A DNA stretch of 64,000 bases. It comes from Merismopedia glauca CCAP 1448/3. GTDB taxonomy: Bacteria; Cyanobacteriota; Cyanobacteriia; Cyanobacteriales; CCAP-1448. Where the stretch lies: assembly GCF_003003775.1 (NCBI RefSeq), contig NZ_PVWJ01000005.1, forward strand, positions 1 through 64,000, in the 5' to 3' direction. The notes under the pieces were generated by a model. The model ran no database searches. It worked only from the letters and a program-made list of their open reading frames with translations, and had not been told where the DNA came from. Of the stretch, positions 1 to 64,000 are shown one piece after another. Each line of letters begins with the position of its first letter. Position 1 is the first letter of the stretch. Position numbers and translations under genes: made by a program.

Positions 1-203
1 GTAGGGGGTAGGGTGTGGTGGGTCAAGAAAAAGTTGAGCCATAAAATTAACTTTATTACTAGATCTTAAAGCCCCGATTAGACTCCCAACTTCTTTGAGA
101 AGTCGGGAGTCAGAAAAATCAAGTTGATTCCCTATTAAATAGAATCAATTTATTGATGGGGATACCCTACACCCTACACCCCATACCCCACACCCTTCTT
201 AAC
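1..203. repeat. ~200-bp dispersed repeat, copy 1
   Basis: Nearly the same sequence recurs at 8029-8236: heptamer GGGTGTG-type repeats, then TCAAGAAAAAGTTGAGCC, an internal hairpin, a TTGATGGGGATACCC segment and heptamers in the opposite orientation (ACACCC). The outer heptamers therefore form imperfect terminal inverted repeats. The internal hairpin is at 81-111, with arms GACTCCCAACTTCT and AGAAGTCGGGAGTC and one mismatch. No protein is encoded. It resembles a MITE-like or structured non-autonomous repeat. The left end may be cut by the window. Confidence 0.7.
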
Positions 204-213
204 AGTTTGTTCT

Positions 214-705
214 TTAGCTAGCTATTGTTTGGACAGTTTTGATTCTCTCAATTAGCCCTGCTTTCTTGAGTTGGTTGTAACCTTTGATGTTGAGTTGTTT
301 GGCAAGTTTCTTGAGTTCTCTGATGGATTTTGATTCGAGGTTTTCGACGGCGACTGGTTGTGGTTGAGTTTCAATGTTTCTCGCTGGCGGTAATAGTAAT
401 AATTTGGGCGATCTATTTATGGCGATTGGGTTTTGATGAACTGGTTCAATTTCAATTTCAGTAGCAGTAGGTTCGTCAATAGGTAACATCCAAGGATCTG
501 GGATATCTAATGTTGGATTGGGTTCGTCGATTTTGTGTAGATCGAATCTAACTGGTGGCAAGTTTTTGGCTTGTTGTTTCTCAATTGCAGTTATAATTAA
601 CCAAACTAAGCTAGCTAAGGTAGATGCGATTAAGGCAATAATATAAAACAAGATGTAGATGGCATAGCTAGCAATTAAAGCAGTTAGTAAGGCTTTGTTT
701 TTCAT
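214..705 (-). CDS. Membrane-anchored protein with Rho-N/SAP-like C-terminal helix pair
   Basis: A 163-residue protein. Residues ~5-41 are a long hydrophobic stretch, enough for one or two membrane spans. The middle (~50-120) is proline-rich and low complexity. The last ~40 residues (SIRELKKLAKQLNIKGYNQ and following) look like the short helix-extended-helix of the Rho N-terminal/SAP class, which in known families binds nucleic acid. The start ATG is preceded by AGGAG eight bases upstream. A membrane-tethered nucleic-acid-binding role is inference only. It sits alone between a dispersed repeat and a small hypothetical gene. Confidence 0.65.
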   Translation of the reverse strand: MKNKALLTALIASYAIYILFYIIALIASTLASLVWLIITAIEKQQAKNLPPVRFDLHKIDEPNPTLDIPDPWMLPIDEPTATEIEIEPVHQNPIAINRSPKLLLLPPARNIETQPQPVAVENLESKSIRELKKLAKQLNIKGYNQLKKAGLIERIKTVQTIAS

Positions 706-819
706 GAGATTAACTCCTAATGCCGAAGTGAATGTAGAGGTTTTCGGCTTAGAGCGCCAATAGGTATTGCACCTATTATACGAGCTTGGTTACTCAGGGC
801 ACTGGGGGATGAGAGGATT

Positions 820-1032
820 TTAGGTTTGGGATTTGGGGTTTGGTTTGCTTAGCTCAATACTATGAGGATAGGTTTCCAGTATTTCATTTATCTCTTGTTC
901 GCACTCTATCCGTTCTTCGTCATCTAATGGACGAACAGTTGCATACAGGAACTTGTCACTTTCTTCTCGGTAGAGTCGTTGACTGCGGATAGCATCGTAG
1001 TAAGAATCAAAGCGTTTGCCAAAGTCATTCAT
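820..1032 (-). CDS. Small hypothetical protein
   Basis: A 70-residue, acidic, soluble protein with no recognised motif. It has many charged residues (EESDKF, DDEERIECEQE) and no membrane segment. It lies directly downstream (same strand, 62-bp gap) of an XRE-type regulator, so the two could be cotranscribed. The ribosome-binding site is weak. It may be real because its composition is protein-like, but function is unknown. Confidence 0.45.
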   Translation of the reverse strand: MNDFGKRFDSYYDAIRSQRLYREESDKFLYATVRPLDDEERIECEQEINEILETYPHSIELSKPNPKSQT

Positions 1033-1094
1033 TAGGGTTTCTTCAATTGGTTTTCACCCTGTTTAAATGATTTATCTTTTTTGATCTTTTTTTC

Positions 1095-1460
1095 TCATTC
1101 TTCAGTGATATAAGAAATTACTTTTTTAGCAAATGCCGGATCGCTTTTCATTCGCCGTAAGAAAGCAGGCATTTGTTCGTACTTGAATAACAGTTCTTGG
1201 AAAATTGCTTCTTCTTCTGAGTTAATTCGCCCTGCGAGTTGTCTTAACTTTTCTGGATCTAAACTTAAATGACTTGCCAATAGATCGATGACTTTTTGAC
1301 TGGGAGGATAATCGGCACTATTATTTTCTAGCTTGGAGAGATACGTGTAATTAACTCCGATCAACTTGGCTAATTCTTTTTGACTATAGTTTTTCTGCTG
1401 ACGGGTTTGACGAATTGTTTGCCCGAAGTTATCAGTATTGTTGTTTGGATGCGATCGCAT
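1095..1460 (-). CDS. XRE-family helix-turn-helix regulator
   Basis: A 121-residue protein. Residues ~12-66 form a Cro/C1-type HTH: GQTIRQTRQQKNYSQKELA, then LIGVNYTYLSKLENN as the recognition helix, then a typical fourth/fifth helix ending in LSLDPEKL. The C-terminal ~50 residues are helical and may serve for dimerisation or ligand sensing. The family normally represses its own promoter. The start ATG overlaps a HIP1 site (ATGCGATCGC). No obvious operator repeat was found upstream. Confidence 0.85.
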   Translation of the reverse strand: MRSHPNNNTDNFGQTIRQTRQQKNYSQKELAKLIGVNYTYLSKLENNSADYPPSQKVIDLLASHLSLDPEKLRQLAGRINSEEEAIFQELLFKYEQMPAFLRRMKSDPAFAKKVISYITEE

Positions 1461-1833
1461 TTATGGATATCCCCTAGTAAAAAAATGTCTGGAAGTCTCT
1501 GGGTAAGGTTTTTAATTTTTGTAACATCAGATCGGCTCAAATGACCTTTGGCAGAAGATCTCAAGTGCATTTAGGTTCTTATTTCACAACAACTCTAATG
1601 TTTTAACTTGACCAAAAAAACGGGTTTCAAGCCTCCTCTTTCAAGAGGAATAAGCCAAAAACTCTTCAGAATTACAAGCTTCGCCAAAACAAGGCGGAGC
1701 CAATCCAAAATCCAAAATCCAAAATCGAGTGACTGCGGCTTTTGCCAATCATCGTTATCTGTTACTAAGGGGTCGATACAGACACCCAGCAATCCGCCCT
1801 TGCAACGGCGGATTGGTGTCTTCAATTTCAGAT
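1461..1833. other. Repeat-rich intergenic region
   Basis: This 373-bp stretch has no convincing gene. It holds the recurring 15-mer GATATCCCCTAGTAA (1466-1480), a tandem AAAATCC heptamer tract (about 1704-1727), and a hairpin with 9-bp arms CAATCCGCC (1790-1798) and GGCGGATTG (1807-1815). Short open frames in both directions here are products of these repeats. Confidence 0.7.
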
Positions 1834-2109
1834 CTATGCAGCCACAATTTCAACTTGAACTTTCATTCCAGCATGAGTCAACATCGTAATCAATGACTCG
1901 ACTTGAAAGCGATCGATCTTTCCTGCCAACAATTCTTCCACGCAATCGATTGTTGTTTTTAGATGCAATGCTGCTTCTTCTAAACTCCATTGTTTTGATC
2001 GAATTAGCTGACGCAGACTAATCATCAAATCCGATCGAACTCTCAAATTTTCGGATTCCTCCGCCGAGAAACCCAGATCTTCAAAAATGTTGGGATTAGT
2101 TTGAGTCAT
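1834..2109 (-). CDS. HigA-like XRE antitoxin
   Basis: A 91-residue protein with an XRE-type HTH in residues ~30-75 (SLRQLIRSKQWSLEEAALHL, then TTIDCVEELLAGKIDRF). It starts inside the end of the preceding toxin frame (ATGA overlap), the usual order and coupling for HigBA/RelE-like modules with the toxin first. The family neutralises its toxin and represses the operon. The toxin here appears broken by a small repeat insertion, so this antitoxin may be an orphan. Confidence 0.8.
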   Translation of the reverse strand: MTQTNPNIFEDLGFSAEESENLRVRSDLMISLRQLIRSKQWSLEEAALHLKTTIDCVEELLAGKIDRFQVESLITMLTHAGMKVQVEIVAA

Positions 2110-2469
2110 TCTGAATCATCCTGGCGTTGTTGCAGCATTTGTTGGTATCGTTGTTGTCCAAGCTCGATATCGCTACGGGAAGTTTTCTGAGTCTTCTTTT
2201 GAAACGCATGAAGAACATACACAGCTTCCTCAAATCTAGCGACATAGAAAATACGGTAGGCATTATCAGTCCGAATGCGGATCTCCTCCACTCCTTTCCC
2301 AACAATGGACATCGGCTTAAAGTCTGAGGGAAGATCGCCTTGCTGAATCGTTCGCGTAGCGTACCGGAGGTAATCGTAGCTCAAACCCAGCCTGACGACG
2401 CGCATCATCGGGGAAGTCCATCAAATCTTTTTTCGCGGCACCAATCCATTCGATTGGTTTATCGGTCAT
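2106..2469 (-). pseudogene. RelE/HigB-like toxin (Gp49 type), frameshifted by a 21-nt repeat insertion
   Basis: The downstream frame (2106-2408) encodes a Gp49-like/RelE-superfamily toxin body: VEEIRIRTDNAYRIFYVARF and AVYVLHAFQKKTQKTS, as in the intact paralogue at 39355. The true N-terminus (MTDKPIEWIGAAKKDL, then RRQAGFELR) lies in another frame starting at the ATG at 2469. Between them sits a copy of the 21-nt element (about 2350-2371) plus one extra base; removing 22 nt restores ELR-S-IQQGDLP in frame. The family cleaves mRNA on ribosomes. As it stands the toxin should be inactive unless the one-base difference is a sequence error. Confidence 0.7.
2350..2371 (-). repeat. 21-nt small dispersed repeat (family A) in toxin gene
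   Basis: On the minus strand it reads ACCTCCGGT, then ACGCTACGCGAA, flanked by CGAT(T) and CGAT. It shares the skeleton ACCTnCGGT..GCT..GC.AA with insertions at 37279 and 46253. Here one additional T accompanies it, giving 22 nt and a frameshift. Confidence 0.7.
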
Positions 2470-2530
2470 TGGCTATTCGATCGGACTTTAAGGTTTGCAC
2501 CTTCTATTTTAACGCCCGATCTAGCTAGTT

Positions 2531-2793
2531 TTAGATCTGACGCAGCAACGGCGAATTGTGGATAAGATCGATGGGGATGTGCGATCGCCTCTGCCAAAGA
2601 TAAACAGACAGCCCTGTTAAACGTATTGATGTCAAACGAGCGATTGTTTGATGACAGATGCGCTCATATTGCTTTTCATTGCGATCTTGAGCCGCTTTGA
2701 TGATTTCTTTGGCTAGTAAGTCAGGATCGGTTGGTGAAGAGTTTCTTTTGATACTAGGTTAGAGAAATATCGTTCAATTTCTGCGCTTGTCAT
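2531..2793 (-). pseudogene. Frameshifted small hypothetical gene downstream of the nuclease gene
   Basis: An ATG at 2793, overlapping the nuclease gene's end by 20 bp, opens MTSAEIERYFSNLVSKETLH, which soon hits a stop. In the adjacent frame the sequence continues as DPDLLAKEIIKAAQDRNEKQ and then a protein-like stretch (ARLTSIRLTGLSVYLWQRR) up to the stop at 2531-2533, ~85 residues in all. The join is near 2730. I infer one gene with a single indel. The family is not recognised. Confidence 0.5.
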
Positions 2794-4000
2794 GTCTAAA
2801 TTCCCAAGGTGGTTGATAGTTTCCACCCCAAACTCCGCGCTTTTGTTGTTTGGCTGTGTTTTCGGCTTGTTTTACTTGCTCGACTTGAGGGCAGTTATTT
2901 AGATACTTTTGATACACATATGCCATACCATCTGTTACTTGTTGTAAATTAAGTAACTTTCCATTCGTGTAAATTAAGGCAACTTTGCGTCCATATCTGT
3001 CTGTATCGACGATTTGCAGTTGAATGCGATTGTTACTTTGAGATATGAGCTTGAGCAAGTTATCTCTAGATTGGTAACCTAATGGTTGTTTTAGCTCTGG
3101 AGAGTCGATACACGCGAGTCTGATGCGGTATTCTTGAGTTCGGATGGTGTCGCCATCGTGGACGCTCAGTACGATTTGGGATTTGAGATTGGTAGCTGAG
3201 CCTGTCGAAGCTTGGATTTTGGATTCAGTCTCTTTTTGGGATAAGTTATTAGCAGCTACCTGTTGTTTGTTGGGTACTTCTGTAGCGATGGTGATTTCAG
3301 CTAATAGTTCGCTGTCGTTTTGTCCGATGAATTTGATTTTTTTGACCGTACCCGAATAGGGCGATCGCGTAATTCCAGCAGCGAGGATTTGCCGATCTAG
3401 ATTTCTAATTTGTTGAGCTAGCGATCGCAGTTGATTGTCGCTTTCTAAGCTGGCTGCTTTGAAATTAGATTGAGCTTGTTTGAGAGCAGATTTGGCAGAA
3501 GAGTAAGCCAATTCTAATTCGGTTTCTTGAGCTAATTCGCCCGATGTTAGAGTAGGAAATTGTTGATAAGCTCTGGTAGTATAGCGGCGATTGGCTTTGA
3601 ACCTTTTCAAGTTAAGGCTGGCGTTTTTAATTGCTAGCTTTAAGGGTTCTAACTGCGCTTGGGCTAAAGCTTTTTGATATTGCTGTTGTTGCTGAAGTTG
3701 TTGGAGTTGAACAGCGAGGGATTGTCTTTGGTTAATTAACGGTTGTTTGTTCGATTGGCGATCGCTAATTGTTTGTCCGGCTTGTATAGTTGTTCCAGTT
3801 GTTACTTTAAGATCGCCAGGACTATCCAACCCTACTTTAATTTTGAGGTGGCGGGGTCGAGCGATCACAGTCGATTTGATAGCTGTGGGTGTTGGCGTTA
3901 CTACTGTTTGAGCGATCGCATTCGTCTGACTGTCTCTCTCTTTTTGACAGGCAGTTACCAATAAAACTAAAAGTATTATCCTTCCTGCTTTCGCTTCCAT
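2774..4000 (-). CDS. Lipoprotein with HlyD-like coiled coil fused to a thermonuclease (SNase) domain
   Basis: 408 residues. A lipoprotein signal ends in LLVTAC (lipobox Cys at ~18). Residues ~50-85 and ~210-235 resemble the halves of an HlyD-type lipoyl/beta domain, with a long Gln-rich coiled coil between (~85-200). The C-terminal ~120 residues are a staphylococcal-nuclease fold: VHDGDTI, RIRLACIDSPELKQ (carrying the Arg and Glu expected in the active site) and DTDRYGRKVA (second Arg). SNase enzymes cleave DNA/RNA with Ca2+. The fusion of an adaptor-like hairpin to a nuclease is unusual. The product is predicted to be membrane-anchored and surface-exposed. It overlaps the upstream 111-aa gene by 25 bp. 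Confidence 0.8.
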   Translation of the reverse strand: MEAKAGRIILLVLLVTACQKERDSQTNAIAQTVVTPTPTAIKSTVIARPRHLKIKVGLDSPGDLKVTTGTTIQAGQTISDRQSNKQPLINQRQSLAVQLQQLQQQQQYQKALAQAQLEPLKLAIKNASLNLKRFKANRRYTTRAYQQFPTLTSGELAQETELELAYSSAKSALKQAQSNFKAASLESDNQLRSLAQQIRNLDRQILAAGITRSPYSGTVKKIKFIGQNDSELLAEITIATEVPNKQQVAANNLSQKETESKIQASTGSATNLKSQIVLSVHDGDTIRTQEYRIRLACIDSPELKQPLGYQSRDNLLKLISQSNNRIQLQIVDTDRYGRKVALIYTNGKLLNLQQVTDGMAYVYQKYLNNCPQVEQVKQAENTAKQQKRGVWGGNYQPPWEFRHDKRRN

Positions 4001-4311
4001 TTAGCAATTAACTTCCTAGAACAACCAATACCTGTTTCATTTTTGACGTATTCAATTAAATCTGTATATTTAACAATTCCTTCAGATTGAGCGTTATCTA
4101 GAGCTTGATATACGATGTTTATCCTTCGATAATGTGGGGTTCGAGGTGAAGTTTTTAATGGTGGAGAGATTACTAAGTTGTTTAAAGTTTTTGGTCGAGC
4201 AAATAAATGTATTTCTTGACTTAACCAATCAGGAGCGCGACTATTAATAAACTTCCTCACTTTAGTAATGAGGGTGTGGGGTGTAGGGTGTGGGGTGTGG
4301 GGATAGCTCAT
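3976..4311 (-). CDS. Hypothetical protein with repeat-derived N-terminus
   Basis: 111 residues. The first ~16 residues (PHTPHPTPHTL) are encoded by a GGGTGTG heptamer tract at 4271-4302, so the start may be wrong; a GTG near 4261 would remove the repeat. The C-terminal half (VKYTDLIEYVKNETG, CSRKLIAKWKRKQEG) is basic and helical, possibly DNA-binding. It overlaps the upstream gene by ATGA and the nuclease gene downstream, implying one transcript. Function is not recognised. Confidence 0.5.
   Translation of the reverse strand: MSYPHTPHPTPHTLITKVRKFINSRAPDWLSQEIHLFARPKTLNNLVISPPLKTSPRTPHYRRINIVYQALDNAQSEGIVKYTDLIEYVKNETGIGCSRKLIAKWKRKQEG
4271..4302. repeat. GGGTGTR heptamer tandem repeat
   Basis: Tandem heptamers GGGTGTG/GGGTGTA. 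Other tracts of this family lie at 164-195, 4815-4848, 5819-5835, 8022-8050, 8205-8230, 9558-9590, 10133-10178, 11704-11736, 11966-11997 and 33239-33255. They resemble the short tandemly repeated repetitive (STRR) sequences known in filamentous cyanobacteria. Confidence 0.8.
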
Positions 4312-4679
4312 TTACTTTCTAGGGAGCGGATTAAAGCAGATAAAAGTTTACCGACTGATTCACACTGAGTCAGAATTGGAGTGATGTTTTCAGGTGAGGC
4401 TAGTTGCACTCTTTGACAGATTATTAAGTGGGTTTCCAGTTCTTTCAGAGAACCTTGACCCATGTATAAAAATTGGATATATTCTCCCCTCGTTCTACGT
4501 CCGTATCCTTCCGCTATATTCGCAGAAATCGATACCGATGCTCTCCGAATCTGAGCGACCATACCGTAGAGTTCGTCTTTTGGGAAATTCCTCGTCAATC
4601 GATAGCAAATTTCCGCTAAATTTACGGCTTCCTGCCATACTCTTAAATCTCGGTAAGATTGAATTTTTGAGTCCGTCAT
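4308..4679 (-). CDS. Four-helix-bundle protein (23S rRNA intervening-sequence protein family)
   Basis: 123 residues with the family signature throughout: SYRDLRVWQEAVNLAEICY near the start, PKDELYGMVAQIRRASVSIS and ANIAEGYGRRTRGEYIQFL in the middle, LKELETHLIICQRV further on. It is full length for the family (110-130 aa). Members form small homopentameric helical bundles; their function is not well settled, and they are common in mobile regions. It is the first gene of a minus-strand run reaching to ~2531. Confidence 0.88.
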   Translation of the reverse strand: MTDSKIQSYRDLRVWQEAVNLAEICYRLTRNFPKDELYGMVAQIRRASVSISANIAEGYGRRTRGEYIQFLYMGQGSLKELETHLIICQRVQLASPENITPILTQCESVGKLLSALIRSLESK

Positions 4680-4814
4680 AGCTCAATACGGTTCAGTTAA
4701 AGAAAAAGTTGTTAGTTTGGCTAACGAGAGATGTGGCATTCAGCCCATCATCCAGAGACAATAAAAGCTTATCTGAACTGTATTGCGTCATAGCTTTGCT
4801 CCAATTGTCACGCT

Positions 4815-4848
4815 CACCCCACACCCTACACCCCACACCCCACACCCA
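4815..4848. repeat. CCCCACA/CCCTACA heptamer tract
   Basis: Tandem heptamers (CACCCCACACCCTACACCCC and onward) just downstream of the ATPase gene's stop codon. Same family as 4271-4302 in the reverse orientation. Confidence 0.8.
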
Positions 4849-4850
4849 AA

Positions 4851-5774
4851 TTACTGTCCCAATCTCCCAGATTTCTTGGGTAAGCTGAACACCATGATTC
4901 GCATGACTCCGACTGCAACTGTTAAAATCCCACCGATTAGATAAAGTGTGGTGGAATTTACGCCTAAACCAATGATTCGGACGACTGTAAATACCATGAG
5001 GAAGGCGATCAGAAATGGTGTCCCATCAATCCACTGGGTATGATCTGGTGAGGTGTCTTCCAAACCCAAATATTCTTCTTTGACTACTCTTCTGGCTAAC
5101 ATGGGATTGCCACCAGTTCTCGCTTGCAGGGTGGCTATTTGAGATGGGTTAATGCTAATCCCTAGTTCGGTGGCGGTAGCTATCATGATTTCTCTGATGG
5201 CTGATTCTGGCAATGGTGCTAGTTCGATTCTGGGTAGTTTGAGGAAGATGTCTCTGGCTGGGGGATAGGTGGCAAATAGAAGTATGGGTTGTCCGATGGT
5301 ATGGAGTTCTTCGAGGAAGCACCTTAATGAGACTGGAAAGCGATGGGCGCTATCGCAAATTAGAAAGGCGGTGTGGTTCTGGTAGTATTGGGCGATCGCG
5401 TTTTGCAATTGGGTGGTATTGAGGGATTTACCTTCAATTGATTCAGTTTCCACGCCTAACTGGTTGGCGATCGCTGTTAGGGTTTGTTTGACTGTGGTAG
5501 GAGTTGCTAAGGCAACTGGATAGCCTAGTTGTTTGAGTTCTGCGACTACGGTTTCGGCGAGGAAGGTTTTGCCGCCACCTGGTTCGCTAATTACCAGGAG
5601 GCTAGAATTTGCTTGCATGGTAGCAACTATGCGCTTTTTTTCTCTATTTCTATAGGGTGTGGGAGAATCGGAACTGACACCTAGTTGGGTGTGTTCGCCA
5701 TCTTCGTTGACGGCGTAGGTGTATGTCCTTTGTGAGCCGTTTTTTAAGGTGCGGCGATGCCTTTTGATCGTCAA
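4851..5774 (-). CDS. AAA/ExeA-like ATPase with C-terminal membrane anchor
   Basis: 307 residues. Walker A SEPGGGKTF at ~59-68, a Walker B-like segment AFLICDSAHR at ~135-145, and a helical lid region with TGGNPMLARRVVKEEY (~220-236), as in small AAA/STAND ATPases of the ExeA/TniB type. Two hydrophobic spans (~248-268 and ~274-295) anchor the C-terminus. The residue after the Walker B Asp is Ser rather than the usual Glu, so ATPase activity may be weak. It is the third gene of a run with a 92-aa protein and a frameshifted protein that also ends in a membrane segment, suggesting a membrane complex. Function unknown. Confidence 0.7.
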   Translation of the reverse strand: MTIKRHRRTLKNGSQRTYTYAVNEDGEHTQLGVSSDSPTPYRNREKKRIVATMQANSSLLVISEPGGGKTFLAETVVAELKQLGYPVALATPTTVKQTLTAIANQLGVETESIEGKSLNTTQLQNAIAQYYQNHTAFLICDSAHRFPVSLRCFLEELHTIGQPILLFATYPPARDIFLKLPRIELAPLPESAIREIMIATATELGISINPSQIATLQARTGGNPMLARRVVKEEYLGLEDTSPDHTQWIDGTPFLIAFLMVFTVVRIIGLGVNSTTLYLIGGILTVAVGVMRIMVFSLPKKSGRLGQ

Positions 5775-5850
5775 TTTTGGATTTTAGATTTTGGATTTTG
5801 GATTGTTTGCGAACTCTTCCCCACACCCCACACCCAGCCTACTTTTTAAC

Positions 5851-6506
5851 TTAGGATCGATCTGCATCAGTATCAGTGATGACATCTCGATCTGCACTTG
5901 GTTGATTCAGAGAGAGTGCGATCGCTCCCATGCTCAAACCTGTTGCCGCGATCGCCAATCCTACACATAGCCATTGGATGAGTCGCTGTTTTCTTCTCCT
6001 GGTACGAATTCTGGCAAGAGATCGATCTTGCCATTGGCTGATGGCAGCAAACCATTCATCCCAGTTGTGAGTTGCGAAAGAAGGGTCGGGGCTAAAAAAA
6101 ATTCGGGTTCGTAGGCGGCGGCGATGCCTTTCATGGCTAGTCTGAGCTTGTTTCTGGAGTCTTCGACTTTTTCTTGGAGTTCTGGGTTGGTAAATTGACC
6201 GCTAGCGTAGTAATACAAGGTAAGAGCGTCGCTGCCTACTCTTAAGGCGGCGGCTCGATGTTGGGCGGCATCGTCAATGTCTTGCAGGTCTTCGGAGGCT
6301 ATAGCGTGGGTTTTCTCATCGGCGGCATCTTGAGCTTTGGCGGTGGGCGATTTGCGCTTTCTGCCTTTGGTATTGTTGCTGCGTCTTTTGACTTCTTCGA
6401 GGACGGATTCTGGATACTCGTTGGCTGGGGAGTAGCCCATTTCTAGGGCGATGGTTTCAATTTTGCGGCGGGTGCCGTATTGCATTAGTTCTTCAATTGC
6501 GATCAT
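5851..6506 (-). CDS. Hypothetical protein with candidate -1 frameshift; the shifted tail has a TM segment
   Basis: The zero frame (6506 to 5961, 181 aa) is protein-like up to AAAYEPEFF. There it reads GAA TTT TTT TTA, which contains the slippery heptamer T-TTT-TTA (6093-6099). Moving -1 at that point continues as SPDPSFATHNWDEWFAAISQ, a basic stretch (RIRTRRRKQR), a transmembrane helix (WLCVGLAIAATGLSMGAIAL) and an acidic tail, stopping at 5851-5853. That gives ~218 aa. The zero-frame tail has no membrane segment. The membrane-bound version fits its neighbour, a membrane ATPase. The alternatives are a decayed gene or a miscounted homopolymer (nine T instead of eight restores the frame). Family not recognised. 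Confidence 0.6.
6093..6099 (-). promoter_or_regulatory. Slippery heptamer T-TTT-TTA
   Basis: In the zero frame of the 6506-5961 gene the codons are TTT TTT TTA. The last seven bases match the X-XXY-YYZ pattern, and the -1 frame starting at base 6093 is open for 80 codons with a clear membrane segment. No obvious stimulatory hairpin was checked by folding. Confidence 0.45.
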
Positions 6507-6771
6507 TTTTGATTTCTCTCAATTTTTTGATCAGTTCGTGACGAGTTCCGCCACGAGCATAATGGAGATTAACTAATCTTAATTGGTCGAATTGTTCTCT
6601 GGTAAAAGACCTAATTCTTTGGGGAAATCCCAATTCGGCACACCACTTGCTAATTAAGCTGGAATCTAAAGGATAGCCTGGATCTCTACCTCTTTCAGCC
6701 GACAAAAGTAACACGGCAGTACGCCGACATATGTCATCAGTTAATTGAGCTTGATTAGTTGAATCATTCAT
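6493..6771 (-). CDS. Hypothetical protein, first gene of membrane ATPase operon
   Basis: 92 residues, soluble. It contains ISKWCAELGFPQRIRSFTRE and a basic C-terminus (HELIKKLREIKNDRN). Its end overlaps the next gene's start by 14 bp, so translation is probably coupled. No family recognised. Position suggests it acts with the frameshifted membrane protein and the AAA-like ATPase that follow. Confidence 0.55.
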   Translation of the reverse strand: MNDSTNQAQLTDDICRRTAVLLLSAERGRDPGYPLDSSLISKWCAELGFPQRIRSFTREQFDQLRLVNLHYARGGTRHELIKKLREIKNDRN

Positions 6772-6911
6772 GATTCATGAGGTTCTCATGTTTCAGGTTA
6801 TTTCTAATAGATTAGCTTGTTTTTGTGGGTTGTCAAAATAATTATTATCAAACTGGGAAAAAGGAATACCAAACCGTCTTTTGTGGAGAATTGGGAAAAT
6901 TTGTGACTCGC

Positions 6912-7364
6912 TCAATCTTTAGCAAACCAAGATTCAACGGAGAATGCTTTAACCTGTTGCATTCTTTGAAAGTCGCTGTCTGCGGAAACAAGGATGAGAT
7001 CGTGTTGTAGGGCAACAGCAGCAATCCACAGGTCGTTATCATCGAATCCCAACTGGGCGATCTTGGTTTTCCGACGTTTGTTTTGTTCTTTGGGAGCAAA
7101 CCGATTGAAGAGCGTGGCTTTCAGTTGTCCGTAAAGGGTAGCAGTTGTGCCATCAACGTGGTAGATGTAGATACCTTGAAGAAAGCGTTCTACAAGGGCT
7201 AAATTGCTCTCTTTGCGTTGAGAGCGTTCTGCCATATCTATTAGTTCTCCTTGGACGATGACGCAAGTAGTAATTAATGTGGTTTCAGCAGCAGCTAAGC
7301 GGATTAAAACGTTGTAATCGCCTAGAATTGCACGACTACAGTGGTTGGTGTCCAATAAGTACAT
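6912..7364 (-). CDS. PIN-domain toxin (VapC type)
   Basis: 150 residues with the PIN acidic residues in order: MYLLDTNHCS (Asp5), CVIVQGELIDMA (Glu ~39), GFDDNDLWIAAVAL (Asp pair) and LVSADSDFQRM (last Asp). Such enzymes are Mg2+-dependent RNases. The length matches VapC. Its ATG overlaps the end of the antitoxin gene, the usual order of antitoxin then toxin. Confidence 0.88.
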   Translation of the reverse strand: MYLLDTNHCSRAILGDYNVLIRLAAAETTLITTCVIVQGELIDMAERSQRKESNLALVERFLQGIYIYHVDGTTATLYGQLKATLFNRFAPKEQNKRRKTKIAQLGFDDNDLWIAAVALQHDLILVSADSDFQRMQQVKAFSVESWFAKD

Positions 7365-7651
7365 TACATATCGAAAGGGTTGGGTTGATCGAATTTAGCT
7401 TGGCTGCGAGTGGTGCGTACTATTTCTAAGCATTCTTCGAGGTCGTCTCCTTCCCAATTACCTATGGTTTTGAGATGTTCGAGGAGCGATCGCCCTGTAG
7501 ATTGTGCTGGATGAGATACAGTTGTGACAGTGGTATTAATCTGGTTTGTAGTAGGTTTGGTTTTCAACAACCTCAGAAAGTCAAGGGTTTTTTGCAGAAG
7601 ATCTTCTGGGGTAGATTCAATTTCGTCAAATAGCTGTTCTTTAATAGTCAT
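7364..7651 (-). CDS. Antitoxin partner of PIN toxin
   Basis: 95 residues from the ATG at 7651; an in-frame TTG at 7660 is less likely. The N-terminus (TIKEQLFDEIESTPEDLLQK, TLDFLRLLK) is a helical segment common in cyanobacterial VapB-like antitoxins. The disordered C-terminal half (SLLEHLKTIGNWEGDDLEEC) would wrap the toxin. It overlaps the toxin ATG by one base and should be cotranscribed with it. Confidence 0.75.
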   Translation of the reverse strand: MTIKEQLFDEIESTPEDLLQKTLDFLRLLKTKPTTNQINTTVTTVSHPAQSTGRSLLEHLKTIGNWEGDDLEECLEIVRTTRSQAKFDQPNPFDM

Positions 7652-7738
7652 AAGGTGCAATTGTTGACCATATTAGGAAATGTGGTGGTAGCAGATATTT
7701 GGATCGTTCTCGAACCAAATTGGAGGTTGTTTTATCAA

Positions 7739-7981
7739 TCATTGAGACTCGCTAATTATCCTCGCATTCATTAGGGTAAAAATTCGATCTAGTTCTAAAA
7801 GTCCGGTTAGTTCTGCTGCTTCTTCGGAAGTCAAAAGCTCGGCTTTTTTCCTTTCTGAAAGTCCGTCTAAACGTTCTTGGAGTTCATCGGTAAATTTGAA
7901 TAAATAAAGCTGTCTAACTTGACTTATTTTCACTCCTGTCTCTACCCAAGAAGACGGATTAACCATATTTTGTGCAATCAT
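7739..7981 (-). CDS. Conserved-type small hypothetical protein
   Basis: 80 residues, helical and charged. The central KFTDELQERLDGLSERKKA and LLTSEEAAELTGLLEL repeat the style of small cyanobacterial proteins often found next to nuclease or toxin genes; part of it resembles the 142-aa protein at 37244. No partner is adjacent here. Function unknown. Confidence 0.5.
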   Translation of the reverse strand: MIAQNMVNPSSWVETGVKISQVRQLYLFKFTDELQERLDGLSERKKAELLTSEEAAELTGLLELDRIFTLMNARIISESQ

Positions 7982-8028
7982 ATCAACCTCGCGGATTTAT
8001 CAGTTTTCTAAAACTTCCCAGAACTAGG

Positions 8029-8236
8029 GTGTAGGGGGTAGGGTGTGGGGGGTCAAGAAAAAGTTGAGCCATAAAATTAACTTTATTACTCGATCGCCCA
8101 ATGGTTTAAAGCCCCGATTAGACTCCCGACTTCTTTGAGAAGTCGGGAGTTAGAAAAGTCAAGTTGATTCCTTATTAAAGAGAACTCAATTTATTGATGG
8201 GGATACCCTACACCCCACACGCCACACCCTTCTTAA
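8029..8236. repeat. ~200-bp dispersed repeat, copy 2
   Basis: Same architecture as 1-203. The hairpin is perfect here (8122-8150; arms ACTCCCGACTTCT and AGAAGTCGGGAGT, loop TTG). Compared with copy 1 it carries an extra ~10 bases around a partial HIP1 site (CGATCGCCCAATGGT). Heptamers at both ends are in inverted orientation. It lies between a small gene and a secreted-protein gene. Confidence 0.7.
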
Positions 8237-8342
8237 CGACCCTCTCCGCTTTATGCTCATTGTCCTCCGCTTTCATATGTAAAGTAAGACTGATGTAGCC
8301 ATAAAATGCATTCTAATCCAAAATCCAAAATCCAAAATCTAA

Positions 8343-8873
8343 CTAAGTTTCAATCTCCACTGTTTGCAATCCCGTCAAGCCACAGCTATTAATACCAGCG
8401 ATGTAGATGTAAACTTCTACAGTACCAATTCTGTAAATAGTGAGTTGAGTATAGTTGGCTTTAAGAGCAGCTTCCAGAACTTTGAATCTTTTGGCAGTCA
8501 GAATTTGCTGCTGGCTCATTCCTGGGTAGATGCGAGTTGCTTTTTGGAAGAACTCTTCAGCATTAATTTGGATAGCTGGTTCCCTACTCCTAACTAGATA
8601 AGCAAAGGTAGATGCGGTGGGAAAAGATCCGATTTGGCTAAAGCGGAAGTACGATAAGGGATAGTCCGATTCGCTGGGATATTCCAAGCCGATGGCTGCT
8701 TGAGTGAGTAATTTCTGCTGTTCGGGACAGCTAAGTTCAAGAAGCTGAGTTTGCCCTGTAGCTTGAGGTGCAATTAGTGTGACAACAGCAACGGTACTAA
8801 ACAAGGTAGATGCCCAATTTGCTAGGAAATTGACTGGGAAGAGAAAAGGGTAAAATGCATTTTTGCGGTTCAT
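8343..8873 (-). CDS. Secreted hypothetical protein
   Basis: 176 residues from the ATG at 8873 (a GTG three codons upstream is also in frame). An N-terminal hydrophobic signal (FPVNFLANWASTLFSTVAVV) ends near ATGQTQ. The mature part includes EEFFQKATRIYPGMSQQQIL and YIYIAGINSCGLTGLQTVEI. No domain recognised. Probably periplasmic or exported. The heptamer AAAATCC tract at ~8317-8340 lies just downstream. Confidence 0.6.
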   Translation of the reverse strand: MNRKNAFYPFLFPVNFLANWASTLFSTVAVVTLIAPQATGQTQLLELSCPEQQKLLTQAAIGLEYPSESDYPLSYFRFSQIGSFPTASTFAYLVRSREPAIQINAEEFFQKATRIYPGMSQQQILTAKRFKVLEAALKANYTQLTIYRIGTVEVYIYIAGINSCGLTGLQTVEIET

Positions 8874-9135
8874 ATTTGCCACATCTTAAACATTACTAGA
8901 TAGGCTGTGCGATCGCTGGCACTCCAGTTAGGGCGATCGCCATTTTGGGTTAGCTATAGCCAACCGATATATCCGAACATCTAGCCGCTTTTAAAAGCTA
9001 GATATTCGTCAAATTTTGCCGGATAGATGGTCTGTTAGACAACTGAGTCTCAGCTTAAATATTGTTAAGATATCCCCTAGTAAAATCGGTTAACAAATTT
9101 TAAGTAGGTAGCCAAAATTAATTGTATAAGTTTAG
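8874..9135. other. Intergenic region with recurring 15-mer
   Basis: Contains two HIP1 sites and the 15-mer GATATCCCCTAGTAA (9069-9083), also found at 1466 and 10242. I see no gene here. Confidence 0.6.
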
Positions 9136-9543
9136 TCTGGGCATAGCGCATGGGGCATAGGGAATAGTAGTCGAAAATATACAATTAATTCTGTTGAGGT
9201 ACTTAAATTAGAGGGCGATCGCTCAACTCAAAGAGCTACAAATAAACAAGGCAAAGAACGTCCAATTACTGAGAAAGAGCGGATTGATACGGGAACGGAA
9301 ACGCAGAACCAAGCACCATTTGCTCGAACCGCACAAAAGGGCAAAGCAAACGACATTGATGCGTTAGTGGCAAACCGAAGCGCTACTCGCTCGGATGTGA
9401 AAAAAGTGGCGGTAACCCAACCGGAAAAAGACCGAGCCGAAGGACGGATGCAGAGAAAGGAAGCACCAGAGGCTAAAGCTAAAGGGACTACCTCGCCAGG
9501 AACAGCAGCAGTAACGCTAAAGGGAGAAGGTAAGGCGCGGTAA
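9136..9543 (+). pseudogene. Gene fragment lacking a start codon
   Basis: This plus-strand frame is open for 135 codons from a TAG at 9133 to the TAA at 9541. It encodes a Lys/Arg/Thr-rich sequence (RPITEKERIDTGTETQ, DVKKVAVTQPEKDRAEGR, TTSPGTAAVTLKGEGKAR), but no ATG, GTG or TTG lies near its front. It reads like the C-terminal tail of a larger basic protein whose 5' part is gone. Family not recognised. Confidence 0.35.
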
Positions 9544-9912
9544 ATCATGTAAGATTTAGGGTGTAGGGTGTAGGGTGTGGGGTGTAGGGGAAATTGAGAT
9601 TTTTTATCGGGTTTCAACCGAAAATATGTCTTTGTTTACCTTTATTTCCACAATAGTCTCTAAAAGTTAGTAATTTTGTGTTTTTGTCTGACTTCTGTTG
9701 AATTTGTTGGTGTTAACAATTGCTCAATTTCAGGCGATCGCTAGGGTTGTAGAGGCTAGCATTCAAGAAGCTAAAACTGACTTCTGAAGGCGCATGGGGC
9801 ATGGGGCATGGGGCATAGAATATGCCAATAGTGTTTGTGCCAACATGGCAGAAGGGCGGGGGCGTTACAATGACTGGGAGAATCGGCGCTTTGTCAGCTA
9901 ATATGCCGCCGT

Positions 9913-10104
9913 GTGACCGCAGCATCGCTACCATGTGAAGATAGCCAGAGGCTCTTTGTACGAAACAAAACCATCAACTGGCTCAGACTTGCCTATGCAA
10001 GAGGGCTATCGATCAAAGAACGAGTAAACAGATTCAAACCCATCATTGATGATTTACTCCCAAAACTTGGTGCTTACCTCAACTCCATAGGAGGCAGAGA
10101 ATAA
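9913..10104 (+). CDS. Possible small protein or gene remnant
   Basis: 63 codons from a GTG. The stretch KTINWLRLAYARGLSIKERV and KPIIDDLLPKLGAYL is helical and protein-like, but the N-terminal third is not, and stops lie close upstream in all frames. It may be the tail of a degraded gene together with 9136-9543. No family recognised. Confidence 0.3.
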   Translation: MTAASLPCEDSQRLFVRNKTINWLRLAYARGLSIKERVNRFKPIIDDLLPKLGAYLNSIGGRE

Positions 10105-10107
10105 ACT

Positions 10108-10178
10108 ATGCCCCATGCCCTATGCCCTATGCCCCACACCCCACACCCTACACCCTACACCCTACACCCTACACCCCA
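10108..10178. repeat. ATGCCCY and CCCTACA heptamer tracts
   Basis: Two heptamer families run into each other: ATGCCCC/ATGCCCT units (10108-10133), then CCCTACA/CCCCACA units (10133-10178). A mirrored GCATGGG tract lies at ~9791-9818, so the two tracts are inverted around the 9.8-10.1 kb remnant. Confidence 0.75.
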
Positions 10179-11687
10179 TCAATCTGCTCCCAACACTTCT
10201 AAAATGTCAGCTACCGGAACTTTCTGGGCTTCTAAAGTTTGGATATCCCCTAGTAATTTGCGAGGCACGTACTTGGAGCGCTTGACCCCTTTAACCTCCC
10301 ATTGATACCACCATTGAGAGTATTCTTTGCCGTTGATAGTAACTGGCTTGCAGAATAAATAGCCACTTCCTAAGCTTTTTCGCCTTCTATTCGGTTCTGG
10401 GAGAGATGAGCGATCGCCGTTCTCTGGCAAGTCGTTTTTACTAGGGGATAAGGGAGTTGAGATACAGGATTCTGCGGAGGGCGATCGCGGCTTGAGGTGG
10501 GGTAACGGTTCTCCCTGCCAGGTATCTGGCTCTGATTCTACCTTTGCTGTTGGTGGGTTCTGAGTATTGTTCTGGTTCGATTTCGGTTTCTTCAAGTCCT
10601 CGAACCAATCGAACGGAAAGCCTAGTATGGAAGCTAGAGCAGAACTGCCTAACTGCCAGCCACTGGCTATCAAGCCTTTGTCTCTCCACCATTTCTCGCA
10701 TCTGGTTTGCCCAGCAGGTCGGTTGGTTTGACCACTGCAAGCTGTTAGGGTAGGAAATAATAAACAATCGGTTCCTTTTGTGGCAAGCTCCGAGCATAGC
10801 TGCCGAGACGATCTCAATCTCGAAGTTATATCTTGCCATTCGTAAGGCTCCAAGTATCGTTCTAAGTCCTCTTCTGATAATGCCTTCAGGTTGTTCGATA
10901 AGACAGAATTTGGGCTGACATTGGATGAGACACCTGATTCCTTCTCGCCACAGGGCTGATTCGGGATGCTCGAGTCCTTGCCTGGTTCCGGCAATGGATG
11001 TGCCCGTACAGGGGAATCCACAGGTAATGAGGTCAAATTCTCCTGCTCTTGGGGTGTAGCTTCTGATATCGGGATGGATGGGGATGTTGGGATAATGCGA
11101 TCGCAAGATGGCTTGCGCGTCTGGGTTAATTTCGACGAATTGTTGGGTGCAGATTCCGCCCACTCTGGTAGCAGCGAGGGTGAATCCCCCAATTCCACTG
11201 AACAAGTCCAAGTGTCTGAGCATGGCGTTAAGTATTTCAGGTCAATACAACTGAGGATTTGGCTTTGTTCCACGATTGCTTGAGGATTGTGATGTTTTTC
11301 ACACCAGGCGTAGCCAATTATTGTTCCTTCTTGAAATTTCTCTCCTATTTGTCTTTTTTGGTTCCAGTTATCCCCTAGTAATTTCAAATAATCTGGCTGT
11401 TCTGGGAGCAATCTTTGCCTGTCGGTAGCGGCGCTAACCCATTGCACCCAAACTACGGGCATTCCTCCAGGAGATAGATTTAAATACTTAATTTCTCCGA
11501 CTTCTTCTCTCTTGGTTACCCAATCTCCTACTTTCAGTTTTTGATAGATTTCTAGGTTGGCGATGCTTTTTTGAAGATGCTCGATCTCCCGTTCGCTTCT
11601 CTTTTTGGATTTATAGGTTGAAGGGTGGGAGGCTTGCTCTATTTCGAGAGCATTGCGGATTTTATCGAAGGTTTCGGCAAGGTTCAT
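10179..11687 (-). CDS. Methyltransferase-associated protein containing a nested out-of-frame gene
   Basis: 502 residues without a stop. Residues ~1-155 carry a small beta domain (KLKVGDWVTKREEVGEIKYL, VVWVQWV). Residues ~262-365 (ALSEEDLERYLEPYEWQDI, LFPTLTACSGQTNRPAGQ, RCEKWWRDKGLIASG, LGFPFDWFEDL) resemble a segment I know from cyanobacterial proteins linked to cytosine methyltransferases. Residues ~440-502 (INGKEYSQWWYQWEVKG) form another basic module. The cytosine methyltransferase lies wholly inside it on the same strand in another frame (residues ~155-416). Both frames look genuinely coding. A target-recognition or accessory role is inference. Confidence 0.65.
   Translation of the reverse strand: MNLAETFDKIRNALEIEQASHPSTYKSKKRSEREIEHLQKSIANLEIYQKLKVGDWVTKREEVGEIKYLNLSPGGMPVVWVQWVSAATDRQRLLPEQPDYLKLLGDNWNQKRQIGEKFQEGTIIGYAWCEKHHNPQAIVEQSQILSCIDLKYLTPCSDTWTCSVELGDSPSLLPEWAESAPNNSSKLTQTRKPSCDRIIPTSPSIPISEATPQEQENLTSLPVDSPVRAHPLPEPGKDSSIPNQPCGEKESGVSSNVSPNSVLSNNLKALSEEDLERYLEPYEWQDITSRLRSSRQLCSELATKGTDCLLFPTLTACSGQTNRPAGQTRCEKWWRDKGLIASGWQLGSSALASILGFPFDWFEDLKKPKSNQNNTQNPPTAKVESEPDTWQGEPLPHLKPRSPSAESCISTPLSPSKNDLPENGDRSSLPEPNRRRKSLGSGYLFCKPVTINGKEYSQWWYQWEVKGVKRSKYVPRKLLGDIQTLEAQKVPVADILEVLGAD
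10441..11223 (-). CDS. Cytosine-5 DNA methyltransferase
   Basis: 260 residues with C5-methyltransferase motifs in order: I, DLFSGIGGF (6-14); IV, TCGFPCTGTS with catalytic Cys72; VI, IEQPEG (~109-114, Gln where Asn is usual); VIII, CHKRNRLFIIS (~147-157); X, TVTPPQAAIALRR near the C-terminus. The enzyme transfers a methyl group from SAM to cytosine in DNA; the target site cannot be read from sequence. No restriction endonuclease is adjacent, so it is probably a solitary methylase. It is entirely contained in another frame of the 502-aa gene, starting at its own ATG. Confidence 0.88.
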   Translation of the reverse strand: MLRHLDLFSGIGGFTLAATRVGGICTQQFVEINPDAQAILRSHYPNIPIHPDIRSYTPRAGEFDLITCGFPCTGTSIAGTRQGLEHPESALWREGIRCLIQCQPKFCLIEQPEGIIRRGLRTILGALRMARYNFEIEIVSAAMLGACHKRNRLFIISYPNSLQWSNQPTCWANQMREMVERQRLDSQWLAVRQFCSSFHTRLSVRLVRGLEETEIEPEQYSEPTNSKGRIRARYLAGRTVTPPQAAIALRRILYLNSLIP

Positions 11688-11741
11688 AGGAATTGGAATT
11701 GAATGGGGTGTAGGGTGTAGGGTGTGGGGTGTAGGGAAGAA

Positions 11742-11978
11742 TTAGGGAATGGGGCGATTGGTAAGAGGCGGGGATTTCTTTCTCCGTGCCTCCCTTGTTT
11801 TTCTCTTTAAAAGGGTGAGAAGTGGCTTGTAAGCTTTGCTACATCTAGTTTTAAGGCTTTGAGATTCGGTAAACAATTGCTCGATTGGAGGGAGAATGCC
11901 AACGAAAGATTGCCTACCGAGCGCCAGATTTGACATGAAAAAGACGAATGCACCTATTAATTCTTCCCTACACCCCAC
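11742..11978 (-). CDS. Small basic hypothetical protein
   Basis: Up to 78 residues; a later ATG at 11936 gives 64. It is flanked on both sides by heptamer tracts, and its N-terminus runs close to one of them. The C-terminal half is strongly basic (LLTLLKRKTREARRKKS). It may be a real small protein between the methyltransferase region and dnaB, or chance. No family recognised. Confidence 0.3.
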   Translation of the reverse strand: MGCREELIGAFVFFMSNLALGRQSFVGILPPIEQLFTESQSLKTRCSKAYKPLLTLLKRKTREARRKKSPPLTNRPIP

Positions 11979-12023
11979 ACCCTACACCCCACACCCAGCC
12001 TACGTTTCAACTTGTTTGTCGCC

Positions 12024-13364
12024 CTATCCCCTCGCCAAATTCCTCAACCCAGACACTTTCGGATCGAACAGCACCTTAGCTACCCCCGTCTCTCCATCGC
12101 GATTTTTGCCAACTGCTATTTCCAGCACTGCCCGATCTGGTGTATCGACGTGGTAGTATTCATCTCGATACAGGAGCAGAACTACATCGGCGGTTTGTTC
12201 TATAGCCCCAGAATCCCGCAAATCGGAGAGGAGAGGGCGCTTGTTGGTTCTGTTTTCTACTCCTCGGTTGAGTTGGGAAAGTGCAATAAATGGCACGTCG
12301 AACTCTTTAGCGAGGGCTTTGCAGCCTTTGGCAATCTCGTCTAGTTCTTGGACTCGGTTGGCAGTGCCGTTGCCTAACAGTTGCAGGTAATCTAGAACTA
12401 CTAGTCCGATGGAACCTGCTTCACTGACGGTTTTTTGCAACTGGCATCTCATGTGGGTGATGGTGGGATTGGTGGTAGCATCGATTCTGAGTTGGCTTTG
12501 ACTGAGAGTGCCTACGGCTTGGGCGATCGCTCCCCAATCCGAGTCATCGATCTTCCGATCCAACAATCTGGATGAATCTATTCTCGAAACATGAGCTACA
12601 AAGCGGCATAAAAGCTTTTCTTGACCCATCTCGGCGCTGAAGAATACAACAGGGCGTTTTTGAACTAGGGCAGCTTGATGAGCCAAATAGACCCCGATCT
12701 GAGTTTTGCCCATTGAGGGGCGACCTGCGATGACGATTAAATCTTGCGATCGCAGTCCGCCAATTAAGGCATCGAGGTCGTAGAGTCCGGTGGGGAGTAA
12801 GGGTGGTTCTTCGCCTTTCTCCAATTGACTGTAGAGTTCTACCAAAGCATCTGCTACTAAGTTGGCTCCTTCTTGTTTCCGGGCACTCTTAGCACCGATG
12901 GCATAAACTAGCCGTTCGGCTTCTTGCTGGCATTGCTCTAGTTCGGTAGCTGTTTCGTATCCCAGCAGGGAAATCTGGCTTCCAGTGGAGATGATTTCTC
13001 TCCTAACGTACTTGTCCCTCACGATTTGGGCTAAACCGTCAACGTTGACGGCGCTCACGGTGCGTTCGGCTAATTGGACTAATTTGCTCAATCCACCAAT
13101 TTTTTCGAGTAATTGGCGATCGCTCAGCCAATCGGCAAGTTGTTTGATATCGGTGGGTTTGTTTTGCTGGTAGAGGGTGCTGGCTGCTTGATAGATGGTT
13201 TGGTGGGACGAGATATAAAACATCTCTGGGGTTAGAATCGAGGCAATGCGGGCTATGGCATGGGAATCTAGGAGGATTCCTCCCAAGATCCCCTCTTCGG
13301 CATCGATGTTTTGAGGGGGTAGGCGGAATTCTGTCGGGTTTTGGCGTTCGTAAGATAATGTCAT
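12024..13364 (-). CDS. dnaB: Replicative DNA helicase, DnaB family
   Basis: 446 residues from the ATG at 13364 (a TTG ten codons upstream is in frame). The N-terminal DnaB domain begins PPQNIDAEEGILGGILLDS. The RecA-like core has Walker A AGRPSMGKT (~205-215), Walker B LVVLDYLQLL, and the motif SQLNRGVENRTNKRP with LRDSGAIEQTADVV. Length matches DnaB. The hexamer unwinds DNA at replication forks. Its neighbours (replication-type winged-helix protein, DNA methylase) suggest the accessory copy of a plasmid or integrated element rather than the housekeeping dnaB, but this is inference. Confidence 0.92.
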   Translation of the reverse strand: MTLSYERQNPTEFRLPPQNIDAEEGILGGILLDSHAIARIASILTPEMFYISSHQTIYQAASTLYQQNKPTDIKQLADWLSDRQLLEKIGGLSKLVQLAERTVSAVNVDGLAQIVRDKYVRREIISTGSQISLLGYETATELEQCQQEAERLVYAIGAKSARKQEGANLVADALVELYSQLEKGEEPPLLPTGLYDLDALIGGLRSQDLIVIAGRPSMGKTQIGVYLAHQAALVQKRPVVFFSAEMGQEKLLCRFVAHVSRIDSSRLLDRKIDDSDWGAIAQAVGTLSQSQLRIDATTNPTITHMRCQLQKTVSEAGSIGLVVLDYLQLLGNGTANRVQELDEIAKGCKALAKEFDVPFIALSQLNRGVENRTNKRPLLSDLRDSGAIEQTADVVLLLYRDEYYHVDTPDRAVLEIAVGKNRDGETGVAKVLFDPKVSGLRNLARG

Positions 13365-13446
13365 TTCGATTTGGGATGAAAGGATTTTCAAGGGCGGATG
13401 AATGGGCTGGCGACCAAATTTTTCTCGGTCATCAGTAGTTGTGAAT

Positions 13447-14604
13447 TTAAGTTTTTAGCGGGGACTTTTGGCTTAAAAACGCATCCAAGATGGCTCTAGC
13501 TTCTGCTTTGGCGGCAATGGTTTCTTCGGTAACGGGAATATCCGGTCTGGGGGTGGGGGGTATGTAAGGTGCTGGCTGGGATTTGATGTGTCGCTGTTGA
13601 TAGTCGTCCCATTTATGGTGGATTTGAGCGGAATTACCATTCTTTTCCCGCAGGGCAATCCAATTTTTGGCATCGCCTAATGTGGGAATCACCGCCATGT
13701 CTCGCCATTTGCCTACTGTGGGGAGGTAGGTGGAGACTAGGTAATCTAAAAAGCCACTGTGGTAGTTGTGAGGTATGTCGCTTTGTTGCCAAGGCGGTGC
13801 GGATGCAGTTGGCATGGTGAGATCGCCATCTCTTTCTATTACTTCATCGTTTTCTAACGATGAGCGGGGAGACTTGGTTTGTTTAACAGCCATTTTCCTT
13901 TCTGGTTTTTTCTCTCCTTTTGAGTTTTTGGTTTCTGCTTTTTCTTGTGGTCCTGGAATTTCAATTTCTAACTCGCACTCACTTTCCCCCCTTTGGGGGG
14001 TTAGGGGGGTGTGTGTAATCTCTGAAGTAATCTCTGAAGTAATCTCTGTTATTGCTGAGGTGAATTTCGACGACGGTGGTTGATTTTTCGACGACGGTAA
14101 TTGGTTTTCCGACGACGGTGATCGATTTTTCGACTTCGATTGTTGATTTTCCGATGATCGATGTTGATTTTTCGACTTCGATAACAAAGGGCGGTTTGCC
14201 AACCATTCATTGATTGGTTCTGGATGGAAGAGAAAGTAACGGGTTTTGTCAAAGGCATATTTAGGGTTTGGGTTGTGGTGGATCGAAATAAACCCTTTGC
14301 CTTCAAGGTGCTTGATTCCCTTGCGAATTGTATCCCGCTTAGCAATCATGATCCCTTCAATGAGATCTTCTTCCGAGTGGAACTGAAATAGGCTTTCGTC
14401 TTGAGTGCGAGCATCCCCATGCATCTGAGCCACATCGTTGGAACGCTGGGCTTTAATTTGCATTTCTATCTTGATGTTGTGCCAATACTCAAAAAATGAC
14501 AGTAGAGCCGCCGCTGTGGTATCTCCATCACAAATTTCTACCTGCCAGCGATGGATCTTGATGAGCGGTTCTCTTTCTGGGTGTTTTATGCATCCTGTCT
14601 TCAT
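13447..14604 (-). CDS. Winged-helix replication-type protein with Ser/Lys-rich repeat linker
   Basis: 385 residues from the ATG at 14604, which has GGGAG nine bases upstream; a longer frame starts at 14745. Residues ~10-130 are winged-helix-like (DGDTTAAALLSFFEYWHNIK, KRDTIRKGIKHLEGKGFISI), as in cyanobacterial plasmid/phage replication or primosome-loader proteins. A linker of KNQ..SSENQ..SKSKN units follows, encoded by short tandem DNA repeats at ~14075-14190. The C-terminal ~110 residues contain LGDAKNWIALREKNG. It lies directly upstream of dnaB, so replication initiation or helicase loading is plausible. Confidence 0.6.
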   Translation of the reverse strand: MKTGCIKHPEREPLIKIHRWQVEICDGDTTAAALLSFFEYWHNIKIEMQIKAQRSNDVAQMHGDARTQDESLFQFHSEEDLIEGIMIAKRDTIRKGIKHLEGKGFISIHHNPNPKYAFDKTRYFLFHPEPINEWLANRPLLSKSKNQHRSSENQQSKSKNRSPSSENQLPSSKNQPPSSKFTSAITEITSEITSEITHTPLTPQRGESECELEIEIPGPQEKAETKNSKGEKKPERKMAVKQTKSPRSSLENDEVIERDGDLTMPTASAPPWQQSDIPHNYHSGFLDYLVSTYLPTVGKWRDMAVIPTLGDAKNWIALREKNGNSAQIHHKWDDYQQRHIKSQPAPYIPPTPRPDIPVTEETIAAKAEARAILDAFLSQKSPLKT

Positions 14605-14771
14605 AGCTGGAAGCTCCCAACTAAATTTGAGGGTGCAAGGGTTAGACAGGTTTCTCCTAAATGCTTTACAATCATGGTGTTGCGTTGTTTTGAAATATGT
14701 GAACGTAACCATTCCCTGATTGTTCAAGATGCAGGGAATTTTCATTAATTGGGAAATAGTGTAGCACTATC

Positions 14772-14786
14772 ACCCTAAAAAATAGG
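14772..14786 (+). promoter_or_regulatory. Left arm of 15-bp inverted repeat around a small gene
   Basis: ACCCTAAAAAATAGG here is repeated exactly in reverse complement at 15170-15184. It lies in the divergent promoter region between 14604 (minus) and 14850 (plus). It could be an operator bound by the small protein in between, or a mobile-element end. Confidence 0.5.
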
Positions 14787-14849
14787 TTGGTTTTTAGGTG
14801 ACTACATGGCGTAGGAAAGACAATAGAGGAAGACTTCAGTAGAATTGCA

Positions 14850-15137
14850 ATGCCGAACCCTTTTTCTTCTAGTGTCAAAACCTTGAATCCTGAAACTTTC
14901 TGCGAAAAGTACGCCAAGAAAAAAAAAAGTGAGTGGGGATACAGAGCCAGTTGGAACAAACTTTTGGCTTACGTACTCGATGTCAGTGAAAAAACAGTTG
15001 AGGCTTGGGGAGCCAGTTTTGAAAACTGTCCTGACAAGTACCAAAAGCGACTAGCTGAAATTGATGTTTTGAAGACAGCAGAAAAAGTTCTGGTACAACA
15101 CAAATTGAGCCAAGAATTTTTAGACTCTCTTGATTAA
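14850..15137 (+). CDS. Small HTH-like hypothetical protein
   Basis: 95 residues. WNKLLAYVLDVSEKTVEAWG looks like a helix-turn-helix that picks up DNA. The N-terminal part contains a ten-A homopolymer coding KKKK. It is divergent from the replication-type gene and enclosed by an exact 15-bp inverted repeat (14772 and 15170). An autoregulator is a reasonable guess, but the family is not recognised. Confidence 0.5.
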   Translation: MPNPFSSSVKTLNPETFCEKYAKKKKSEWGYRASWNKLLAYVLDVSEKTVEAWGASFENCPDKYQKRLAEIDVLKTAEKVLVQHKLSQEFLDSLD

Positions 15138-15502
15138 TCAAATTTACTTAAGTTCGTTCGGGGTAATAGCCTATTTTTTAGGGTAAATATTGCCCTAATT
15201 CTATTTCACCTCCCCATTCTTCCATAAATGTGTATACATATTAATTAGAGATACGACAAATATGATGCTCAAGTCAAGTATGTGTATATTAAGTTTCTTT
15301 TATATTAAGAAGCAGCTAGTGAGTAGCACCGATGGAGATTTGACAGGCTATACTTCTTACATATAGCGAACAAGAACTATAGACACTATGTTGCTAAGTT
15401 CAGGGCAAAATACAACCAGTAGATGATTGTCAAGAAAGGTGTACAATTTTAACAAAATCCTCAAAAAATATTTTATTGTTGGAAGTATGAGGTTTTAAAC
15501 CA
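15138..15502. other. Upstream region of the first NB-ARC gene
   Basis: AT-rich, no gene. It contains the right arm (CCTATTTTTTAGGGT, 15170-15184) of the inverted repeat whose left arm is at 14772. The promoter for the gene at 15503 must lie here, but I cannot fix it. Confidence 0.5.
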
Positions 15503-16903
15503 GTGAATTGCGACGAAGCTCTCAAAGAGGTAGACGATCTAGTATTTACCAAAGCAGGCAGGCGTTTAGATCGTCTTGAAAAGATGATAGTCGAGGCTGC
15601 TTGGTGCGACAAGGATTACAAGGAAATAGCTGATTTACCTTGCAGCGTTGACCACTTGCGAAGCAATGTCGGTAGGAAACTGTGGACTCTCTTGACAGGA
15701 GTTATGGGTAAGGGAGAGAAAGTTACGAAAAAACGGTTCCGAGCAATTTTGGAGCAAAGAGTAGCAGAGAGGGGTTTTTCTTCTAGCTCAGATCTTGGCA
15801 TTCCCCCCTCTTGCTCCTTGCCAGATATTCTGGGGGGACAAGCACCTGAAGTCGTTAATTTTTCTGGTCGCTCCTTGGAACTGACAACTTTAAAAGAATG
15901 GGTATGCCAACAGCAGTGCGTGGTGATAACAGGCGAAGCAGGGATTGGCAAGAGTAGTTTAATTGCCAAACTCATTCAGGTTCTGAGCGCAGATCCTCAC
16001 CCTCAATCTCCATTTGTTGGCTTAGTTTGGCGATCGCTCTCTCATGCACCATCAATTTCAGACTTAGTAACCGATCTGATTCAACTTACCAGTGTCAATA
16101 GCTCCGATCTGGACTTACCTGAATCTCTTCCAGGGAGAACTTCACGGTTGCTCAAACAATTGCAATCTCGCCGTTATTTAGTGGTGTTAGATGCAGCCGA
16201 AAACTTAATTCATGCTGCCAATAGCAGTAGTGAAAGCTACCGTGTATTTTGGAGACAACTGGTAGAAGAACAGCATCAAAGCTGCTTCCTCATAACTAGT
16301 CGAGAGACTATAAATGAAATTGTCAAGTTACAATTTTCTGGCAAACCAGCCCGTTCCTTAAAAATTAAAGGTTTGACAGGAAATGATGCCAAGAAAATCT
16401 TTCAGCTAAAAGGTCTAACTGGTCAAGAAAAATGGGGAGAATTGATTCAAACCTATCGGGGCAATCCTTTAGCTTTAGAGACAGTTGCTAGTAGGATTCA
16501 ATACTACTTTGGTGGGAATACAGAAAAGTTTTTACAATATCAAACTACTTTCGTCAACGAAGCTTTCATGGCTATGCTTAACCAGCAGTTTGGTCAAGCA
16601 GAGCTTTTGAGCGATCTGGAAAAAACCATTATGATTTATTTGGCAGGAGAACTGTCAAATAATCTGATGTCAATTCCTTTGACTAAGTTGTTGAACGATT
16701 TGAAAATTCAGCGTAAATTCGGCTCAATTTCGGAAATAATCAGAGCGTTAGAAGTTTTGGAGTCGCGTTCATTGATTGAGGTGAGTCCTGACCATATTAC
16801 TAAAGAAGCTACCTTCACTCTGCAACCAGTTGTGAAAAAGTACGTCTTGACCGATCCTAAAGGATTGGTTCGCCAAGGGATGGCAACTCTCCAATCAGCT
16901 TAA
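15503..16903 (+). CDS. NB-ARC ATPase with vMAP-type HTH head
   Basis: 466 residues. Residues ~1-90 (EALKEVDDLVFTKAGRRLDR, IVEAAWCDKDYKEIADLP, VGRKLWTLL) match the helical domain that precedes NB-ARC modules in cyanobacteria and is named after vWA-MoxR associated proteins. NB-ARC follows: Walker A GEAGIGKS (144-151), Walker B YLVVLDAAENL (~225), FLITSRE, and NPLALETVASRI. Members are signalling ATPases that usually carry C-terminal WD40 or TPR sensors; this one ends at TLQPVVKKYVLTDP with no sensor. A close paralogue is at 29713. Confidence 0.85.
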   Translation: MNCDEALKEVDDLVFTKAGRRLDRLEKMIVEAAWCDKDYKEIADLPCSVDHLRSNVGRKLWTLLTGVMGKGEKVTKKRFRAILEQRVAERGFSSSSDLGIPPSCSLPDILGGQAPEVVNFSGRSLELTTLKEWVCQQQCVVITGEAGIGKSSLIAKLIQVLSADPHPQSPFVGLVWRSLSHAPSISDLVTDLIQLTSVNSSDLDLPESLPGRTSRLLKQLQSRRYLVVLDAAENLIHAANSSSESYRVFWRQLVEEQHQSCFLITSRETINEIVKLQFSGKPARSLKIKGLTGNDAKKIFQLKGLTGQEKWGELIQTYRGNPLALETVASRIQYYFGGNTEKFLQYQTTFVNEAFMAMLNQQFGQAELLSDLEKTIMIYLAGELSNNLMSIPLTKLLNDLKIQRKFGSISEIIRALEVLESRSLIEVSPDHITKEATFTLQPVVKKYVLTDPKGLVRQGMATLQSA

Positions 16904-16912
16904 GCGTTTAAA

Positions 16913-17875
16913 TCACTTCATTTGAGCTAAATTGCTCCAGAAAATCTTGAGACTTTCTAGTCCGCCAAAAACAGAGGTGAATAAAGTACCATCACAGGTA
17001 AAGACATTACCGGCTCGGCTTCCTGACGGCGGAATCCACAACAGGGGATTAAAAAAGCTATCTCCAGACTGCTGAAGGGGATGCGGCGGCATTGCCTGGT
17101 TAATCGGTTGTTTAGCCAGAACTCGCACCGAGCCACTGGGAGCGTCGGCGGACGCTTGAAAATGAGGCAGGTGGGGATGGATGTTGAAAGTCGTCACCCC
17201 TTCTAAGACTTTAGGATCGTCCAATTCGGTGAAGATCTGAAGCGGAGCAGGTTCGTTCCCATCAGAAGACTTGCCCGGACTAATACCATAGCGATGAACG
17301 ACGGGTAAACCGAGTCCAGCGAAGAGTGCTTCACCAAAACCGCCCTGTCGTTGCTGGGGAGGAACGATTCGATCGCCATGATGCAGGAACTCAACGAGTT
17401 GGGACTCCAAATCGCCTCCGGCTCCGATATCGTGATGCGGACAAATAATCAGACAGCTTTCTTCCCGTTCCAAGAAGTGCCGAATCGCTTCTATCTCTTT
17501 AGATGTAGGCTTTTGTTCGGTGCGGAAGTGATCGAGACTGGCCACGATCAGCGTATCGACTTGCTCCAAAAAGGCTTCATCTAACAAATGAATAGCACCC
17601 GTATCTTCAACCCTTTGAACTACTGGTACGGTAACGCCAGTAATGCTCCCAACGATTTCACAGAAAAGTTTGAAGTCAGACAGGATAACGTTATCCATAA
17701 AGCCCGATATATCCTGTTTGTATTTCACAGGATCTTCAGCCCCAAGCATATCGGGCCATCTTGCCCGACGAAACTCATAAAATGTTGGCAACCGATTATT
17801 TAAGTGACTGAGATCGACATAAATCTCGCTCGCTCGGTTCCATGAAAAGTAGAGTGCAGTTCTGCGACCAGCCAT
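16913..17875 (-). CDS. ThuA/GATase1-like hypothetical protein
   Basis: 320 residues. The middle (VDTLIVASLDHFRTEQKP, IEAIRHFLEREESCLIICPH) has the alternating strand/helix pattern of class I glutamine-amidotransferase-like or ThuA proteins, without a clear nucleophile elbow, so an enzyme activity is not proven. An AGGAGG ribosome-binding site precedes the ATG. It ends the peptidase/decarboxylase gene run (46-bp gap to the upstream gene), suggesting joint expression. Confidence 0.45.
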   Translation of the reverse strand: MAGRRTALYFSWNRASEIYVDLSHLNNRLPTFYEFRRARWPDMLGAEDPVKYKQDISGFMDNVILSDFKLFCEIVGSITGVTVPVVQRVEDTGAIHLLDEAFLEQVDTLIVASLDHFRTEQKPTSKEIEAIRHFLEREESCLIICPHHDIGAGGDLESQLVEFLHHGDRIVPPQQRQGGFGEALFAGLGLPVVHRYGISPGKSSDGNEPAPLQIFTELDDPKVLEGVTTFNIHPHLPHFQASADAPSGSVRVLAKQPINQAMPPHPLQQSGDSFFNPLLWIPPSGSRAGNVFTCDGTLFTSVFGGLESLKIFWSNLAQMK

Positions 17876-17921
17876 CGTTCCATCCCTCCTGATTTTAACA
17901 AGAATTCAGAATTCAGAAAAT

Positions 17922-20114
17922 TTACGTAATTTCCTTAAGTGCTGCTGAAATAGCCTTGCGAAATTCATCTTCTAAAACATCGAGAAACGAGCCTTTTGTA
18001 GTTTCAGTTACCCAAGGGTCCATGACCACCGATCGCAGTACTGTCACTGACGATCCAGCCAATTCTCCAACTCCCAAACGGTTTTTGTAGTCTTGAATAA
18101 AGGTTTCTCCGTATTGAGCAGCGTTTAAATCTGTAGTACTCACAATCAAGTCATAACCGTAGATATCGTCCCCTGGATTGATGCTCAAGCGATCGTAAAG
18201 AGCTTTATTCAAACGATTTGTTTGAGCTAAATCGGTATTAAGTATTCCTGATGCAGTTTTGAAATTAAACGCATAAGCCAAAATGTTTTCATCGGGGCCG
18301 ATTTCCGCCAGTAATTTCATTGCCTCGCTATCTTGAATAATCTCCTCGTTATTTTTCCCAACAATTCTGTCTCGAATAAATTGGGTTTGCTCTTCGACGT
18401 TAGAACCATCAACCTCCGCCGGAAGTCTAGGTACGGGAACTACGATAAAAGGATCTTCAGGACGTGCCATACACAACAGTCGTGCGTATAATTTCCTGCA
18501 ACTAAAAAGTGCTTGACCGATGATTTTGCCGTAGCCGCTTTTAGAAGGTCGAATTACTCGATGACTTAAATAAACTGCTGCTGCTGCGGCACCTGGTTTC
18601 GAGCCTTCTATCCCGTAGATCCCTACTGTTGGTTCGGCATCGCCGTGGAAGACAACGGGAGCGCTAAAAGTAACGAGATCTCGCATCGCGGAATTGCGGT
18701 AGCACAACGCCCCGGCTGGATAGGGAATGTAGCCAGATTTATGGGGGTCTACGGTAATTGAATCAGCATGACCTAAAGCTTGGAACTGCTCGACTACATA
18801 TTGCTTTAAAGGTACAGCAGGAGGAGGGGCAAGAACCAAACTAGCCAGTGGCTCAGGCATATCAAAATCATCGCGGATAACTGAGATATGATAACCACCC
18901 CAAGCTGCATCCCCATGAACGGTGAATTCTAAGCCTCGCTGACGAAATTCGTCTCGTAGTGCTAAGACATCTCTAATCGGATCGATCGCACTTTCTTCAG
19001 TACTTCCCATCACCGCCACCACGGTGAAAACTGGTCTTTTTTCTGCCAAACATTTTCCCAGCAGTTCTTTGAGCGCAGCCATATTCATTCTCGCGTCTTT
19101 ATCCACAGGTACATCAATCATGTTGGATGCACCGATACCGAGGACAGCAGCAGCTTTAGGAAATGAGTAATGTTTTGTCCCTGGAACAAAGAAGACGGGA
19201 GATTTATCAATCTGACTGAGAAAGCGGCGGGAAAATTCTTGGATACCCAAACTTTGTAAGGAATATTGAGCGAGACTAGCAGTAACAACATCTCGTGAAA
19301 TTTGGTATTCGTTAGTTAAACGAGTAGGCAAAGCAAGGATGTCATCAGCTTTGAGGTTTAGTACCGACCAAGTATCTAATTCAATTAAAGGAACCGATTG
19401 ACCTGTTAGCAAAGGAACGGTTATTGTTTTAGCATTAGCTAAAGCGGGATCTTCTTTTAAGGCTGCTTGTAAAGCCAAAGGATAGAACTTGAGATTTCTT
19501 GCTGACCAAATCGCTTCGATATTGGCAACAGTACCATCGCAGGTAATATGACCCCAAGGGCGAATTGCTCCTTTGTCGATCGCTGCTTCGTCGGGAATAG
19601 TATATCCCAGCATTCTACAGAGATCGTCGCCTACTAAGATTTCCAAAATTGTTGTCGCTGTTGACCCTTCAAAAGCAACGTTGTTAGGGTTGTAGAGCAT
19701 CGCCGCAAAGTAACCCAACATCCCAGGAATGGTTAAATCCCAGTTCATGTGTCCTTGGTAGCGCATACTGAAGAAGGGAACGGATTTTTTCAGAAACGCT
19801 AGCAAAGACTGATACCCTTCAGTTAGGGAATCCATTGCTTCCAAATATTCAGGCGATCGCTTCATCTCCCCAGTGATGTGAGTCGGATCGCTGGGATGAA
19901 AATTTCTGCGCCAAAATGCCTGATCTCTGATCGCTTCGACGATAAAGCGTTCTAATTCATCAGCATTTTCGGCTTTTGGCCCCAAAAACCAAGCTTCCAA
20001 GGCGCGAGTTCCCGTACCTTCTAACTTGGGAATTTCACTCAACTGAGAAAATTGACGAATGCCTTGCCGAGCTTTAGCAAAACCTTGACTGAGAGAATCG
20101 CGGGGAACGTTCAT
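17922..20114 (-). CDS. Group II PLP-dependent decarboxylase (tyrosine/glutamate decarboxylase-like)
   Basis: 730 residues from the ATG at 20114, with GGGGTGG a few bases upstream. Key elements: HMNWDLTIPGMLGYFAAMLY near the front, WGHITCDGTVANIEAIWSAR (PLP phosphate region), FTVHGDAAWGGY (the Asp that pairs with the pyridine nitrogen), and VDPHKSGYIPYPAG carrying the Schiff-base Lys (~residue 458). It resembles long bacterial tyrosine decarboxylases (~620 aa) more than short GadB enzymes. It decarboxylates an amino acid to an amine; the exact substrate cannot be read. Its position in a peptidase operon suggests use of released amino acids. Confidence 0.85.
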   Translation of the reverse strand: MNVPRDSLSQGFAKARQGIRQFSQLSEIPKLEGTGTRALEAWFLGPKAENADELERFIVEAIRDQAFWRRNFHPSDPTHITGEMKRSPEYLEAMDSLTEGYQSLLAFLKKSVPFFSMRYQGHMNWDLTIPGMLGYFAAMLYNPNNVAFEGSTATTILEILVGDDLCRMLGYTIPDEAAIDKGAIRPWGHITCDGTVANIEAIWSARNLKFYPLALQAALKEDPALANAKTITVPLLTGQSVPLIELDTWSVLNLKADDILALPTRLTNEYQISRDVVTASLAQYSLQSLGIQEFSRRFLSQIDKSPVFFVPGTKHYSFPKAAAVLGIGASNMIDVPVDKDARMNMAALKELLGKCLAEKRPVFTVVAVMGSTEESAIDPIRDVLALRDEFRQRGLEFTVHGDAAWGGYHISVIRDDFDMPEPLASLVLAPPPAVPLKQYVVEQFQALGHADSITVDPHKSGYIPYPAGALCYRNSAMRDLVTFSAPVVFHGDAEPTVGIYGIEGSKPGAAAAAVYLSHRVIRPSKSGYGKIIGQALFSCRKLYARLLCMARPEDPFIVVPVPRLPAEVDGSNVEEQTQFIRDRIVGKNNEEIIQDSEAMKLLAEIGPDENILAYAFNFKTASGILNTDLAQTNRLNKALYDRLSINPGDDIYGYDLIVSTTDLNAAQYGETFIQDYKNRLGVGELAGSSVTVLRSVVMDPWVTETTKGSFLDVLEDEFRKAISAALKEIT

Positions 20115-20211
20115 AATTTCCACCCCATATAATATTTTTTGAAAATCTCAAAGGTCAAAAAAAGGCAAAAGCTAAAACGCATCTAATATTGTTTTAACTT
20201 AAATCCCCAAT

Positions 20212-21837
20212 CTAATATCTAAAATTGCGCGGTAAATGCGTGGCTTTCCCTTGCAATATTCCCGTCTGAGGTAAAATAGTTCTGGCGATCGCTTTTGGTC
20301 GTTGGGCTAGAGTTCCTGGTTTTACAACTTCCAAAATTCCATAAATAGCAGATCCGTGCGAACTATCAGGATTAGTTAACAATAGCGATCGATTGCCTAA
20401 AGGTGCATCAGCAGCTACGGTAATTTTCAGCAGAAACAATTGCTCGCCATTGCCTTGGTCTTGGAAAGCAGTTTTTTCCACGGTAATTCCCGTTCCTTCA
20501 ACCAACTCAATTTTCACATCCTCTACACTGGCAGCCGTGTAAAGTGCCACATTCTCAACCGTAGTCCCTGGTTCGATCCGCATATTCAAGTTAGAACGGA
20601 AGGCTACCGATAACATTTCGATCTCTCTTAAGGCAAAAGCACGAGGTAATGCTTTAGTTGGAGGACCAGCACAGAAAAATTCTTCTGGGACGCTTACCGG
20701 AGGTAAAGGCAAACCAGCGAGGGCAATTTGAAAAGTTTGGGTAATTTGCGAGCCATATTCGATATTGAATCCATTAATAGTAATATCCCCGACAGTAAAA
20801 CCAAGTTCGGCGGGAACTTCATATACTGCATGGAGAATATAATCGATCGCCTCCCCATCTTGACGCTTGCGTCCGCGAATTACTTTCCAGAAATCAGATG
20901 GTTGAGCACCTGAAGGTGCGTTCAATGGCAGTTGATAGGTGTCAAAACTCGGTTCTTGAATATATAACCCAACGGGATTTTCTAGGGAAATCTGCACCCC
21001 AGTATTTAATCCTCCAATCCCGCGTACCAAAGCATTAACTGCTGCGCCGATCGTCGGATCGCTATTGCGATTGGCCGTGCCATAACGACTGCAATTAATC
21101 AGTTGATTTTTATCGGTAATCGGATTGCCAGTCCCATCTTTACGCAACACGGTTGCTTGTCCGGCTAGAAAGATTTCTGCACTCAAAGCGTTGGGATTAC
21201 TAATTAGATGCACTGCTCCATTTGTGGTTGTACTATTCCACTGATTGAGGTCGTTATAAGCTGGCTTTCCGGTGGCTGGATCGATGACTGGATTACCGCT
21301 ATCGTCGCGCAAGTATAAATCTTCTAGCTTGACTTCCGAACTGACTAATTCTTGATAGAGACGCAAGACATTATCGGGATTAATTTCCCACAAGGTATAC
21401 CAATATTCTCGGTTTTCACAGGTAAACATCACCTTAACGATTTTACCCTCTGCATTGCGGGTAACGCTCCATTCGCAATACTCATCTTGCCAACCGCGAT
21501 CGCCTCCTGGTGGATAATTAGCATCTGGAGGCCCTTCATCGGCATATTTCCACTGATTGTTTTGACCGACACTGGGATAAGTAATTAAAATGCGATTGGG
21601 AAATGCCGTCCATTGGATTTCTGCGCCTTGCGTCCCATCGGGAATATCGGTATTGAGAGGATTGTAGTATTGGGTGAGGCGAGGTTGATTGCTAGAACTC
21701 CAAGGGTCATTTTCTAGAGTTTGTTCGGTAAATCGATTGATATTGTCGCTCCACCGAGTCCGAAAGGCTTTCTCTTCTTCTGGTTGTGGGAAATCATTTT
21801 GATAACCAGGGGGATCGAATTGAGGTAGTTGAGGCAT
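20212..21837 (-). CDS. Large hypothetical protein of the peptidase/decarboxylase operon
   Basis: 541 residues, no signal peptide or membrane span. The N-terminal part is rich in Trp/Tyr/Pro (NRILITYPSVGQNNQWKYAD, ENREYWYTLWEINPDNVLRL), and the C-terminal ~110 residues look like a beta-sandwich (TVENVALYTAASVEDVKIEL, LGNRSLLLTNPDSSHG). Located 23 bp after a signal-peptide CxxCH protein, it may form a pair with it. I do not recognise the family; an oxidoreductase partner is possible but unproven. Confidence 0.55.
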   Translation of the reverse strand: MPQLPQFDPPGYQNDFPQPEEEKAFRTRWSDNINRFTEQTLENDPWSSSNQPRLTQYYNPLNTDIPDGTQGAEIQWTAFPNRILITYPSVGQNNQWKYADEGPPDANYPPGGDRGWQDEYCEWSVTRNAEGKIVKVMFTCENREYWYTLWEINPDNVLRLYQELVSSEVKLEDLYLRDDSGNPVIDPATGKPAYNDLNQWNSTTTNGAVHLISNPNALSAEIFLAGQATVLRKDGTGNPITDKNQLINCSRYGTANRNSDPTIGAAVNALVRGIGGLNTGVQISLENPVGLYIQEPSFDTYQLPLNAPSGAQPSDFWKVIRGRKRQDGEAIDYILHAVYEVPAELGFTVGDITINGFNIEYGSQITQTFQIALAGLPLPPVSVPEEFFCAGPPTKALPRAFALREIEMLSVAFRSNLNMRIEPGTTVENVALYTAASVEDVKIELVEGTGITVEKTAFQDQGNGEQLFLLKITVAADAPLGNRSLLLTNPDSSHGSAIYGILEVVKPGTLAQRPKAIARTILPQTGILQGKATHLPRNFRY

Positions 21838-21860
21838 TTTTTTTCCTAATTTTTGGGTAG

Positions 21861-23645
21861 TTAAGGGGATACATTGCTAACGGGAAGTAGCAAGCTAAAT
21901 TCATTCAGATTAGCGATCGCAGGTTGAGATTGAAACTGTTTTTGACGTTGAGTAACCGATCGGGAAATTGCCGATAACAGTTCTTCAGGAGTCAGAGAAT
22001 TAAACTTATCTAAATAAGCTTGAATTTTGCTGGCGATCGCTCCCTTCCATTCATCCTCACCCAAGTCCCAGACATAGAGAAACTGTTGTTCGGCACTACA
22101 GCGATCGAAATTATTCGCCGCATCGCAACTAGATTGACTCGCTGCTACGTTTCTCACTTTGGCAGCAAAATCATCGGGAACGGTACTCACGCCAGCCACA
22201 ATTTTGCCTGTGGTTAATCCTTGGGCGTATTGTTGCAAAGAGCTTCGTTTGGCTGAAAATACGGGGTTTTGAAAATCTACCATCAGGATAGAGGCGATAA
22301 ATTTATCGCTGACAATCTTGTTCGATCGCATCTGCGTTAACAGATAAAGATCTTCTGCTGATGGTACGGGGACAAAGAAGGAGAAATAGGTCGAACCATC
22401 TTGTTGATAAAGCGGCGAACCATCTGGTTTAGTAAAGTCGGACTGTACTAGTTGGAATTTATTGGCACTCAGATAGTTGTCGTAATCTTGGCGTTTAAAA
22501 GTGATATTGGGAATGGTGTAGTTAAGATTTAACACTGTTCTCCAAACACTATCCCAGACAAACAAATCATTGGAAATGCCAGAAACATTTTGTTCTGGTG
22601 GACTAGTATTAAGTCCATTGCTTTGAATGCCACTAGAAATAAAATTGATTGTCGTGTTGTTGGTGAGATGGCGCAACATCAGATCGACATCTTGAAGTTG
22701 GATAGTTCCTCCTTGGTTTTGGTAGCGATCGCTCAACCAACTGCGATAATAAGTTTGAAATCCACTACGAATCGCTCTTTCTAGTACCTCTGCCCCATTT
22801 AAATTGCCAAAGAACTTTTCTTGAGCTACTGCTAAGGGAACGACTAAGGGAGAAATAGTGGCTTGCTGAGATTGCCAATTATTCCAAGGTACGTTTAACT
22901 CCTTCATAATAACTACGCCGTTATGGTGGCAATCAAAACAACCGTGTCCCATCGTCTCTTTTGCCACAGCCATACTAGATTCGCCCGCCCAACTCCATAC
23001 CTTGGTTGAAGTTCCATCCGTTTGACCAACTTGTTCGCGAAATTCATAGAAATTGTATTTTCGAGCTTGTGCATCCCAAGCAATTACTTGTAGGAAACTA
23101 GAGTTTCCCCCGGCTGCTGCACTGAGAAAAATCTGGGCGCTGCTGGGATTTTGTCCCCAAGTCAGCACGTAACGCAGATTGCGAGGTGCTTCGCGAGAAA
23201 CTACCGTGGTGGGAATTTGACTCCCTTCCCCAACCAAGTAGTTAGTTTGTTGTAAATTCAGTCCAGCACCCATAACGGCAGTGGCTACGGCATCTAAACC
23301 GTTGGGAAACGAGCCTTGGCGCAGAAGCTTAGTGGCAAATAAATCGTTAAGTTTTTCAGCAATCTCTGTATCTGTCATTGGGGTGAGACAGTTATCAATC
23401 CGATCGACAAAACGATAAATTTTCCCTGCAACTATGGCGCTACAACTTGGTGCATTTAAGAATGCTCGTCCTTGAGGACTGTTGAGAAATCTAGGATGAT
23501 TAACTCGCAAATAACTCCGCCAGCGAAAATCACCCGTCGGGAATTTTTCTGGTTCTACGGCTAGAGCTTGACTGTTAAACAGCAGCAGCATTAAAGCCAA
23601 TAAAACCGGAACAATAAACTGCTTTTTCCAACTAAGGTGGAACAT
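21861..23645 (-). CDS. Exported single-CxxCH protein (cytochrome c-like)
   Basis: 594 residues. A signal peptide (FIVPVLLALMLLLFNSQALA) directs export. A single CFDCH heme-attachment motif lies at ~237 in GHGCFDCHHNG. Remaining regions (LRYVLTWGQNPSSAQIFLSA and others) match no cytochrome fold I can name. If heme is attached it would act in the periplasm or lumen. It precedes the 541-aa hypothetical gene and follows the emfourin-like gene in the same direction. Confidence 0.6.
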   Translation of the reverse strand: MFHLSWKKQFIVPVLLALMLLLFNSQALAVEPEKFPTGDFRWRSYLRVNHPRFLNSPQGRAFLNAPSCSAIVAGKIYRFVDRIDNCLTPMTDTEIAEKLNDLFATKLLRQGSFPNGLDAVATAVMGAGLNLQQTNYLVGEGSQIPTTVVSREAPRNLRYVLTWGQNPSSAQIFLSAAAGGNSSFLQVIAWDAQARKYNFYEFREQVGQTDGTSTKVWSWAGESSMAVAKETMGHGCFDCHHNGVVIMKELNVPWNNWQSQQATISPLVVPLAVAQEKFFGNLNGAEVLERAIRSGFQTYYRSWLSDRYQNQGGTIQLQDVDLMLRHLTNNTTINFISSGIQSNGLNTSPPEQNVSGISNDLFVWDSVWRTVLNLNYTIPNITFKRQDYDNYLSANKFQLVQSDFTKPDGSPLYQQDGSTYFSFFVPVPSAEDLYLLTQMRSNKIVSDKFIASILMVDFQNPVFSAKRSSLQQYAQGLTTGKIVAGVSTVPDDFAAKVRNVAASQSSCDAANNFDRCSAEQQFLYVWDLGEDEWKGAIASKIQAYLDKFNSLTPEELLSAISRSVTQRQKQFQSQPAIANLNEFSLLLPVSNVSP

Positions 23646-23700
23646 GGTTTTTTCTTGCTTGGGATTTACATAAATTCAATGCAACTTATGTGTTAACTAA

Positions 23701-24240
23701 TTATCGAAGAGGTTTTGCTCGATCTTGAAGATAATCAAGCAAAGGGATAATATTTTCAGGTAAGGTTAAATCATCAAATGTTACTTGATGCGTTCCCTCC
23801 TTAGTTTCGATAGTAATCTCGTAGTTAATCAGATCTGCTGTGTTTTCTGAGCGATCGCTTTTTGTTGGAAAAATATCACTTTGTTCTACTAAAGACTGTA
23901 GTTTAGTAGCTTCTTCTGGCGGGAGTAAGTTGGTATCCAACTCACAACCTATTCTCAAACCAGCATATCCTCCCGATTGACGGAACTTAATTTTCATAGG
24001 GAGTTCAACCTTATTAATTCGATGGTGCTTACTCAACCATAGCCAAGAGAAATATTCTGGCATCCCACTTAAGTAGTTAACTTTTGTGAAGCCGTTATGC
24101 TGATTCCTATCTACCGATGGTATTTGGTAGGCTACCAAGTCATTTGGGAAATTAAAAGTCGAGTTAAGTAAAGGGCAAAATTGAATCAACAAAGTCAAAC
24201 TTCCTACAGCCGCGAGCGCAATTAGTTTTCCTAGTAACAC
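23701..24240 (-). CDS. Emfourin-like protease inhibitor with N-terminal extension
   Basis: 179 residues from a GTG; an internal ATG at 23997 gives the ~98-residue core. That core (MKIKFRQSGGYAGLRIGCEL, LPPEEATKLQSLVEQSDIF, YEITIETKEGTHQVTFDD) matches emfourins, the small inhibitors encoded beside protealysin-like M4 proteases. The longer form adds a hydrophobic segment (~2-22) that would export or anchor the inhibitor, which is unusual. Two M4-type enzymes are encoded just upstream, so control of their activity is the likely role. Confidence 0.75.
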   Translation of the reverse strand: MLLGKLIALAAVGSLTLLIQFCPLLNSTFNFPNDLVAYQIPSVDRNQHNGFTKVNYLSGMPEYFSWLWLSKHHRINKVELPMKIKFRQSGGYAGLRIGCELDTNLLPPEEATKLQSLVEQSDIFPTKSDRSENTADLINYEITIETKEGTHQVTFDDLTLPENIIPLLDYLQDRAKPLR

Positions 24241-24270
24241 AACTATTGAGCGTGAAATTTTATGAGAAAA

Positions 24271-25518
24271 TTAAGTTTGATATTCTGGATGCTGCATTGT
24301 GCCACAACAGCCACGACGATTAGGATGTATGCCCAGATGAGATAAGTCTGGATGTCCAGCAAAGGCTTGAGAACCTAACACTTCCCGTAAGGTGAAATGT
24401 TTTTCAATGAACGTGGCATATTCTGGATGTCCGTCAGCCTTAACGAGAGCGAGCATTGCCTTACCCACATCTGCGTAAATAGCATTATTATCTGGGGCTT
24501 TCTCAATAGCACGAATTACTAAACCAGCCATATATTGACCAGTTTCATATAGAGTTACAGAATCGTCGCGAACGCGAGAATTACGATTAGCAGTAAATAT
24601 ATCTGCCAAAATATCGTAAATAGCTCCGGTAAAGACTTGGGAAATATCATGAACCTCATTGCTAACTTCACTTAGTTTGAGATCGTTATCAGCATTGCGC
24701 AAACCGTTGGGCATCCCAAAAGCCAGACCAAATTGTTCGGCGAGTACAGCCAGGATATTGCGCCCATGTAAGTCGGCTTTAGTTTCTGCAATGATATATT
24801 CGACTAAATCTAGTTGCGAGAGAATCGTGAAAATTGAAGTTATATCCCCAAAAGATTCGTGAAGTCCTCCTGTTTGGGCTGGCGCACTAGAGGAAATCCA
24901 GTTTGGTTTTAGGGCATCTAAAATAGCGTGTCCTGTCTCATGAGCAACTACATCTAGAGAACGACAAGTATAAACATCAGGACTTCCTGCTGGCAGACTG
25001 TCAGGTTTGAAAAAGAAGAATTTTAAAACTTTTTCCTCGCGACTGTAAAAAGCATTAGGAGTTCTGCCTGCTTGGGGATGCACCGATATCGGTTCTTGAT
25101 TGGTACTACTATTCCATCGCCATTGGAGTTTTCGGTCTAAAACTCGCTGATACATAGTCAGCACCTGGCGAACAATGGTATAGGTATGAACGGCATCAAA
25201 AGCTTTTTCATCGCTAGCAGGATCGATGAGAAAATCCCGATTCAGATCTGGAGTCACAGGAGATAAACCTCTGATGACAATTTGTGAGTCGCTTGGTCCT
25301 TCATTAACTTGACCGTGAATGTAAACATCTCTAGGAAGATTTAGCCCTGTTACAGAAGGATCTTGTTTCCAAATTCGCGTGCGCGAACCTAAGATGGGCG
25401 GATCGACTTCTGCGGGCAGATGAACCATTGCTTCTGCTACTGCTCGAACTTTTCCTTGATCGGCAATTTGCTGTTTGCTTTTTTCAGAAACGTGTTTTTT
25501 GTTTTCTACGGTTGCCAT
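24271..25518 (-). CDS. M4-like zinc metallopeptidase (HETGH)
   Basis: 415 residues without a signal peptide. Zinc motif HETGHAILD (~190-200) followed by HESFGDITSIF, whose Glu would be the third ligand; the layout matches gluzincins of the M4 group. The AGAGGA ribosome-binding site is well placed. The C-terminus is RRGCCGTMQHPEYQT. It lacks the standard protealysin propeptide. It sits between protealysin-like and emfourin-like genes, so it may be regulated by the same inhibitor. Confidence 0.75.
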   Translation of the reverse strand: MATVENKKHVSEKSKQQIADQGKVRAVAEAMVHLPAEVDPPILGSRTRIWKQDPSVTGLNLPRDVYIHGQVNEGPSDSQIVIRGLSPVTPDLNRDFLIDPASDEKAFDAVHTYTIVRQVLTMYQRVLDRKLQWRWNSSTNQEPISVHPQAGRTPNAFYSREEKVLKFFFFKPDSLPAGSPDVYTCRSLDVVAHETGHAILDALKPNWISSSAPAQTGGLHESFGDITSIFTILSQLDLVEYIIAETKADLHGRNILAVLAEQFGLAFGMPNGLRNADNDLKLSEVSNEVHDISQVFTGAIYDILADIFTANRNSRVRDDSVTLYETGQYMAGLVIRAIEKAPDNNAIYADVGKAMLALVKADGHPEYATFIEKHFTLREVLGSQAFAGHPDLSHLGIHPNRRGCCGTMQHPEYQT

Positions 25519-25698
25519 AATTATTTTTCCTCTTACTTAGATTCTGTGATTCAACAAATTTTGATATGGGAGTTTTGGAGACAATACTAAGCTGCTACGC
25601 ATTTAAATCAGTTCAAATTATCGATTGCCTACTGCCTACTGCTGTACGGGCGGGGTTACCCCGCCTCTACTTTACTGCCGAATTAGATGCGTATTAGC
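25519..25698. other. Intergenic region with GC-rich palindrome
   Basis: Contains the hairpin GGCGGGGTTACCCCGCC (25649-25665; 7-bp arms, TTA loop), preceded by TGCCTAC heptamers (~25626-25640). It may act as a terminator or be a dispersed repeat. It splits the peptidase gene run after the protealysin-like gene, so the genes from 25518 downward may have a second promoter. Confidence 0.5.
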
Positions 25699-26775
25699 TT
25701 AAACAGTAATTCCTACAGCATTCCAGCCATTTTTGACTGCTTGCTGCTCTAAACTACCAGCCCCAAACATAGAACCTGCAACCATATGAGTCATACTAGC
25801 TGCTTCTTGGAACTCGCTATCTATATTAAGATTAAGAAGGGTTTGATACCAAATTTTGCCAGTTTTGTCCCAAGCATTTCCCCCGATCTCCAAAGCAACA
25901 CGATAAAAAGCGTGATTAGGAATACCAGAGTTGATATGGACACCACCATTGTCATTTAAAGGATCGTTAGGTAGAACGACAAAATCTCTCATGTGTTTGG
26001 GTTGTGGATCTGTATCTAGAAGTGGATCGTTTTCATAGGCTTTGCCTTCTTTAAAGGTTCGTAAGCTTTTAGCTGTAGTACCTGGGCCCATAATTGCATC
26101 ACCATTAAGCCAGTCTGCTCGATCGACAGTTTGATTCAAATATTTTTGTTTAACCATCGCACCCATCGCATCGGCAAAATGCTCGTTAAGCGCGCCAGAC
26201 TGTAACTCATATTTCAAATTACTGGTGTTAGTGATTACACCATGAGTTAACTCGTGAGCCACTACATCTATTGCTTTAGTGAAGCTAATAAATAGCCTGC
26301 CATCCCCATCGCCATACAGCATTTGGTCGCCAGTCCAAAAAGCATTATTTTCTCTTGAACCAAAATGAACGCTTGAAATTAGTGACATTCCACGATTATC
26401 CAAAGAATTACGACCAAAAATATCTTTGTAAAAATCGTAAGTAACTCCTGAGTAATCGTAGGCTTCGTTCACAGCTTCATCTGTAACTGGCGGATCGCCT
26501 TCAGATCGTACCAGTGTTCCTGGAAGAGGAAATCGTCTGTTTTCCGCATTGTAAACTAGACGATATTTAGTACCTGCTGGGGAGGGAATAGCTGCCATCA
26601 TCGGCATTGTAGCCAAAGTCGATCGCACTGCCCGTGCTGCTGCGGCACTAGCCTTAGCATCAATCGCTAAACGACGAATTTCGGGATCTTCTGACTCGGT
26701 AAGGCGATCGATAACATGGGGTGGCAGAAAACAATGGAGAGGATTATGACAAGATGGGTTGTTACAAATATGCAT
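25699..26775 (-). CDS. Protealysin-like M4 metalloprotease
   Basis: 358 residues. A short protealysin-type propeptide (HCFLPPHVIDRLTESEDPEI) is followed by the thermolysin-like catalytic domain: YDFYKDIFGRNSLDN, the zinc site VVAHELTHGVI (~170-180), the third-ligand helix SGALNEHFADAMG, and the catalytic His in GGVHINSGIPNHAF. No signal peptide is seen, as in known protealysins. It cleaves peptide bonds before hydrophobic residues in characterised relatives. AAGGAG precedes the ATG. An emfourin-like inhibitor is encoded two genes away. Confidence 0.9.
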   Translation of the reverse strand: MHICNNPSCHNPLHCFLPPHVIDRLTESEDPEIRRLAIDAKASAAAARAVRSTLATMPMMAAIPSPAGTKYRLVYNAENRRFPLPGTLVRSEGDPPVTDEAVNEAYDYSGVTYDFYKDIFGRNSLDNRGMSLISSVHFGSRENNAFWTGDQMLYGDGDGRLFISFTKAIDVVAHELTHGVITNTSNLKYELQSGALNEHFADAMGAMVKQKYLNQTVDRADWLNGDAIMGPGTTAKSLRTFKEGKAYENDPLLDTDPQPKHMRDFVVLPNDPLNDNGGVHINSGIPNHAFYRVALEIGGNAWDKTGKIWYQTLLNLNIDSEFQEAASMTHMVAGSMFGAGSLEQQAVKNGWNAVGITV

Positions 26776-26804
26776 TTTGAGTTCTCCTTAGTATTGAGAT
26801 TGAT

Positions 26805-28727
26805 TTATAAGTTGGCTGTTAACCAAGCTGCTGCACCAACTACACGGGCAATATCAGCCGCATAGTCAAAATCGACAAAAGTATCCCGATCTTTGTGGTA
26901 ATTGGGATTAGGTTCAGCACTCGGAGAAGTGGGTAAGGGACCTGCAAAGAAATCTTCAGAGGTGACACAAGCTGCATAGCCACGTTGATGGAAACTAGCA
27001 TGATCGCTTCTCCCCTCAGCAGGATCTGGTTGAGTATAGATTTGAGGAGATTCTAAGTTAGGCGATAAGGTGGAAACTAGTTTCTGCAACCGTTCGGCAA
27101 GAACTTGCGATCGCTCTTGCACATCATCTGAAGCGGCATAACCAACGTGAACTTCAAAGGAACGAGGCGGGCTAACATTGTACCCAACCATATCCATTTG
27201 GTATACGCCGACAATAGGCGCAGCTATCATTGCTTGCTTTCTGGCATAAGCTTGACTACCTACTAAACCGTGTTCTTCAGCGTTAAAAAGAACAAACCGA
27301 ATCGTTCTTTTGGGTGGTTTAATAGCTGTCATTTGTTTGATAACCTCGGCGATCGCTAAGACAGCAGCAACTCCACTAGCATCATCATCGGCACCAGGCG
27401 CAGGATCTCGATCGGGATGGTAATCCCCAGGAGCGTGGCTTGAAGTAGCCGTAGAATCTAAGTGAGCAGTGACTAAAACAATTTCTTTTGATTCACTACC
27501 CTGTAGCTCGGCTTCGACATTATCCAACTTGCGTCCTTCATGAGTAAATCGATCGATTCTGATGCTGAAGTCACCGTCACCAATTTTTTCGAGATCTTTT
27601 GCTAAAGCTTCAGTGACTAAACTAATATCTGGACTGTGGATATGTCGGCTTTTAATTTTAATTGCTGTTGATTCATCAAGCGGTTTTATCCCCGCATATC
27701 TTTCTAGATATCCCCGAATTGAATCTGGGGTGATTGTTTTGAGCTTTTCTAATTCAGAATTGCTTAAAGATGGTTCAACTGTGGGTGCTTGGAGAAAGCC
27801 TGCGGTTCTAGCGTTGTTACCTGCTCCAAACGGTTCAAGTAAACTGATATCGGGCAACAGCTTAAGATTGTGTCCGTGATATGCCTCTTCAAAATGATAT
27901 TCTTCCACAGAGCGATCGCCTGGTAAGGCAATATAAATTCCTTCAGGGGAAGAAGCCAATACCCATTGCGACTGTTCATCACCCACAAAAAAGCTATTAG
28001 ATTGTCCTTGCGGGTTGAGAAAACCAGTACGAGTTTGGCGATCGTCCCGCAGTAGATATACTTCTGTTGTTAGAGGATCGCCCTCGCTACCCAGCAGATC
28101 GACTTGAAAGCCTAGATCGATGAGAGTTGGTATAGATGAGGTTGTCGCGATCGCATAAACTTGATTTCCCTTTTCTCCAGTTACATACAAGGGAACGACT
28201 GATAGACCTCTAATTGGCGATCGCCATGATTGTTCGCTTTTTTCTCCTGGAACAGTGATACGAATATATCTCAAACGGCTGCCATTTAGTACATCCTCAA
28301 CTAGAAGTGGGTGGGGTACAACTTGCCAACCCAGATCGCGAGCGGCTTTACGTTCTCTACTATCTTCCCCTACAAATAAACAATTCTGAGGTTCAGTAGC
28401 ATTACCTGCTTTTTGTGCTGCTAGACGAAAGATTTCTGGAGAGGGTTTGCTGACACCAACTACTGAACTGTAAAGCAGTAAGTTCGGCTCAAAGAAGCTA
28501 TAAATGCCAGCTTCTTCCAGCACTTTTCTCATATCATCTTCTGTTTCGTTCCCCGTGTTAGATATAATTCCTATTTTCAGACCATTATCTTTTAACTGCC
28601 GCAGAATATTTGGGATGTATGAATAGATATCTAGTCCTTCTAAACGGGAAGGAGGAGGTGATATCTTCGGAGTTCCCAAAGTATCGCCAATATCAAAAAA
28701 AACTACTGATGTTCCGATCTCATTCAT
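26805..28727 (-). CDS. HAD-like hydrolase fused to M28 aminopeptidase
   Basis: 640 residues. The N-terminal ~155 are a HAD-superfamily phosphatase-like domain: VVFFDIGDTLG (motif I, DxGDT), ISNTGNET (motif II) and VGEDSRERKAARDLGW (motif IV). A beta-rich linker follows (~160-300). Residues ~360-640 are a zinc aminopeptidase of the M28 family: VTAHLDSTA, APGADDDASGVAAVLA, LFNAEEHGLVGSQAYAR and SDHASFHQRGYAA supply the metal ligands. No signal peptide. This is the first gene of the peptidase run; AAGAGGA precedes the ATG. The domain pairing is unusual. Confidence 0.85.
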   Translation of the reverse strand: MNEIGTSVVFFDIGDTLGTPKISPPPSRLEGLDIYSYIPNILRQLKDNGLKIGIISNTGNETEDDMRKVLEEAGIYSFFEPNLLLYSSVVGVSKPSPEIFRLAAQKAGNATEPQNCLFVGEDSRERKAARDLGWQVVPHPLLVEDVLNGSRLRYIRITVPGEKSEQSWRSPIRGLSVVPLYVTGEKGNQVYAIATTSSIPTLIDLGFQVDLLGSEGDPLTTEVYLLRDDRQTRTGFLNPQGQSNSFFVGDEQSQWVLASSPEGIYIALPGDRSVEEYHFEEAYHGHNLKLLPDISLLEPFGAGNNARTAGFLQAPTVEPSLSNSELEKLKTITPDSIRGYLERYAGIKPLDESTAIKIKSRHIHSPDISLVTEALAKDLEKIGDGDFSIRIDRFTHEGRKLDNVEAELQGSESKEIVLVTAHLDSTATSSHAPGDYHPDRDPAPGADDDASGVAAVLAIAEVIKQMTAIKPPKRTIRFVLFNAEEHGLVGSQAYARKQAMIAAPIVGVYQMDMVGYNVSPPRSFEVHVGYAASDDVQERSQVLAERLQKLVSTLSPNLESPQIYTQPDPAEGRSDHASFHQRGYAACVTSEDFFAGPLPTSPSAEPNPNYHKDRDTFVDFDYAADIARVVGAAAWLTANL

Positions 28728-29712
28728 TGCTAATCCTCTTACCGTAAATCCGACTTAAAAAACTAAATTATTCTGTGAACGATGATGAAACTTTATTGTC
28801 CTCTATACCTCAAAGTACTGTCATAACGGTTTGTCTTGGCTTGAACGCTTCCCTCATTCCAAGATCTTTTTTGAATGCTCAAGCTTTCTCCTGCACTTGG
28901 ACTGAAGACATATTATCTGATTAAATTAAGAAGATTTTTTGACACAAAAACACCGTGTTACACTGCTAACAAACGTCAAACAAAAGTCAATCACCAATGC
29001 AAAAAATGGTTAATTTTAATGTTGATTAACCTCTAAAATTCTTGGGACTTTAAGAAGATAGCTATCAATTAATTCTTGTTTCTAAATAATAATCTACTTC
29101 ACTTCCAAAAAAAAGAAGAAAATATTAATTTTTTCGCAAATACTAGTTCAAAATGCATTTTCTGCATCAGAATTCAGTACTAAGTCGTAAAACCGCTTGT
29201 TTTCGATCTTACATACTTAGTAAAAAGGCTGAATTTTGACTTTCAACTTTATTTACTTGACCAAAGTATAAACAAGTAAAACTGGTTTGTCAGTTAGAAA
29301 AAGTTAGTTATTTAGGTAAAGACTTGTAAAGAAAGTCAGAGGCGATCGCCTACTACAATAGAAATAGACTTGCATCCACACTAAAAATAGGTGTCAGCAA
29401 AATGACACGATTTACTAGCTCAGGAGAGCGATCGCCCTCCTGAGCTAGATTTAGAATTCAATCCGCAGTATAATACTTTTCTTAATTTTCTTTTATGAAG
29501 TTTCGTAAAAAGTATTGTTGTAACAAGTTAGATCGAGTGGGATCGTGGCTGCCATCACTTCACTAGACTGGAAATAGAAAAAAACTCTCTAACGGTTACA
29601 GACTATAATCAAAACAAAAAGTATTGAATCAAGATTGCAAAAAGTACAGACAAAAGTAGTGAGTAAGGCTATGATTTGTGTCCCTGCTACCCAAGCTAGT
29701 GCTTCCCGACTT
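28728..29712. other. Long intergenic region between divergent transcripts
   Basis: About 980 bp, AT-rich. I see no gene. It must hold the promoters of the peptidase run (minus) and the second NB-ARC gene (plus). The most conspicuous element is a palindrome at 29415-29448. Confidence 0.6.
29415..29448. repeat. 34-bp palindrome with HIP1 at its centre
   Basis: Perfect 12-bp arms CTAGCTCAGGAG and CTCCTGAGCTAG surround AGCGATCGCC. It is not followed by a T-run on either side, so an operator or structured site is as likely as a terminator. Confidence 0.6.
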
Positions 29713-31089
29713 ATGAGTTCGCCCCATCTGGAAGAAATTATCGAACAGGTGGATGAGTTGGTGCTGGCTAAAAGGGGCAAACGCTTAACCCCAGCCGAAC
29801 TCCTGTTAATTGAGGGGGCTTGGCATAACCAAGACCACAAGGAAATAGCTAGTAATTCGTCTTACAGTCTCAACTACTTGCAACGGACGGTAGCCCGTAA
29901 GCTTTGGCCCTTGCTCTCAGAGGTGCTTGGGGTAGAAGAAATTAGTAAAAAAAGTCTGCGGCACTGTTTTGAGCAACTAGCAGTTAAAAATGGCTATATC
30001 GACCCTTCCCCTGTTGTAGTTGCGGGAGAACCGCCTCAAGCCATTAACTTTTATGGTCGCACTTTCCAACTAGCCCTTCTCAAAGAAGGGATTGCCAAAC
30101 AGCGATGCTTAACCATCATTGGCAGTGCTGGAATTGGTAAAAGTACCCTAGCTGCCAAGCTGATTGAGGATTTGAAGGCGACATCTGAAGGGGGATTTGA
30201 TTGCTTGATTTGGAGATCGATCTCCTACGCTCCCTTGCTACCTGACTTAGTGACCGATCTGCTTCAGCTTTTAGCTAGTTCCTTAGAATTAGAACTAGAT
30301 TTGAGTGCAGATCCCAGCGTCAGGATTTCTCAATTGCTAGATGTGTTGAGATCCCATCGCGTATTAGTGGTGTTAGATGCCGCCGAAGCTATATTGCGGG
30401 AAGATATTAATAACCGCGCTCATCCTTATCGGGACAAATATGGTGATTACGGGCTATTTTTCCGCCGCTTGCTCGAAGAAGAACAGCAAAGTTGTTTTAT
30501 TTTAACTAGCCGCCAACCATTTAACGATCTGGCTTTACTAGAAACCACTAGACCGATTCGGTCTTTAAAACTAGAAGGATTAGATCGAGGTGCGGCGCTG
30601 GAGTTTCTGGAATCTCAGGGATTGTCAGATCCAGAAAAATGCTCCGAACTAATTCAAACTTATCGAGGTAACCCTTCGTATCTGACAGCAGTAGTTGACC
30701 GAATCAAACACTTCTTTGGCGGTAGTCTCGAAAAATATTTCGAGTACCGAACTACTTTTGTCAATGAGGCTTTCTTAAGCCAGCAATTTAGCAGTTTGAA
30801 CCAGATTCATCAACAAATTGTCCTGTATTTGGCAAAAGAACTCTCAATTAATCCTCAACCTCTACCGATTACCAAGTTATTAAATAGTCTGAAAACTCAG
30901 ATTGCAGGAATCTCAACCTCCGAACTATTTGAGGTGCTAGAAGTGTTGGAGGCGCGATCGCTAGTTGAGGTGAGTCGAGATCCCGTGACTCAGGAAGCTA
31001 CTTTTAACCTTCAGCCAGTGGTTAAAAAGTACGTTCTGACCGATCCTTCATTGGTTCATAAGTTTCGTCAAAACCTCAAATCGGCATAA
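29713..31089 (+). CDS. NB-ARC ATPase with vMAP-type HTH head (paralogue)
   Basis: 458 residues from the ATG at 29713, chosen because it aligns with the start of the paralogue at 15503; upstream in-frame starts exist at 29671 (ATG) and 29635 (TTG). Head domain EEIIEQVDELVLAKRGKRLT; Walker A GSAGIGKS, Walker B RVLVVLDAAEAIL, FILTSRQP, and the same ending QPVVKKYVLTDPS. It has no sensor repeats of its own, but the next gene, five bases downstream, encodes a kinase with TPRs, so sensor and signalling may be split over two proteins. Confidence 0.85.
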   Translation: MSSPHLEEIIEQVDELVLAKRGKRLTPAELLLIEGAWHNQDHKEIASNSSYSLNYLQRTVARKLWPLLSEVLGVEEISKKSLRHCFEQLAVKNGYIDPSPVVVAGEPPQAINFYGRTFQLALLKEGIAKQRCLTIIGSAGIGKSTLAAKLIEDLKATSEGGFDCLIWRSISYAPLLPDLVTDLLQLLASSLELELDLSADPSVRISQLLDVLRSHRVLVVLDAAEAILREDINNRAHPYRDKYGDYGLFFRRLLEEEQQSCFILTSRQPFNDLALLETTRPIRSLKLEGLDRGAALEFLESQGLSDPEKCSELIQTYRGNPSYLTAVVDRIKHFFGGSLEKYFEYRTTFVNEAFLSQQFSSLNQIHQQIVLYLAKELSINPQPLPITKLLNSLKTQIAGISTSELFEVLEVLEARSLVEVSRDPVTQEATFNLQPVVKKYVLTDPSLVHKFRQNLKSA

Positions 31090-31094
31090 CAGGC

Positions 31095-32933
31095 GTGGCT
31101 TACTGTATTAACCCCCAATGTCAAGACCGCCAAAATCTTGATGAAGCCACAAATTGCCGCAATTGCGGCACTCCCTTACGGGTGAGCGATCGCATCACCC
31201 TAATTGCCCCTTTGCGAGAACTTGCCCAGCAGATCTACCACACCGAAATTTGGGAAGTAGAAGATTCAGGCACCAAATGGAACCCTGGAACCTCTCGTCG
31301 CGTGATGAAAGTTCTGACTAATCCAGATCCCAAACTGATTGAACTGATGCAGCGAGAAGCCCTAGTCTTGCAACTGCAACAGCATCCGGGACTCCCAAAA
31401 ACCACAGTAGACGACTACTTTACCTTTACTCCTCCTGGGGGTTGGGAACTGCACTGCTTAGTCATGCAAAAGTTTCAAGGGCAGAACCTAGAGCAACAAA
31501 TAGCAGCATCCGGGCGAATTTCCCAAGCAACCGCCCTCAACTGGCTATCTCAACTAGTAGATATCCTCGATAGCGTCCACCGTTCTGGTTTTTTCCACCG
31601 AGATATCAAGCCATCCAACATCATTCTCCAACCATCAGGTCAACTAGCTCTCATTGATTTTGGTGCCGTGCGGGAAGTCACCAATACCTACTTAGCCAAA
31701 GTCAGCAGTAATGGAGGAACGGAGACGGGAATCGGCGCGCGCGAGATTACCGCCATCAGAACCGCTCGTTACTCTCCTTTAGAACAAATTAACGGGCAAG
31801 CAGTCCCTCAATCCGACTTTTATGCCCTTGGTCGAACATTTGTGTACCTAATTACAGGTATTCCCCTGATCGATCTGCCGACGAACCAAGAAACAGGAAG
31901 GCTAATCTGGAGAAATAAAGCCTCCCACATTGACCAGCCCTGTGCCGATCTCCTTGACGATTTGATGGCTCCCTTTCCAGGGCAACGCCCCCAGAGTACT
32001 CAAGTCATCTTACAGCGTTTAGAGCGCCTCCCACTTCAATCTAAGTTAAATCGAATCTTCAAGTCCAACCCATTCAAAGTTGGGATGGTGGGGTTAGGTT
32101 TGTTAGCAGGTTGGGGCATTTACCAAACATCATTACCTATCGCTGCCAATTACTTTTTGAATCGAGGCACCAAAGCCCAATTAGAAAATCATCCCAGTGA
32201 GGCTCAACAAAACTTCCAATTAGCAATTAAATTACATCCCCAGATTACTAATACCATCTCTAACTTCTACTTCCAGCAAGCTTCCCGCGCGCTCAATCGT
32301 CCTCAAAGTGCTAGGAACTATTACGAATTAGCTATCAAATATAATCCCAATGATGTAGATGCTTACCATAATTTAGCTGTAGTTTGTCAGCAGTTAAATG
32401 ATGTCAAGTGTGTGATTAATAATTATCAAACAACTTTTAAGTTAGAGCCTAATAATTGGGAAGGACATTACAGTCTAGGTAGTTTTTATGACGAACAAGG
32501 TAATTATGAATTAGCCACCCAACAATATCAAATATCTCACCAAAAAGGAGGCGATCTAGCTGTAGATGCAGTTAACAATTTGGCTAGATTAGCTAATAGA
32601 AAAGGGCAATATAATGAAGCTATTAAATTAGCTCGTCAAGGATTAAATCTGAACCCAAACTTGGAAGTCAAAGCCTCTTTATCTAAGAACTTGAGTTGGG
32701 CTTTATTAGAGCAAAAAATGTATTCAGAGGCTCAAAATTACCTGCAAAAATCCCTTTCTTTAGATCCTCAAAGAGTCGATACTTACTGTCTCTTAGCCCA
32801 GGTGCAGGAAGCTTTAGGTAACGTAAGTGATGCCAAAGGCTCTTGGGAAGTCTGTTTGTTGGGCGATTCTAATTTGCCAGAGGTAATGGAATGGAAACAG
32901 CAGGTGCTAGAACGAGTTTTGAAGTCTAAATAG
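31095..32933 (+). CDS. Ser/Thr protein kinase with zinc ribbon, TM and TPR sensor
   Basis: 612 residues, GTG start five bases after the NB-ARC stop, so translation is probably coupled. Residues 4-25 have four Cys (CINPQC, CRNCG) as a zinc ribbon. The kinase domain (~35-310) has HRDIKPSN (catalytic loop) and IDFGAV (DFG). A membrane helix (VGMVGLGLLAGWGIY, ~325-345) separates it from ~6-7 TPRs (~355-600; for example PNDVDAYHNLAVVCQQLNDV). It phosphorylates Ser/Thr on proteins. The NB-ARC neighbour suggests a joint signalling unit. This layout is common in cyanobacterial PknB-like kinases. Confidence 0.88.
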   Translation: MAYCINPQCQDRQNLDEATNCRNCGTPLRVSDRITLIAPLRELAQQIYHTEIWEVEDSGTKWNPGTSRRVMKVLTNPDPKLIELMQREALVLQLQQHPGLPKTTVDDYFTFTPPGGWELHCLVMQKFQGQNLEQQIAASGRISQATALNWLSQLVDILDSVHRSGFFHRDIKPSNIILQPSGQLALIDFGAVREVTNTYLAKVSSNGGTETGIGAREITAIRTARYSPLEQINGQAVPQSDFYALGRTFVYLITGIPLIDLPTNQETGRLIWRNKASHIDQPCADLLDDLMAPFPGQRPQSTQVILQRLERLPLQSKLNRIFKSNPFKVGMVGLGLLAGWGIYQTSLPIAANYFLNRGTKAQLENHPSEAQQNFQLAIKLHPQITNTISNFYFQQASRALNRPQSARNYYELAIKYNPNDVDAYHNLAVVCQQLNDVKCVINNYQTTFKLEPNNWEGHYSLGSFYDEQGNYELATQQYQISHQKGGDLAVDAVNNLARLANRKGQYNEAIKLARQGLNLNPNLEVKASLSKNLSWALLEQKMYSEAQNYLQKSLSLDPQRVDTYCLLAQVQEALGNVSDAKGSWEVCLLGDSNLPEVMEWKQQVLERVLKSK

Positions 32934-33454
32934 TTGTTTTGCCGAAATAAAGACTAATTGAATAGGGGAGAGGGTGTCTTTTAAGTGTAAGTAGAACAGC
33001 ACAAATAAATCAAGGTATGTAACAAAAAGTAAACTATGCTCAAATTCTCTTCCCTCCTGCCTCCTGCCCTCTGCCTTCTGCCTTGTCTCAACGATAAATA
33101 TTCATGCCGACCTACTTATGTTTTTAAGATTGTCGGTCTGGAAGGGACAAGGGGGACAAGGGGGAGAAAGCTTGATTTTTCGTTGACGAGTTTCAGGCAC
33201 GACGAGCGCTTTAGAAAAAACATACACATGAAAGGGAGAGGGTGTAGGGTGTAGGATCAATTGGATGGGGATTCTGACCCCAATTGCTCCGAACATTGTG
33301 TGAGGTCTACTTTGGTCAATTTATTTCTCCGTAATCCACCACTTTCGGAGCGTAACGACGATAAACCCTCAAAAAAACCGCAAAATTAACATTGCCGGAA
33401 TCACCGGATGTAACATGGAGAGGTGATTTTTCCGTCAGTCAGCAGTGTGAAGTG
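32934..33454. other. Repeat-containing intergenic region
   Basis: No credible gene. Holds TGCCTYC/TGCCCTC heptamers (33057-33085), a GGGGACAA tract (~33147-33168) and a GGGTGTA tract (33239-33255). Short frames here consist of repeat sequence. Confidence 0.6.
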
Positions 33455-33796
33455 CTAAGCAACTCCATAACCTGTAAGCGGACGCTTGTAGGCAGGATGC
33501 AGTCCTAATACAATATCTTCAGGCGCAACACCCATATTTACCAATTCTTGAGCTAAATCTGCTTCCGTCATATTGCGCTGAATCCAGATTTTGCCATCTT
33601 TGAGATCGAGATGAATGAAACAGTGATAGACGCGCTTGAGTTCTTCCCAGCCCACATCTAACAGCAAATAGCGATCGCGTTCTGGATCGAATATTAGCTC
33701 AGTCTCGATTTCTGAGTTGGAGTCACAGCGATCTAAAGCCGCACGATTTTTGAGTAATTGACGGATAGCTTGGCGGTATTGCTCTATTCTTTCCAT
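33455..33796 (-). CDS. xisI: XisI-family protein (orphan)
   Basis: 113 residues, full length for the family. Conserved blocks: YRQAIRQLLKNRAAL, IETELIFDPERDRYLLLDVG, VYHCFIHLDLKDGKIWIQRN, VNMGVAPEDIVLGLHP. XisI was named for control of fdxN-element excision in heterocystous cyanobacteria together with XisH, but most copies sit in unrelated loci with toxin-antitoxin-like spread. No xisH frame was found upstream, so this copy lacks its usual partner. Confidence 0.85.
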   Translation of the reverse strand: MERIEQYRQAIRQLLKNRAALDRCDSNSEIETELIFDPERDRYLLLDVGWEELKRVYHCFIHLDLKDGKIWIQRNMTEADLAQELVNMGVAPEDIVLGLHPAYKRPLTGYGVA

Positions 33797-33995
33797 AGGC
33801 GGAAGGTAGGTAGTATAGCAAAAGTCAGGAGTCAGAAGTCAGAAGTTATTAAAACCACTTGCTTCAAGGGTTCTAGTCTTCTAAAGTGTCCTAACCTTTA
33901 TGGGTACTGCTGTAATGCTACGCGAAAGCCAGAAGTCTTACCGCATAGAGCGTTAGTGTTTCGATAGACAGGTTACTTATTTCCGCCACGATGTA

Positions 33996-34238
33996 CTAGG
34001 TTACATCTTTAACCGAAACAATGCCTGCACTACACCACATCCCTAACAACCATCGGTCAGAGTCTTTGTCTAAAGATGGTTTGAGACGAGAAGCAAAAAA
34101 ATCTTCCCATGCTTTGATGCCGTGCTGTATGACAAATTGTTTCTCAACTTCAAGAAAGCGTTCCCAAGAGCGATCGCTGATGGCACTCAGAATAGGGATT
34201 AATTCGCTAACTGGTATTTGAGTAGCTGTTTCACTCAT
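33996..34238 (-). CDS. Small hypothetical protein, third gene of a small cassette
   Basis: 80 residues from the ATG at 34238, which overlaps the previous gene's stop. It contains ISDRSWERFLEVEKQFVIQH and GIKAWEDFFASRL. It is encoded in a tight three-gene set with an RHH protein and a 70-aa protein. Possibly part of a toxin-antitoxin-like or partition module. Family not recognised. Confidence 0.5.
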   Translation of the reverse strand: MSETATQIPVSELIPILSAISDRSWERFLEVEKQFVIQHGIKAWEDFFASRLKPSLDKDSDRWLLGMWCSAGIVSVKDVT

Positions 34239-34443
34239 CTGGATCATCCTCAAAAATACAAATGATTGGTAAAGGTTCTTTCTTCGTATCAACAACTTTA
34301 ACTAATCGCATTTTTCTTTTTCTTCCTATCCTTTGACAGCGCTCCTCCGACGCGGCAGGTAGCCAATATCTTTCCTCGCTCAGATAGTCAAAAGTGCCCT
34401 CTACCCTCTCTATGCCATCGTTTGACCGATCGTTCCCTGTCAT
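34231..34443 (-). CDS. Small basic hypothetical protein, second gene of cassette
   Basis: 70 residues, with YLSEERYWLPAASEERCQRI followed by GRKRKMRLVKVVDTKKEPLP and an acidic end (FEDDPDE). It overlaps both neighbours by a few bases, so all three should be cotranslated. It may be the toxin-like partner of the RHH protein, but I do not recognise it. Confidence 0.5.
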   Translation of the reverse strand: MTGNDRSNDGIERVEGTFDYLSEERYWLPAASEERCQRIGRKRKMRLVKVVDTKKEPLPIICIFEDDPDE

Positions 34444-34673
34444 GCAGCCCCTCGATCCTCATAATTTGGAGTTGATGGTTTTTGAGACTGAGAGTCTATC
34501 CATTGTTTGACTAATTCACCGATAATTTGACTCATTGACTTATTTTGAGAAACGCAAGTTAACTTAAACTGTGTTTTCAATTCCTTATCTATATAAACGC
34601 TAAGTTCCGCATTTCCTGGAGGAATGTGTTTGGGCATCTTGACTCTTATACTCGTTACCCCGTATTCTCGCAT
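34440..34673 (-). CDS. Ribbon-helix-helix protein (ParG/CopG-like)
   Basis: 77 residues. NAELSVYIDKELKTQFKLTC provides the DNA-contacting strand and first helix, and NKSMSQIIGELVKQWID the second helix. The flexible N-terminus resembles plasmid-partition ParG-type regulators as well as antitoxins. No ParA-type ATPase lies next to it, so an antitoxin or operon repressor is the better guess. ATGA overlap with the next gene. Confidence 0.65.
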   Translation of the reverse strand: MREYGVTSIRVKMPKHIPPGNAELSVYIDKELKTQFKLTCVSQNKSMSQIIGELVKQWIDSQSQKPSTPNYEDRGAA

Positions 34674-34877
34674 CGATCTTTAGCTAATTCTACCACGTTA
34701 AACTGGTATGCGCGCATCAACCTTAGTTGATAGAGAAATTATCTTTGTGAGAGGAATTCAGCTTCTTGGCAGTCTGTAACGGCTTTTTTAGCTTTACGCC
34801 TAGTCATTTCAGGTTTAATAGCTAAATCCTGAAGTGGTAATCTGGTAACAATTGATACTTGAAGTCAGTTATGTCTC

Positions 34878-35861
34878 GTGGTCAAATCCTCTAGCCTTTT
34901 AACAACTGTACTAATTATTACCAGCCTCATTGGTTTTAATGGGGCGATCGCCCTAGCTGAAAAACCTGCTACCTTAGTTAACCGGGCTACAGCTAAATCA
35001 TGCTCTCCCATCGGTCGAATTTTAACTTCAACCGATCGCCGATGGCAAGCCGGAACGCTGTTATGTCAAGGCGATCGCCTCTATATCCCACCTACCGCCC
35101 AAATCGGGGTTTTTTGTTTCCTCAATCGCCAGATTTTGCCACCTCAAAGCGGGACGATTTTAGCTAAATGCGTCTCTCAACCCAGAACTAGTATTAGACC
35201 TTGTTCGACCGCTACTCGTCGATTCTGTCCTAAAACTAAAGGACCGCTAGACTTAGCTAGCACTCCAGAATTGCTCAGTCCTTTAGGTAGAATTTTACTC
35301 CAAGGTCGTCCTAGATTATCTTGGCGACAGGTTAAGGATGCGAGTAGCTATAGTGTATCGGTTTATGGCAAGGGCGTTAACTTTGTCCAAACCGTAGGTG
35401 ACACCACACTTTCTTACCCCCAATCTCAACCAGCGATGGCATGGGGCAGTGCCTATAAAATTGAAGTTACTGCTTTAAAGGGAGATGTGCCCTTTAGTGC
35501 GGCTCAAACTACAGTGAATATGCTACCAGAAAGCGAAGCTCGCGAGATAGCTTTGGCTGTAGAGCGCATTCGCCAACTCAAACTGCCTCCTGACGAAGTA
35601 GCTTATTTAGATCTCGATCGCCTTTATATGAATCGAGAACTGCTGGGAGAGACTATTGCTACCTTAGCAGAGAGGGTCAAAGCTGGCAGCCAAAGTTCCT
35701 CCGTTTTGAGGACTTTAGGCGATCGCTATCTGGAAGCTGGGTTAGTGATTGAGGCTGGAGAACAATACAAAAAAGCCATAGATTTGGCTCAAAAGGCAGA
35801 AGATGCTCAGGAACTATCTAAAGCTCAAGCTGGGTGGGAGAAAGTGCTGAGTTATCGCTAG
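34878..35861 (+). CDS. Exported FecR/TPR-like protein
   Basis: 327 residues, GTG start. Signal peptide (LLTTVLIITSLIGFNGAIAL, cleavage near LAEKP). The middle (RRWQAGTLLCQGDRLYIPP) resembles a short FecR-type beta domain, and the C-terminus (DRYLEAGLVIEAGEQYKKAI) is TPR-like. In cyanobacteria such proteins often accompany secreted CHAT-TPR proteins, one of which is at 59530. Function unknown; periplasmic location is likely. Confidence 0.6.
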   Translation: MVKSSSLLTTVLIITSLIGFNGAIALAEKPATLVNRATAKSCSPIGRILTSTDRRWQAGTLLCQGDRLYIPPTAQIGVFCFLNRQILPPQSGTILAKCVSQPRTSIRPCSTATRRFCPKTKGPLDLASTPELLSPLGRILLQGRPRLSWRQVKDASSYSVSVYGKGVNFVQTVGDTTLSYPQSQPAMAWGSAYKIEVTALKGDVPFSAAQTTVNMLPESEAREIALAVERIRQLKLPPDEVAYLDLDRLYMNRELLGETIATLAERVKAGSQSSSVLRTLGDRYLEAGLVIEAGEQYKKAIDLAQKAEDAQELSKAQAGWEKVLSYR

Positions 35862-35956
35862 AATCTAGGTGCGACTGTCAGAGCGAGGCGATCGCCTGAT
35901 AGGAAGTAAGGCAGGATGGTTATAATCTAGTTACAGACCAGAGATTGGATGATTGT

Positions 35957-36211
35957 ATGGCAATTACGCTGGAATTAACTCCAGAAATTGAAGCCCGTGT
36001 GCTAGCTCAAGCCGCAGCGCAGGGCATGAGTGCCGAAGCCTTTTTGAAAGCTGCGATTGAAAATTTACTCAATGCTGAATCTCAGGTATACCGAGTTGGA
36101 ACTGCATTAGTCGTTCAATCTACCCCCATTGGTAATCTGGAAACCTCTGTTGAACAAATGCGGGAAGAACGACTCACTGGCTTAATCGCAGATTATGAAA
36201 GTCCTGTTTGA
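35957..36211 (+). CDS. VapB-like antitoxin
   Basis: 84 residues from the ATG at 35957. AITLELTPEIEARVLAQAAA and GMSAEAFLKAAIENLL form an RHH-type domain found in cyanobacterial antitoxins. The C-terminal ~30 residues are the likely toxin-binding part. A PIN-toxin start overlaps its end, but that toxin is truncated. Confidence 0.75.
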   Translation: MAITLELTPEIEARVLAQAAAQGMSAEAFLKAAIENLLNAESQVYRVGTALVVQSTPIGNLETSVEQMREERLTGLIADYESPV

Positions 36212-36299
36212 TACATCTGTATTGGTGGCAGCGTTTGAAGTGAGCCATCCTCAGCATCGTGTTTGTCTACCGTGGTTGCAACGAGTGCAAGAAAATTGA
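36195..36299 (+). pseudogene. Truncated PIN-domain toxin
   Basis: Starts MKVLFDTSVLVAAFEVSH, the classic PIN N-terminus with the first catalytic Asp, overlapping the antitoxin by 17 bp as expected for VapBC. It stops after 34 residues (WLQRVQEN), and the remaining three acidic residues are missing. The sequence after it does not resume a PIN domain. It is a decayed toxin next to a surviving antitoxin. Confidence 0.75.
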
Positions 36300-36356
36300 A
36301 GTTTGTCTATATTTGTCAGAAAATAAGATGAATTTCGGTTTACTTGAGCCAGGAAT

Positions 36357-36860
36357 TTAATTTGGCTGAAAATCGCTTAATTCTCCTGCCTGTTGGAGTA
36401 CCTGCTGATAAAGTGACTTGCTCACCCAGTATCGAGCAATATCGATCATGGCATCAAGTAAGGGGGAAATCTCTGGAATAACCTGTTTGTTTTTGGCTAA
36501 CAAAAGAATGCCAATCGTACCAATAACCTGTAAACCAAGTTCTTGAGCTACTTGTCTAGCTTTCTTTTCATCTATTAAAACTTTGTGCTGGCTCCTTTCA
36601 ATTGCTAAAGTAATTACTTCTCTTTCACCTGCATCTAGCTCAGGCGGAATATTGCCGATTGTCAATGTCACCGTGCAAACCTGCAACCAATCTGAATTAC
36701 TGGCCTGTACAATAATTTGGGAGTTAGGAAAGTTTGAGTCAGTTGTCTCATCATAAACAGCTTGAGGGATCGTAACTTTCCCAAATACAGCCTGTAAAAT
36801 ATCGAGACGATTAATAGCCGCAAAATTAATCAGAGGCGTGGCATTACAGATAACAGTCAT
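36357..36860 (-). CDS. DUF3368 PIN-like toxin
   Basis: 167 residues from the ATG at 36860. ICNATPLINFAAINRLDILQ, LDAGEREVITLAIE, VLIDEKKARQVAQELGLQVI and GTIGILLLAKNK are hallmarks of DUF3368 proteins, PIN-like predicted RNases. The start lies two bases after the stop of a UPF0175-type antitoxin, the standard arrangement. Confidence 0.88.
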   Translation of the reverse strand: MTVICNATPLINFAAINRLDILQAVFGKVTIPQAVYDETTDSNFPNSQIIVQASNSDWLQVCTVTLTIGNIPPELDAGEREVITLAIERSQHKVLIDEKKARQVAQELGLQVIGTIGILLLAKNKQVIPEISPLLDAMIDIARYWVSKSLYQQVLQQAGELSDFQPN

Positions 36861-36862
36861 GA

Positions 36863-37111
36863 CTACCAATCGCCAGTTTGAATAGTAGCAATATCCTGAG
36901 CTAAATCTTCTGCATCATAGTGACGGGATACTTCTTTTTCTCCCAAAAGCTTCTGAAATTCCCAGACAGAGAGGTTCGCTAGGTGACGAGCTTGCCCAAA
37001 GGTAAATATTTTTTGGACGTATAACTGAACGGCTATTTCCTGACGAATGGCTTGCTCTCCTTGGTTAAGCGATTCTGGTGATACTTGGAGATGAATAGGT
37101 TGAACAGCCAT
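36863..37111 (-). CDS. UPF0175-family antitoxin
   Basis: 82 residues. IRQEIAVQLYVQKIFTFGQA and HLANLSVWEFQKLLGEKEV match the UPF0175 family, small HTH-like proteins paired with DUF3368 toxins. It immediately precedes its toxin and should repress the operon. Confidence 0.88.
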   Translation of the reverse strand: MAVQPIHLQVSPESLNQGEQAIRQEIAVQLYVQKIFTFGQARHLANLSVWEFQKLLGEKEVSRHYDAEDLAQDIATIQTGDW

Positions 37112-37243
37112 AGTTGCTCTTGAGATCCAGGTGTCTTTTTCTAGTTTAACGAGCTTTAGTCATCGCAGTATAGAATGGATTTTAGATAAGGTCAGGCAGG
37201 CTGGTTATAATCTAAGCTAGAAGCAAACAAGGTCAAGTTGACG

Positions 37244-37666
37244 ATGGCTGCACCTACAGAAATTCGCCCAAGAGCGATACCTACGGTAAGCTGCGCTAAC
37301 GCCCTGCTGGAACAATTACCAGGATCGTCTTTAGTCAAGGTAGTTGAGTTTTTGGAAGCCCTTTCTCACGAGGCTTTACAGGTGTCAGAAACACAATCGC
37401 CGCAAGTCAGCGAAGCAGCGTTACTTCAAATTATCCAACGTCGTCTGTCTCCTGAAGAACAAGAAAGGTTGGCTTATTTACGTCAGCAAAACGAGGCTGG
37501 AGCGATTACAGAGACAGAATATCAAGAGCTACTGATGTATGTCGATCGCGTCGAACGACAAGATAGCGATCGCGCAGAGGCATTGATTCAACTGGCTCGA
37601 CTGCGCCAGGTCGATTTAAAAGTGCTAGTTAACGAGTTTTTACCTGCACGCAGCAACGCAGCCTAA
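37244..37666 (+). CDS. Hypothetical protein with in-frame 21-nt repeat insertion
   Basis: 140 residues from the ATG at 37244. The segment LPGSSLVKVVEFLEALS is typical of small cyanobacterial proteins found near toxin or nuclease genes. Residues PTVSCAN come from a 21-nt repeat at 37279-37299, placed exactly inside a GCGATCGC site; without it the protein reads PRAIALLEQLPG. The C-terminal half (LSPEEQERLAYLRQQNEAG, ALIQLARLRQVDLKVLVNEF) is helical. No partner gene follows. Function unknown. Confidence 0.6.
   Translation: MAAPTEIRPRAIPTVSCANALLEQLPGSSLVKVVEFLEALSHEALQVSETQSPQVSEAALLQIIQRRLSPEEQERLAYLRQQNEAGAITETEYQELLMYVDRVERQDSDRAEALIQLARLRQVDLKVLVNEFLPARSNAA
37279..37299 (+). repeat. 21-nt small dispersed repeat (family A) inside HIP1
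   Basis: ACCTACGGT followed by AAGCTGCGCTAA. The flanks GCGAT (37274-37278) and CGC (37300-37302) join to GCGATCGC when it is removed. In frame (seven codons). Confidence 0.8.
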
Positions 37667-38014
37667 TGTCTGAGACAACCCCAGCCTCAATCAGGCGTAT
37701 TGTTGCTCAGAGAATGTGGAAGGTGAGGAGTAGGGCGTTTATTTTCAGGACTTACCCAATTCTTCACGAGTGTTATTCTGCCGTGCAGGTTATCTATCGA
37801 TTGGAGTAACGAGTAACGAGTAATAAAATTAGTTCCCATCTTTTAGAAATTAAACCATTGCTTAACGACTTTTATGCAGTTTTATGCGGTTAATTAGCGG
37901 AAAATGAGAGCTAAACCTCTTCAATTTCTGACTTATGCAAGAGGTCTATTGTTGTCAGGTAAATTGATTAGTGTGGTGCGTCCTGCAAGGTAAAAAAGTT
38001 TTTGAAAGTATTAC
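37667..38014. other. Intergenic region
   Basis: No gene seen. A short GAGTAAC heptamer tract (~37804-37823) is the only repeat. Confidence 0.6.
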
Positions 38015-39265
38015 CTAATTCTGTCGTCTCCAAACTTTAATTGTTTGCTCTCTTCCGCCACTAATTAATGTTTCTCCATCTGGACTAATAGCGATAGATG
38101 TAACACCTCTGCGATGTCGTTCGGGAAAGGTTGTTCGTGATTCTTTCGTAGCAATATTCCATTCTATAATTGTTCCATCATTGCTTCCACTGACTAAAGT
38201 TTTACCGTCTGGATTAAATACCAGACAAGTAACTGCATCGGAATGTTGTCGCAGAGTTTGAGGTAGTTCTCCGTTATTCGGATACCAAAGTTTAATAGTA
38301 TTATCATTGCTGCCGCTAGCTAGGATTTCTCCATCTGGACTAAATGCTAGGGTATAAACAGCGTCTTGATGTGCTGAAAGCGTGCCCAAACATCTTTTTT
38401 CAGCTACATCCCATAATTTGATGGTTTTATCGTAGCTACAACTAGCAATAATTCGGCTATTTTGGGGGTCAAAAGCGACACAGGTTACTTTGTCAGAATG
38501 TCCAGATAAATTAGCGATTTCTCTTCCCGTTTCTACATCCCATATTTTAATGTCTTGGTTATCATTGGCTGCTAATAATTTAGCGTCTGGACTAAATGCA
38601 ATCGAGTCAAAACCCGCCACATCAAGGAAGTTACTCAACAGAGTTTTACCAAAGGTATGAATTGGGTTGACTGTGCCTAACTGCCAAATATTTATTTGAT
38701 AAGCTTTACAGGCAGCTATTCGCTGACCATCGGGACTAATTGCTACTGATGTAAACCATAAATCAAAAGTATCTGTCAGCGAAAATGGCAGCGAAATCTT
38801 TTGTAAGATATTCCATGTATTTGTCTGCCAACGCTTAATGATTTGATTGCCACCACTAATAAAATATTCTTGGTTAGAGTTAGGACTAAAAGCTAATTTT
38901 AATCCATAACGCATCACAGATTGTTGAGAAAAATCAGTTAACGGTTTAGCTAATTTATCTATTAGGCTAATTCCGGTAGATTGAGTATAATCATTCTCAG
39001 TCAAACTAGCTACGCATCGCCAATTTACTTGTTGAATAGCTTTAACTAAAGCTTGGATTGCTTGTTCGTGCCACTGCTGGTAAATGCGATCGCCTATGTG
39101 GATCTCTTTACCTTCCCCAATATTGACGTTATACTTACCCAGTTGCAATGCTACCTGACGTGCGCTTGAACTCAATAACCGACGCAAGGTAGCAAGATCT
39201 GCTTCAGTCTGATTACCAGTAGCAATGCGATCGATAATACTACTTATATCGTCGGGGTTGGTCAT
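38015..39265 (-). CDS. WD40 propeller protein with GKYNVNI adaptor module
   Basis: 416 residues. The N-terminal ~75 residues hold the shared module (IIDRIATGNQTEADLATLRR, then LGKYNVNIGEGKEIHIGD). About seven WD40 repeats follow (~120-416; for example SPDGEILASGSNDNTIKLW and SPDGETLISGGREQTIKVW), enough for one propeller. In families of this kind the propeller senses a partner and the short N-terminal domain recruits an effector. It is the first of seven module-carrying genes; it is separate from the next operon and may be its sensor. Confidence 0.85.
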   Translation of the reverse strand: MTNPDDISSIIDRIATGNQTEADLATLRRLLSSSARQVALQLGKYNVNIGEGKEIHIGDRIYQQWHEQAIQALVKAIQQVNWRCVASLTENDYTQSTGISLIDKLAKPLTDFSQQSVMRYGLKLAFSPNSNQEYFISGGNQIIKRWQTNTWNILQKISLPFSLTDTFDLWFTSVAISPDGQRIAACKAYQINIWQLGTVNPIHTFGKTLLSNFLDVAGFDSIAFSPDAKLLAANDNQDIKIWDVETGREIANLSGHSDKVTCVAFDPQNSRIIASCSYDKTIKLWDVAEKRCLGTLSAHQDAVYTLAFSPDGEILASGSNDNTIKLWYPNNGELPQTLRQHSDAVTCLVFNPDGKTLVSGSNDGTIIEWNIATKESRTTFPERHRRGVTSIAISPDGETLISGGREQTIKVWRRQN

Positions 39266-39354
39266 TTTTTCGGCTCTCCATACTTGTTCTATTTTAGACC
39301 TGACAATATTTCATGCTATTGTCTAACTGGTTTTTATAGGAAATTTCATATAAA

Positions 39355-39729
39355 ATGGTCGATAACGAAGATCCCGTAGAAGTGCCTTTACGACCTCTGG
39401 TTTGGATGGGAGACTCTCGCAAAAACATCCGTGAGTTTCCTGAAGAGGTACAAAAAGCGGTAGGCTATGCACTGCAACTGGTGCAATCAGGAGAAACTCC
39501 TTTGTCAGCCAAGCCGTTTAAAGGAGTGGGAAGCGGTGTATATGAAATTGTCAAACGCTACGATACCGATACTTACAGAGCAGTTTACGCCGTGAAGATT
39601 GGGGAAAAAATCTATGTCCTCCATGCTTTTCAGAAGAAATCAAAGCAGGGAATTAAAACTCCACAGACTGATGTTGACTTAATTAAAAAACGCTATCAAG
39701 ATGCACTGACAAGAGAGGAACAAAGATGA
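39355..39729 (+). CDS. HigB/Gp49-like toxin (RelE superfamily)
   Basis: 124 residues. RPLVWMGDSRKNIREFPEEV at the start, GSGVYEIVKRYDTDTYRAVY and KIYVLHAFQKKSKQGIKT further on are the Gp49-like/HigB pattern. Such toxins cut mRNA at the ribosome. The antitoxin gene overlaps its end by ATGA. It is the intact counterpart of the broken toxin at 2106-2469. Confidence 0.85.
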   Translation: MVDNEDPVEVPLRPLVWMGDSRKNIREFPEEVQKAVGYALQLVQSGETPLSAKPFKGVGSGVYEIVKRYDTDTYRAVYAVKIGEKIYVLHAFQKKSKQGIKTPQTDVDLIKKRYQDALTREEQR

Positions 39730-40052
39730 CAGAAGAACCCGTTTTTGAAGAAAGTAGTGGTAATGTATTTGCTGACCTCGGATTAGCAGATGCTGATGAA
39801 CTTTTTGCGCGGGGTAAAATAGGAATTCAGGTGATTCGGTTGCTGAAACAGCGCCACTTGAAACAGCGAGAAATTAGCGAACTACTTGGCATTTCACAGC
39901 CAGAAGTCTCTCATTTAATGAATGGAGAGTTTCAACGGTTTAGTGAGGGCAAACTCCTGATGTTCCTCAAACGACTCGATACAGAAATTACTTTACATCT
40001 TCGCTCTCTTCAGGTAGGAAATGAATCTGCTGAAACGGTTATATTGTTATAG
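39726..40052 (+). CDS. HigA-like XRE antitoxin
   Basis: 108 residues. HTH in ~35-85 (IRLLKQRHLKQREISELLGI, SQPEVSHLMNGEFQRFSEGK). The N-terminal ~30 residues (NVFADLGLADADELFARGKI) are the usual HigA arm. Coupled to the toxin by overlap; it neutralises the toxin and represses the operon in known systems. Confidence 0.88.
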   Translation: MTEEPVFEESSGNVFADLGLADADELFARGKIGIQVIRLLKQRHLKQREISELLGISQPEVSHLMNGEFQRFSEGKLLMFLKRLDTEITLHLRSLQVGNESAETVILL

Positions 40053-40204
40053 GGGTTGACGATCTGGGACGATGGCGATCGCCAAGAGTGAGTAATGCAG
40101 CGATCTCTTTGCCAACAACTATTTTCCTTTCTAAGAGTAGAATGATTGCGGACTTTGGAGCTTAATATTTTAACGGTTTAAGGGGCAGAAAATGCAGATA
40201 CTTT

Positions 40205-43200
40205 CTATTGTTGTAACCTAGGATCGTTTCTCCCTGTATGTAGCCAATAAATAGGTGCTAGTAAACCAAACGGTTTCCATTCCGCTGGATTATCAAGTAC
40301 CCCTATAGTTCCTCTTTCATCTGTGCGAACAAATGTAAAATTTGGTCTGGGAGGTTTCCCCATAACGCCAAAAGAAGAACAAGCAAAATAAGCAATTTTA
40401 CATTTCCATGATTGGCTCCATCTTTGAAAATAATTTTTTGTATTTGGAAATTTTAAAGCCATTAATTCCTGTACTTTATGACGATGATTCCATAGCAATG
40501 GTTCTTCATATTTAGAAATTACAACAGCTATCCTATACTGACTTAAACGTTCTTTTTTATTATCCAAGCGTTGAACTATTTCTTTTGATAAGCTTATAAA
40601 GCTTTCTGTATATCCTCTATCATTTCTAGTATTACCATCAATTAGGAATAATAATTTTGATACAGTTGCACAGTCATCAAGATATTCATCATATAATCTA
40701 CTATCTTGTCGATGATTTCTTAAATCCTCGAATAGCTCTCCTGGATACTCCTGAAGAGAAACATTCATCTCTATATTTTCACCTCTAATAGCGGAAAGAG
40801 GTTGTATAACCAAACTAGGTTTTAATAAAATTTTAAAGCTGCAAAATGGTAGATCTACGAGAACATCTACATATGTTTGTGGCAGTGGTAATCCTTGTTT
40901 TAAGATATTTTCTGCATCAGATAATAATCTTTGAGATTCGATATTTTGAGGAAAAACTTGAAAGGGAATATCAGAATTTCTCTGTGACAAGGAAGCCAAC
41001 GCAGCCATAAAAGTTGTTTTTCCAGCACCTCGATCCCCAATAATTCGGATACTATTATCATCATGCTTATTTTTCAGCATATTATTTTGATTACTTATTT
41101 TGTCAAGCAACTGTTGATTATGAGTAACTGATGAAGTTTTTTCTAGAATTTCATTATTCGTAACAGATTCGCTAACTTTATTTACTTGTAAAGTAAAATT
41201 ATCTAGCTTATTTTTTAAATCGTTGCGAGAAAAAAGATAATATCTAATTCGTTTATTTTGACTTGGCAAATATCTTGGTAGATGTCCTTGAGGAGCATCT
41301 AAACTAAAAGTATGTTCGCTCCACTTTAACCATTCATTTTTATCTTTTATATACCAGCCTACATGCTCACCAAATTTATTATAAATTTCAGCATCATAGT
41401 ATCTAGGTTGACCACCAACGCTTAACCATATTTGCTTTTGTACACTAAATCCAAATCGTCCGTTGCTATATTTAAACCAAAGCTCGTCAATAGTTTGTAA
41501 ATCTTTAGAGGGAAATCTTTGCATATCAACCTCATCAAGCCAATCTCTCTCCTCGTGTCCAGATGCTTGAATCATTACCCTTGCTGTTTCTTCATCAGCT
41601 TCTTTCCATTTCTCGGCTGCTAGTAAGTCACTTAATCGAGTGTAGTCAATTCCTTCGTCTGAAAGCAGCTTAAATTTAGTTTCCAGTAAATCAGCAAACT
41701 TTGCATACTCCCCGCCCAAACGCCTCAGCACCTGAGCCGTAACCGTCGCCAAATAACCAACATCCCTACTAACCTCACTATCCCTAACTTGTTGCGGATT
41801 CCTCAAAACAGCAGCAAAATCCTCTAACGACAACCCTGCTTTCTTCGCTACATATTTCGACACCTCATCCACTACATTCAGCACATATCCTGAAGGAACG
41901 GAATCAACTAATAATTCCCGTACCCCATTGATAAACTCGTACCGAACGTAATTAGGATTAGTCTCGGCATTAATTTCAGATAGTGGCTTTAACAATCCTC
42001 CTAAAAACACCTCAGCTACATGAACTTGTTGAGATTCTTTTAACAGGGCTTCTTGAATCAAACGCACCACGGGTAAACTAATTACAGGTGCAGCCGCCAA
42101 CAATCCCGCCAATTTACGCGCCATTGGAGAAGCTGTCACCCGAAACGCCTGGACGCGCTGTTCTGCATTCAGTTGACCGTAATCCAGATTTAATAATTCC
42201 CTCCCTTGGCTAACAGGAGGTGGATCTAACTTAAATAAATATCCCGATGTCCAAATACTGCCCTTTCCTGACAACATTTGCGCCCAAGTTGCTACCTTAT
42301 CCGCTTCTAAAGTAAATACAGGAACTTTAACCCCTCGCGTCTCCTCCAGTTCGTCCCACAATGACACTTCTTTAGCGATTAACTTCTGGTTAAACTCCCC
42401 AGGATTCAACCCCTGCAACCGCACTTCTGAAGCCCTGCCTAAAGCCGTTCTCTTCCACAACCATTTGGGAAGCATCTGGACAATTGCCAATGAACCTTGT
42501 TTTGCCCAGAGTTCTAAGGTAGCCGTCACTTTTCCATTGCGCCACAGGGATGACACGCAATCGCTCACTACCAACACCAAACGCCGACCACTGGGGTCAA
42601 TTAATTCCTTGGGACTGCGAGGAGTTTGATTTTTAGCTGCTGCACCGATACCGCGACGAATCTGCACTCGTTCGTTTTCATCTGCAATCAGTCCCCATAC
42701 CCGCACATCTCGGAAAATGCCATAGTTTTTCAGCAGCCGTTCCAATTCCCTAATGGTGTGTCTCCAAATCTGCATGGAGATTCCCTCGTCCACCACTAAT
42801 TCCAAATCCAACCAAGGTTCTAAGGTGGGTCTTAAAACGGGCAGCCACAGCCCTTCATCGGCAATTCGTTGGGTGGTAGCCGCTTCATCTAACACCAAGG
42901 TTGTACCGGAGGGAATACGGCGCATTAAGGGTTTTAACGCCCGTGCTAAGGTTAGAGGTTCGCGTAAAGAAGGGGCATCGGGGACTTTAAAGGACAATTC
43001 CGACCCGACAAGGTTTTGCCCTTGATTTCGAGGGTAAATACCCGCTTTGGGTTTCTCGAATTGCTTATTGTCCGATCCTACCCCTGCATCTGAGGCATTT
43101 TGAGGTAATTGTTGAGATATTTCTGGTTCTAACGGTTTAATGGGGGCGATGGGAAGATCGTTGTTTAACTCTGGTGTAGCAGTTGACTCAGATTGAGATT

Positions 43201-43294
43201 CTGGCATTTGCAGCGCCAGCCAAATCGTATCAGCAATTTCCTCGGCTGACATTTCTACTTCTTGACTCAACGCTGCAATTAAGCGATCGATCAT
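40205..43294 (-). CDS. SAV_2336-like protein fused to a C-terminal P-loop GTPase-like domain
   Basis: 1029 residues. Residues ~110-400 (LTLARALKPLMRRIPSGTTL, LDLELVVDEGISMQIWRHTI, LVLVVSDCVSSLWRNGKVTA) match SAV_2336-type proteins, a vWA-like component of cyanobacterial VMAP-MoxR systems. Residues ~745-1029 form a separate P-loop domain: RIIGDRGAGKTTFMAALASL, LQEYPGELFEDL as a switch-like segment and AVVISKYEEP at the place of the base-recognition motif. The fusion links a vWA-like sensor to a nucleotide switch. The ATG overlaps the MoxR stop, so the products are likely made together. Confidence 0.75.
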   Translation of the reverse strand: MIDRLIAALSQEVEMSAEEIADTIWLALQMPESQSESTATPELNNDLPIAPIKPLEPEISQQLPQNASDAGVGSDNKQFEKPKAGIYPRNQGQNLVGSELSFKVPDAPSLREPLTLARALKPLMRRIPSGTTLVLDEAATTQRIADEGLWLPVLRPTLEPWLDLELVVDEGISMQIWRHTIRELERLLKNYGIFRDVRVWGLIADENERVQIRRGIGAAAKNQTPRSPKELIDPSGRRLVLVVSDCVSSLWRNGKVTATLELWAKQGSLAIVQMLPKWLWKRTALGRASEVRLQGLNPGEFNQKLIAKEVSLWDELEETRGVKVPVFTLEADKVATWAQMLSGKGSIWTSGYLFKLDPPPVSQGRELLNLDYGQLNAEQRVQAFRVTASPMARKLAGLLAAAPVISLPVVRLIQEALLKESQQVHVAEVFLGGLLKPLSEINAETNPNYVRYEFINGVRELLVDSVPSGYVLNVVDEVSKYVAKKAGLSLEDFAAVLRNPQQVRDSEVSRDVGYLATVTAQVLRRLGGEYAKFADLLETKFKLLSDEGIDYTRLSDLLAAEKWKEADEETARVMIQASGHEERDWLDEVDMQRFPSKDLQTIDELWFKYSNGRFGFSVQKQIWLSVGGQPRYYDAEIYNKFGEHVGWYIKDKNEWLKWSEHTFSLDAPQGHLPRYLPSQNKRIRYYLFSRNDLKNKLDNFTLQVNKVSESVTNNEILEKTSSVTHNQQLLDKISNQNNMLKNKHDDNSIRIIGDRGAGKTTFMAALASLSQRNSDIPFQVFPQNIESQRLLSDAENILKQGLPLPQTYVDVLVDLPFCSFKILLKPSLVIQPLSAIRGENIEMNVSLQEYPGELFEDLRNHRQDSRLYDEYLDDCATVSKLLFLIDGNTRNDRGYTESFISLSKEIVQRLDNKKERLSQYRIAVVISKYEEPLLWNHRHKVQELMALKFPNTKNYFQRWSQSWKCKIAYFACSSFGVMGKPPRPNFTFVRTDERGTIGVLDNPAEWKPFGLLAPIYWLHTGRNDPRLQQ

Positions 43295-44337
43295 CTATCC
43301 TCCGCGCTGGTTAAGTATTTCATCAACACCTCAACCAAGTCCTTTTCATCTCCTGCTTCCGGTTTAAACTCGCGAGTGACGATATAAATCGCATTCAGGA
43401 GTTGGTCTGTTGCCAAGTCGCCCCCTGGTCGTAATTGTATAAACTTCTCGATTAATTGCTCTATTTTCGCTTTATCCTGTGTCACCACATCATTACCTAA
43501 ATGTGCCTTGACAATATCCTTCAAAGCCTTGGCATCGGGTTCGTAGGGCATATTTAAGCGCAGACAACGCCTGAGAAAAGCAGGAGGGAAATCTCGTTCG
43601 CCGTTGTTAGTCAACACTATAAGGGGAAAATTATGACAGCGCACTCGCCCGTTAATAATGGGAACATCGATGCCATCATAGGTGCGAACCTCTACCCGAT
43701 TCACTTCTTTAGCAATCCGAGATAATTCCGGTATTTCAAACTCTCCTTCTTCAAACAAATTGAGGAGATCGTTGGGTAAATTAATATCGCTTTTGTCTAT
43801 TTCATCAATTAGCAAAACACGAGGACGACGGGCAGGAAGCAGGGCTGTACCCAAAGCCCCAAGCTGAATGTAGCGACCGATATCTTTACTTTTATCGCCC
43901 ATTTGCACGTCTTGCAGGCGAGCGATCGCATCATAACGATACAATCCTTCTTGTAAAGTAGAACGTGCGGTAATATACCAAGGCAATACAGTTCCCAATT
44001 TCAATTCGTAAGCGACTGCATAAGCTAAAGAAGTTTTACCCGTTCCTGGCTTGCCCGTGACTAACAAAGGTCGTCTCAAATACAAGGCAGCATTGACCAT
44101 ATTAATAACACTATTTCGGTCATTAATCTTATCGGTATGAATCCGAAAACTTTGCCCTCTTTCCTTATCCCTTACCTTCTCATCTACCCTCTCACAAAAC
44201 TTTTGCCATCGTTGTTCTATTTCTCGAACTATTGCCTCATCGGTGCCAATAAATTTACGCCAACTTGGAGGTGGAGGAAGGCGATTAATATCATTGTGAG
44301 GTTCGCTATTACCTTTAAATATTTTCCAGTCAGTCAT
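43291..44337 (-). CDS. MoxR-family AAA ATPase
   Basis: 348 residues. Walker A TGKPGTGKTSLAY (~95-107), Walker B RVLLIDEIDKSDINLPN (~170), sensor 1 LIVLTNNGERDFP, and an arginine-finger-like AFLRRCLRL. MoxR ATPases remodel or chaperone partner proteins, typically together with a vWA protein. Here it lies between a VMAP gene (22-bp gap) and a SAV_2336-like gene (4-bp overlap), completing the three-part arrangement known from cyanobacterial conflict loci. Confidence 0.9.
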   Translation of the reverse strand: MTDWKIFKGNSEPHNDINRLPPPPSWRKFIGTDEAIVREIEQRWQKFCERVDEKVRDKERGQSFRIHTDKINDRNSVINMVNAALYLRRPLLVTGKPGTGKTSLAYAVAYELKLGTVLPWYITARSTLQEGLYRYDAIARLQDVQMGDKSKDIGRYIQLGALGTALLPARRPRVLLIDEIDKSDINLPNDLLNLFEEGEFEIPELSRIAKEVNRVEVRTYDGIDVPIINGRVRCHNFPLIVLTNNGERDFPPAFLRRCLRLNMPYEPDAKALKDIVKAHLGNDVVTQDKAKIEQLIEKFIQLRPGGDLATDQLLNAIYIVTREFKPEAGDEKDLVEVLMKYLTSAEDR

Positions 44338-44359
44338 TGTTTAATTTTCCTATCTTTGG

Positions 44360-45910
44360 TTACTGTCCAGGCGCGATTAATTCAACCATTACGTCAGGAG
44401 TTAAACGATAGGGATTTTCCCAAAGGATGGCTAAGTGAAACCCTAAATGTTCCTCGGTTTGTGCGTCAGCTTTTTCTCTAGTCTGTCTTACCGATTCACA
44501 TAAATAACATAATGGTTTAAAAGTTAAGATTTCATCGAGTGCAGTTACTCGATCTAAATTAGGAATATCATTTCTAATCCAAATAGCAATAGGTGTTGTT
44601 GCTTGTAAAATCGCTCTAAATAAATCTTTTCTCATAGATTCAGGATGAGCGCAAGTAACTTTAAGTCCAACTTTATCTTTTAAGTTACTCCTCAATAACT
44701 TCCAGTTAAAACTCTCCATTTCTTGAAGATGTTCAAATAAATCTGGCAGAGGTTCATTCTGTAAAATATCCCTAACTTTATCCCAATATTCATACCATTG
44801 AGACAGATAAGAATCTAGGTAATCAGGATTAAGACGTTCTAGCGATCGCAGTCTAATTGGATATTGAATTCCTAAAGTAATTTCATCTGCTATTGGATCG
44901 GGAGTTTTCCAGCGATCTATCTCGATGCACATCAAGTTACTAGGTAAAAAAAACTCTATAATCAAGCGATACTTTTTGCCTCTAAGATACTTAAGAGCTT
45001 TTTTGATGAACTTATTTAATTGTTGTTCAAGAAACTTATTTAACTGTTCTTGTTTATTGAGAGAATTAATATTTTTGTTGAACTTCCACAAAATACCTTT
45101 TTGCTGTTCGCTTTCTTGAACCAGAGGTTCAAACTTAGATATATCTTTAACTGAATCATCAATAATCAACCAAGCATTTAACAAAAACTGCTCGTTAGAA
45201 TCTTCATTAGGTTCAAGAGTGACAATTAAATATGATTCTAATTTTCTCGATTGGGTAGAAAAAAGATCTGTTGATGATTTATTCTTGATATTTTCTGGAT
45301 GCTTTTTTGAGGCTAATTCGTTCGATATCTCCTTGAGTTGATGGCGAATTTCTAGAGGTACATTTTTATCTTGACTTAAACGTTCAAAAAATTCAGGTAA
45401 TCGTCTGAACTGTTCGATTGTCTGTAATCTTTGTGCGATGTCATTTTCGGCTAAATTCCACACACCAGCATCGGGAGGTAAGGAATCTTGGTAGGCTTGT
45501 TGGATGCTTTCTAGAGGGATTTTACCCCAATCTAAATCTGGCAATGATTCTTGACGAAAACTGCTTGATTTGCTTTCTCCAGCTAACATTTGAATAAACG
45601 TACAATTTTTGTAAACATTTCGTTTATCAATATCTCTTCCTGCTGCATCTCCGCCTTGAGTATCTTGGTGAATACCGCTTGCTGCTTGAATGGCTTTAAC
45701 TATGGCTGCCATCGCTTCTTGATCCAGTTGGTTGTAGATGCGATCGCCTATATGAATTTTTTTGCCTGCTGGAATGTTGACGTTGTATTTGCCGAGTTGT
45801 GTCATGGCTTGGCGATCGCAGGCACTGAGCAACTGATGTAGAGCTACGATATCTGCATCAGTTTGCTGGTTTTTGGCAATGCGGTCGATTAATTCTTCAG
45901 GGTTAATCAC
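44360..45910 (-). CDS. VMAP protein with GKYNVNI adaptor module
   Basis: 516 residues. N-terminal module ELIDRIAKNQQTDADIVALH, then LGKYNVNIPAGKKIHIGD (~1-75). A middle helical region includes WGKIPLESIQQAYQDSLPPD. The C-terminal ~300 residues (LIIEFFLPSNLMCIEIDRWK, YPIRLRSLERLNP, ILTFKPLCYLCESVR, LGFHLAILWENPYRL) match the vWA-MoxR associated protein C-terminal domain. It heads the VMAP-MoxR-SAV_2336 operon. In the published model VMAP relays a signal between the ATPase/vWA pair and an effector; the module would choose that effector. Confidence 0.8.
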   Translation of the reverse strand: MINPEELIDRIAKNQQTDADIVALHQLLSACDRQAMTQLGKYNVNIPAGKKIHIGDRIYNQLDQEAMAAIVKAIQAASGIHQDTQGGDAAGRDIDKRNVYKNCTFIQMLAGESKSSSFRQESLPDLDWGKIPLESIQQAYQDSLPPDAGVWNLAENDIAQRLQTIEQFRRLPEFFERLSQDKNVPLEIRHQLKEISNELASKKHPENIKNKSSTDLFSTQSRKLESYLIVTLEPNEDSNEQFLLNAWLIIDDSVKDISKFEPLVQESEQQKGILWKFNKNINSLNKQEQLNKFLEQQLNKFIKKALKYLRGKKYRLIIEFFLPSNLMCIEIDRWKTPDPIADEITLGIQYPIRLRSLERLNPDYLDSYLSQWYEYWDKVRDILQNEPLPDLFEHLQEMESFNWKLLRSNLKDKVGLKVTCAHPESMRKDLFRAILQATTPIAIWIRNDIPNLDRVTALDEILTFKPLCYLCESVRQTREKADAQTEEHLGFHLAILWENPYRLTPDVMVELIAPGQ

Positions 45911-46075
45911 ATCACGTTAAAATCAGGTAACTAATTTCAGTTATATAGTAATTAAATCGGTAAATCTAGATAAAAGCCAGAATTTTATATTGTTTCCCAA
46001 TTAAACTTTAAAATGTCAGGCTGTTTGACATTTACCACTGAGGTGTAGCCAAATCTACAACCCGTGTAACCGCAA

Positions 46076-48409
46076 ATGAGTTCCAACCAAGACTTAAATG
46101 ACATATTCGATCGCCTAGTCAAGGGTGATGTCACCGAGGGGGATATCCAAAGCCTACGGCAGTTGCTCCAGGTACGTGAGGGGCAAAATACAGTTCAAAT
46201 CGGTAAATATAATGTCAATATTGCTGAAGGCAAAGATCTACACATAGGCGATACCTTCGGTGGGCTTTGCCAACGCGTTTATCAAGGAACGAATGCAGAG
46301 ACGATTCGGACTATTTTGCTAGAGGTACTTGCCCAAAACGATCGAGAAATAAAGGTTGATTGGCACGGGCTTAGTCAAACCATGCTGGGAGAACAGCAGC
46401 GACTCACCACAGACCCACTGACATCGGGTGAGGGAATTGCCTATCGAACCGAGCAGGTTTATGTCCCACTGGGATTGGTAGAGCGCAAGCGGCAAACTCG
46501 ACGACGTGAGGATGTTTCACCAGATCGGGGTTCAGAACTTTACCAAGAAACAGAAATTACCCAAACCTTTGAGCATCAGCAGTTTTTAGAGCAGGTACTC
46601 AAGCAAAGGCAAAGTCCCAAAAGCCAGGGAAAGCGCATTGCAATTATTGGAGAACCAGGGGCGGGGAAAACGACGCTGTTGCAGCAGATATCTCGATGGG
46701 TATCGGGGGAGATGGCGCAGTCGGTAGCGATCTGGGTGTCTTTAGCTGATTTGCAGGGGCGCGAACTGGAATCATATTTGTTCGAGGTATGGGTGCAGGC
46801 AGTAGCCCGAAAAGTCGGACAAGCTGAAGCATCTACTCAAGTTAAAGATGATTTTGTGGCTCAGTTTAACCAGGGGTTGGTGTGGCTGTTGCTGGATGGG
46901 GTTGATGAAATGCAGGCGACTGGGAGCAACCCGTTAGCAGAAATCGAACGGCAAATTCGCACGGGAACTTTACTACAACAAGCGAGGATGGTGCTTTCCT
47001 GTCGGTTAAATCTTTGGGATGGTGGCAGTAACGCCCTGGATTCCTTCGATAACTATCGCACCCTGGAGTTTTCCTATCCCCAGCAGGTGGAGCAGTTTAT
47101 TATCAACTGGTTCGGCTCTTTACCTTCAGCAGAAACACAGACAGGGCAACGGTTGTGTGCGGCGTTGAGGGAATCGGGAAAGGAAAGAATTCGAGATTTG
47201 GTGAAAAACCCTCTGCGGCTGACGCTGCTGTGTTTCAACTGGTATTTAGGCGAGGGTAAGTTACCGGAGACAAAGGCGGGGTTGTACGAGCAGTTTGTGG
47301 CGGATTTTTATGAGTGGAAGAAGGGGCAATTTGCGACGACAGGGGAGCAACGCAAGCGATTGAATGCAGCTTTGGGAGAATTGGCGCGGGAGGCGATCGA
47401 TAAGGAAGCAACGCGGTTTCGATTGCGACACAATTTTGTGTGCGAGTATTTAGGTGAGCCGGATGATGCAGATTCGTTGTTTGGATTGGCGTTGCGGTTG
47501 GGATGGTTGAATAAGGTGGGGGTGGATGGAGATAATCTCAGGAAGGGGGTGTATGCGTTTTTCCATCCCACTTTTCAGGAGTATTTTGCATCTAAAGATT
47601 TTTGCGATCGCGCTGATTTTTACAATCTTGCTAAGCATATAGGGAAGAATACTTGGAATGAGATATTTATATTGTCTCTAGAGATGGCAAATGACCCAGA
47701 TACACTAATGCGGTTAATGAAAAAGCAAACTGATGAGTTACTCAGTTCATGTGCAAAGTTACAGCAATTTTTGAGCTATACATATCAAAAATCAATGTCA
47801 GTCAATATTCCATATAAATATAAACCCGCAGCATTAAGAGCCTTTTATCTCAAGACTAATAGATGTTCTGGATTTTGCCCAAGTAACGATTTGGCTTTCG
47901 GAATCGATCCAACTTTAAGAAATGATTGTAGCGGAGGTACTTTTCATGGAATCTACGCTGATATTCACATATGTTTTCCTTCTCCTCCTCAAACAGAACT
48001 TCATTTAGATGAAACTCTTGATGCGATTCTTGCTAATGATTTAAACTCATCACCACCTTTTTTCTCACTCCGTTTTCTTGGAAGTGGAGTCGATCTCAAT
48101 TACAACTTTAAAAAGCTATTAGAAGACCATCTCGCTCAACTGCCAAAATCTGAAACATTTCAATGTTGGTGGAAAGAAAGAGGAAGTATATGGTTAAAAC
48201 ACCTAAGAAATCTATCATTGGAGTACCGCGCGGTTGGTCAAGATTGGCAATTTAGTGAAGAGCAAAAAGAATTACTTATGCGTTACTACAGTGCTAATCA
48301 ATTATTAGTACATTGCCTGAATAGCTGTAGTCGTGTAAGTAATGAAGTAAAAAAAGAAATTGAAACTACCTTATTGTTACCAGTCACCGCCATCGAAAAA
48401 GGCACGTAA
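46076..48409 (+). CDS. NACHT ATPase with GKYNVNI adaptor module
   Basis: 777 residues, divergent from the VMAP gene. N-terminal module: NDIFDRLVKGDVTEGDIQSL, then IGKYNVNIAEGKDLHIGD (~1-60). The module is interrupted after HIGD by seven residues (TFGGLCQ) from a 21-nt repeat. NACHT domain: Walker A IIGEPGAGKTTLLQQ (~190), Walker B VWLLLDGVDEMQ (~275), SCRLNLWD, NPLRLTLLC. The C-terminal ~250 residues are helical, sharing YKPAALRAFYL with the YKPTARRAAAMYF of the NACHT at 48613. These STAND ATPases oligomerise on sensing a trigger, often phage-derived, and bring effectors together. Confidence 0.85.
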   Translation: MSSNQDLNDIFDRLVKGDVTEGDIQSLRQLLQVREGQNTVQIGKYNVNIAEGKDLHIGDTFGGLCQRVYQGTNAETIRTILLEVLAQNDREIKVDWHGLSQTMLGEQQRLTTDPLTSGEGIAYRTEQVYVPLGLVERKRQTRRREDVSPDRGSELYQETEITQTFEHQQFLEQVLKQRQSPKSQGKRIAIIGEPGAGKTTLLQQISRWVSGEMAQSVAIWVSLADLQGRELESYLFEVWVQAVARKVGQAEASTQVKDDFVAQFNQGLVWLLLDGVDEMQATGSNPLAEIERQIRTGTLLQQARMVLSCRLNLWDGGSNALDSFDNYRTLEFSYPQQVEQFIINWFGSLPSAETQTGQRLCAALRESGKERIRDLVKNPLRLTLLCFNWYLGEGKLPETKAGLYEQFVADFYEWKKGQFATTGEQRKRLNAALGELAREAIDKEATRFRLRHNFVCEYLGEPDDADSLFGLALRLGWLNKVGVDGDNLRKGVYAFFHPTFQEYFASKDFCDRADFYNLAKHIGKNTWNEIFILSLEMANDPDTLMRLMKKQTDELLSSCAKLQQFLSYTYQKSMSVNIPYKYKPAALRAFYLKTNRCSGFCPSNDLAFGIDPTLRNDCSGGTFHGIYADIHICFPSPPQTELHLDETLDAILANDLNSSPPFFSLRFLGSGVDLNYNFKKLLEDHLAQLPKSETFQCWWKERGSIWLKHLRNLSLEYRAVGQDWQFSEEQKELLMRYYSANQLLVHCLNSCSRVSNEVKKEIETTLLLPVTAIEKGT
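46253..46273 (+). repeat. 21-nt small dispersed repeat (family A) inside HIP1
   Basis: ACCTTCGGT followed by GGGCTTTGCCAA. The flanks GCGAT (46248-46252) and CGC (46274-46276) rejoin to GCGATCGC when it is removed, giving GDRVYQG as in paralogues. It adds TFGGLCQ in frame to the adaptor module of the NACHT protein. Confidence 0.82.
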
Positions 48410-48548
48410 GAACGACGAATCCCAGATAATTGTGATAATCGCGATTTTAGCAATCTGGGTATGGCCGATCGCTTTACTCTACTTTTTCACGTTGGCGTTT
48501 TTCGATTTCAGCGATCGTGCTAACTTGCCAGACGCACAACCCGAATAA
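48360..48548 (+). CDS. Possible small membrane protein overlapping the NACHT gene end
   Basis: Up to 62 residues from a TTG inside the NACHT gene. The second half has a clear membrane segment (IIVIIAILAIWVWPIALLYF) and a short acidic tail. No ATG is available and no ribosome-binding site stands out. The hydrophobic profile argues for a real small membrane protein, but it may be chance. Confidence 0.35.
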   Translation: MKLPYCYQSPPSKKARKNDESQIIVIIAILAIWVWPIALLYFFTLAFFDFSDRANLPDAQPE

Positions 48549-48612
48549 GCTTATTGGGTAGAGGTTCCTCATGCGCTAATTTCGCTGGTGCTGTTGAATT
48601 TCGTAGATCGAA

Positions 48613-50646
48613 CTAATGCTTGGTTCGTAATACACGATCTTCGATTTCCTGACAAAATTGTGGTGAACATGGCTCTGCAATCTTCAAGCACTCAACTATT
48701 AGCTTGGTGGATAATAAATAATTTGCCAAAGAATCTTGCTCACTTGTAGACAACTCAGTTATCCATTCTGGATCTACCTGAAGGGAAGTAAGCAATGTTT
48801 GTCGAATAAGCTCTGGAGGAGAAAGATGGGTTTTAAAGTCTTGACCTGCATCAGGAAATCTCTTTAGTGTGTTTTTCAGATTTGTAATCAAATTTTGAGA
48901 CAAAGAGCGATCTAAAATCCAGTTTTCCATTGTTTGAGATTCTCTAAGCTTAAAGTCATTCTCAAGAAAATATTGAATTGTACTAACCCCCATTTCGTAG
49001 AAAGTATGCAAGAAGTAAGGAGGATCAATTTGATTGCCGATAATGGCAACAATTTCCCATATGTCATCTTGTTGAAAATCTCGGTTCAGCAATCGTGCAA
49101 GATCAGATGCTAGATTAATAAATCGATCGAAATCACCAACAGAAAACGTTTGATCTTGATAAAGTAATGTGACTAAATCAAGAATAAAATACATAGCCGC
49201 TGCACGTCTAGCTGTAGGCTTGTAATTGTTGGGTTCGGAGGTGCTTTGCTCTAACCAATTCAGTAAATTTTGTAGTTTTGTACAAGAATTGATATAGATC
49301 TGAGATGTTTTTTCTATTCCCAACAATAGAGTCTTAGCTTCCTGAGACTCAGCTAGGAGCAGAAATACTTCCCTCCAGTAGCCTTCTGTAATTTGTCTTA
49401 ATAATTTTTCCCACTCAGTTTGATGACTAAACCACTTTGCTACCAAATATTCCTGAAGCGTAAGATGTGAAAATGACCAAACTTTTGTAGCACGCTCAAT
49501 CAATAACCCATGCTGAGATGCGATCGCCCTTAATACTCCCCGACTTTCCTGTCGCTCAATTCCCAAAAACTCCCCAATATACCCCTCCAATTCCTCCTGC
49601 TCGAACAACACATACTGTTCTTGCTCAAACTTTTTCACCGCAACATAACTCAACAGATCCAACTTTCGCTCCACTGACAAATCCCGATAAACCTCATCCC
49701 GCGCCACTTCCCGCGATTTGTCCCACTGCACCAACAATAACTCCAACCCCTCCTCATACAACTTGGAACGCTTCGAGTAAAATTTCCCCGTTTGCTTGAA
49801 TACCGCACAAGTTAAACTCAACAAAATCGGCGTAATCGCCAATTCCCGAATCGGTTTGTTCTCCTCCCTAAACAACTGTTCCAAAAAATCCCGCGCTTTG
49901 TTCTTCCCCGTATCCCCACATACCGTATCAAACCAATGTTCTACAAACGCTCTCACCTGCTGCTCATTAAAATCTGCCACCTCCACATAATCGAACCTTT
50001 CAAACCGCGATTCCTGGCTTTGCGTTCGACAAGTCACCACCACCAGCACTTGGGAATAAGCACGAGCAAACCGCTTGATTTCCCTGGTAATTTGCTTTCC
50101 TGCTTCCCCCGTCACCTCATCCAACCCATCCAGCAACACCAAAGCTTTACCCTGGTTTAGCACTAATTCCATATCTACATTACTCAACCGCCAAAGCTGT
50201 CCCAAAAACTGCTCCAAGTTATAAGCGTACTTGTGTCCATCGTCCACAAACTCCCGCAGCTTAATCAAAACAGGAATTCGCTGTGCTTTTAATTTTCCGG
50301 CATTGCACTCGGTTACAATTCTTTGCAGATATGTCGTCTTCCCCGAACCAGGTTTACCCACCACCATCAGGTTAGTATTCTGTTCCAGCACAGCCAACCC
50401 AGAAACGCGCTGCTGTTCCTTACCCAAGCCAATCCGATCCAAGCTACGGTAGCTGGAATTACCTGTTGTAAAATCCTGCCACAAATCATCCAGTTCCGAC
50501 CTGCGGCTGCTGCTAAGTGACTCCAGGATATTGACATCCACAAACAAATCCCCCAAAGGAACCCAATGGTCTATTCCCCATAACGGCATCGTCCCGTGCA
50601 AGCGTTGGATGTCATCGTGGATGCGCGATCGCACCTGTTGCACCAA
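48613..50646 (-). CDS. NACHT ATPase, probably the 3' half of a CHAT-NACHT fusion
   Basis: 677 residues from a TTG; the first ATG is at 50589. Neither has a ribosome-binding site. The N-terminus (RIHDDIQRLHGTMPLWGIDH, VPLGDLFVDVNILESL) is the typical linker before NACHT. Walker A VVGKPGSGKTTYLQR (~97), Walker B ALVLLDGLDEVTG (~165), VVTCRTQSQ, ITPILLSLTCAVF, then a helical C-terminal region (YKPTARRAAAMYFILDLV). The frame is open upstream to 50679, exactly the -1 frame at the slippery heptamer ending the CHAT gene. Read through, the joint protein is ~986 aa: adaptor module, CHAT protease, NACHT, helical domain. Confidence 0.82.
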   Translation of the reverse strand: MVQQVRSRIHDDIQRLHGTMPLWGIDHWVPLGDLFVDVNILESLSSSRRSELDDLWQDFTTGNSSYRSLDRIGLGKEQQRVSGLAVLEQNTNLMVVGKPGSGKTTYLQRIVTECNAGKLKAQRIPVLIKLREFVDDGHKYAYNLEQFLGQLWRLSNVDMELVLNQGKALVLLDGLDEVTGEAGKQITREIKRFARAYSQVLVVVTCRTQSQESRFERFDYVEVADFNEQQVRAFVEHWFDTVCGDTGKNKARDFLEQLFREENKPIRELAITPILLSLTCAVFKQTGKFYSKRSKLYEEGLELLLVQWDKSREVARDEVYRDLSVERKLDLLSYVAVKKFEQEQYVLFEQEELEGYIGEFLGIERQESRGVLRAIASQHGLLIERATKVWSFSHLTLQEYLVAKWFSHQTEWEKLLRQITEGYWREVFLLLAESQEAKTLLLGIEKTSQIYINSCTKLQNLLNWLEQSTSEPNNYKPTARRAAAMYFILDLVTLLYQDQTFSVGDFDRFINLASDLARLLNRDFQQDDIWEIVAIIGNQIDPPYFLHTFYEMGVSTIQYFLENDFKLRESQTMENWILDRSLSQNLITNLKNTLKRFPDAGQDFKTHLSPPELIRQTLLTSLQVDPEWITELSTSEQDSLANYLLSTKLIVECLKIAEPCSPQFCQEIEDRVLRTKH

Positions 50647-50669
50647 GTCATCAGCCTGATTTTCTGCCG

Positions 50670-51572
50670 TTAATCGGACTTTTTTTTAAGGTGTTTGAAT
50701 ACTGGGGTATGTTCTTCTGGGATTCCTTGCAGGGCGATCGCATCGCAGCCACCGTGATAAGCATCCTCATACGACCAACCAGCACCTAATTCATCATAAA
50801 AACCAACTGCAAACTTAATCGCTGCATCGTCTCCAATTGCGCTATTCATACCGACTACATAATCGATATGTTGGGCGATCGCCGAAGCTTGAATCTCCGA
50901 ATAACAAGCGTTGAGAACCACACATTCTAATCCGCGATCGGCAAATCGTTTAAACAAGTTGGCTAAAGCTTCTGTGGGAACAAGTTGCGCTAACCCGGCA
51001 TCATTTTCCAAAACTAATCCATCATCTCCTGAACCATGCCCGCAAAAGTGAACGATCTGGGGGGTAAAATCCAACAAAGCACGACGTAGATCGTCGGGAC
51101 GAACCGCCCAGCGTTGCTGTAAAGTAAACCTATCTCTATGCTGCGACCTTCGCAAACCCTCATCAATTTCTCGCACTTCTTTATCTAGGCGCAACCTACC
51201 TTCATTGGTGGGGCTGGAGGCTAGGACTAAAATGGTTTTACGGGAGCTATTTTGAGGATTTGCTGGTTGAGCCAGGTTCTGAAACTCTTCTTTGAGTATA
51301 GAGCGAACAACTTCTCGAATATCTGCGGCGTTAGAACCCTGAATTACAGCACGAGCAACTTCTCGAATCGCTTCGGCATCAAGTCCTTGGTAAGTGCGAT
51401 CGCCAATATGTATGTCTTTTCCTTCCCCAATATTGACGTTGTACTTTCCTACTTGCAGATTTTGAATCCCGCCACTATTTAACCACTGACGTAAAACTTC
51501 AACATCGGTATCGGTTTGAGTTCCATTGAGGATGCGTTGAATAATGTCGTTGAGGTTACTGGGGTTCGCCAT
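50670..51572 (-). CDS. CHAT protease with GKYNVNI adaptor module
   Basis: 300 residues. Module in ~1-65: NDIIQRILNGTQTDTDVEVL, then VGKYNVNIGEGKDIHIGD. The CHAT domain (~110-290), a caspase-like cysteine protease, has the catalytic pair His179 (VHFCGHG) and Cys223 (VVLNACYS). It ends HTPVFKHLKKKSD just after AAA AAA AAG. A -1 shift there continues as VRLTAENQADDL into the NACHT gene. The short product would be an isolated protease; the long one would tie it to the NACHT sensor. Confidence 0.88.
   Translation of the reverse strand: MANPSNLNDIIQRILNGTQTDTDVEVLRQWLNSGGIQNLQVGKYNVNIGEGKDIHIGDRTYQGLDAEAIREVARAVIQGSNAADIREVVRSILKEEFQNLAQPANPQNSSRKTILVLASSPTNEGRLRLDKEVREIDEGLRRSQHRDRFTLQQRWAVRPDDLRRALLDFTPQIVHFCGHGSGDDGLVLENDAGLAQLVPTEALANLFKRFADRGLECVVLNACYSEIQASAIAQHIDYVVGMNSAIGDDAAIKFAVGFYDELGAGWSYEDAYHGGCDAIALQGIPEEHTPVFKHLKKKSD
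50679..50685 (-). promoter_or_regulatory. Slippery heptamer A-AAA-AAG at the CHAT/NACHT junction
   Basis: Zero-frame codons AAA AAA AAG TCC GAT TAA end the CHAT gene. The -1 frame from base 50679 is open for 688 codons through the NACHT gene, while a TAA lies in that frame immediately upstream of the A-run. A-AAA-AAG is the heptamer used in E. coli dnaX. A nine-A tract instead of eight would also fuse the two genes. Confidence 0.55.
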
Positions 51573-51725
51573 TTATCGGAGCTTTTTAGTTTTATTTTAG
51601 ACAATAACTTTGCACGCGACCAAACTGCTACATAATTCGCCGCCCGATCTTGCTGGTGTTATGATTTGCACGGATAATGCAGATAGAGGTAGCTTGGCAG
51701 CGCGAATTTCCAGTCAGTAAACAGC

Positions 51726-52190
51726 ATGAGTAAGATTTACCAAATTTATCTTGATGTTTGTTGTTTGAATCGAACCCTAGACGATTTGGAACAAATTCGG
51801 ATTCGGATAGAGGCTGAAGCAGTAACCGAGATTATTCAAAATTGCGAAGATGGCAAGTGGATATTGATGAATAGCGATATTATTGAATTTGAGGTTAGTC
51901 AACATTCAGACTCTTTTAAACAAGAAAAAGTCCGATCGATCCTAACTTTAGCAAATATTTATATTGAATCAAGTGAAAATATCGATCTCAGAGCAGAAGA
52001 ATTAATGAGGTTGAGTTTCAAGTATCATGATGCTTTACATTTAGCTTTTGCAGAAGCAGGAGGTGCAGACGTATTTCTGACAACTGACGATCGACTTCTG
52101 AGGAAAGCGAGACAATTTTTCCATCTTTTCTCAATAGAAATCGAAAATCCCACGATTTGGTTAATGAATATTTTATCAACTGAGGAATAA
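51726..52190 (+). CDS. PIN-domain toxin-like protein
   Basis: 154 residues. IYLDVCCLNRTLDDLEQIRI (first Asp), NSDIIEFEVSQHSD (Glu), YHDALHLAFAEAGGADVFLT (Asp) and TDDRLLRKA (Asp) keep the PIN acidic set. The family is predicted RNase, often in toxin-antitoxin pairs with the toxin first. Followed four bases later by a 63-aa partner. Confidence 0.78.
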   Translation: MSKIYQIYLDVCCLNRTLDDLEQIRIRIEAEAVTEIIQNCEDGKWILMNSDIIEFEVSQHSDSFKQEKVRSILTLANIYIESSENIDLRAEELMRLSFKYHDALHLAFAEAGGADVFLTTDDRLLRKARQFFHLFSIEIENPTIWLMNILSTEE

Positions 52191-52194
52191 AATA

Positions 52195-52386
52195 ATGAAA
52201 CTAGCGGAAATTAGACAGCAAGGATATAAAGCCCTAATTGATGCTCTAGGTGTAGCTGGAACGCTGAGGTTTTTACAGCAGCTAGAAGTGGGTTATGGTG
52301 ACTATACTAAAGAACGCCATCAATGGCTAGATCGACTCACAATAGATGACTTTCGTAGCTATGTTAAACAAAGAAAAGATGAATAA
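52195..52386 (+). CDS. Small antitoxin-like partner of the PIN protein
   Basis: 63 residues, MKLAEIRQQGYKALIDALGV then LRFLQQLEVGYGDYTKERHQ. The GAGGAA ribosome-binding site sits in the end of the PIN gene, so translation is coupled. Small proteins of this type commonly accompany such PIN genes in cyanobacteria. The antitoxin role is inferred from position. Confidence 0.65.
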   Translation: MKLAEIRQQGYKALIDALGVAGTLRFLQQLEVGYGDYTKERHQWLDRLTIDDFRSYVKQRKDE

Positions 52387-52473
52387 TTATCATGAATATA
52401 ATTATTAGAATAGCGGTAGTTGTATGCGATAGTGACAGCACAATGTTCTGGGAATGAAGAAGATGGAAATAAT

Positions 52474-55400
52474 TTACCAGCTACGTTTTTCTAAATCTTC
52501 CTGTGCTTCTGCACGTTCAACATCTTGTTGAAGTGATTGAATTACTCGCTTCGCAAACTGCCGAACTTGAAAAATGTCATCTTTTTGCCAAGGTGATACT
52601 TCTTCAATACGTTGTTTATAAAAATTAGAAAAGCCTCCCATAATTGCGCCTGGAGTAAGATGAATGGCAGCACCGACAGATGAAAGGATATTTTCATCCT
52701 GGGTACGAGTAATAATTTCTCGACTCAAATTATAAAAGTCTTCTCCAGTATTGAATTCGCGTAATATTGTAGCAATTGCTTTTAACTTGTCTATATTTTT
52801 TGCCTCAACCCATTCCATTAAAATGTCGTAGAGTTGACCTTTCAGATTTAGCGATAATGCTTTCAGTAGCGAAGGAGCTTTAAGACTAAGTAAAAAGTCA
52901 TCTTGTATCGTCCAGTCTCTTACTCGACGAAGAAGATCGGGATACTCTGGTTTAAAGTCGATATTATTGAAGGCACGAGAAAAAGGTGTAGGAAAAGCTT
53001 GATAGTATTCCTTCTTAGAATACTTATTCGGTTTGAGCTTTATTCGACGTTCGATAAAATCGATAACTAGCGTTGGCTGGCTTTCTCCTAAACGTGCCAA
53101 GCATTCTTCAACTTTATAATCTAGATAAGGAAGTCGCTCAAAATTTTCAATTATTTCCCACAAATCTTGAAGGTTATTAAATTGAATAGCCCATGTTTCT
53201 CCATCTTGTTCGTAATTAGGTGATGATACAATCTCAGCTACTTGATGTAGCGTATTTTCATTATCACGAGTAGCTAGAATTTTTAAAAGTTCTACTGCTA
53301 GTTCGGAATTGTAGGGTGCAAGTCGGCTTATTGACCAGAAAAGTTCTCGATCTACTATTACAGATTTTTTGGCAACAAGCTGACGAAGAACTTTCCATTC
53401 AGTTTCAAGCTGTGGCTGACTCCAATCTATAAAATGATAACTCAAAGCGATCGCCCGCCAAAGTATGGGATCGTCACCTTCAATCCACTCCTGAACATAT
53501 AGTCTTGCTTTTTCTCGATCTCTAAAACGAATTCCTGCTAAAGCGAAACCCAGATGATGTTTTAACTCCAGGTTTCGACTCAAAACTTGCTCTACGAATT
53601 CACTAGCAAAATCAAGACGTTTTTGTCCAATAATTCTCAGGATATCGTTTAAACCAAATGCTTTATCTTCATTGATAAGACGTATCTGTTTTAGGATTGA
53701 CTCTAGTTCTTGAATTGCCTGCTCTAGACTAGAAAGCGAGTCAACATAATCGTCAATTCTTTCCTGCCGTTTTCGATCTGCTTTTTCCCAATTTAGCAGT
53801 AGCAGGTTATCATCTTCATCATATCTGCATCTGCCGATTAAAAGTCGATAAAGTTGATAGCCTTTATGATTTTGTAATTGTTGCTGAAGCAGATTAAGTT
53901 CCTCAGCTTGATATCGATCAAACCGCTTTATATGTATTACCCATTCCGCTATCTCATCCAAAATAGGTAATTCTGCATTAGACAACACTTTATACAAAAA
54001 AAACCGAGCCGTCATCGCGCAATTAGCATTCAAAAAATTGAGCAATTCAGCCGAAATATCCTCTCCTGGCGTTATATGAGGAGTTGCACCACACGAAGCT
54101 CGAACGATTTGCAATCGAGTTGATAGATTGGATGTTTGTTCGTAAGCTTCATAGAGAATATTTAGCGATCGCTCCCGGATTTGACGTAAAGAATCGCTAA
54201 GCCCCAGTCTCCCTTGCTGAAAGATAATACCAAAAGGTTTAATCGGATCTGTTTCAGCACTATGAAATTCGATTTTTAGCATAGACTGAATCAACGGAAG
54301 ACTGATAGCTAGATTAATAACGAAGTTTTCTTTCAACCAATCTGCTATTAAGTCTAGTAATAAAAGTTGTACTCCATAAGGCTTTCGTGGTTTAAATTCA
54401 GCAATCTTTAATAAAGCTTCGCTGGCTTTTTTTCTTACTTCTCCATATTCTGTTGTTGCCAGTTGATAGGTAGCAATTTTATGCAAATAGTTAATAGAAT
54501 CGCGCAAGCCACCTTGATAGATTGTACGTTCTAAAATTTCGACAACTTTTTTCAAAACAAATTCATGCTTAATCTCATAAGATCCCCAAAATTTACCCTG
54601 AATTGTTTCGGATTGAGGATCTGCATCTTCAATAATGAAAGTTGCGATATTCAAAATATCATCTGGTTTGAGATAGGCAACATCCCTCAAGCAATCGAGT
54701 AACTTAGAACGAAATGAATTTCCCTCCTGTCCTAAAGCTTGATACAATTCATTCATTTTTTGACCGAATAATAAACCTGCTTCTTTAGATTCACCTTTAA
54801 CTTCAGCTTCAGCCAGGTTAGTCAAAATTGCTTGAGGTTTGAGATTAAAAAATGGTTCGAGAATTAGTTTATGATAGTCAGCTTGTTTTGTTTTGGAATT
54901 AAAGAAGTGTTCGATTAAAATATGGTCGGCTAAAACTTCAGAAGCTATTTTAATAGTTTTGTAGTACCGCTCTATCAAACCCGCTTCTAACAACCGCGAT
55001 ATTATTTTCTCTTCATCAAAAGAAGAAATATCAACTATTTCGTTAATTTTACTTTGGATTTCCTGTTTGCTGAGATCTACTGTTCCTAAAGCAGAAAGTA
55101 TTTGCAAGTAACAAATGTATTTTTGCTCGGAATCAGAACTGGTTGATTCTGCTTTGGTTAAGTCTTTAATAATTTCATTTAAATAGCGAGTTAGCACTTG
55201 CTCCCGATTTAAATTTACTAAAGGCTCTCCTTTTTCGAGTAAACCTGCGGCGATACCAGCGATTAATGGATTTCCTTCTGCAATTTTGACCAGAACATGA
55301 CGCATGTCGTCATTGTTAATTTGATATGGTGCTTGTTGTAAATATCGATCTATATCTTCATTTTCTAGAGGGGGGATCTCTATTTCATCAATTTGCCCGT

Positions 55401-56370
55401 CAGGTAACGATCCCAATTGATAAATAAGCGAATCCTTGAAGACACTGCGCGTAGCGAAAATTAGTTTGACTTTGCCAGCTAGTTTAGGATTAACCAAAAC
55501 TTCGCGTAATTGATGAATGCGATCGCAGCGATGGGCATCGTCTACCACAATTATATGGTGATGATTACAATCTAAAGAAGCGAGTTCTGGCTCTATAGAT
55601 TCAGTTTCATTGCGAAGATACCACAGGTTTGCTTCTTCTGGAATTATGTCAGCAAGGGATAATAACAAACGAGTTTTGCCAATTCCACCAGAACCATGCA
55701 AAATACTGACACCGATACCTTCTGACAAATTCTGTTGTAGCTTGTTTAAAATAGCTTCTCGTCCTACAAATACTCCTTTGTGGCTAGCAAGAGCAGCTTG
55801 TTCGGCTCGGTCTGAAAATTCGGGGGGTGTAAGTAAAGCGTAAAATTTACGAGCTTCTAAAACTTGCTGAATTACTTGGTGAATCGTTTCTGCCTCTGCA
55901 CCTTGATAAATGCGATCGCCAATTTGAATCTCTTTTCCTTGACCAATGTTGACATTGTATTTCCCCAACTGAATCAATTTTTTGCTATCGTCTACGATTA
56001 ATAACTGGCGTAGCAAAAGCACATCCTCATCGATATATTCTCTTGTAGCAATACGTTCTATAGTTCGCTCTAATTTCGTCAGTGGATTAAACTCAGCTAA
56101 AGTAGAATCAGGTAATTCTTGTCCAGCACGATTTAATATTGCTGCCCAATAATCTAATCGACTTTGACCATCCCAACGATCATCATCGTTTTCTAGTATT
56201 GTTCCTGTCGCGCGCCCTCGATCAATAAACTCTTTTATTTCCTTAAATAATTCCGACGATTCAGCTTCTTCCCGATAGCGTTTTAGCAGCTTACTGTGGA
56301 AATCACGTAATGCAGCTAAAGAGGAAAAGCCATCTTGATTATTAGTCGTTGAAGAATTTGATTCCATCAT
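52474..56370 (-). CDS. Large STAND-like ATPase with GKYNVNI adaptor module
   Basis: 1298 residues from the ATG at 56370. The N-terminal ~100 residues are a helical domain (SLAALRDFHSKLLKRYREEA). The shared module is at ~105-170: RTIERIATREYIDEDVLLLR, then LGKYNVNIGQGKEIQIGD. P-loop ATPase: Walker A LHGSGGIGKTRLLL (~220), Walker B HHIIVVDDAHRC, sensor KLIFATRS, then GNPLIAGIAAGLLEKG. The last ~850 residues are helical, probably HEAT/TPR-like. The architecture fits a threat-sensing ATPase with the module as effector recruiter. It overlaps the upstream 366-aa gene by 29 bp. Confidence 0.78.
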   Translation of the reverse strand: MMESNSSTTNNQDGFSSLAALRDFHSKLLKRYREEAESSELFKEIKEFIDRGRATGTILENDDDRWDGQSRLDYWAAILNRAGQELPDSTLAEFNPLTKLERTIERIATREYIDEDVLLLRQLLIVDDSKKLIQLGKYNVNIGQGKEIQIGDRIYQGAEAETIHQVIQQVLEARKFYALLTPPEFSDRAEQAALASHKGVFVGREAILNKLQQNLSEGIGVSILHGSGGIGKTRLLLSLADIIPEEANLWYLRNETESIEPELASLDCNHHHIIVVDDAHRCDRIHQLREVLVNPKLAGKVKLIFATRSVFKDSLIYQLGSLPDGQIDEIEIPPLENEDIDRYLQQAPYQINNDDMRHVLVKIAEGNPLIAGIAAGLLEKGEPLVNLNREQVLTRYLNEIIKDLTKAESTSSDSEQKYICYLQILSALGTVDLSKQEIQSKINEIVDISSFDEEKIISRLLEAGLIERYYKTIKIASEVLADHILIEHFFNSKTKQADYHKLILEPFFNLKPQAILTNLAEAEVKGESKEAGLLFGQKMNELYQALGQEGNSFRSKLLDCLRDVAYLKPDDILNIATFIIEDADPQSETIQGKFWGSYEIKHEFVLKKVVEILERTIYQGGLRDSINYLHKIATYQLATTEYGEVRKKASEALLKIAEFKPRKPYGVQLLLLDLIADWLKENFVINLAISLPLIQSMLKIEFHSAETDPIKPFGIIFQQGRLGLSDSLRQIRERSLNILYEAYEQTSNLSTRLQIVRASCGATPHITPGEDISAELLNFLNANCAMTARFFLYKVLSNAELPILDEIAEWVIHIKRFDRYQAEELNLLQQQLQNHKGYQLYRLLIGRCRYDEDDNLLLLNWEKADRKRQERIDDYVDSLSSLEQAIQELESILKQIRLINEDKAFGLNDILRIIGQKRLDFASEFVEQVLSRNLELKHHLGFALAGIRFRDREKARLYVQEWIEGDDPILWRAIALSYHFIDWSQPQLETEWKVLRQLVAKKSVIVDRELFWSISRLAPYNSELAVELLKILATRDNENTLHQVAEIVSSPNYEQDGETWAIQFNNLQDLWEIIENFERLPYLDYKVEECLARLGESQPTLVIDFIERRIKLKPNKYSKKEYYQAFPTPFSRAFNNIDFKPEYPDLLRRVRDWTIQDDFLLSLKAPSLLKALSLNLKGQLYDILMEWVEAKNIDKLKAIATILREFNTGEDFYNLSREIITRTQDENILSSVGAAIHLTPGAIMGGFSNFYKQRIEEVSPWQKDDIFQVRQFAKRVIQSLQQDVERAEAQEDLEKRSW

Positions 56371-57418
56371 ATACAATCATTTCAATAATACAGGTCAGTG
56401 GTTCATCTACTACTCGTAAGTCTTCAAATAGTCTTAGTAGGTCTTGATCGACTTTATAGAAATAGTTACTCGCACGTCTGCGATAACTGCGGAAACATCT
56501 TTTTATTCGATCAAGGTTTTGATTTTCTACAAACAATGCAGTTTCTAAACTTTTTCCATCTTGTCTTAAAAATTGCGCCCAATTTTCTTCAGAATTACCG
56601 CATTGTTTTTCTATCATTGCTTTTAAATCTATCCATGATTGTTCTAATTCTAAATAATCTCGGTCAATAGTAGCTTCAATTAGACGTAGGTTCAAATCTA
56701 TTAATTGCCAATCGTCATGATTTTTGATGAGAATACTAATGTATTTTTGTAAGTTATCTAAGGCTTCAACACTATTTTTTAGCCGCTCAATCTTATCTGA
56801 TTCTAGATTGCGAGTAACTAAATTATCTAATATAGAATTTATTGATTTTATAAGGTTTGATAAATACAAAGATTTTGCTGCTACATTAAGAGTTGTATTT
56901 ATTTGAGAAGGATGAATAGCAAGTACTCTATTTAAAATTTTAATGGCTTTTTGAAGTCGATCTTTATCAGAATGCTCGATAGCATTTTCGAGTTTTTCTA
57001 AAGCTTCTTCAAGTTGTGGCAAACATGAAATTGTAGAACTCTGAAAATTGACCTGACTACTAATATCTTGTAGTCGATCAATATTATGTTCGAGCGTGAA
57101 TTTATGTTCTATTAATGTATCAATACTTATAAGATCTTGAGGAAAATGTCTTGCTTCTTGAACAATGCCTCGATAACAATGGAACTCAATAGTATGCAAT
57201 ATATCGTGTAACTTTTTATAAGTTCTTAAAAGATCGATTTGATTGTATATATTTTTAAAATCACTACGACAAAGAAGAACGAGATCGTAAACTCGCTCGT
57301 CTGACATCAAAGTGGCTAAAGCAATAAAACCTCTACGAATCATCTGGCTTTGGTCGCCAATATTAATATTTTCTCCATTTTGAATATTGATGATGTATTT
57401 AGCATCTTGATTTTCCAT
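56342..57418 (-). CDS. Helical protein with short N-terminal GKYNVNI-like motif
   Basis: 358 residues from the ATG at 57418 (a GTG eight codons upstream is in frame). The first ~22 residues, AKYIINIQNGENINIGD, are a short version of the adaptor motif. The rest is almost entirely helical and coiled-coil-like (QLEEALEKLENAIEHSDKDR, LKNSVEALDNLQKYISILI). It lies between the caspase and the large ATPase and overlaps the latter. A bridging adaptor is plausible; no family is recognised. Confidence 0.6.
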   Translation of the reverse strand: MENQDAKYIINIQNGENINIGDQSQMIRRGFIALATLMSDERVYDLVLLCRSDFKNIYNQIDLLRTYKKLHDILHTIEFHCYRGIVQEARHFPQDLISIDTLIEHKFTLEHNIDRLQDISSQVNFQSSTISCLPQLEEALEKLENAIEHSDKDRLQKAIKILNRVLAIHPSQINTTLNVAAKSLYLSNLIKSINSILDNLVTRNLESDKIERLKNSVEALDNLQKYISILIKNHDDWQLIDLNLRLIEATIDRDYLELEQSWIDLKAMIEKQCGNSEENWAQFLRQDGKSLETALFVENQNLDRIKRCFRSYRRRASNYFYKVDQDLLRLFEDLRVVDEPLTCIIEMIVYDGIKFFND

Positions 57419-57450
57419 TTTGGGAAAGTAATTATAAGACACTACCTAAT

Positions 57451-58437
57451 TTAATCTTTGTGTATAACATCGCCAATATGCATATCACGAGCCTCATTAA
57501 TATTGGTAATATATTTCCCCTGCTGATTAATAACATCAGCAATTTTATTAATCTTTCGATCTGCTTCTGATTTAACTTCTTCCCATCCCTTATCAGGCAA
57601 TCCTTTACCACCCCGCAAAAGAGCGATCGCAAAATCTCCTGCATCCATATCAAAATGAGGAATCTGTTCTTTATTGTATAATTTACGCACAGTTTCAGGA
57701 ACAGTTTTACCCAGATAATTCATTAAATTAGAAACTTTTACTACTTTATCTCCAGGTTGATTAGCAGCACCCTGCAAAGCTTCGAGAAAGTGATAAGTAT
57801 AGACGCTAATCGAATCATCTTTAATCCAAGACTTTTGCTCCCCTTCAGATGAAGTAAAAACTACTCTACCTTTACCTTCTTTCAGTGCTTCGATTAAACC
57901 TTTCGACGGAGCAACTCGTTTAAAATCTTCAAAATCCTCAAAAAGTTCGGCATCTGCCTTGGCAATAGCATCTGCATCCTTAGAACTTGCCATCCCTGCT
58001 GCATGACAGCTATCAATTACTACTAATAATCGTTCAGCCTGAATTTGTCGCAGTGCGTCGGTAAAATCTTTAGCAGATAACGCCGAAGATTCTAGCTTAG
58101 TTGGTTTAACATCGTGTTGTAGCAAGTAATAGCAATTATCATTTTTGTCTACCCAACCATGACCGGAATAATAGACAAATATTGTAGCCTCTTGATCTGC
58201 TTCGGCTTTTTCTTTCAACCAGTTCAACCCATCAAAAATCGCATTGCGGGTAGCTTCTGCGTTATTTAGCACCCGAATATGTTCTTGATCGTCAAGATAG
58301 GCGCACAATTCAGAGTCAATCAAAGCTGCATAAATTGCTTGGGTATCTTTTACTGTCACTGGCAATGATAAGGGTTTATAGGCAGACTCACCAACACCAA
58401 TTAACAAAGCATAGCCATGTTTAAAGGCTTCGCTCAT
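57451..58437 (-). CDS. Caspase-family (C14) protease with C-terminal GKYNVNI-like motif
   Basis: 328 residues. The C14 fold starts GYALLIGVGESAYKPLSLPV; catalytic His93 (VYYSGHGW) and Cys144 (VVIDSCHAAG) are both present. The p20/p10 core ends ~265. The C-terminal ~30 residues (NQQGKYITNINEARDMHIGD) repeat the adaptor motif in a degenerate form, so this protease could be recruited by the ATPases nearby through like-with-like contacts. AAGGA precedes the ATG. The next gene upstream (306 aa) ends 43 bp before and may encode its substrate or effector. Confidence 0.9.
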   Translation of the reverse strand: MSEAFKHGYALLIGVGESAYKPLSLPVTVKDTQAIYAALIDSELCAYLDDQEHIRVLNNAEATRNAIFDGLNWLKEKAEADQEATIFVYYSGHGWVDKNDNCYYLLQHDVKPTKLESSALSAKDFTDALRQIQAERLLVVIDSCHAAGMASSKDADAIAKADAELFEDFEDFKRVAPSKGLIEALKEGKGRVVFTSSEGEQKSWIKDDSISVYTYHFLEALQGAANQPGDKVVKVSNLMNYLGKTVPETVRKLYNKEQIPHFDMDAGDFAIALLRGGKGLPDKGWEEVKSEADRKINKIADVINQQGKYITNINEARDMHIGDVIHKD

Positions 58438-58479
58438 TGTTTTTAATTCCTTCTTGAATTTGCTTGACTCAAAAGTTTT

Positions 58480-59400
58480 TTAGTTATCTTGATAGCGACT
58501 TACTCGAAAAACAAGATAATTGTATTCTAACAGTGAATCATCAGCTTTATGGACAATAGCACCTAAATCTGGTTTATAAACCCACTTATTCCAGTCTATT
58601 GCTGTCTCATGAGGTACTTGCACCGCAATATAATTCCCTTCTGCTAAACGAATCGCCAGGGCTGCACTATCAAAATCCAGTCCTAAATCAAACTTCTGCA
58701 CGGCTACATTCCGATTTCTTTTTGCCAGCAATTTCACTAACCCCAAACTAATAGCAGTAAAAGGAGCGATCGCAGGTTGAGCGGTTGTTAACAATTTCAG
58801 TCCATTTTGAAACGTTGAGGATTCCAGAGCTTCTAACACTGCTTCATCCTCCTCGTTTTTGACATTAATAGTGACTCCTTTAAACTTAATCCCCTCAGAA
58901 CCTACATTTAATCCCAAAAAAATTGCATAACCAGCAATGCCAGCCGAATTTCCCTCTGGAACTCGATAGGTTTGACTAAAACTAACTGCTTCTTGCACGT
59001 TACCTACTTGATTTTGAGCCTCAAAAGTCACCATGACATTGTGCGTTCCTCCTCCTGGATATTTATAAACCCGTAAGCGGTCTAAACGAATATTGATGCG
59101 ACTATTTTTGAGAGTGGGATCGGCTTCGATCGCACTCGGATGTAGGATCGGTTGAGGTTTACTGCTACCTGGCTGACGTGGGGCAATGTAGCCATATTGA
59201 TGGGTTGCTGGATACCAAGGCTGATTTTTGACTCCTCCGACAAAATTTAAGAAATTTTCTAGATCCTTAGATTGATTCTGAGTTTTAGTAAATGCGATCG
59301 CTTCAGGTTCTTCTAATTCCTCAAGCTTGGCAATAATATCTTCGGAAGTTTTATATTCACCAATAGTTGGAAACGATTGCAGCAAAGATTCTTGATTCAA
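58480..59400 (-). CDS. Hypothetical protein upstream of caspase, candidate effector
   Basis: 306 residues with a TTG start supported by AGGAGGG seven bases upstream. The N-terminal half has RLDRLRVYKYPGGGTHNVMV and beta-rich sequence. Residues ~195-225 include a hydrophobic stretch (IAPFTAISLGLVKLLAKRNR) that might insert into a membrane. The C-terminus (LLEYNYLVFRVSRY) is beta-like. I do not recognise the family. Being directly upstream of a caspase-like protease, it may be that enzyme's substrate or a membrane-acting effector; this is inference. Confidence 0.6.
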   Translation of the reverse strand: MNQESLLQSFPTIGEYKTSEDIIAKLEELEEPEAIAFTKTQNQSKDLENFLNFVGGVKNQPWYPATHQYGYIAPRQPGSSKPQPILHPSAIEADPTLKNSRINIRLDRLRVYKYPGGGTHNVMVTFEAQNQVGNVQEAVSFSQTYRVPEGNSAGIAGYAIFLGLNVGSEGIKFKGVTINVKNEEDEAVLEALESSTFQNGLKLLTTAQPAIAPFTAISLGLVKLLAKRNRNVAVQKFDLGLDFDSAALAIRLAEGNYIAVQVPHETAIDWNKWVYKPDLGAIVHKADDSLLEYNYLVFRVSRYQDN

Positions 59401-59529
59401 AATATTTCCCTCCTAGCTGTTTTTTATGGTTGGACAAAGCATAATGTCATAAGAAATATGCAGTTAAAGAAACAGACAACCTGACTGCTATTTTAGAAGG
59501 TAATCAACGCTATGAGTCTGAATATTTAG

Positions 59530-62148
59530 TTAATTTCCCACCAAGACCCAACCCGCCCAATAGTAAGGATGCTGGTACTTGGGGTTTGCCAGCAAAGCTC
59601 TTTGAGCCGTTGCTAGCGCCTCCGCCTTACTCATCCCCCGCGTCCAACCTCGATAGAAATCCCCCATCAACCAAGCCGTAGAGCCAGCTTCCACCCGCCA
59701 CAAACTAGCTAAGGTACTTCGAGCCTTAGTCGTCACCGCAACTCCCGCGATGCCTAAAGCCGAGCGCTTATCCCCTTTTGCCGTTTCACAAGCACTCAAA
59801 ACCAATAACTCTAAGGGAGAGGTCGCTGGACTCGTCCAAAACCGATGGAATTCATCAATTTTAATCGGTTTATCCCAAGCTAGAATCATCGTTTGGTCGG
59901 GATCGGAACTGAATTGACCGTGAGTTGTGACGTGAATGATGGGAAACTCTGCTTGCTCAATGGTTTGGAAAAAGCGATCGCTGGTAAACTCCTGATTAAG
60001 TAGTAAGGTACTCTCACCTAGCTGTTGTTGCACGGCTGATACTTCAGTCGCTATTTCGGGGATGGGTGTCCAATCACCCTGGAAACTGGGGCTAGTTTCC
60101 GAAATTCCGGCAATTAAAGCTTTGAGCTTGGTTGGAGGTAAAGCCGCAGGTAAGACTTGATCGCCTAAACTTACGGAAATACTGTACTTTTCTAGTAAAT
60201 AAGCCGTGCCATCGTATAAAATCCCCATCGGTAGATTAGCAAATGGACTATCTAAAGCCAAAACTAGCTCCCCAGATGGCGGTAGATACCGTTCAATGGG
60301 TTTAATTAGTTGTTCGTAGAGCTTTTGAGAGTAAGAGCGAATCAAAAGTTCTGGAGTCGTTACCAACCTTTCATCTGCCAAATTAAAGCGCAAATTCTGG
60401 AGATTATCTAAGACTATTTCGCGGTTGGGAGTATGGCGGTGTAGTTCTTGACTCGACCAGACAATCTCTTCTAAATCTTCTCCCAAATTAACCAGATAAA
60501 TCGTTGGTTTATCTGGCAGTGCCGAACTAGGAGCGAGATGGTTCAGGGATGTCGCAGCGAGTCGCTGAGCGCTTGCCTGTGCGATCGCTTGGGGTAGATT
60601 ACCACATTGTAAAAAATTCTCCAATTCCGCTATCTTCAGCCGTTCTCGCGTCTTAATCACCTGCTGGAGATCTGATACCTGGAACAGTAAACCCATATAT
60701 TCTTGATATACAGGCTCAATTTTCTCTTTAAATGAGAAGAGAAGATCCACATTAGCTCCCCAGATCTGGTTGCCAATTAGATCCAGGCTGTCTAAAGCCG
60801 CACTGTAAGCAGATTTGGCTGCATCCAGCTTGCCACTAGAACGATACACCTTGCCCAATTCCCACTGCCACTGATAGGCTAGATCCCACTGTTGAACTGA
60901 TTGAGCTTGTCGTAAAGCCATTTCTAGATACTTTTGAGCCAGTGGCGATCGCCCCGTTTGACGGTATAGTTTACCTAATATCCCTGCGGCATGAGATTGG
61001 AGTCTGGGGCTGTTTAAACTTTGAGCTTGTCCTAGGGCATCTTTTACTAGGGGAAAAGTTCTCGCCAAGGGGACAGAGGGAATTTTGCGGCTAGTATCAG
61101 CCAACTTGAGACGAGCCGAAATAGAACGGGCTGGAGGTAAGACAGAAAAGTCAGCCTGAACGAGTTCTACCCAAGCTGGTTGAATTTGAGATTCAGTTTC
61201 CGGCAATAAATCCCAACTTTTGACCTCTACTAGCAAACTAAGGCGATTCAATTGGGCTAAGAGGACTGTTCCTCGGCTGCCCTGAACTTGCTGGTATAGG
61301 GTTAATGCCCTAGAAAAACCATCTTCAGCCGTTTTTCTAGCAGTAGAACGAGCTAGCGGCTCATCCGTCATTTGATAAATTTGCCATGCTTGTCTTCCCT
61401 GCAACTGTTTAGTATTAGCTAGACTGAGGAATAGTTCGCCACTTTGGGAATATTTGAGTGCTTGCTCTAAGACTACCTCAGATGCCGATAAATGCCCCAG
61501 ATGGCGCAAAACTCCCCCCAACTCTTGCCAGCCCGATAGAGTGATTCCCGTAGGGATTCTCCTGCGGAGACGCTGCGCGAACGCTTCGCGGCTCGCATCT
61601 GGAGAGTTGAGGAGTTGCCGCAATTCATCTATACTATGGCTAGATCCCCCTTGACATACCCATTTGGGCATCTCCAGCGCCGAAATCATAACTTGACAGG
61701 CGTGGGGGTAAAGACCTAATGCTTGAAGAGCTAGGCTTTGGTCGATTGAAGTGCCGATGACACCAGAGCGATTTCCCAGTTGGCGATAAACTTGGGTAGC
61801 AGCTTCCCATTTGGAGAGGGCGGCTTGAGGTTGACCTCGGTTGAGGAGAAGGTGACCTTGTTGGGTTAAAGTTTGAGCTTGAGTGGAAAGGGCAGAAGGC
61901 AGCGCTATTGACCTTGGATCAGAAAAATCGACAAGCTCAGCGACCCGGCAGGAAGTGTTAGGTTCATCTGGCTGCTGTTCTCGCAACGTAGCGCTTTGGT
62001 ACGGGCATTCTCTAAGTCCATCGAGGGAGTAATCTTGAGCTTGTAAACCACCTGAATTTAAGCCAATCGATACAGTCAGGCTCAGACCTAGTAAGAACCT
62101 GAAAACGGCTGATATTGCACCTGAAACGTGAGTCCGTTTTCTTGCCAT
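59530..62148 (-). CDS. Secreted TPR-CHAT protease
   Basis: 872 residues. N-terminal signal peptide (FRFLLGLSLTVSIGLNSGGL). TPR-like helical repeats (~85-470; for example LNRGQPQAALSKWEAATQVY and SRKIPSVPLARTFPLVKDAL). The CHAT domain (~570-872) has His in IIHVTTHGQF (~739) and Cys in LVLSACETAKGD (~786), and ends HPYYWAGWVLVGN as in typical members. A longer repeat insert encodes SREAFAQRLRRRIPTG at ~185-200. It overlaps the TpsB gene by 61 bp. Such exported CHAT proteins often sit next to two-partner secretion genes in cyanobacteria; substrate unknown. Confidence 0.88.
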   Translation of the reverse strand: MARKRTHVSGAISAVFRFLLGLSLTVSIGLNSGGLQAQDYSLDGLRECPYQSATLREQQPDEPNTSCRVAELVDFSDPRSIALPSALSTQAQTLTQQGHLLLNRGQPQAALSKWEAATQVYRQLGNRSGVIGTSIDQSLALQALGLYPHACQVMISALEMPKWVCQGGSSHSIDELRQLLNSPDASREAFAQRLRRRIPTGITLSGWQELGGVLRHLGHLSASEVVLEQALKYSQSGELFLSLANTKQLQGRQAWQIYQMTDEPLARSTARKTAEDGFSRALTLYQQVQGSRGTVLLAQLNRLSLLVEVKSWDLLPETESQIQPAWVELVQADFSVLPPARSISARLKLADTSRKIPSVPLARTFPLVKDALGQAQSLNSPRLQSHAAGILGKLYRQTGRSPLAQKYLEMALRQAQSVQQWDLAYQWQWELGKVYRSSGKLDAAKSAYSAALDSLDLIGNQIWGANVDLLFSFKEKIEPVYQEYMGLLFQVSDLQQVIKTRERLKIAELENFLQCGNLPQAIAQASAQRLAATSLNHLAPSSALPDKPTIYLVNLGEDLEEIVWSSQELHRHTPNREIVLDNLQNLRFNLADERLVTTPELLIRSYSQKLYEQLIKPIERYLPPSGELVLALDSPFANLPMGILYDGTAYLLEKYSISVSLGDQVLPAALPPTKLKALIAGISETSPSFQGDWTPIPEIATEVSAVQQQLGESTLLLNQEFTSDRFFQTIEQAEFPIIHVTTHGQFSSDPDQTMILAWDKPIKIDEFHRFWTSPATSPLELLVLSACETAKGDKRSALGIAGVAVTTKARSTLASLWRVEAGSTAWLMGDFYRGWTRGMSKAEALATAQRALLANPKYQHPYYWAGWVLVGN
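61553..61600 (-). repeat. ~45-nt small dispersed repeat (family B) in the TPR-CHAT gene
   Basis: A GC-rich segment with GCGAAGCGTTCGCG and GTCTCCGCAGGAGA on the minus strand, encoding SREAFAQRLRRRIPTG in frame. It resembles short repeats I know from other cyanobacterial genomes. It differs from the 21-nt family. Confidence 0.6.
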
Positions 62149-63731
62149 GTATTCCGCTCTCCTCTGTTAACTAGAGGAATGCCATAATCCATCCGCGCGG
62201 TGAAGCTAGAGCCAATTTTGTACTGCAAACCCAAACCAATAGAGGCGAGAGTGCTAGTATCGGCTTCTAGCTCTCTATTATTATTCCAGACAGTCCCCAC
62301 ATCGAAGAAGGGAACCAGATGCAGCGCGTCCGATTTTCCTTTAAGCAAAGGCAAGTAGACTTCCGCCGCAGCACTGACTCCATTATCGGCAATCAGGAGA
62401 TCTTGTCGATATCCCCTTACAGTTTCTTCGCCTCCTAAGCCAAATTGTTCCAATGGCACTAAAGCTCGGTCAGATAACTGCACGTTTCCTCTCAAGAGCA
62501 AGCTGGCATTTCCTAACTTCTTCAGCCAGCCAACTTCCCCTCGCCAGATCAGAAAACGGCTATCGGGTGCTGCTGGATTAATTGTGGCACCAAACGCACC
62601 CACACCCAAGCTGAAAGCCGAACGCACCCCTAAGATTTCTTGGGGGTTTTGTTGGTTCCATTCCGTGAAAAACCTCACGGTTGAGATACGGGTTTTCCCT
62701 TCTCTGTCTGCTCCAGGTGAGATGGGAAAGTTCACCCCCAGCAGTTGAGCAGAGCTTGAGCTATGAGATAATGTTAAACCCAAGGCAAGTTCTTGAGTTG
62801 CATCGGCGCTAGCTCTCCTGATTAACGGTTGTCGCCAGGTGAGTTGGTAAGAACGCTGCTGGGAAATGATATCTAACTGGTTGAAAGGTGGCTCGATAAT
62901 GTTGCTTTGCAGTTGCGAATAAATCAACTCAACCGTCCCATTTTTGGGATTAATGGGCACTTTGTAACTAGAGGCAATTCCATTGCTACCATCGGTGTTT
63001 TTGTAGGTGAGATGGAGTTTGTCTCCAGCTATCAAGAGACTGGTGTAGCTCAGTTCCACTCCTCGCTCAAAAGTACCTGCGGCGGGGGAACGATGATTAT
63101 CAGCTACAACCACTACAGAAATCGGCTCTTTCGGCTCAACTTTGACGTGCAAAATGCTCAAACCTGGTTGAGTTCCCACAGTTAAGGTAGCAGAGATGTT
63201 CTCAATTAGAGGATCGATAGATAGCAGTCTCAAGGCTTCTAACAAGCGCTCTTGGTTGACGATACCTGATGGAAGGCTAGAGCGGATATACTGTTTTAAG
63301 CGATCGCTTCCTTGAACATCAATCTCTTCCAGCTTTCCTTCTACGATTTGGATTGTCACTACTCCTGAATTTGAGGCAACTTTGGTTTGCAAAGGAATCA
63401 AAGCGCCGGAAGTGGTGTAACCATTTTGGAGGTATAAATTAGTAATTGCGCTTCTAGCTGCTAAAACTTCGGCAAAAGTGATATCTTTGCCTACATATGG
63501 TGCAACTACTTCTTGTAACTGTTCGTTATCAAAGACGGTGTTGCCCACAAACACAAAACGCTCAACTCGGATTGTCTCTGAAGTGTCCTGTTCTGGTTCT
63601 ATCTCTGGAGGATTTGGGACTTCTAGCTGTAGTTCCAGATTGAGGGGATTGGGTAGAGGCTGTGCGGTGATAACATTTGCCCAAAAGCAGCTAGAAGTCA
63701 GAGAAATAACAAACAACCAGAGTTTTATCAC
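62088..63731 (-). CDS. TpsB-type outer-membrane transporter (ShlB/FhaC/HecB family)
   Basis: 547 residues from a GTG at 63731, which gives a clean signal peptide (IKLWLFVISLTSSCFWANVI); a longer frame from 63821 begins with residues coded by AAAATCC repeats (FRFWILDLK) and is less likely. Two POTRA domains (~50-210: IRVERFVFVGNTVFDNEQLQ, NLYLQNGYTTSGALIPLQ, IVEGKLEEIDVQGSDRLKQY) are followed by a 16-strand-type barrel with FGLGGEETVRGYRQD. The family exports large TpsA proteins across the outer membrane. No TpsA gene is seen in the window. Confidence 0.9.
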   Translation of the reverse strand: MIKLWLFVISLTSSCFWANVITAQPLPNPLNLELQLEVPNPPEIEPEQDTSETIRVERFVFVGNTVFDNEQLQEVVAPYVGKDITFAEVLAARSAITNLYLQNGYTTSGALIPLQTKVASNSGVVTIQIVEGKLEEIDVQGSDRLKQYIRSSLPSGIVNQERLLEALRLLSIDPLIENISATLTVGTQPGLSILHVKVEPKEPISVVVVADNHRSPAAGTFERGVELSYTSLLIAGDKLHLTYKNTDGSNGIASSYKVPINPKNGTVELIYSQLQSNIIEPPFNQLDIISQQRSYQLTWRQPLIRRASADATQELALGLTLSHSSSSAQLLGVNFPISPGADREGKTRISTVRFFTEWNQQNPQEILGVRSAFSLGVGAFGATINPAAPDSRFLIWRGEVGWLKKLGNASLLLRGNVQLSDRALVPLEQFGLGGEETVRGYRQDLLIADNGVSAAAEVYLPLLKGKSDALHLVPFFDVGTVWNNNRELEADTSTLASIGLGLQYKIGSSFTARMDYGIPLVNRGERNTWQENGLTFQVQYQPFSGSY

Positions 63732-63789
63732 CTCAATTGACCAAAAGAAGGCGACCGATGGATGAGTCAAACCGTTATCAAATAGGTAT

Positions 63790-63823
63790 TTTAAATCCAA
63801 AATCCAAAATCTAAAATCCAAAA
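63790..63823. repeat. AAAATCC/AAAATCT heptamer tract
   Basis: Tandem heptamers between the Uma2-type gene and the TpsB gene. Related tracts at 1704-1727, 5772-5803 and 8317-8340. Confidence 0.8.
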
Positions 63824-64000
63824 TTAATCTATAATCCCACTAAGATCGACGACTAAACCAGGTAGCACCTCTTCTCCAGACAAACTCGTGGGAGATGAGA
63901 GGACTTCCACAGCTAGATTTGGGCGATAAATCTCTACCTGTTTGCCTTGAGGATTAATTAACCAGCCCAATCGGATACCATTCTCTAAGTATTCCTGCAT
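63824..64000 (-). CDS. Uma2-family (DUF820) protein, 3' end
   Basis: The last 58 codons of a gene entering from the right edge: LENGIRLGWLINPQGKQVEI, then YRPNLAVEVL and LVVDLSGIID. GWLINP..V.IYRP is the signature of Uma2 proteins, PD-(D/E)XK-like predicted nucleases that are very numerous in cyanobacteria. The active-site part lies outside the window. Confidence 0.82.
   Translation of the reverse strand: MQEYLENGIRLGWLINPQGKQVEIYRPNLAVEVLSSPTSLSGEEVLPGLVVDLSGIID

Follow-up and report, generated by a model that had tools for sequence, protein, structure and literature searches.

In the stretch of Merismopedia glauca CCAP 1448/3 DNA analysed here (64,000 nt; the window), the gene of a caspase-like CHAT effector ends in a run of adenines, and the gene of a NACHT sensor is open in the -1 frame from this run onwards. 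The same out-of-frame arrangement recurs in relatives, and a CHAT-NACHT product that depends on a slip is well supported by this comparative evidence. We consider it probable that the A-tract is a site of programmed slippage of either kind, transcriptional or ribosomal, which would give a free effector as well as an effector-sensor fusion from the same locus.

The joint in the window

The EAD10-CHAT ORF (50670..51572, minus strand) encodes 300 aa with the tail HLKKKSD* and comprises EAD10 at residues 1-76 (Pfam EAD10, 2.3e-34) and the CHAT caspase-like domain at residues 100-271 (Pfam CHAT, 2e-10). The conserved His and Cys residues are present in the motifs HFCGHG and LNACY, consistent with a predicted protease. 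As the original prediction had stated for its last codons, the minus-strand junction reads CAC CTT AAA AAA AAG TCC GAT TAA, and the slippery tract (50679..50687, minus strand) consists of exactly eight A (50687-50680) followed by G at 50679, with the heptamer A AAA AAG at 50685-50679 of the same strand. The zero-frame stop TAA (50670..50672, minus strand) follows 7 nt past the run, and its position relative to the run is kept in nearly all -1 loci. Another TAA, in the -1 frame, lies directly 5' of the run (50686..50688, minus strand); hence, a productive shift in the window copy is only possible inside the eight-A run.

From 50679 the -1 frame is open for 688 codons until the stop at 48613 (48613..50679, minus strand) and encodes a NACHT STAND ATPase (Pfam NACHT, 1.6e-20; C-terminal NCH2, 1.4e-7; Walker A GKPGSGKT). 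The codons 5' of the first possible start, VRLTAENQADD (50647..50679, minus strand), can be read solely after a slip. Counting from 0 at 50679, possible start codons are TTG at codon 11 (position 50646) and GTG at codons 12 and 15, and no Shine-Dalgarno sequence beyond a 3-nt AGG was found at them. The claims that the -1 frame runs without stop through the NACHT gene, and that this gene lacks a good start or ribosome-binding site of its own, were thereby borne out. Decoding without a slip gives 300 aa, whereas the slipped product would be the longer one, an EAD10-CHAT-NACHT fusion of ~986 aa.

The rarity of the A-run was dropped as evidence, since A8-G occurs at 94 sites in the 5.2 Mb of the window genome and is about as common as its reversed control (87 sites). 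What goes beyond chance is the placement of A8-G at a gene end, the -1 ORF of 688 codons and the conservation in relatives.

Conservation of the joint in relatives

Scanning of genomes with the NACHT half resulted in 24 loci, to which further loci were added from other searches (L numbers below). Sixteen CHAT loci whose partner is long or cut by a contig end, namely the window and 15 others, show the -1 relation, with tracts of A9 in 14 cases, A8 in the window and A10 in L216; five additional -1 CHAT loci have truncated partners. In the 15 loci outside the window the zero-frame stop usually lies at most 7 nt from the tract, and one of these loci is situated on a complete Nostoc plasmid. Plasmid pn3 of Nostoc sp. 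UHCC 0926 has an A9 locus, where NCBI annotates two CDS. A miscount of the homopolymer, which the original prediction had left as an alternative, was rejected, because independent assemblies, complete plasmids among them, show the -1 arrangement again. It had also been proposed to compare the junction in homologues, nine A being taken as the sign of a simple fusion. Nine A are indeed present, but the relatives read CTA AAA AAA AAG (nine A after CT) where the window has CTT, i.e. a T/A substitution and no indel, and they still stand in the -1 relation instead of forming a simple fusion.

The tract itself can change while the frame relation persists: in L216 it was altered by substitution but remains long (A10 before C), and in L182 the AAG is lost and A9 is followed by T (A AAA AAT), in both cases with the -1 frame intact. 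In CHAT relatives that have no partner, runs of A do not exceed 6, and several of these relatives encode the same KKK using AAG. The association between tract and partner is suggestive only: three of three independent contrasts in the tree point in the expected direction (p = 0.25). A naive Fisher test of tract against partner (p = 3e-8) was set aside as inflated by shared ancestry, because the tree leaves only these three contrasts. Furthermore, a scan of 1.39 Mb for ORF-end runs of at least eight A followed by another open frame of at least 150 codons gave, among the cases listed, 18 in the -1 and two in the +1 relation, and the NACHTs of both +1 cases are truncated.

Ratios of dN/dS for the closest pairs of -1 loci, window copy included, amount to 0.17-0.26 for the NACHT half and 0.07-0.30 for CHAT, which indicates purifying selection on both halves. 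At the nucleotide level, the two AAA codons preceding the final tract codon show no variation among the -1 loci; in 70 CHAT columns with invariant amino acid and synonymous codons, the third base is invariant in just seven.

These data bear on the idea that an ancestral CHAT-NACHT fusion lost one base and that the window copy is its decaying remnant. In-frame fusions do exist, with A10 in L172, L176 and L184b, A7 in L177 and other indels in L087 and L088, and they indicate that the fused protein exists in nature and is tolerated; L172, L176, L177, L087 and L088, together with the decayed copies L091, L095, L171, L173 and L174, are what one would expect if fusions break and decay. However, diverged species repeatedly show the -1 state together with intact sensors and with dN/dS well below 1, the window included, and the window tract differs from its A9 relatives by a substitution, not by an indel. 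A private broken fusion, as the original prediction had offered it, is therefore highly improbable.

The main rival is phase variation, in which the A-tract would mutate in the DNA at replication and thereby switch heritably between free CHAT (A9) and fused CHAT-NACHT (A10 or A7). It could explain why close relatives differ (A10 in L172 against A9 in L174, A10 in L176 against A9 in L180, A10 in L184b against A9 in L187) and is in line with the additional A7 and A8 variants. Nevertheless, the -1 state predominates among the loci with long partners, while +1 states accompany broken sensors (the NACHT is truncated in both +1 loci L091 and L095), and L216 retains the -1 relation via base substitutions without any indel. 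The three near-clonal Tolypothrix/Fremyella records all have A9 as well, a weak argument as they represent almost one strain. We regard phase variation as unlikely and programmed slippage as the preferred explanation of the tract.

Several copies depart from the general pattern and count against programmed slippage. In L212, L213 and L214, on plasmids of Tolypothrix PCC 7712 and 7601 and Fremyella NIES-3275, the A9 joint is intact and the NACHT is broken by TGA at codon 17. L187 (G487:C132) carries Trp in place of the catalytic Cys of CHAT (LNAWY) and retains A9 and a -1 SAVED partner, L180 and L182 show no obvious N-terminal start, and the NB-ARC of L297 is interrupted. L178 (G411) and L190 (G429) have A9 at the CHAT end with the partner in frame, where a slip would truncate the product; by eye, these in-frame partners are a sulfatase-modifying-factor-like protein and a STAND-like protein. 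Other fusions were seen in passing. The in-frame CHAT-NACHT of L087/L037 (Calothrix rhizosoleniae) has A8, and a small insertion 3' of the run restores the frame. In L102 (G354:C82:83000-93000; NACHT match G354:C82:87600-87821) a CHAT N-terminal fragment (ILLLASSPADTARLRLDKQA) is joined straight to NACHT within a 1970-aa ORF, and L054 likewise has a CHAT N-terminal fragment directly fused to NACHT, as if the remaining CHAT had been deleted.

Exchange of effectors and sensors around the joint

The proteins on both sides of the joint vary, while the -1 frame and the tract stay constant. Sensor partners past the joint comprise NACHT, NB-ARC (L022) and SAVED (L185, L187). Before the joint, effectors other than the EAD10-CHAT type include metallophosphoesterase (MPE)-CHAT, found in L285 and by annotation in L216, a DUF4062-like protein in L286 (24.3 bits against a cut-off of 24.7) and TIR in L297, where it is joined to NB-ARC. 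L285 and L286 are unexpected loci found in the 1.39-Mb ORF-end scan; the DUF4062-like effector is followed by NACHT, and the NACHT following the MPE-CHAT of L285 is a different one. A pattern search of 391 genomes of the order and 218 of the family, which are overlapping sets, gave 48 sites, 20 of them effector-sensor joints, in one of which the sensor is broken at codon 17; the TIR/NB-ARC locus L297 came to light in this way. The search pattern was modelled on known joints and is biased toward them. In the stretches examined in this search, none of the remaining sites combined an ORF-end position with an alternate frame open for at least 60 codons.

The exchanged partners also bear on the possibility that two separate proteins are made, the NACHT initiating by itself at TTG/GTG near the CHAT stop via translational coupling. 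Such codons exist at codons 9-15 of NACHT partners, and the two CDS annotated in Nostoc sp. UHCC 0926 correspond to this reading. But the starts lack a Shine-Dalgarno sequence, and the first start codon of the -1 frame comes at codons 55 and 74 in the SAVED partners, 49 in L286, 46 in L297 and 29 in the NB-ARC of L022, so that most partners outside the CHAT-NACHT type would be shortened or not made at all if they were initiated separately. Separate initiation would also leave the conserved tract and -1 frame unexplained, and we consider it extremely improbable.

Returning to programmed slippage, it seems rather likely, though held with less confidence than slippage itself, that we are dealing with a mobile slippery joint of multicellular cyanobacteria. 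At the seam of NLR-like effector-sensor pairs, A-tract slippage would give free and receptor-linked effector from one locus, with CHAT, TIR and DUF4062-like effectors and NACHT, NB-ARC and SAVED sensors being exchanged and the -1 frame kept.

Probable agent and products of the proposed slippage

A ribosomal shift of the E. coli dnaX type is characterized by a Shine-Dalgarno sequence ~10 nt upstream, a downstream stem-loop and a sole tRNA-Lys with UUU anticodon. Nothing Shine-Dalgarno-like was found by eye ~10 nt before the site in the window or the -1 loci. Folding of 75 nt downstream revealed no stem-loop stimulator either, with z-scores (from mononucleotide shuffles) of -0.19 for the window and -1.3 to +1.2 for the -1 loci, except L182 with -3.0. 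The window genome possesses both tRNA-Lys(CTT) and tRNA-Lys(TTT), i.e. the UUU anticodon is not the sole one, and tRNA-Lys(CTT) occurs in 10 of the 13 -1 genomes examined (the window and nine of 12 others). Nine consecutive A or T within a coding region have been proposed as a criterion for programmed transcriptional slippage (Baranov et al., 2005; PMC1088944), and two lysine tRNAs have been discussed as a possible reason for polymerase slippage at Thermus dnaX (PMC5009743). Most -1 relatives have nine A and L216 has ten; the eight A of the window fall short of this length, so that polymerase slippage is perhaps weak in this copy. A longer slipped product, another criterion of Baranov et al. 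(2005; PMC1088944), is seen here with 300 against ~986 aa.

Altogether, transcriptional slippage fits better than dnaX-type frameshifting and the polymerase is the more likely agent, because the tract is longer than the heptamer and L182 keeps A9 without AAG, because the search for a stimulator found none, and because a tRNA-Lys(CUU) exists. The dnaX-like -1 shift of the original prediction thus stands with regard to the slip-dependent product, for which the comparative evidence speaks, and to the heptamer, while the ribosomal mechanism becomes one option. A programmed ribosomal -1 frameshift on A AAA AAG, of the kind known from E. coli dnaX, is one version of the slippage reading and does not add to its weight. 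The exact heptamer occurs in the window and most -1 loci, and A8 is short for polymerase slippage, which makes ribosomal shifting possible in the window copy. Against it speak the missing Shine-Dalgarno and stem-loop stimulators, the second lysine tRNA, the A AAA AAT of L182 and a conserved tract longer than the heptamer, and we regard it as rather doubtful.

We infer from the sequences that the tract slips, mainly during transcription, and that its two products cooperate. In normal decoding, the stop two codons past the tract would release EAD10-CHAT as a free protein, a caspase-like effector that carries a recruitment domain. At times, one base would be gained or read twice during expression. 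The most likely cause would be that RNA polymerase inserts an extra A into the transcript of the tract (A10 instead of A9 in relatives, A9 instead of A8 in the window); a ribosomal -1 shift on the A AAA AAG heptamer is the alternative. The resulting EAD10-CHAT-NACHT protein of ~986 aa would be a receptor with built-in effector. As one example of joint action, a minority of fused NACHT receptors may nucleate complexes, and homotypic EAD10 contacts could bring free EAD10-CHAT to these, as part of the VMAP-type EAD10 system encoded nearby.

The EAD10 neighbourhood

The core of this neighbouring EAD10 conflict system is an EAD10-VMAP protein (44360..45910, minus strand; Pfam EAD10, VMAP-C, VMAP-M1), and a MoxR-like AAA ATPase adjoins its gene (43291..44337, minus strand; Pfam AAA and AAA_5, bpMoxR below cut-off). 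EAD10 is common to the CHAT protein and to the VMAP protein beside this MoxR-type ATPase, the combination looked for as the mark of an EAD10/VMAP-MoxR locus. Further EAD10 proteins are an EAD10-NACHT encoded by a single ORF without slip (46076..48409, plus strand), a 1300-aa protein with a STAND-like region (52474..56376, minus strand; nSTAND5 below cut-off) and an EAD10-WD40 protein (38015..39265, minus strand). Beside the MoxR gene, a 1029-aa protein carries GUN4 and DO-GTPase2 domains (40205-43294, minus strand; Pfam); Pfam found no vWA component at the EAD10/VMAP/MoxR locus. A 154-aa protein that resembles a PIN-domain toxin by eye (51726-52190, plus strand) is followed by a short ORF at ~52195-52386.

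Implications and comparison with known systems

If the proposed mechanism is true, slippage would set the ratio of a likely death effector to its immune receptor, whereas in other systems the effector/receptor stoichiometry is set by separate genes. Two-gene annotations, such as the NCBI record of the Nostoc plasmid, would then miss the receptor-effector fusion. Moreover, the joint is a short and testable sequence and provides a handle for finding more effector-sensor pairs.

Most known cases of programmed slippage concern transposases, viruses, secretion genes and dnaX. E. coli dnaX shares with the joint described here the heptamer A AAA AAG, the -1 frame and two products with the same N-terminus, but neither a Shine-Dalgarno sequence nor a stem-loop was found at the CHAT-NACHT joint, the window genome has tRNA-Lys(CUU), and the E. 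coli shift leads to the shorter product, the CHAT-NACHT shift to the longer one. Also close to the proposed mechanism are transcriptional slippage at Thermus thermophilus dnaX and the slippage cassettes of IS elements (PMC1088944; PMC5009743), with A-run slippage, two products with a common N-terminus and two lysine tRNAs; no stimulator was found at the CHAT-NACHT joint. They differ in that the long product of T. thermophilus dnaX is the zero-frame one, while the long CHAT-NACHT product needs the slip, and in that polymerase subunits or transposases are made instead of an effector and an immune sensor.

With regard to gene content, the window resembles the EAD and vWA-MoxR-VMAP conflict systems (Kaur et al., 2020, PMC7159879; PMC8195603), with EAD10 on CHAT, VMAP, NACHT, WD40 and other proteins at one locus. 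Frameshifting is not mentioned in the main text of either paper, nor is slippage in that of PMC8195603, the only one in which this term was looked for. The main text of the GeneTack survey (PMC3711429) mentions neither NACHT nor CHAT. Among open-access papers, we found none that combines CHAT, NACHT, frameshift and cyanobacteria.

Bacterial NACHT/STAND and SAVED effector proteins are generally described as one continuous ORF. The CHAT-NACHT joint is made of the same domain families as these immune proteins, and as in SAVED effectors such as CalpL (PMC11417357) a sensor is joined to an effector, but here the two halves meet out of frame.
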